In this document: piece by piece, positions 1 to 20,091 of the stretch | Numbering within the stretch: the stretch's first letter is position 1 | Layout: every line of letters begins with the position of its first letter | Source: a virus | Virus record (IMG/VR): IMGVR_UViG_3300043773_000063 | Coordinates: 1 to 20,091 of that record | Length of the DNA: 20,091 nucleotides | Strand: one strand, 5' to 3' | Notes under the pieces: model-generated | Database searches by the model: none | What the model was told of the DNA's origin: nothing | What the model saw: only the letters and a program-made list of their open reading frames with translations | Translations under genes and position numbers: made by a program

Positions 1-1373
1 GCTTTAAAGAAGGCGCACACCATAGAAAACTGGCAAAAATATTTGAAGATGTAGTTGCAGGACGTAAAAAACGAGTCATTATTAATATCGCCCCACGTAT
101 GGGCAAGTCTGAGTTCTCAAGCTACCTGTTTCCGGCTTGGTTTTTAGGTCAGTTTCCCGATAAAAAGATCATTATGGGGACGCACACTGCGTCTTTATCA
201 GAAGATTTTGGTAGACGCGTTAAAAATTTGGTGGACGCTGATGAATATCAGGAGATTTTTCCAAAAACAGCCCTCGCAGAAGACCAAAAAGCTGCCGGAA
301 AATGGTCTACCGGAGCTGGAGGTCAATATTATGCTGTTGGCGTTGGCGGCGCTCTGGCTGGGCGTGGTGCTGATCTGTTTGTTATTGACGATCCTCATTC
401 TGAACAGGACATAAAGGCTAATTCACGCCTGACATTTGATCAGGCATGGTCATGGTTTCAGACAGGCCCACTACAACGCTTAATGCCGGGGGGCGCTATT
501 ATCGTTATTATGACTCGATGGAGTCTTGTTGATTTAACAGGGCGTTTAATTGATTATCAGATTAAAAACCCAGAGTCAGATCCGTGGGAGATTGTAGAAC
601 TCCCAGCTATATTGAATGAAAATGAAGAAAACGAAAAGAGTCTGTGGCCTGAGCAATGGCCGATAGACCAGTTAAAAGCAAAACGTGCGGGCATGGACCC
701 TCGATATTGGCAGGCCCAATATATGCAGCAGCCCACAAGCGATGCGGCTGCGGTTATTCAACGTAATATGTGGAAAGTGTGGGAGCACGAAAGCCCTCCA
801 CGCTGTGAATATATTATTCAGTCGTGGGATACGGCGCATGAAACAAAAACTTCTTCGGACTATACCGCCTGTACGACGTGGGGTATTTGGTATAACGACG
901 AAGATGGTGGTGCACCCAATATTATTTTAATTGATGCTTTTAAATCTCGAATGAATTTTCCGCAGCTCAAAGAACGAGCGTTGGAGATGTATAAAGAGTA
1001 TGAACCTGATGCCGTTGTGATTGAAAAGAAAGCGGCAGGTGCTCCGCTTATACAAGAAATGCGGCGTGTAGGGGTGCCAATACAGGAGTTCAGCCCATCA
1101 CGGGGTAACGACAAACATGTGCGCGTTAATTCTGTCGCAGATATATTTGCCAGTGGTAAAGTCTGGGCTCCTGATACGCGCTGGGCCAGAGAAGTCATTG
1201 AAGAAGTTGCAGCTTTCCCGGTTGGGGAGCATGATGACTACGTGGATACGATGACACAGGCGCTGTTGCGGTTCAGGCAGGGTGGGTTTATTTCATTGCC
1301 AAACGATGAGCCTGACGATGTTCGCTACTTTAGAGGCTTCCGTGGGCAGAAACGCGGCTATTACTTAGGTTAG
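1..1373 (+). CDS. terL: Terminase large subunit, 5' end outside the window
   Basis: Packaging motor: an ATPase that drives DNA into the prohead plus an RNase H-fold nuclease that cuts the concatemer. The reading frame is open from base 3 with no start needed inside the window, so the gene is truncated at its 5' end; the first ATG (99) lies inside the Walker A motif and is not the start. Visible ATPase motifs are APRMGKSE (nt 90-113, Walker A), LFVIDDPH (nt 375-398, Walker B) and VIMTRW (near nt 507-521, probable coupling motif). The nuclease domain follows: the Asp of SWDTA (nt 828-830), the Glu of VVIEKK (nt 1023-1025) and the HDDYVD cluster (near nt 1230-1250) fit the acidic triad of terminase nucleases. 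The portal starts 8 bases downstream, the usual order. Identification is from motifs and position; the packaging strategy cannot be told. Confidence 0.96.
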   Translation, partial: FKEGAHHRKLAKIFEDVVAGRKKRVIINIAPRMGKSEFSSYLFPAWFLGQFPDKKIIMGTHTASLSEDFGRRVKNLVDADEYQEIFPKTALAEDQKAAGKWSTGAGGQYYAVGVGGALAGRGADLFVIDDPHSEQDIKANSRLTFDQAWSWFQTGPLQRLMPGGAIIVIMTRWSLVDLTGRLIDYQIKNPESDPWEIVELPAILNENEENEKSLWPEQWPIDQLKAKRAGMDPRYWQAQYMQQPTSDAAAVIQRNMWKVWEHESPPRCEYIIQSWDTAHETKTSSDYTACTTWGIWYNDEDGGAPNIILIDAFKSRMNFPQLKERALEMYKEYEPDAVVIEKKAAGAPLIQEMRRVGVPIQEFSPSRGNDKHVRVNSVADIFASGKVWAPDTRWAREVIEEVAAFPVGEHDDYVDTMTQALLRFRQGGFISLPNDEPDDVRYFRGFRGQKRGYYLG

Positions 1374-1381
1374 GACAGATC

Positions 1382-3763
1382 ATGGCTATTGATAAGAGTT
1401 TATATAGCGCCCCGGAAGGGCTTGAATCTTTGGCACTTGAAGAAGCGCCTATTCAGATTGAGATTGAAGACCCTGAGTCCGTAACGATTGGTATGGGCGG
1501 GGTGGAGATTGAGATCGAGCCGGGGGGTGACGACGAGGAAGAAGCGTTTGATTCCAATCTAGCCGAGTTCATGGAAGAAAGCGATTTGCAGAGAATCGCC
1601 AGCGACGTGTTGGAGTTAATTGAGGCAGATATTAACTCACGCAAAGATTGGGTTGATACTTATGTAAAAGGGCTGGATGTCCTTGGGCTACGTTATGACG
1701 AGGTGACTGAGCCTTGGGATGGTGCCTGCGGTGTGTTCTCTACGCTGCTGACTGAAGCAGCGATTCGTTTCCAGAGCGAGTCTATTATGGAGACGTTTCC
1801 GGCAGGTGGGCCTGTAAAAACACAGATTATTGGGCAGTTTACCCCTGAAATTGAAGAAGCAGGTAAACGAGTAAAAGCTGATATGAATTATCAGTTAACC
1901 GATAAAATGCCGGAATATAGGTCAGAACACGAACGCGCATTATGGGGCGTTGCATTAGCAGGCTCGTCATTTAAAAAAGTTTATTATGATCCGTCGTTAG
2001 AACGACAGGTTTCATTTTATATTCCTGCGGAAGATGTCATTCTTCCATATGGCGTAACTAATATACGCCGTACAGATCGTCTTACGCATATGATGCGTAA
2101 AACTAAAAACGATATTAAACGGTTGCAGCACAGTGGATTTTATCGAGATATTGATCTTGGTGATCCGTTTGCAAATCAAACTGATATTGAAAAAGCTAAA
2201 GCGCAAAAAGAAGGCGTTGAGCAAACTAAAGACGAGCGTTATCAAATATGTGAAGTACATATTGAATATGATTTACCGGGGTATGAAGAAGATTTACCAT
2301 TACCTTACGTCATTACGATTGATAAAGGCACTAGTAAAGTTTTAGCCATACGGCGTAACTATAAAGAAGATGACCCCCAGAAACGTGCGCGTCAGCACTT
2401 CGTACACTATATGTACATCCCCGGCTTTGGGGCTTATGGCTTCGGGTTGATTCATGTTATTGGTGGCTACGCCACGGCAGGCACTATGCTGATTCGTCAG
2501 TTGGTGGATGCAGGATCGCTATCTAATCTTCCCGGTGGTCTGAAGTCTCGTGGACTCAGAATTAAAGGCGATGACACGCCCATCGCTCCGGGTGAATGGC
2601 GAGATGTGGATGTGCCGGGGGGTGCGATCAGAGATAACATCCTGCCACTGCCTTATAAAGAACCCAGTGCTACGCTGCTAGCACTACTGAATCAAATCAC
2701 CGAAGAAGCGCGACGGCTCAGTGGTATGGCTGATATGAAGATCAGCGATATGTCGAGTCAGGCTCCGGTGGGTACGACGCTGGCTCTGCTTGAGCGGCAG
2801 TTAAAAACAATGGGTGCTGTGCAGGCTCGCATCCATGCAGCGATGAAAGAAGAGTTCAAGCTGCTCAAAGAAATTATTAGGGAGTACACCTCCCCTGATT
2901 ACAGCTACGTGCCGCAAGATGGCACACCGCAGGTTAAGGCTGAGGACTACGACATTGTCGAAGTAATTCCTGTGTCAGACCCTAATGCTTCGACGATGGC
3001 TCAGCGGGTTGTGCAGTATCAGGCTGCGTTGCAGTTGGCTCAAGGTGCGCCTCAGTTATATGACATGCCCCGCCTTCACAGGCAGATGTTGGATGTACTG
3101 GGTATTCCTAATGCCGATAAATTAGTACCCCTGCCGGATGATCAGAAACCCAAAGACCCCATAACCGAGAACATGAATGTACTCAAGGGCACCCCGCTAA
3201 AAGCGTTTATTTATCAGGATCATCAGGCGCACATCACAGCACATATGACCTTCTTGCAAGACCCAAGCATCATGCAGACCATAGGTCAAAACCCAATGGC
3301 GCAAACTATGCAGGCTGCAATGATGGCTCACGTTGCCGAGCATTTAGGGTTTAGATACCGCCAAGAGATTGAACAGCGTGTTGGTGCACCGTTGCCCGGA
3401 CCAGAGCAAGAGGTGTCTGAAGCTGAAGAGTTGGCGATGGCTAAATATGTTGCCGAGGCTGCGCAGCAGGTCTTGCAGATTCATCAAGCTGAGGCTGCGC
3501 AACAGCAAGCACAACAGATGTCAGCAGATCCGCTGGTTCAGATGCAGCAGCAGGAGTTGCAGATCAAGGGTATGGAGCAGCAGCGCAAGGCGCAGAAAGA
3601 TTCTATTGATGCACAGATTGCTGAAAAGCGGTTGAACGTTGAGCAGCAGCGTATTGCTGTGGAAGCACAGAAAGAAGGCATACGGCTTCAGAACCAGAAT
3701 CAACAGAACGAACGCAAGCTACAGCTTGATCTTATTAAATCACGCATGAAAGGCGGCAGTTAA
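1382..3763 (+). CDS. Portal protein (large, P22-like type)
   Basis: Forms the dodecameric ring at one head vertex through which DNA enters and to which the tail is attached. At 793 residues it is long for a portal and closer to the P22-like class than to lambda or HK97 portals. The N-terminus (residues 20-55) is very acidic and holds two short runs, IQIEIED (24-30) and VEIEIE (41-46). The centre is a mixed alpha/beta body. The C-terminus (about 675-793) is Gln-rich and strongly helical with heptad-like spacing, as expected for a barrel or coiled coil extending into the capsid, as in P22. GGACAG lies 4 bases before the ATG. It follows terL directly and its stop overlaps the next ATG (TAATG). 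I recognise the family by overall pattern and position, not by a single diagnostic motif. Confidence 0.9.
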   Translation: MAIDKSLYSAPEGLESLALEEAPIQIEIEDPESVTIGMGGVEIEIEPGGDDEEEAFDSNLAEFMEESDLQRIASDVLELIEADINSRKDWVDTYVKGLDVLGLRYDEVTEPWDGACGVFSTLLTEAAIRFQSESIMETFPAGGPVKTQIIGQFTPEIEEAGKRVKADMNYQLTDKMPEYRSEHERALWGVALAGSSFKKVYYDPSLERQVSFYIPAEDVILPYGVTNIRRTDRLTHMMRKTKNDIKRLQHSGFYRDIDLGDPFANQTDIEKAKAQKEGVEQTKDERYQICEVHIEYDLPGYEEDLPLPYVITIDKGTSKVLAIRRNYKEDDPQKRARQHFVHYMYIPGFGAYGFGLIHVIGGYATAGTMLIRQLVDAGSLSNLPGGLKSRGLRIKGDDTPIAPGEWRDVDVPGGAIRDNILPLPYKEPSATLLALLNQITEEARRLSGMADMKISDMSSQAPVGTTLALLERQLKTMGAVQARIHAAMKEEFKLLKEIIREYTSPDYSYVPQDGTPQVKAEDYDIVEVIPVSDPNASTMAQRVVQYQAALQLAQGAPQLYDMPRLHRQMLDVLGIPNADKLVPLPDDQKPKDPITENMNVLKGTPLKAFIYQDHQAHITAHMTFLQDPSIMQTIGQNPMAQTMQAAMMAHVAEHLGFRYRQEIEQRVGAPLPGPEQEVSEAEELAMAKYVAEAAQQVLQIHQAEAAQQQAQQMSADPLVQMQQQELQIKGMEQQRKAQKDSIDAQIAEKRLNVEQQRIAVEAQKEGIRLQNQNQQNERKLQLDLIKSRMKGGS

Positions 3764-3966
3764 TGACCCATGAGAGGCAGATGCTAGATCACTTATTTAA
3801 CAGACTCAAAGAACGAGAGCGGGAAGTAAGCGATGCAATGGCTGAAGGATCGGCTAAAGACTTTGCTGAATATCGAAATTTGTGCGGCGTAATCCAAGGT
3901 CTACGCCGTGCAAGGTTAGAAGTACAAGACCTTGTGCAACGTTATGAGGAATTTGAAAATGACTGA
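3763..3966 (+). CDS. Small helical protein between portal and co-chaperonin, function unknown
   Basis: A 67-residue, highly charged, all-helical protein without cysteine-pair, signal or membrane features. Two helices are apparent (about 2-30 and 33-62), joined near an AKDFAEYRNLCGVIQGL segment; they could form a helical hairpin or coiled coil. The ATG overlaps the portal stop by one base (TAATG), so translation is probably coupled to portal translation. I recall similar tiny proteins next to portals in environmental phages, where they are annotated hypothetical. A role in head assembly or portal incorporation is suggested only by position. Confidence 0.8.
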   Translation: MTHERQMLDHLFNRLKEREREVSDAMAEGSAKDFAEYRNLCGVIQGLRRARLEVQDLVQRYEEFEND

Positions 3967-4336
3967 TACAGCTCAAGCTGTGATTGAAGATATTCAAGAA
4001 AAAGCCAAGCAACTGCCGATTGTTAAGGGGTACAAGATTCTTTGTACTCTGCCTAACATTGAAAATAAGTTTGATAGCGGGCTTATTAAAGCAGACGCAA
4101 CGGTTAAATATGAAGAGTTACTGAGTAACGTGCTCTTTGTCGTAGCACTGGGTGATATGGCATACGCAGATCAGAGCAGGTTCCCAACAGGACCGTGGTG
4201 TAAAGCAGGTGATTTTATTATTACTCGCGCCAACACCGGCACTCGCATCAAGATTCACGACCGCGAGTTTCGGATTATTAACGATGATTCCGTTGAAGCT
4301 GTGGTGGAAGATCCCCGTGGCATTCAACGTGCGTGA
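3959..4336 (+). CDS. Phage GroES-like co-chaperonin
   Basis: A 125-residue protein with the GroES (Cpn10) pattern. After a helical N-terminal extension (1-20), the segment from KGYKIL (23-28) aligns by eye with the first strands of GroES. DSGLI (39-43) sits where the GroEL-binding mobile loop (GGIVL in E. coli) should be. VVALGDMAY and WCKAGDFII follow, matching the conserved EVLAVG and VGDIVIF strands, and the REFRIINDDSVEAVV end matches the GroES C-terminus. It would cap the host GroEL during folding of capsid proteins, like T4 gp31. The start was set at ATG 3959 because GAGGAA (3946-3951) lies 7 bases upstream; an upstream in-frame start at 3932 lacks comparable support. It overlaps the previous gene by 8 bases. 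No GroEL gene is visible, so the host chaperonin would be used. Confidence 0.85.
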   Translation: MTDTAQAVIEDIQEKAKQLPIVKGYKILCTLPNIENKFDSGLIKADATVKYEELLSNVLFVVALGDMAYADQSRFPTGPWCKAGDFIITRANTGTRIKIHDREFRIINDDSVEAVVEDPRGIQRA

Positions 4337-4344
4337 GGTGACAT

Positions 4345-5289
4345 ATGGAAAAAACTGAATTTAAGTTTCCCGATGAACAGGAAACTAAGCAAGAAGCTAA
4401 AAATAAAAACGATGACTTTGAAATTGAGATTGAAGTTGTTGACGACACGCCTGAGCCTGATAAAGGACGCAAGCCACTTGATGAGCCTGTCAATGAAGTA
4501 ACTGATGACGAGCTTTCTAAATACGACGAGGGTGTACAGAAACGTATTAAGAAACTGTCGCATGGTTACCACGACGAGCGTCGAGCTAAAGAAGCAGCGT
4601 TGCGAGAGCGTGAAGAGGCGCTGAAGTTTGCGCAGCAGATTATTGAAGAGAATAAACATCTCAAGAAAAATCTGGGCGATCACACGACACTTCTTGTAGG
4701 TACAGCAAAGCAAAACGCTGAAATGGCGTTGGATCAGGCACGTAAAAAATACAAGGAAGCATACGAGTCATTTGATCCTGATCAGATTGTTGCAGCGCAA
4801 GAAGAATTAACGCAAGCAAAATTGCGGTTGGATAAAGTTCTTAACTTCACACCAGCCCCTTTACAGGAACGAGAAATTCCTGTAAACATGCAACCACAAT
4901 CCGCTCCAGATAATGCGCCGGATTCCAAAGCACTTGCATGGCGAAAGCAAAATCAGTGGTTTGGACCTAACCGGCCCATGACTGCCTTCACTCTGGGGCT
5001 GCATGAGCAGTTAGTCGAAGAAGGCATTGATCCTACCTCAGAGCAGTATTACGAGGTAATCAATACGACACTACGTAGTAAGTTCCCTGAACATTTTCCT
5101 GATGAGCGCGGAAGATCAGAGGAAAAACAGAAACGGACGAGCAGTAATGTTGTAGCCCCGGCAAGTCGCAGCGTTGCGCCAAAGAAAATCACGCTGACAC
5201 AGACTCAAGTGGCACTTGCTAAGAAGTTTAAGATTCCTTTGGAACTTTATGCCCGGAAAGTGGCGGAAGGTATGACACAAAATGGCTGA
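4345..5289 (+). CDS. Probable capsid scaffolding protein
   Basis: A 314-residue, very hydrophilic, mostly helical protein located between portal and major capsid gene, where scaffolds normally lie. The N-terminus is acidic (FEIEIEVVDD at 25-34). Residues about 55-170 are rich in Glu, Lys, Arg and Ala with long coiled-coil-like stretches. A proline-rich linker (about 170-195) precedes a more ordered segment containing KQNQWFGPNRPMT. The C-terminus (about 265-311) is basic and ends in a short helical piece, reminiscent of the basic coat-binding tail of the P22 scaffold. Scaffolds guide prohead assembly and leave before or during packaging. AGGTGA precedes the ATG. The call rests on composition and gene order; no protease gene or cleavage site was recognised nearby. 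Confidence 0.78.
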   Translation: MEKTEFKFPDEQETKQEAKNKNDDFEIEIEVVDDTPEPDKGRKPLDEPVNEVTDDELSKYDEGVQKRIKKLSHGYHDERRAKEAALREREEALKFAQQIIEENKHLKKNLGDHTTLLVGTAKQNAEMALDQARKKYKEAYESFDPDQIVAAQEELTQAKLRLDKVLNFTPAPLQEREIPVNMQPQSAPDNAPDSKALAWRKQNQWFGPNRPMTAFTLGLHEQLVEEGIDPTSEQYYEVINTTLRSKFPEHFPDERGRSEEKQKRTSSNVVAPASRSVAPKKITLTQTQVALAKKFKIPLELYARKVAEGMTQNG

Positions 5290-5743
5290 TAATCGAAACA
5301 ACCGTGATCTAAGTACCCGCGATAAAGTAGAGCGTCCTCGTAGCTGGGCACCACCCACGTTACTGCCTGACCCTGCACCTGAACCGGGATATAAATACCG
5401 TTGGATTCGTGTAAGCACGATGGGTCAAGCTGATCCACGTAACGTGTCATCCAAATTACGCGAAGGCTGGGAACCTGTTAAAGCTAACGAGCATCCTGAG
5501 ATTTCTATGTATCTTGATAACGACATCGAGCGTTATAAGGACAACATAGTCGTAGGCGGCTTGATGCTTTGCAAAACGCCGACAGAAATGGTCGAGCAGA
5601 GGAATGCGTTTTATCAACAGCAGGCCGAAGCTCAGATGCGTTCTGTTGACAACAATTTCATGCGCGAGAATGATCCACGGATGCCTCTGTTTTCAGAGCG
5701 TAAGTCGTCGGTGACGTTCGGACGCGGTAATCAACAATCGTAG
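5282..5743 (+). CDS. Conserved phage protein upstream of capsid genes, function unknown
   Basis: A 153-residue soluble protein. The start overlaps the scaffold stop by 8 bases, with GGAAGG 11 bases before the ATG. The N-terminus is Arg/Asp/Asn-rich and disordered-looking (1-20), followed by a Pro-rich stretch (ERPRSWAPPTLLPDP, 17-31). The more structured core contains YRWIRVSTMGQAD (39-51), LREGWEPVKANEHPE (59-73) and VGGLMLCKTP (near 91-100). The C-terminal third is helical and polar and ends in NDPRMPLFSERKSSVTFGRG. From memory, this arrangement (WAPP, REGWEPV, GGLMLCK, NDPRMP) recurs in many environmental phages at the same position, but I know no assigned function. A head-assembly or minor capsid role is inferred from location only. 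Confidence 0.75.
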   Translation: MADNRNNRDLSTRDKVERPRSWAPPTLLPDPAPEPGYKYRWIRVSTMGQADPRNVSSKLREGWEPVKANEHPEISMYLDNDIERYKDNIVVGGLMLCKTPTEMVEQRNAFYQQQAEAQMRSVDNNFMRENDPRMPLFSERKSSVTFGRGNQQS

Positions 5744-5756
5744 GAGTTAATCCAAA

Positions 5757-6416
5757 ATGGCTTACCCGACTATCGACAAGCCTTATGGCTTGAAACCAAT
5801 CAATCTGATTGGCGGTCAGGTGTTCGCCGGGGCAACTCGTCAGCGTCGTATCGCATCCGGTGCTTCTAGCATTGGTTTCGGTGACCCTGTCAAGTTTGTT
5901 AACGACGGCACCATCGCAGTAACCACGGAAACAACGACTGGCCCCGCCACTGGCTTTGCTGGTGTGTTCTTGGGATGTCAGTTTGTTTCTTCTGTTACAG
6001 GTCAACCGACTTGGTCACAATCGTGGACTAGCGGCACTTCGGTAAAGGCAAACACCTTTATCTACGCTTATGTTTGCGAAGATCCTGATCAGTTGTTCCA
6101 AGTTGCCGTAGTGACAGGTACAACGGTTGTTTCAACGACCACGGGCCTGACCTACACCAACATCAACAACAACGTAGCTTTGGTGGCTAACACCCTCAAT
6201 ACTACGACTGGCGATTCGCAGCAGGGCATCCTGTTGAGTTCCGCTGCTGTAACGGCAACGCTGCCTTTGCGAATTGTTGACTTGGTGCCGGATACGGCGT
6301 TTACCTATAGTGGCACTGTTTACTATCCTGAAGCTATTGTTAAGTTCAATGCACCGAACGTAACAGGATCTGTCGTGGATGGTGGTCATGCCTACTACAA
6401 CCCAACCGGACTGTAA
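5757..6416 (+). CDS. Probable head decoration or minor capsid protein
   Basis: A 219-residue protein directly upstream of the major capsid gene. The N-terminal part is compact (PYGLKPINLIGG at 9-20, then FAGATRQRRI). The rest is rich in Thr, Val, Gly and Ala with alternating beta-strand character and no Lys-rich segments, as in small beta-type virion proteins. There is no signal peptide or membrane segment. AGGAG (5742-5746) lies 10 bases before the ATG. Two stop codons in a row (TAATAG) end the gene. Proteins of this size next to the coat gene often stabilise the capsid from outside; that role is inferred from position and composition. It could instead be another minor head protein. Confidence 0.6.
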   Translation: MAYPTIDKPYGLKPINLIGGQVFAGATRQRRIASGASSIGFGDPVKFVNDGTIAVTTETTTGPATGFAGVFLGCQFVSSVTGQPTWSQSWTSGTSVKANTFIYAYVCEDPDQLFQVAVVTGTTVVSTTTGLTYTNINNNVALVANTLNTTTGDSQQGILLSSAAVTATLPLRIVDLVPDTAFTYSGTVYYPEAIVKFNAPNVTGSVVDGGHAYYNPTGL

Positions 6417-6429
6417 TAGGGGAAATTAA

Positions 6430-7338
6430 ATGGCTATTTCACGCGCACAACTACTGAAAGAGCTTCTCCCCGGCTTGAACGCATTGTTCGGTCTGGAGTA
6501 TGCTCGTTATGGGCAGGAACACAAAGAGATTTACGAAACTGAATCTTCTGAGCGTTCCTTTGAAGAGGAAACCAAGCTGTCAGGCTTTAGTGCTGCCCCG
6601 GTTAAAAACGAAGGTAGCGCAATTGCTTATGACAACGCGCAGGAAGCTTGGACTGCTCGCTATACGCACGAAACCATTGCACTTGGTTTCTCGATCACTG
6701 AAGAAGCGATTGAGGATAATCTGTACGACAGCTTGTCTGCTCGTTACACCAAGTCACTTGCTCGTGCGATGGCTTACACCAAAGAGGTGAAGGCAGCAGC
6801 AGTTCTGAACAACGGTTGGGCTTCTACCGTAACTTACGGTGACGGTCAGACTTTGTTCTCCACAGCACATCCGCTGGTTTCTGGTGGCACTAACAGCAAC
6901 ACGACCGCTACGGGCGTGGATCTTAACGAAACCTCGTTGGAAAATGCAGTGATTCAGATCGCTGCGTGGACTGATGAACGTGGGCTTTTGATCGCTGCTA
7001 AACCACGCAAGCTTATCGTTCCTCCTGCTTTGATGTTCGTGGCAACTCGCCTGTTGGAAACCGAACTTCGTGTCGGTACTAACGACAACGACATCAACGC
7101 CCTGAAGAACAACGGCTCGATCCCCGAGGGTTATACGGTTAACCACTTCTTGACCGATACCAACGCTTGGTTCCTGACGACCGATGTTCCTAACGGCCTG
7201 AAGCATTTTGTACGCACACCGTTACAAAATTCAATGGATGGAGACTTCGACACCGGAAACGTTCGCTACAAAGCTCGTGAGCGTTATAGCTTTGGTGTGT
7301 CTGATCCTCTCGGAATCTACGGATCTCAGGGAGCCTAA
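6430..7338 (+). CDS. Major capsid protein
   Basis: A 302-residue coat protein, probably of HK97 fold. The N-terminus (MAISRAQLLKELLPGLNALFG) is helical. Residues about 30-60 form an extended charged arm (YETESSERSFEEETKLSGF). The centre contains YTHETIALGFSITEEAIEDNLYD (near 78-100), a pattern I associate with Mu-gpT-like phage head subunits. The next part contains FSTAHPLVSGG (140-150) and PRKLIVPPALMFVATRLL (near 192-209), like the P-domain of such coats. The end (RYKARERYSFGVSDPLGIYGS) also matches many coats. AGGGG sits 7 bases before the ATG. A strong terminator follows 11 bases after the stop, closing the head transcription unit. No pro-peptide cleavage signature is obvious, in keeping with a separate scaffold. 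Confidence 0.92.
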   Translation: MAISRAQLLKELLPGLNALFGLEYARYGQEHKEIYETESSERSFEEETKLSGFSAAPVKNEGSAIAYDNAQEAWTARYTHETIALGFSITEEAIEDNLYDSLSARYTKSLARAMAYTKEVKAAAVLNNGWASTVTYGDGQTLFSTAHPLVSGGTNSNTTATGVDLNETSLENAVIQIAAWTDERGLLIAAKPRKLIVPPALMFVATRLLETELRVGTNDNDINALKNNGSIPEGYTVNHFLTDTNAWFLTTDVPNGLKHFVRTPLQNSMDGDFDTGNVRYKARERYSFGVSDPLGIYGSQGA

Positions 7339-7348
7339 TCAGGCTGCG

Positions 7349-7376
7349 AAAAGGGGGTTGCAAAACCCCCTTTTTT
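7349..7376 (+). terminator. Intrinsic terminator after the major capsid gene
   Basis: A perfect 11-bp stem (7349-7359 with 7364-7374) encloses a GCAA tetraloop of the GNRA type and runs into six T residues (7371-7376). Because the stem contains A4 upstream and T4 downstream, it could terminate on either strand. It lies 11 bases after the capsid stop codon. A smaller hairpin (AGCCT 7332-7336 / AGGCT 7341-7345) overlaps the stop codon itself. Confidence 0.93.
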
Positions 7377-7385
7377 ATTTATACT
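7358..7385 (+). promoter_or_regulatory. Candidate sigma70-type promoter overlapping the terminator
   Basis: TTGCAA (7358-7363, 4 of 6 matches to the -35 consensus) and TATACT (7380-7385, 5 of 6 to -10) are separated by 16 bases. The -35 box lies in the terminator loop. Transcription would start near 7392, immediately before the first arm of the inverted repeats. It would let the downstream genes be expressed despite the terminator. A match of this quality can arise by chance in AT-rich DNA, and host sigma preferences are unknown. Confidence 0.4.
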
Positions 7386-7393
7386 GTAGGTAT

Positions 7394-7463
7394 CTGGGAA
7401 ACCAGCTTGCTAAACTGTCCCAGCAGACGATGCACCGATTAGCAAGCGACTTGTGCATAAGGA
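7394..7463 (+). promoter_or_regulatory. Leader with three interleaved inverted repeats upstream of gene 7470
   Basis: Three perfect inverted repeats are present: A, CTGGGA 7394-7399 with TCCCAG 7418-7423; B, GCTTGCTAA 7405-7413 with TTAGCAAGC 7439-7447; C, ATGCAC 7430-7435 with GTGCAT 7453-7458. A and B interleave, and B and C interleave, whereas A and C are compatible. The RNA could therefore switch between B alone and A plus C, or form a pseudoknot. Stem C ends directly before the ribosome binding site AAGGA (7459-7463), which is 6 bases from the ATG at 7470. A small alternative hairpin, CTGG-GAAA-CCAG (7394-7405), also exists. The inverted repeats are seen directly; any regulatory role is inferred, and a DNA operator is an alternative. 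Confidence 0.5.
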
Positions 7464-7469
7464 ATTATC

Positions 7470-7970
7470 ATGGCAGTTTCAACGACCCAATCGATTTGGC
7501 GATCTGGCGGCGGCGATCAAACTCGCACCGCATACTGTGGCACCGGACTTATGGTTGCCCAGTTTTATTTTGACCCTACTGCTGCTGATACGACAGCGGT
7601 TCAAATTTCTTCTTCTAATACAGCTCCGGTAATTCTTCCTGCTGGCGCAGTTGTTGTTCAAGTTAACATCAACGCTGCGGGTACAGGTGGAACGACACCT
7701 ACTTTTGATATGGGCTGGATTGGTTATTCTGACACTTCTGCTTCTGATGCTAACGGCTTAATCGCTGCGGGTGATGCTGACGCAGGTAAACAAGTATTTG
7801 ACTGGTCTACGGCTACGGCAGGTGATGACATGGGGGCGATTATGTCTGCTACTCAGATGGTCAAAATCACTGCTGGTGCTACGACAGGCGACGCTCCTAC
7901 GGGCGGTACGGCTTCTGGACAAATCCTGTACTACGTCACTGATCCATACCTCGGTCAGCAAAACGTCTAA
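7470..7970 (+). CDS. Virion structural protein, beta-type, function unknown
   Basis: A 166-residue protein rich in Ala, Thr, Gly and Asp with few Lys or Arg, the composition of a small beta-sandwich virion protein. It starts with RSGGGDQTRTAYCGTGLMVAQFYFDP (11-36), then alternating strands such as PVILPAGAVVVQVNI (53-67), and ends with SGQILYYVTDPYLGQQNV. No signal peptide or membrane helix is present. It is the first gene after the terminator and the structured leader, with AAGGA 6 bases before the ATG, so it opens a new transcription unit. Position immediately after the coat gene suggests a head decoration or head-completion protein, but this is inference; I do not recognise a named family. 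Confidence 0.7.
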   Translation: MAVSTTQSIWRSGGGDQTRTAYCGTGLMVAQFYFDPTAADTTAVQISSSNTAPVILPAGAVVVQVNINAAGTGGTTPTFDMGWIGYSDTSASDANGLIAAGDADAGKQVFDWSTATAGDDMGAIMSATQMVKITAGATTGDAPTGGTASGQILYYVTDPYLGQQNV

Positions 7971-7985
7971 TGACGGAGGCCAATT

Positions 7986-8264
7986 ATGGCTATGCAAACA
8001 GACGTTAAAGCTATATCGTTAGCAGCCTCTGGAGATATTAGTGCGTACCCAACCCGTGTTCGCGGGTTGGTTGTTGAGCCAGGGGGCTCTGCCGGAAGTG
8101 TAATTATCAAAGATGGTGGGTCAGGCGGTACGACGGTGTTTACCATCAACACAATCGCTGGCGGAGAAACCTTCAACGTAGTTATTCCTGCCGAAGGTGT
8201 GCGCTGCATTACTAGTGCGTATGCAACCCTGTCAAATGCAAAAGTGACGGTGTTCTATGGCTAA
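7986..8264 (+). CDS. Small beta-rich virion protein, function unknown
   Basis: A 92-residue protein with alternating strands and Gly turns (VRGLVVEPGGSAGSVIIKDGGSGGTTVFTI), compatible with one compact beta-sandwich or beta-roll. GGAGG (7975-7979) lies 6 bases before the ATG at 7986, a strong site that suggests high expression. It follows gene 7470 by 15 bases and overlaps the next gene by 8. Small abundant beta proteins in this position are often capsid decoration or fibre-base proteins. From memory, similar short proteins occur in aquatic phages without assigned function. Confidence 0.7.
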   Translation: MAMQTDVKAISLAASGDISAYPTRVRGLVVEPGGSAGSVIIKDGGSGGTTVFTINTIAGGETFNVVIPAEGVRCITSAYATLSNAKVTVFYG

Positions 8265-8511
8265 ATCTCCGGCGTGGCAGCGCAAGGAAGGCAAGAACCC
8301 AAAAGGTGGTTTGAACGCCAAAGGGCGAGCTTCGTACAACGCAGCTAATCCGGGGAAACCCGGACTCAAACCCCCACAGCCGGAAGGTGGTTCACGCAGG
8401 GATTCATTCTGTGCCCGGATGTCAGGCATGAAGAAGAAACTTACGAGCGCTAAAACAGCCAACGACCCTAACAGCCGCATCAACAAATCGCTAAGGGCTT
8501 GGAAGTGTTAA
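8257..8511 (+). CDS. Small basic protein with SFCARMSGM motif, function unknown
   Basis: An 84-residue, strongly basic protein. The N-terminal half is Gly/Asn/Lys-rich and probably unstructured (SPAWQRKEGKNPKGGLNAKGR, 4-24). The distal half contains the striking SFCARMSGMKKKL (50-62) and ends in SLRAWKC with a C-terminal cysteine. The pattern AWQRKEGKNPKGGLNAKGR...SFCARMSG recurs in many phages; I believe it corresponds to a Pfam domain of unknown function (possibly DUF6321), from memory and unchecked. The start overlaps the previous stop by 8 bases, and the stop (TAA) directly abuts the next ATG. Nucleic-acid binding is plausible from charge, but nothing in the sequence proves it. Confidence 0.75.
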   Translation: MAKSPAWQRKEGKNPKGGLNAKGRASYNAANPGKPGLKPPQPEGGSRRDSFCARMSGMKKKLTSAKTANDPNSRINKSLRAWKC

Positions 8512-8763
8512 ATGGAAACGAGTACGCTGGTTTGGAATCTCATCACGTCGTTTTTCGTGGCTTTAGTTATGTTTATGCTCAAGCACGCGTCTGACGAACA
8601 GAAACGTATTCAGATCCTACTGAACAAGACACGGGAGGAAATAGCTCGTGATCACATCACTCGCGCAGAAGTTCGTGCAGACCTTGAAAAGATTATGGAG
8701 CGGTTTGATTCAGGTTTTGAAAGGCTTGAAGCAAAGATTGATGCGCTTGCTAAAAAAGGATAA
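8512..8763 (+). CDS. Single-pass membrane protein with coiled coil, function unknown
   Basis: An 83-residue protein with one N-terminal hydrophobic helix (about residues 6-23, LVWNLITSFFVALVMFML) followed by a charged helical domain (about 26-80). That domain has heptad-like spacing (ILLNKTREEIARDHITRAEVRADLEKIMERF) typical of a coiled coil. There is no typical signal-peptidase site, so a membrane anchor is likely. Small proteins of this design in phages include holin-like, spanin-like or superinfection-related proteins, and no endolysin is present nearby to decide. The ATG follows the preceding stop with zero spacing. It is the only clear membrane protein among the structural genes. Confidence 0.72.
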   Translation: METSTLVWNLITSFFVALVMFMLKHASDEQKRIQILLNKTREEIARDHITRAEVRADLEKIMERFDSGFERLEAKIDALAKKG

Positions 8764-8768
8764 ACAAG

Positions 8769-9521
8769 ATGAAAAAGAAACGTATTAAGTTCTCTGAGGG
8801 TGGCGATATACCTGATATTCCTCGTGAGCCCTTGAGAGATAGCAGCGGTAGAAGAGTTCGTTCTGGTATGGATACGTTTACAAAACGTTTTGCGTACAAC
8901 AGATCAATTGATACCCCTGATGAAGATGACGGCGATGTGGTGATGTCTGGCAGCACTGAAATGCGGCAAGGCCGACAGTTTCCAAAAATGTTTGACGCTT
9001 ATGAGGAGTACGTTAAGTCTCCGGCATACAAAGAAGATAGAGAGCTTGGTAAACGTATGCGGGCGGAACGCGACGCTGCTGAAGAAGAAAGAAAGAAACC
9101 AACTGAAGTAAAACCTGTAAGAGAACCGGATTTACCAAAGCGGTTAGAAACTGAAGACACTGACGAAGCTGATCGTCGGCGTGAAGAAATAGGCAAGCTG
9201 CCGCAAAAAGCTAAACCAAAACCTGCAAAAAAGAAAGAAGAAGCCTCAAAACCACCTGCTGGTGCGTTTAGAGGGATTCGTTCTGAAGGCGGTAACTACA
9301 AGCCTTCCGCTGTGCCTGATGAAAGTAAAGCGCCTTCAGCCGGTGGGTTTACTAAAAAGTCTCCCAAGCGCGAAAGCATGTTTTCTTCTGGTAATACAAA
9401 ATTAAGAGATATTACCGAAGGAAAAATGACAAGATTCGCAAAAGGTGGTTCTGTAGGCTCAGCTTCTAAACGTGCTGACGGTATTGCAATGCGAGGTAAA
9501 ACTCGCGGAAAAATTTGTTAA
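8769..9521 (+). CDS. Highly charged, probably disordered protein with C-terminal GKTRG motif
   Basis: A 250-residue protein dominated by Lys, Arg, Glu, Asp and Pro. It starts KKKRIKFSEGGDIPD and has acidic and helical parts in the centre (about 70-145). A Lys/Pro-rich linker (KPKPAKKKEEASKPPAG) lies near residues 152-168. The C-terminus (about 223-250) reads FAKGGSVGSASKRADG followed by IAMRGKTRGKIC, ending in cysteine. A related motif occurs in the next gene. AAAGGA lies 8 bases before the ATG. The low complexity argues against an enzyme. Possible roles are an internal head protein or DNA-binding protein, but only composition and position support this. I recall the C-terminal motif in other environmental phage proteins without a known function. 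Confidence 0.7.
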   Translation: MKKKRIKFSEGGDIPDIPREPLRDSSGRRVRSGMDTFTKRFAYNRSIDTPDEDDGDVVMSGSTEMRQGRQFPKMFDAYEEYVKSPAYKEDRELGKRMRAERDAAEEERKKPTEVKPVREPDLPKRLETEDTDEADRRREEIGKLPQKAKPKPAKKKEEASKPPAGAFRGIRSEGGNYKPSAVPDESKAPSAGGFTKKSPKRESMFSSGNTKLRDITEGKMTRFAKGGSVGSASKRADGIAMRGKTRGKIC

Positions 9522-9536
9522 CTAAGGGGTTATGCA

Positions 9537-9719
9537 ATGAAAAAGATGAGCATGGGTGGTGGCGTAATGCCTTCCAAAATGGGCGCTGTTAAGACTGCTG
9601 CTCCTAGCCGTGATGGTGTTGCAAGTAAAGGCAAGACCAAAGGTACGCAAATCAAAATGGCTGGCAATAAAGGTATGAAAGCTGGCGGCTATTGTTACGG
9701 TGGAAAAACCAAAAAATGA
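9537..9719 (+). CDS. Very small basic Gly/Lys/Met-rich protein, function unknown
   Basis: A 60-residue protein of about one-third Gly plus Lys, with a Met-rich start (KKMSMGGGVMPSKMG). Its centre (SRDGVASKGKTKG, about 24-36) resembles the C-terminal motif of the preceding 250-residue protein (KRADGIAMRGKTRG), suggesting a shared functional element or duplication. It ends GGYCYGGKTKK. AGGGG lies upstream of the ATG, and the stop overlaps the next start (ATGA). Codon use and tight spacing match its neighbours, which supports a real gene despite the small size. Confidence 0.65.
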   Translation: MKKMSMGGGVMPSKMGAVKTAAPSRDGVASKGKTKGTQIKMAGNKGMKAGGYCYGGKTKK

Positions 9720-9991
9720 TGGCATCTCGCGGGATGGGGGCGATTTCGCCCTCTAAAATGCCCACTGCCAAGCGTAAAGCGAGGCGGGACAATACCGACT
9801 TTGAGCAGTACGCTGAAGGTGGCAAAGTGAATGCTGCTGGCAATTACACCAAGCCGGGACTTCGTAAGAAGATCGTTGCTCAGGTTAAAGCCGCAGCTAC
9901 TCATGGCACAGGTGCAGGGCAGTGGTCCGCGAGAAAAGCACAGCTTGTAGCTAAGAAGTACAAAGAAGCTGGTGGAGGTTACCGTGACTGA
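9716..9991 (+). CDS. Small basic protein with WSARKAQL...YKEAGGGY motif (DUF5872-like)
   Basis: A 91-residue basic protein. The C-terminal half carries KPGLRKKIVAQVKAA followed by AGQWSARKAQLVAKKYKEAGGGY, which I associate from memory with DUF5872-type proteins of phages and giant viruses; the function is unknown. The N-terminal half is flexible and contains YAEGGKVNAAG, which echoes FAKGGSV in gene 8769. ATG 9716 was chosen because it gives the ATGA overlap with the preceding stop; ATG 9719 is equally possible, and an upstream in-frame start at 9692 would be inside the previous gene. The compact helical motif suggests a real small domain. Confidence 0.75.
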   Translation: MMASRGMGAISPSKMPTAKRKARRDNTDFEQYAEGGKVNAAGNYTKPGLRKKIVAQVKAAATHGTGAGQWSARKAQLVAKKYKEAGGGYRD

Positions 9992-10157
9992 GAAGTGGAT
10001 TCAAAAAGCAATCAAGAAGCCCGGAGCCTTACGCGCACAGCTTGGTGTAAAAGGCGACAAACCGATTCCCGCAGGTAAGCTGGCTAAAGCTGCAAAAGCT
10101 CCCGGTAAATTAGGGCAGCGAGCAAGGCTGGCACAGACGTTGAAGAAGATGAAGTGA
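9984..10157 (+). CDS. Small basic protein with WIQKAIKKPGALRAQLG motif, function unknown
   Basis: A 57-residue, very basic protein. It begins TEKWIQKAIKKPGALRAQL, then a Lys/Pro/Gly middle (KPIPAGKLAKAAKAPGKLG) and a basic helix (QRARLAQTLKKMK). GTG 9984 was chosen because GGAGG (9974-9978) lies 5 bases upstream; an in-frame GTG at 9972 would overlap that site. It overlaps the previous gene by 8 bases. From memory, the motif is recurrent in small phage proteins of this neighbourhood, none with a described role. Net charge would allow DNA binding. Confidence 0.72.
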   Translation: MTEKWIQKAIKKPGALRAQLGVKGDKPIPAGKLAKAAKAPGKLGQRARLAQTLKKMK

Positions 10158-10387
10158 AAGCCCCGCAGCAAAGCTTAAAAGATTGGGGGGACCAGAAGTG
10201 GCGGACAAAAAGTGGTAAACCGTCTAGCAAAACTGGCGAACGATACCTCCCGGAGGCGGCAATTAAGTCTCTTACACCTTCAGAGTACGCTGCAACGACA
10301 AAGGCAAAACGAGCTGGAAAAAGCGCAGGTAAGCAGTTTGTTAAACAACCGGCAAAAATTGCCGCAAAGACTGCGAGATTTAGATGA
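10154..10387 (+). CDS. Small basic protein with RYLPEAAIKSLTPSEYAATTKAK motif, function unknown
   Basis: A 77-residue basic protein starting with GTG in a GTGA overlap with the preceding stop. It contains SLKDWGDQKWRTKSGKPSS (7-25), ERYLPEAAIKSLTPSEY (29-45) and GKQFVKQPAKIAAKTARFR at the C-terminus. I recall the order WRTKSGKPS, RYLP, LT..E...T..K, GKQFV from larger proteins of giant viruses, where it appears downstream of the WSARKAQL motif found here in gene 9716. The two small genes may therefore be separate pieces of what is one protein elsewhere. The ribosome binding site is weak, so coupled translation is likely. The stop overlaps the next ATG (ATGA). Confidence 0.72.
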   Translation: MKAPQQSLKDWGDQKWRTKSGKPSSKTGERYLPEAAIKSLTPSEYAATTKAKRAGKSAGKQFVKQPAKIAAKTARFR

Positions 10388-11148
10388 CCACTAGCGGTTC
10401 AACCGATTTTAATCTTGAGTTTGTAGACATAGCCGAGGAAGCCTTTGAACGGGCTGGTCGGGAGATGCGCTCTGGTTACGACCTGCGTACTGCACGTCGT
10501 TCGATGAACCTACTGACGATTGAGTGGGCAAATCGTGGCATCAATATGTGGACGATTGAGCAGGGCACGAAGAATTTGGTACAGGGCACTGCGACGTACG
10601 ATTTACCGGACGACACCATTGACTTGCTTGAGCACGTTATAAGAACGGGAGCTGGTAATGTTTCTACGCAAGCTGACCTTACACTTACCCGGATTAGTGT
10701 CTCCACCTACGCCACAATCCCAAACAAACTTTCTCAAGCAAGACCGATACAAATTTACATCAGCCGCAACTCTGGAGCCACGTACCCCGCAACCAGCAGC
10801 TATTCTCCGGGTGCAAACGCCCACCCCCAATTCACAGTTTGGCCCGTACCTGACCAAGGTACCGAAGCCTCGCCGTACTATCAAGTAGTCTACTGGCGGA
10901 TGCGTCGTATTCAGAATGCTGGTGACGGGATTCAAACCCCTGATATGCCGTTTAGATTCCTGCCTTGCATCACAGCAGGGTTGGCGTATTACATCGCGCA
11001 GAAGATTCCTGAAGGTACAGACCGCATTCAAATGCTAAAAGCTTCTTATGAAGAACAGTGGAATTTTGCTGCTGGTGAAGACCGTGAAAAAGCAGCAGTT
11101 CGTTTTGTGCCTCGTAGGATGTATTTAGGCAATACTGGGAGCTTCTAA
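10384..11148 (+). CDS. Head-tail connector/adaptor protein (tail tubular A / gp4-like)
   Basis: A 254-residue protein with the layout of podovirus-type adaptor proteins that sit under the portal. It has an N-terminal helical region (about 8-58) including ARRSMNLLTIEWANRGINMWTI and a strand region beginning YDLPDDTIDLLEHV. RPIQIYISR (near 120-128) and FTVWPVPD (near 150-157) follow, then YYQVVYWRMRRIQ. The C-terminal helix (FLPCITAGLAYYIAQKIPE) is typical of the family. These proteins extend the portal and help retain DNA. The ATG overlaps the previous stop (ATGA). The family is recognised by pattern. A second protein with the same layout lies at 12025-12732. Confidence 0.8.
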   Translation: MTTSGSTDFNLEFVDIAEEAFERAGREMRSGYDLRTARRSMNLLTIEWANRGINMWTIEQGTKNLVQGTATYDLPDDTIDLLEHVIRTGAGNVSTQADLTLTRISVSTYATIPNKLSQARPIQIYISRNSGATYPATSSYSPGANAHPQFTVWPVPDQGTEASPYYQVVYWRMRRIQNAGDGIQTPDMPFRFLPCITAGLAYYIAQKIPEGTDRIQMLKASYEEQWNFAAGEDREKAAVRFVPRRMYLGNTGSF

Positions 11149-11576
11149 TGCCCAATCAGTTTGCCTCTGGTAAATACGCTATCGCGCAGTGCGATAGGTG
11201 TAACTTCAGATACAAACTGAAGCAGCTCAAGTCATTGGTTATTAAGACCAAGAACGTCAATATTCTTGTCTGTCCTGAGTGCTGGGAACCTGATCAACCG
11301 CAGCTACAGCTTGGCATGTATCCGGTTTATGACCCGCAAGCTGTTCGCAATCCGCGAGTTGATTCTAATTCTTATAGGCAAGCTGGATTTAATGGCTTGC
11401 AAGTTGAACCTGTGAATGATGACGCTAGCATTGATGAGCTAGGTACGATTACAATGGGCAGTCGAATTATTCAGTGGGGTTTTAACCCTGTAGGTGGTTC
11501 AAGATCTTTTGATGCTGCGCTTACCCCAAACGATTTAGTAGCGCAGGGTTTGGTTAATTCTGTCACCGTATCGTAG
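11148..11576 (+). CDS. Zinc-ribbon protein in the neck gene cluster, function unknown
   Basis: A 142-residue protein with a four-cysteine zinc-binding motif at residues 15, 18, 42 and 45 (CDRC...CPEC), followed by WEPDQPQLQLGMYPVYDPQAVRNPRVD. The remainder is polar and extended, ending in QWGFNPVGGSRSFDA and NSVTVS. From memory, this combination of a zinc ribbon with a WEP..PQ and NPR.D segment is frequent between adaptor and tail genes of aquatic phages and is usually annotated hypothetical or structural. The ATG overlaps the preceding stop (TAATG). A structural neck or minor virion role is inferred from location. A regulatory DNA-binding role is less likely given the long extended tail. Confidence 0.78.
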   Translation: MPNQFASGKYAIAQCDRCNFRYKLKQLKSLVIKTKNVNILVCPECWEPDQPQLQLGMYPVYDPQAVRNPRVDSNSYRQAGFNGLQVEPVNDDASIDELGTITMGSRIIQWGFNPVGGSRSFDAALTPNDLVAQGLVNSVTVS

Positions 11577-11585
11577 GAGTCCATA

Positions 11586-11765
11586 ATGGATAAGAAAGAT
11601 TTAGCGCAAGACAAAAAGATGATTGCTGGTGCAGTGCACAAGCATGAGAAAGCCAAGCACAAAGGTCAGCCACTGACTAAGCTCAAGAAGGGTGGCCCTA
11701 CAGGTATGGATATGCGTAAAATGGGGCGTAACCTTGCTCGTGCTGCAAATCAAAGGGGGCGGTAA
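11586..11765 (+). CDS. 59-residue basic protein, function unknown
   Basis: A short gene encoding a Lys/Arg/Gly-rich protein (MDKKDLAQDKKMIAGAVHKH, then EKAKHKGQPLTKLKKGGPTG, then MDMRKMGRNLARAANQRGR). The first 30 residues are probably helical with a His/Lys-rich face; the middle has a KLKKGGPTG turn. AGGAG (11573-11577) lies 8 bases before the ATG, and the stop overlaps the next ATG as TAATG. That exact coupling, together with composition like that of neighbouring small genes, supports a real gene. No named family is known to me. Confidence 0.7.
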   Translation: MDKKDLAQDKKMIAGAVHKHEKAKHKGQPLTKLKKGGPTGMDMRKMGRNLARAANQRGR

Positions 11766-12028
11766 TGGCTAGCTACAGCATGAAAAAAGGCGGTAAAGAA
11801 ATCGGCCCTGCATCAGTTTACGCTGAACCGCACACGATGAAGGGTAAGAAGATGGGCATTTCTAGTGAGCCCGGATCTGGCCCTGACCACAGCGACTCAA
11901 ATACGCTTGCTATGAGTGTCGGCGCATACAGTAATCAACTAAGTAAACCCGTTAAAACCTCTGGCATTAAGATGCGTGGGGCTGGAGCAGCTACTAAGGG
12001 CACTATGTGCCGGGGGCCGATGGCGTGA
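11765..12028 (+). CDS. Small basic Gly-rich protein with GIKMRGAGAATKG C-terminus
   Basis: An 87-residue protein, Gly/Lys/Ser/Met-rich and probably flexible. The N-terminus has MKKGGKEIGPASVYAEPHTM. The C-terminus carries TSGIKMRGAGAATKGTMCRG followed by PMA, which resembles the DG.A.RGKT.G motif of genes 8769 and 9537. The ATG overlaps the preceding stop (TAATG), and its TGA overlaps the GTG start of the next gene (GTGA). From memory, this C-terminal motif recurs in other phages in the same region next to the adaptor; its role is unknown. Confidence 0.72.
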   Translation: MASYSMKKGGKEIGPASVYAEPHTMKGKKMGISSEPGSGPDHSDSNTLAMSVGAYSNQLSKPVKTSGIKMRGAGAATKGTMCRGPMA

Positions 12029-12732
12029 ATTATACGGAGTTAAAAAAGGCGATCCGAGGGTATGTCGAGAACGACTTCCCGACGATTACTTTTTCTGATT
12101 CGGTTACGACATTTACGTCGGACGAACAGCTTGCTGTTTTTGTTCAACAGGCTGAGCAGCGTATTTATAATTCCATGCAGTTTCCGTCCATTCGCAAGAA
12201 TGTAACGGGTGTGACAGCGACAAATAATAGATACCTTGAATGCCCCAGTGATTTTTTATCGCCATACAGTATGGCAGTTATTGATGACGACGGGCGGTAT
12301 TATTATTTACTTAATAAAGACGTTAACTTTATTCGTGAAGCTTACCCTGTACCAACTGGTTCAGGTAATACAGGACGCCCCCGCCATTACGCTATTTTTG
12401 GACCAACAGTAACGGGTGGGGTGATTAGCAACGAATTAAGTTTTATTCTTGGTCCAACGCCTGATGCAATTTATAACGTCGAGCTTCATTATTATTACTA
12501 CCCAGAATCAATTGTGACTGCTGGCACTTCTTGGCTCGGTGACAATTTTGATTCAGTTTTATTTTATGGAGCACTGCAAGAAGGGTATACGTTTATTAAA
12601 GCTGAGCCTGACATGCTTGGCAGAATAGACACGCAATATAAAGAAGCTCTTGCACTTGCAAAGCGTTTGGCAGATGGTCTGGAGCGTCAGGACGCTTATC
12701 GTTCTGGTCAAGTACGGTATCCGGTGAAGTAG
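12025..12732 (+). CDS. Second adaptor-like neck protein
   Basis: A 235-residue protein with the same overall layout as the adaptor at 10384-11148. An N-terminal helical region (NYTELKKAIRGYVENDF; QLAVFVQQAEQRIYNSMQFP) leads to strands with YLECPSDFLSPYSM. GRPRHYAIFG and LSFILGPTPDAIYNVELHYYYYPE follow, and a C-terminal helical region contains FDSVLFYGALQEGYTFIK. It probably builds another ring of the neck or the top of the tail. GTG 12025 is preferred because it overlaps the preceding stop (GTGA) and has GGGGG 8 bases upstream; an in-frame GTG at 12007 would add six residues. Sequence identity to the first adaptor is low by eye, so common ancestry is an inference from shared architecture. Confidence 0.75.
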   Translation: MNYTELKKAIRGYVENDFPTITFSDSVTTFTSDEQLAVFVQQAEQRIYNSMQFPSIRKNVTGVTATNNRYLECPSDFLSPYSMAVIDDDGRYYYLLNKDVNFIREAYPVPTGSGNTGRPRHYAIFGPTVTGGVISNELSFILGPTPDAIYNVELHYYYYPESIVTAGTSWLGDNFDSVLFYGALQEGYTFIKAEPDMLGRIDTQYKEALALAKRLADGLERQDAYRSGQVRYPVK

Positions 12733-12733
12733 T

Positions 12734-13168
12734 ATGGCAATCTACCAAACAATGTGCACAAGCTTTAAAGCTGAGGTTGCTCAAGCTTTGCACAATTTTA
12801 CAAGGACAACGGGAGATGTATTTAAACTCGCCTTGTACGTCGCAACTGCCGATCTCAGTGCTAGCACCACTGTATACACAACCTCTGGGGAAGTATCGTC
12901 GAGTGGAACCAATTACACCGCCGGTGGAATTGCACTTACAAACATTACCCCTCTTTCTTCAGGCACTACAGGATATTGGTCGTTTGATGACGCAACGTTT
13001 ACCAACGTAACGCTTTCATGTGCAGGGGCGCTGATTTACAATTCAACAAACGGCAATCGTGCGGTTTGTGTTTTAAGTTTTGGTAACACAATTACTAAAA
13101 CAGCTTCAAATTTGGTTATTACTTTTCCGCCAATGGGCGCAACTGATTCTGTCTTGAGGATCGCATGA
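12734..13168 (+). CDS. Virion structural protein, tail-associated, function unknown
   Basis: A 144-residue protein beginning MAIYQTMCTSFKAEVAQALHN. FKLALYVATADLSASTTVYTT (30-50), SGTNYTAGGIALTNI, then GALIYNSTNGNRAVCVLSFGN and a final VITFPPMG strand complete the pattern. The order SFK, HNF, FKLALY, TAGG, GALIYN, FG is one I recall from many phages' neck and tail regions; those are annotated as virion or hypothetical proteins. The composition (Thr, Ser, Ala, little charge) fits a beta structure. It begins 1 base after the previous stop and overlaps the next gene (ATGA). Confidence 0.75.
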   Translation: MAIYQTMCTSFKAEVAQALHNFTRTTGDVFKLALYVATADLSASTTVYTTSGEVSSSGTNYTAGGIALTNITPLSSGTTGYWSFDDATFTNVTLSCAGALIYNSTNGNRAVCVLSFGNTITKTASNLVITFPPMGATDSVLRIA

Positions 13169-13743
13169 TGGAACTTAAAGCGAAAGCAATCGATACCGCT
13201 GCCAGCGGGTTAATTACCAGTCCTCATTCGGGGGAGTTAGCCAAAGCAACGGGCCAATACTTGGTGGAATGTTTTGACAAAGACGGTAAGCTCAAGTGGA
13301 CCGCTGAGTCCAAGAACCTTGTAGTTAACGTCGGGCTTCAGTATATGGCTGGCGTAGCGTTAACCAGTACGGCACAGATTACGACTTGGTATGTGGGTTT
13401 GTACGGTGCCGGGGCAAGTAATACGCCAGCCGCTACAGATACGATGTCATCTCACGCCGGGTGGACTGAAGTCACTGATTACAGTGAATCAACGCGGGTA
13501 GCGGCAACTTTTGCCGCTGCGACAAACGCTAACCCGTCGGTGGTCACCAATTCCGCAAGTAAAGCGCAGTTCACCATGAACGCTACAACAACCGTTGGCG
13601 GGGCTTTCTTAACCAGCGGAAGTGCAAAAGGCGGTACGACAGGCACGTTGTTTTCGGCGGCAGATTTCCAATCTCCCGGTGATCGTTCAGTAGTTTCCGG
13701 GGATATTCTGCTTGTGACCTACACCTTCAGCTTGTCAGCATGA
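13165..13743 (+). CDS. Virion structural protein, function unknown
   Basis: A 192-residue protein. The first 70 residues contain GQYLVECFDKDGKLKWTAESKNLVVNVGLQYM, a beta-hairpin-like stretch with a conserved W..E..NLVVN.G pattern. The rest is Thr/Ala/Ser-rich with WYVGLYG, SHAGWTEVTDY and SKAQFTMNATTTVGGAFLTSG, ending in a VSGDILLVTYTFSL strand. The pattern recurs, from memory, in phage tail gene clusters. Two adjacent ATGs exist (13165, 13168); GAGGA (13156-13160) is better spaced (7 bases) for 13168, which would remove one residue. It lies one base before the next gene. Confidence 0.75.
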   Translation: MMELKAKAIDTAASGLITSPHSGELAKATGQYLVECFDKDGKLKWTAESKNLVVNVGLQYMAGVALTSTAQITTWYVGLYGAGASNTPAATDTMSSHAGWTEVTDYSESTRVAATFAAATNANPSVVTNSASKAQFTMNATTTVGGAFLTSGSAKGGTTGTLFSAADFQSPGDRSVVSGDILLVTYTFSLSA

Positions 13744-13744
13744 T

Positions 13745-14131
13745 ATGGCTTTCGTCCTTGCTGATCGGGTTCAAGAAACCACGACAACCACTGGCACGGG
13801 GACAATAACCCTTGCCGGTGCGTCAACCGGCTTTCAATCCTTTGCTGCGGTAGGCAACGGGAACAGTACCTATTACACCATAGCTGCCCAATCAGGTTCT
13901 GACTGGGAAGTTGGGATCGGAACTTACACATCCAGCGGCACGACGTTATCAAGAAGCACGGTGCTGTCTTCTAGTAATTCCGGCAACTTAGTCAACTTTG
14001 GTGCTGGGACAAAAAGTGTTTTTGTAACTCTCCCTGCTGAAGCAGCATTAGCCAATTCACCAAACCTAGATGGCGGCGTCCCTTCAACTAACTATGGTGG
14101 CGCACAGGCTATCGACGGAGGAGCACCCTAA
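13745..14131 (+). CDS. Tail-appendage protein with ADRVQETTTTTGTGTITL start
   Basis: A 128-residue, almost uncharged protein rich in Thr, Ser, Gly and Ala. It starts AFVLADRVQETTTTTGTGTI, then YYTIAAQSGSDWEVGIGTYTSSGTTLSRSTVLSSSN and a VFVTLPAEAAL end. From memory, the combination DRV.ETT.T.GTG, WEVG.GTY and LSR..V..S is common as a module in phage tail fibres, either as part of a long fibre or, as here, alone. It probably forms a beta-domain linking the tail to receptor-binding proteins. The C-terminal Gly/Pro-rich stretch is flexible. It ends in a TAATG overlap with the next gene. Confidence 0.72.
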   Translation: MAFVLADRVQETTTTTGTGTITLAGASTGFQSFAAVGNGNSTYYTIAAQSGSDWEVGIGTYTSSGTTLSRSTVLSSSNSGNLVNFGAGTKSVFVTLPAEAALANSPNLDGGVPSTNYGGAQAIDGGAP

Positions 14132-14871
14132 TGGCCGTTCAAATTCAAACCCGTAATGGCACTGCTGCTCAGTGGACTTCTGCTAACCCTACTTTGATGG
14201 CAGGGGAAATCGGCGCTGAAACGGACACAGGGCGGTTTAAGGTTGGTAATGGCTCCACGGCTTGGAATAGTCTTGGTTACGCTGCAAGTATGAAATGGCT
14301 TGGTGCGTATAGCGCGGGGACTGCTTATGTAGTGAACGACGTTGTTTCTTACAACAATTCATCTTACATCTGCATACTTAACTCTACCGGCAATTTACCA
14401 ACCAATGCAACTTACTGGAGCCTTATGGCTTTAGCTGGTGCTGGCGATGTGGTTGGCCCTGCTAGCTCTACGGACTCGGTTCTCGCGGTCTACGATGGCA
14501 CGACGGGCAAGTTGCTAAAAAATAGCACGATGGCAATAAGCAACGTAGGCTATATCGGTTCTCCTCAAGTTTCTGGCGGAGCTTCTGCGTATACTTTGGT
14601 GCTTGGTGATGCTGGTGATCATGTTTACTTCACTGGTGGCTCTACAGCAACGCTTACAGTACCAACCAACGCTTCTGTAGCATTTCCTACAGGAACTACA
14701 ATCCTAGTACTTAACAACAACAGCGGTAACTTAACGATCTCTGGTGCTGGTGTAACGTTTCAGTTAGCTAATGGTGCTACTGGAAACCGTACTGTAGCTA
14801 CTAAAGGTATGGCATCGTTGTTAAAAGTTGCTACAGATACTTGGTGGGTTACTGGACCAGGAGTGACCTGA
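14131..14871 (+). CDS. Tail protein with carbohydrate-binding-module-like segment
   Basis: A 246-residue protein. Residues 1-50 form the frequent tail-fibre entry module (QIQTRNGTAAQWTSANPTLM, then AGEIGAETDTGRFKVGNGS). Residues 55-99 (KWLGAYSAGTAYVVNDVVSY, then NNSSYICI and YWSLMA) have the aromatic pattern of CBM5/12-type chitin-binding modules: W, Y..G..Y..ND.V.Y....Y and a final W. A linker with GDVVGPASSTDSVLAVYDGT is typical of phage fibres. Residues 150-246 form a beta-rich domain with SAYTLVLGDAGDHVYF and WWVTGPGVT. It may bind glycans of the host surface. The binding role is inferred from the module; no catalytic motif is visible. It overlaps the previous stop by one base. Confidence 0.75.
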   Translation: MAVQIQTRNGTAAQWTSANPTLMAGEIGAETDTGRFKVGNGSTAWNSLGYAASMKWLGAYSAGTAYVVNDVVSYNNSSYICILNSTGNLPTNATYWSLMALAGAGDVVGPASSTDSVLAVYDGTTGKLLKNSTMAISNVGYIGSPQVSGGASAYTLVLGDAGDHVYFTGGSTATLTVPTNASVAFPTGTTILVLNNNSGNLTISGAGVTFQLANGATGNRTVATKGMASLLKVATDTWWVTGPGVT

Positions 14872-14872
14872 T

Positions 14873-16906
14873 ATGGCTGGTAACTTAACAGCAATGATCG
14901 CCTCCATCTTTTCAGGTGGAGTAACCCCAGACCCTTACTACGAATACACCACGCTACTGCTTCCTGGCAACGGTACGAATGGCGCACAGAACAATACGTT
15001 CTTAGACGGTTCTACCAATAACTTCACCATCACCCGCAACGGCAACACGACACAGGGTACGTTTAGCCCGTTCTCACAGACTGGGTGGGGGAATTTATTC
15101 GTTAGCGCAAGCAGTCAATACCTTAGTTTATCTTCTAGCTCTTTTGCGGTTGGTACAGGAGCTTTTACTATTGAAGGATGGGTATATCTAAATTCATATA
15201 CCTACGGCAGCGTCTTTTCGACTTGGAATGCTGCAAATACTGGGGTCGGTATGATGCTTGGGTTTGATAACACAGGCAAAATTCAGTTTTCAATAGGAAA
15301 TGCTTCAGGGTCTGCTGACACCACTATTGTTACAGCAAGTTCTATATCACTAAATACTTGGGTATTTCTTCAAGCAACAAAAGCCGCCGGTTCTGGCGGT
15401 GCTATGACTATTTATATAAACGGAACTTCGTCAGCGACAACAACAACAACAAGATCCGTAGACCGATCAGCAGCAGTTATTGGAAGATACTACCAAGACG
15501 CTTCTGGCAACCAAATTAACGGTTACCTTTCAAATGTACGGGTTTCAAATACTGTTAGATCATCAACAGTGCCAACGGCTCCGTTTACAAATGACGCAAA
15601 TACTTTATTGCTAACGTGCCAGTCAAACAGGTTTTTAGATGTTAGTTCAACACCAATAACCATCACCCCTAACGGCTCCCCAACCGTAGTCGCCTTCTCC
15701 CCATTCAACCCCACTGCAAGCTGGAGTGCTGCGACTTATGGTGGGAGTGGGTATTTTGATGGTAGTGGGGATTATTTGACGGTTCCTGACAATGTGGCAT
15801 TGCGCTTTGGAACTGGCGACTTTGATATTGAATTTTGGTATAACGGAATAGTTGGGCCGACAAATAGCCAGTTTGTTATCAGTAAATTTACCGCTGGTTC
15901 CTTTCCTAGTCAAATGGCTTATGTGGTTGCTGTTGTAAGAAAGGACCATCCAACAAATCCGAGGGGAATTAGTGTTTATCTTGGAAGTACAAGTTTTCTT
16001 GTTGGAAGCGGAAATATACAAGATAACACTTGGTGCCACATAGCAGTAACAAGAGAGTCTGGCAGCGTAAAAGTATTCATTAACGGCACTCAAGTAGGAA
16101 CTACGCAGACAATTACTAACGATATTACAAACACAAGTACGTTGTCTATTGGAGCTAGTAATGACGCTACCTCTCTTGTTACAGGTTATGTATCAAATGT
16201 TAGGATAGTGAAAGGTTCTGCCGTTTACACAGGCAACTTCACGCCACCAACCGCACCACTCACCGCCATCACCAACACATCCCTACTACTCAACTTCACC
16301 AACGCCGGTGTTTACGATGCTACCAGTAAGAATGACTTGGAGACGGTGGGGAATGCTCAGATAAGTACGACACAGAGCAAGTGGGGTGGGAGTAGTATGT
16401 ACTTTGATGGGACGGGGGATTACGCTGTTACTCCAGCAAGTCCTTTGAATGCCTTTTTAACTGGAGACTTTACCTGCGAATTCTGGGTGTACTTTAACGC
16501 TTTAGCTACGAATCAAACGGTTATGGGTACGGCTTCAGGATTTCAGACAGGCGGTTATCAGTGGATACAACTTGCATCTAATACATTGACATTCAGGATG
16601 GAACTTACCTCTGGTGCAATTAATGTAGCAACAGGGGCTTTGTCAACAGGGCAGTGGTATCACATTGCAGCAACAAGATCCGGAACCACAGTGCGTGTTT
16701 TTGTTAATGGAGTGCTGGCTAATTCAACAACTACAGGTGGTTCAATTAGTGATAGCACAGGGAATAAAGTGATTGTTGGAAATAGCGTTGAATTACAAGC
16801 TACACGTTTCTTTAATGGTTATCTCCAAGACGTGAGGGTGACCAGAGGCTACGCTCGCTACACAGCCAACTTCACGCCACCAACAGCAGCGTTTCCAACT
16901 TTATAG
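14873..16906 (+). CDS. Tail protein with three LamG-like (concanavalin A-type) lectin domains
   Basis: A 677-residue protein with three repeats of the LamG/jelly-roll lectin pattern. Domain 1 spans about residues 75-232 (FTIEGWVYLN near 98-107, ending GYLSNVRVSN). Domain 2 spans about 290-445 (GYFDGSGDYL start, FDIEFWYNG, WCHIAVTRESG, GYVSNVRIVKG). Domain 3 spans about 507-660 (MYFDGTGDYAV start, FTCEFWVYFN, WYHIAATRSG, GYLQDVRVTRG). Domains 2 and 3 end in a nearly identical FTPPTA segment, conserved also in DNA. The N-terminus contains TTLLLPGNGTNGAQNNTFLD, a segment I recall before lectin domains in phage tail proteins. The likely role is glycan or surface binding during adsorption. The ATG is one base after the previous stop. 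No cleavage or enzyme motif is apparent. Confidence 0.85.
   Translation: MAGNLTAMIASIFSGGVTPDPYYEYTTLLLPGNGTNGAQNNTFLDGSTNNFTITRNGNTTQGTFSPFSQTGWGNLFVSASSQYLSLSSSSFAVGTGAFTIEGWVYLNSYTYGSVFSTWNAANTGVGMMLGFDNTGKIQFSIGNASGSADTTIVTASSISLNTWVFLQATKAAGSGGAMTIYINGTSSATTTTTRSVDRSAAVIGRYYQDASGNQINGYLSNVRVSNTVRSSTVPTAPFTNDANTLLLTCQSNRFLDVSSTPITITPNGSPTVVAFSPFNPTASWSAATYGGSGYFDGSGDYLTVPDNVALRFGTGDFDIEFWYNGIVGPTNSQFVISKFTAGSFPSQMAYVVAVVRKDHPTNPRGISVYLGSTSFLVGSGNIQDNTWCHIAVTRESGSVKVFINGTQVGTTQTITNDITNTSTLSIGASNDATSLVTGYVSNVRIVKGSAVYTGNFTPPTAPLTAITNTSLLLNFTNAGVYDATSKNDLETVGNAQISTTQSKWGGSSMYFDGTGDYAVTPASPLNAFLTGDFTCEFWVYFNALATNQTVMGTASGFQTGGYQWIQLASNTLTFRMELTSGAINVATGALSTGQWYHIAATRSGTTVRVFVNGVLANSTTTGGSISDSTGNKVIVGNSVELQATRFFNGYLQDVRVTRGYARYTANFTPPTAAFPTL
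16226..16251 (+). repeat. Direct repeat copy 1, end of LamG domain 2
   Basis: A 26-base block identical to 16859-16884 except at one position, encoding the Y-T-x-N-F-T-P-P-T segment at the end of the second lectin domain. Identity at DNA level, in contrast to the diverged lectin cores, suggests recent duplication or recombination between domains. Confidence 0.8.
16859..16884 (+). repeat. Direct repeat copy 2, end of LamG domain 3
   Basis: Second copy of the 26-base block at 16226-16251 with one mismatch, encoding the corresponding end of the third lectin domain, 7 codons before the stop codon. Confidence 0.8.
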
Positions 16907-16915
16907 AGGTAGACC

Positions 16916-17227
16916 ATGCAATACTGGACAAAGAACGGGTCTATCCCAAGCACTGAAACAGATGGTACTGAAGGCTGGCAACAAGCTCCTTCGCCTCCGA
17001 CAGACATTCCTAATGGTAAAGAGTTGGTATGGCTAAACTGGGAATGGCTGATACGTGACCCTAAGCCAGCAGACAGGGTAGGATGGCAGTGGAACTGGCA
17101 GCACGAAGGCAAGACTTGGGTAGAGAGTGCTTGGCAAACATCGCCTTCAGAAGTAATACCCATTACAATCCCAGAAGCTCTAACGACTGATCAGATTACC
17201 AACCTCACCACCGCACAGCTCATATAA
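16916..17227 (+). CDS. Trp-rich small protein between tail genes, function unknown
   Basis: A 103-residue protein with ten tryptophans (residues 4, 21, 39, 42, 44, 57, 59, 61, 68 and 73), an unusually high share. VWLNWEWLIRD and GWQWNWQHEGKTW suggest beta-strands with exposed aromatic faces. The C-terminal quarter (PITIPEALTTDQITNLTTAQLI) looks like a flexible linker and helix. There is no signal peptide. GAGGT lies upstream of the ATG. It sits between the lectin-like protein and the repeat stalk, so a role as a small tail-fibre component or tail-fibre chaperone is plausible. I do not recognise a named family. Confidence 0.7.
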   Translation: MQYWTKNGSIPSTETDGTEGWQQAPSPPTDIPNGKELVWLNWEWLIRDPKPADRVGWQWNWQHEGKTWVESAWQTSPSEVIPITIPEALTTDQITNLTTAQLI

Positions 17228-17236
17228 GGCAACAAT

Positions 17237-18265
17237 GTGTTCGGCTTCTCAGCATTCGGCGGCGCAGCACTTGGTGCGACAGGTTCTGGCGGGGCTTCGC
17301 CTACCGAGGGCTGGGGATATGGCGCTTGGGGATCGGGTACATGGGGGCTTAGTGGGCAACAAACTTATGAAGCGGCTATTACTGAATCATCAACAGGTTC
17401 AGATACGGTTGCCGCTTTATTCCAACCAAATGTCGCTGTCGCAGAAACGGCTACAGGTTCCGACAGTATTAGTGCCATATCTCAATACGCTGGGGTTATT
17501 GCTGAAACGGCCACAGGCTCAGATGTTATTAGCTCCGCAGCAACCTTTACTCCAAACATCTCTGAGTCAGCAACAGGTTCTGAAACAGTCGGCGCCGCCG
17601 CGCAATTTGGTGCATCAGTTAGCGAATCATCAACTGGCAGTGACGCAGTCAGTGCAGCGGTTTATATTGGCGCAGCTATATCAGAAACATCTACTGCGTC
17701 TGATACCGTCAGTGCGTCAGCAACCTTTGGAACGGCTATATCAGAAACAAGCTCTGGAGCCGACAGTATTAGTGCAACGCCGCAGTATGGCGCAGCCATT
17801 ACTGAATCAGCATCAGGATCAGACGAAATTAGCGCTGGAGTTTCTTTCACAGCCAGCGTCTCAGAAACAGCAACAGCCACAGATACGTTTGAAGCTTTTA
17901 ACGCATTCATTGCAACGATTACAGAAACGGCAACCGGATCAGACTCGGTGGTCGCTCAGACCCTATTCCCGGCAGATGTTTCAGAGTCAGCATCAGGCTC
18001 CGATCAAATCAGCGCATCGGCAAACTTTGCCGTTGTTATTGTGGAGGTGGCTACAGGATCGGATCAAGTTTCAGCCGGCTCAACGCTTTATGTATCGCTG
18101 GCAGAAACAGCCACAGCAACCGATACGGTTAGCCAACGATTCTTGTGGGAACTCATTGATGACTCACAGACCGCTAACTGGCAAAATATCAATGATTCAC
18201 AAAGTGCTGGTTGGACGCAGATCAATGATTCTCAAACAGCCAATTGGACACCCATTACGACTTAA
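17237..18265 (+). CDS. Repeat-built tail stalk protein (thirteen 20-residue repeats)
   Basis: A 342-residue protein. Residues 1-43 are Gly/Ala/Trp-rich (FGFSAFGGAALGATGSGG; WGYGAWGSGTWG). Residues 44-303 are thirteen consecutive repeats of exactly 20 residues with consensus [aliphatic]-x-E-[T/S]-[A/S]-[T/S]-G-S-D-x-[I/V]-S-A. Residues 304-336 are three 11-residue repeats (W-x-x-I-[D/N]-D-S-Q-[T/S]-A-[N/G]). This suggests an elongated stalk or beta-solenoid. The start is GTG 17237, with AAGG 7 bases upstream; the overlapping ATG at 17235 opens a different frame that is also free of stops to 18278. This frame is chosen because its repeats form a conserved amino-acid pattern and because phage proteins starting FGFSAF are familiar to me. 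Confidence 0.85.
   Translation: MFGFSAFGGAALGATGSGGASPTEGWGYGAWGSGTWGLSGQQTYEAAITESSTGSDTVAALFQPNVAVAETATGSDSISAISQYAGVIAETATGSDVISSAATFTPNISESATGSETVGAAAQFGASVSESSTGSDAVSAAVYIGAAISETSTASDTVSASATFGTAISETSSGADSISATPQYGAAITESASGSDEISAGVSFTASVSETATATDTFEAFNAFIATITETATGSDSVVAQTLFPADVSESASGSDQISASANFAVVIVEVATGSDQVSAGSTLYVSLAETATATDTVSQRFLWELIDDSQTANWQNINDSQSAGWTQINDSQTANWTPITT
17366..18145 (+). repeat. Thirteen tandem 60-base coding repeats
   Basis: Each unit is exactly 60 bases (20 codons). The best conserved part encodes E-[T/S]-[A/S]-[T/S]-G-S-D (for example GAAACGGCTACAGGTTC). Copies are diverged at DNA level, so the array is not newly expanded, yet no unit shows an insertion or deletion. A last array of three 33-base units follows at 18146-18244. 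Confidence 0.92.
18146..18244 (+). repeat. Three tandem 33-base coding repeats
   Basis: Three units of 11 codons encode W-x-x-I-[D/N]-D-S-Q-[T/S]-A-[N/G]. They directly follow the 20-residue repeats and are followed by a fourth partial unit (WTPITT) that ends the protein. Confidence 0.88.
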
Positions 18266-18274
18266 GGTGATGCT

Positions 18275-20091
18275 ATGACGATTAATCGCACAACACTGTT
18301 GGACTTGCCTCTCCCAGTTACTGGGACAGAGTCTGGGGTTTGGGGTGACGTAGTCAATAACGGGCTATCTCAGTATATTGACATCTCGGTTGCGGGATCG
18401 TTATCACTAAGTGCAGACTCGGATACGAATCTGTCTTCCACCGAGGGTGATGCGTCAGCAACTAATATCGGCTCAACCACCGCGCAATATGCCATCCTAC
18501 GGTGTACAGGGGCAAGGACAGCCACCCGGAATATCAACGCACCAGCATGGGCCATTAGCGGCGGTACGCTTACCAACTACAGCAAGATCTACATCGTTGT
18601 TAACGAAACAACGGGTAGCCAAAACATTGTCCTCCGTGCAACCAATTCAGCAACGCCAACCTATACGACAGGGGTAACGATTGTTCCCGGTGAAAGAGCG
18701 GTGTGCGCTTGGAATGGTTCTGACTTTGTCAAAGTGGGCGGTGCAGCGGGTGGTTCTACCACGCAGATTCAGTTCAATAACGCAGGCGTTTTCGGTGGGT
18801 CCGCTAACTTAACGTGGGATGGCACGAATGTTCAGATTGGTGCAACAGGTGCTCTGCGTTTAGCTGACACAGACTCTTCTAATTACGTCGCGTTTAAATC
18901 CCCCGGCACGGTTGCCTCTAACGTCACTTGGACGCTCCCCTCGGCTGACGGCTTGAACGGTCAGGCACTGACGACGAATGGCTCAGGCACTTTAGCGTTT
19001 AGCACGATCAGCACCTCCGCTGCCACGCCCACCACACTGGGGACGGTGTACGGAAAATCAGACAACGGATCACCTTATGAAACCGCGCTCGGTTATCAAG
19101 CACTCGCTGTAACGTCGGGCGGCGCAGCCAACGTAGCTGTTGGATATAGGGCCGGTTACGCAATTACAAGCGGTCAAGGAAACATTGCAATTGGTGCGGA
19201 GAGTGTTTATGCAGTGACCACCGGTTCTAACAACATCGGGATTGGCCGAAATGCCCTGCAAAACAATACTGCGTCTAATAATGTGGGCATAGGTTATAAC
19301 GCTCTTACTGCCAACACCACCGGTGCAGGTAGCGTCGCTGTTGGGTATCAGGCCGGAAATGCGAATCAAACAAATTCATACTTTGTAGCAATTGGTTATC
19401 AAGCTGCTTTGAATAACAAAGCCGATGATAGTGTGTATATCGGCGCATTTGCTGGGCAGGCTAATACGACTGGGACATTTAATCATGCAGTAGGTTTTGC
19501 CGCTCTTTATCCAAACACCACGGGCAGTAATAACACAGCGTTTGGGTATGCTTCGCTTAGACTAAATACTACAGGGAGCAACAACGTAGCGGTCGGGCAT
19601 CAAGCACTAAATCAGAGCACCACCGCCACCTACAACACCGCAATTGGCTACCAAGCCCTTTACACAAACACCACTGCCATAAGCAACACGGCGGTGGGGT
19701 ATCAGGCAGGCTACACAAGCAATGCCACTGCTGCCCCCTCTAACGTAGGAGCAAACGTGTTCATTGGAAGTTCTGCCGGTTATTCCACAACATCCGCTAT
19801 TCATAGCGTGATTATTGGCGCGGGAGCAGGGTATAACGTAAACACAGGCAGTTCCAACACGCTGGTCGGTCGGCTTGCTGGCTACAACCTGACGTCCGGC
19901 ACGTTCAACACGTTTGTCGGACCGGGCGACAACAACGGTGGCAGCGGCTACCTTGTTTCCACAGGTGGCAAAAACACCATTATCGGTGCTTACTCTGGCA
20001 ACCAAGGTAGCCTCGACATCCGCACGGCAAGCAACTACATCGTGCTGTCGGATGGGGATGGGAATCCGAGGTCGTTTAGTAATGGAAGTGG
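18275..20091 (+). CDS. Tail fibre with YadA-head-like repeats, 3' end outside the window
   Basis: The frame is open from ATG 18275 to the window end (605 codons visible). AAGGTGA lies 4 bases upstream. Residues 1-45 (NRTTLLDLPLPVTGTESGVW, then GDVVNNGLSQYID) look like a tail-attachment domain shared with other phage fibres. Residues about 160-245 form a fibre module (STTQIQFNNAGVFGG; WTLPSADGLNGQALTTNGSG). From residue 269 on there are about 18 repeats of 14-30 residues built on N-x-[A/V]-[V/I/F]-G-[Y/x]-x-A-[L/G]. This pattern resembles the left-handed beta-roll head of YadA-type trimeric adhesins. A trimeric fibre binding the host is likely. The missing C-terminus would normally carry the receptor-binding tip or a chaperone domain, so specificity cannot be judged. 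Confidence 0.87.
   Translation, partial: MTINRTTLLDLPLPVTGTESGVWGDVVNNGLSQYIDISVAGSLSLSADSDTNLSSTEGDASATNIGSTTAQYAILRCTGARTATRNINAPAWAISGGTLTNYSKIYIVVNETTGSQNIVLRATNSATPTYTTGVTIVPGERAVCAWNGSDFVKVGGAAGGSTTQIQFNNAGVFGGSANLTWDGTNVQIGATGALRLADTDSSNYVAFKSPGTVASNVTWTLPSADGLNGQALTTNGSGTLAFSTISTSAATPTTLGTVYGKSDNGSPYETALGYQALAVTSGGAANVAVGYRAGYAITSGQGNIAIGAESVYAVTTGSNNIGIGRNALQNNTASNNVGIGYNALTANTTGAGSVAVGYQAGNANQTNSYFVAIGYQAALNNKADDSVYIGAFAGQANTTGTFNHAVGFAALYPNTTGSNNTAFGYASLRLNTTGSNNVAVGHQALNQSTTATYNTAIGYQALYTNTTAISNTAVGYQAGYTSNATAAPSNVGANVFIGSSAGYSTTSAIHSVIIGAGAGYNVNTGSSNTLVGRLAGYNLTSGTFNTFVGPGDNNGGSGYLVSTGGKNTIIGAYSGNQGSLDIRTASNYIVLSDGDGNPRSFSNGS
19079..20000 (+). repeat. About 18 YadA-head-like coding repeats in the tail fibre
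   Basis: Repeats centred on [T/V]-A-[V/I]-G-Y-Q-A-[G/L] with spacing near 14-30 residues. At DNA level some units use T-ending codons (aataatgtgggcataggtta, 19278-19297) and others mainly C-ending codons (near 19617-19720), so neighbouring units differ in composition although they encode the same motif. Confidence 0.8.

Follow-up and report, generated by a model that had tools for sequence, protein, structure and literature searches.

A conserved four-helix pseudoknot fold in the probable mRNA leader of a predicted phage capsid cement gene

Riboswitches of the SAM-II and preQ1-II types carry the 3′ arm of a pseudoknot at or over the Shine–Dalgarno sequence (SD), and their ligand-binding bases are strongly conserved. 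A phage precedent for translational control by such a structure is the gene 32 leader of T4, also present in T2 and RB69, in which a simple H-type pseudoknot located 67 nt before the start codon is bound, along with an A+U-rich tract, by the gene's own product and governs how the next gene is translated (PMC3014915). A structured phage RNA of another kind is HK022 putL, which is about 70 nt long, closely follows its promoter and forms its first pair at +3 (PMC9378689). The closest described RNA is Mu-gpT-DE (Rfam RF03012, 53 positions), which is filed as ‘Gene; sRNA’ and is known here from its Rfam model. It occupies the slot after a gpT capsid gene, up to the start codon of a cement-type gene, and its core consists of helix B, a single A, hairpin D, AC, 7–9 nt, GA and helix B′. 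Here, we describe a leader in a 20,091-nt stretch of viral DNA (IMG/VR record IMGVR_UViG_3300043773_000063, positions 1 to 20,091; ‘the window’) that shares this slot and this core but has two further helices, A and C, that are missing from Mu-gpT-DE, in which the D loop is larger. The outer helix of Mu-gpT-DE has 4–5 bp and a 3′ arm, CAGG, that runs into the SD CAGGAG, whereas in the window helix C abuts the SD.

The leader lies between a major capsid protein gene (Pfam PF25209, E = 1.5e-17, and PF10124, E = 2.4e-11; PHROG 371, major head protein) and a gene whose product gave no family match in Pfam or PHROG (Table 1). An initial annotation of the window had reported three perfect inverted repeats of 6, 9 and 6 bp in 7394–7458, the last ending exactly before the ribosome-binding site. 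Both observations are correct, and the repeats correspond to helices A, B and C, but that inventory missed a fourth helix, D. The order of the arms is A B D A′ D′ C B′ C′, followed by the SD and the start codon. Helix A crosses B and D, and helix B crosses C. Because no base is claimed by two helices, the four can form together in a multiple pseudoknot. B adjoins D across a single conserved A, which belongs to the core common to the leader and Mu-gpT-DE, and through helix A the whole loop of D pairs with the leader's 5′ end; the AC that follows D′ is also present in the RF03012 consensus. Helix B sits within a pair of 14-nt arms with 86% complementarity, and the distance from the end of B′ to the SD is 11 nt. 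Dinucleotide shuffling of the window element, repeated 300 times, never produced the A-B-D-C arrangement.

Table 1 Coordinates of the leader, its surroundings and the cultured carriers (positions in the window unless an accession is given).
Feature	Position	Strand	Details
Major capsid protein gene (Mu-like gpT / Phage_capsid_4)	6430..7338	+	Pfam, PHROG
Intrinsic terminator 3′ of capsid gene	7349..7380	+	11-bp perfect hairpin 7349-7359/7364-7374, then T-run
Predicted sigma70-type promoter	7358..7385	+	−35 TTGCAA 7358-7363, 16-nt spacer, −10 TATACT 7380-7385
Helix A 5′ arm	7394..7399	+	6 bp with 7418-7423 (loop of hairpin D)
Helix B 5′ arm	7405..7413	+	9 bp with 7439-7447
Unpaired A between B and D (core), nearly invariant	7414	+	alignment A22, at least 90%
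Helix D 5′ arm, CTG	7415..7417	+	with 7424-7426
Helix A 3′ arm, entire loop of hairpin D	7418..7423	+	
Helix D 3′ arm, CAG	7424..7426	+	flanks A′ arm
Unpaired AC after D′ (core), nearly invariant	7427..7428	+	A35 and C36, at least 90%
Helix C 5′ arm	7430..7435	+	6 bp with 7453-7458
Unpaired GA before B′ (core)	7437..7438	+	A46 at least 90% conserved
Helix B 3′ arm	7439..7447	+	
Helix C 3′ arm, abuts SD	7453..7458	+	
Shine–Dalgarno sequence AAGGA	7459..7463	+	starts directly after C′ end at 7458
Predicted capsid cement (decoration) protein gene, 166 aa	7470..7970	+	ATG at 7470; predicted structure
Cultured carrier HTVC023P	MN698239.1 26775-26848		
Cultured carrier DSL-LC04	OR003939.1 3529-3603	−	
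Cultured carrier HTVC027P	MN698241.1 about 35511-35582		

Evidence for the fold comes from related phages. We collected 80 viral contigs with capsid proteins about 87–95% identical and aligned the leaders using MAFFT without structure, scoring helices B and D on 45 of them. On this structure-blind alignment the two helices were 95.4% paired with every pair changed on both sides, and their covariation score was 0.80, compared with 0.22 in shuffles and 0.06–0.20 when slid. Taken separately, helix B had all nine tested pairs changed on both sides and 94% of cells paired, and helix D had three of three pairs changed and 99.3% of cells paired, its arms occurring as CTG/CAG, CAG/CTG, CGG/CCG and CCC/GGG. 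The arms of A and C are misaligned by plain MAFFT because of indels of 1–2 nt, so for these helices we swapped partners in an alignment built with knowledge of B and D alone; the covariance model R1 likewise contains only B and D. At least five Watson–Crick pairs of helix A were present in 64 of the 65 aligned leaders, against 16.4 ± 3.0 after partner swapping, and of helix C in 62 of 65, against 20.2 ± 3.0, while three control region pairs gave no comparable signal in this test. Of 62 distinct leaders, 61 could be assigned this structure. No G·U pairs occur in A, C or D of the assigned leaders, and the mismatch cells of B hold 23 G·U against 2 A·C, a count that is supportive only, given that the scan was more tolerant of G·U. 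In pelagiphage members the scanned helix D (GAC/GTC) is ambiguous, and a reading of 2–3 bp, CG(A)/(T)CG, fits the core better.

The initial annotation had suggested an RNA-level leader with a pseudoknotted layout, to be judged by compensatory change in related phages; such change is abundant in the arms of the relatives, and all four helices covary. A conserved RNA fold within the 5′ leader can hence be accepted with high confidence, and comparative sequence analysis makes a single conserved multi-pseudoknot structure of four helices near-certain.

The fold is widespread. Searches with R1 gave 70 matches in 82 sources, one per source, on the coding strand and in the slot that follows the capsid gene, and R1 also matches loci outside its training, including contigs from bacterial genome bins. 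Whole records mostly carry a single copy; one record (G026) has a second R1 match at its other end, which follows a second capsid gene and is the same slot. A weak second match in DSL-LC04 (OR003939.1 29915-29981) was rejected as chance, as it lies inside a UvrD gene and is without the arms. Capsid queries from HTVC027P, CRP-902 and MinM2 yielded 240 further loci, and a strict scan of the 105 nt ahead of the next gene found the four-helix arrangement in 136 loci overall, about two of which (L303 and L305) look like chance, versus 0 of 302 shuffled leaders; in the pelagiphage-type group it was found in 64 of 84. Carriers include freshwater and ocean phages. In the pelagiphage form C′ is the CTAGG of CTAGGAGG and overlaps the SD, whereas in most freshwater members C′ ends just short of the SD and does not cover it. 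Synechococcus phage MinM2 has a different, GC-rich pseudoknot in the same slot (L082 1572-1629), in which GACCCGGGG/CCCCGGGTC crosses CCGTCT/AGACGG and the last arm lies in GGAGACGG, adjoining the SD.

The four-helix fold is absent from Rfam 15. At gathering and permissive thresholds the window leader gave only chance matches to terminator-like sRNAs, and none of the riboswitch models matched it or the tested relatives. With E allowed up to 5, RF03012 still failed to match the window; it gave no match to the leaders of loci L016 and L089 at E up to 1, none in 20 loci at its gathering threshold (49 bits), and none in the window's own record; R1, likewise, gave no match on the tested Mu-type loci. 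RF03012 does match 31 of 48 surveyed records, 21 of them above cut-off; it is in marine relatives that Mu-gpT-DE takes the place of the leader, and in Roseobacter phage CRP-902 it matches the same slot with 72.3 bits, the match ending on the ATG of the next gene. One core grammar fits 58 of the 119 leaders with the four-helix fold and 58 of 81 without it, most of the latter Mu-type, compared with 4 of 1,000 shuffles; as this grammar was drawn up with both classes already in view, homology of the core is no more than likely. With the same slot and a common core, the four-helix leader looks like a larger sister class of Mu-gpT-DE. Mu-gpT-DE in turn looks like a cis leader and not an sRNA, because its model ends on the AUG of a cement-type gene (L085 3996-4048). 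Eight leaders (L256, L257, L261, L289, L292, L307, L316 and L333) keep A, B and D and have a GCCAAGAC-like stretch in place of the C arm; this stretch is found in Mu-gpT-DE too, and the eight are possible intermediates between the two classes.

The predicted promoter upstream of the leader matches the sigma70 consensus at 9 of 12 positions and is predicted to start transcription at A7392, in which case helix A begins at +3. Its −35 element is placed in the loop of the capsid-gene terminator, so that terminator and promoter overlap (7349–7385), and several relatives have a −35-like sequence in the terminator hairpin as well (for example, TTGTGC). Many relatives have a terminator-like hairpin ahead of the leader slot. 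Across the relatives the −10 element starts 13–15 nt 5′ of helix A, and in the pelagiphages it lies exactly 14 nt 5′ of it in 55 of 56 scored leaders. Promoter scores of at least 9/12 were reached by 22 of 61 freshwater-type leaders, versus 2.3% of shuffles, and by 14 of 20 loci with a gene inserted between the capsid gene and the leader. Such extra genes, between the capsid terminator and the leader, occur in many relatives (for example, L003, L016, L044 and L070, in the set L002–L081); they are often homing-endonuclease-like, and promoter and leader are kept together 3′ of the insertion. With a −10 element at a fixed place before helix A and the cement start codon after the last arm, the region is, as judged from sequence, very probably an mRNA leader. 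Some leaders of the Mu-gpT-DE type have little room for a promoter past the terminator, and the 5′-end geometry is therefore not universal in the sister class.

The gene that follows the leader had been annotated as a decoration protein gene, and structural comparison agrees. The AlphaFold2 model of its product, of moderate confidence (pLDDT 63.5, pTM 0.65), has as its best Foldseek match the Pam1 capsid chain 7eel_H (E = 1.6e-4). The top four VIA-align matches are GP4, KHP40, KHP30 and Pam1 entries (capsids or cement proteins; Z 9.1–8.0, rmsd 2.8–4.4 over 103–123 residues), with a small margin over the nucleoplasmin-like folds in the next rows (Z at most 7.8). A PDB sequence relative was not found for either the capsid or the cement protein of the window at the thresholds used, and the DSL-LC04 gene in the same slot is annotated ‘cement protein’. 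The product is predicted from its model to be a Pam1/GP4/KHP40-like capsid cement protein. Identical leaders occur in the window (7393–7458) and at L018 1756-1827 and L023 2436-2507, and are followed by cement proteins of different families; hhalign between two cement clusters was weak (29%). Leader and cement gene therefore recombine, and the downstream protein is unlikely to be a specific ligand of the leader. Elsewhere in the window, a 342-aa open reading frame at 17237–18265 consists of degenerate, ETATGSD-like repeats, each about 25 residues long, and may encode a tail-associated protein.

We consider it probable that the element is a cis-acting 5′ leader with translational control of the cement mRNA as its main role. 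Translational tuning is suggested by two features: every form has a helix arm that either reaches as far as the SD or covers it, and the first helix starts close to the predicted 5′ end. Transcription would start at A7392, from the promoter in and just past the capsid-gene terminator, and helix C would cross B and pair just upstream of or over the SD. The folded leader may then compete with the 30S subunit at the adjoining SD and so set the translation rate of the cement gene, a tuning that would match cement to capsid protein. The two proteins occur at 540:540, that is, 1:1, in phage GP4 (PMC9698820), so their output must be matched. The paired 5′ end would probably also slow mRNA decay as a second effect, and the effect of the leader on translation could be activating instead of limiting. 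The C′ arm that stops short of the SD in most freshwater members counts against the explanation by competition at the SD. Like the gene 32 leader, the window leader would be a phage mRNA pseudoknot that controls translation of the next gene, but here four helices lie directly against the SD, and one family of downstream protein can be exchanged for another; autoregulation of the gene 32 type by the downstream product is less likely, since identical leaders precede different cement families.

The alternative that survives best, although we think it unlikely, is that the leader purely stabilises the 5′ end, with helix A blocking RppH and RNase E (or RNase J) to give a long-lived cement mRNA without translational regulation. 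RppH and RNase E favour single-stranded 5′ ends, and added 5′ hairpins stabilise mRNA (PMC3997798); helix A starts at about +3 in nearly all members, and the freely varying arm sequences of the leader are what is expected of a structural barrier. But a single 5′ hairpin would suffice for that purpose, and the position of C at or over the SD and the conserved B/D core with its A, AC and GA would be left unexplained.

A nascent-RNA antiterminator of the HK022 put type, whose folded 5′ end binds RNA polymerase and allows read-through of terminators in the downstream structural genes, would account for the similar geometry, a structured RNA of about 70 nt paired from +3, and for the terminator that adjoins the leader. 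It is nonetheless improbable: put consists of two stem-loops that contact the polymerase, with no tie to an SD, whereas the leader is multiply pseudoknotted with freely varying helices. Nor does antitermination require the 3′ arm to stop, as it invariably does, at the SD of the following gene.

The initial annotation had proposed, as one reading, a two-state leader in which B excludes A and C, and the pseudoknot-free folding energies of the nested alternatives, −12.1 kcal/mol for A+C and −11.0 kcal/mol for B+D, are indeed close. A ligand-driven switch of this kind now seems very improbable. The alternative helices share no bases in any of the 61 assigned leaders, unlike switches with competing arms, and because the exclusivity arises only in pseudoknot-free folding, a single fold with A, B, C and D is simpler. 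The position of the 3′ arm resembles that of SAM-II and preQ1-II riboswitches, but conservation outside the helices is limited to roughly A, AC and GA, few bases for a ligand pocket, and the Rfam riboswitch models do not match.

Least credible of all is an element that acts as DNA, whether the simple operator once offered as an alternative or a recombination or replication site, with the inverted repeats bound or extruded: the slot does recombine, as the exchanged cement families and adjoining homing-type genes indicate, but the arms change freely with pairing kept and hold no conserved sequence for a protein to read (the G·U excess in B is supportive), interleaved pairing is not a cruciform layout, and the element always occupies the coding strand, with the promoter before it and the SD after it.

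The leader adds a compact four-helix RNA fold with strong covariation that is without an Rfam 15 entry, and at 66 nt it is of a tractable size for structure determination. The orphan Mu-gpT-DE gains a likely identity, as the cis leader of a head-cement gene instead of an sRNA. Among the carriers, the group of HTVC027P and HTVC023P is reported as the most abundant of the known pelagiphages, at about 7.59% of viromic reads (PMC12753301). Control of the cement-to-capsid ratio, if this is what the leader provides, becomes testable in cultured phages.
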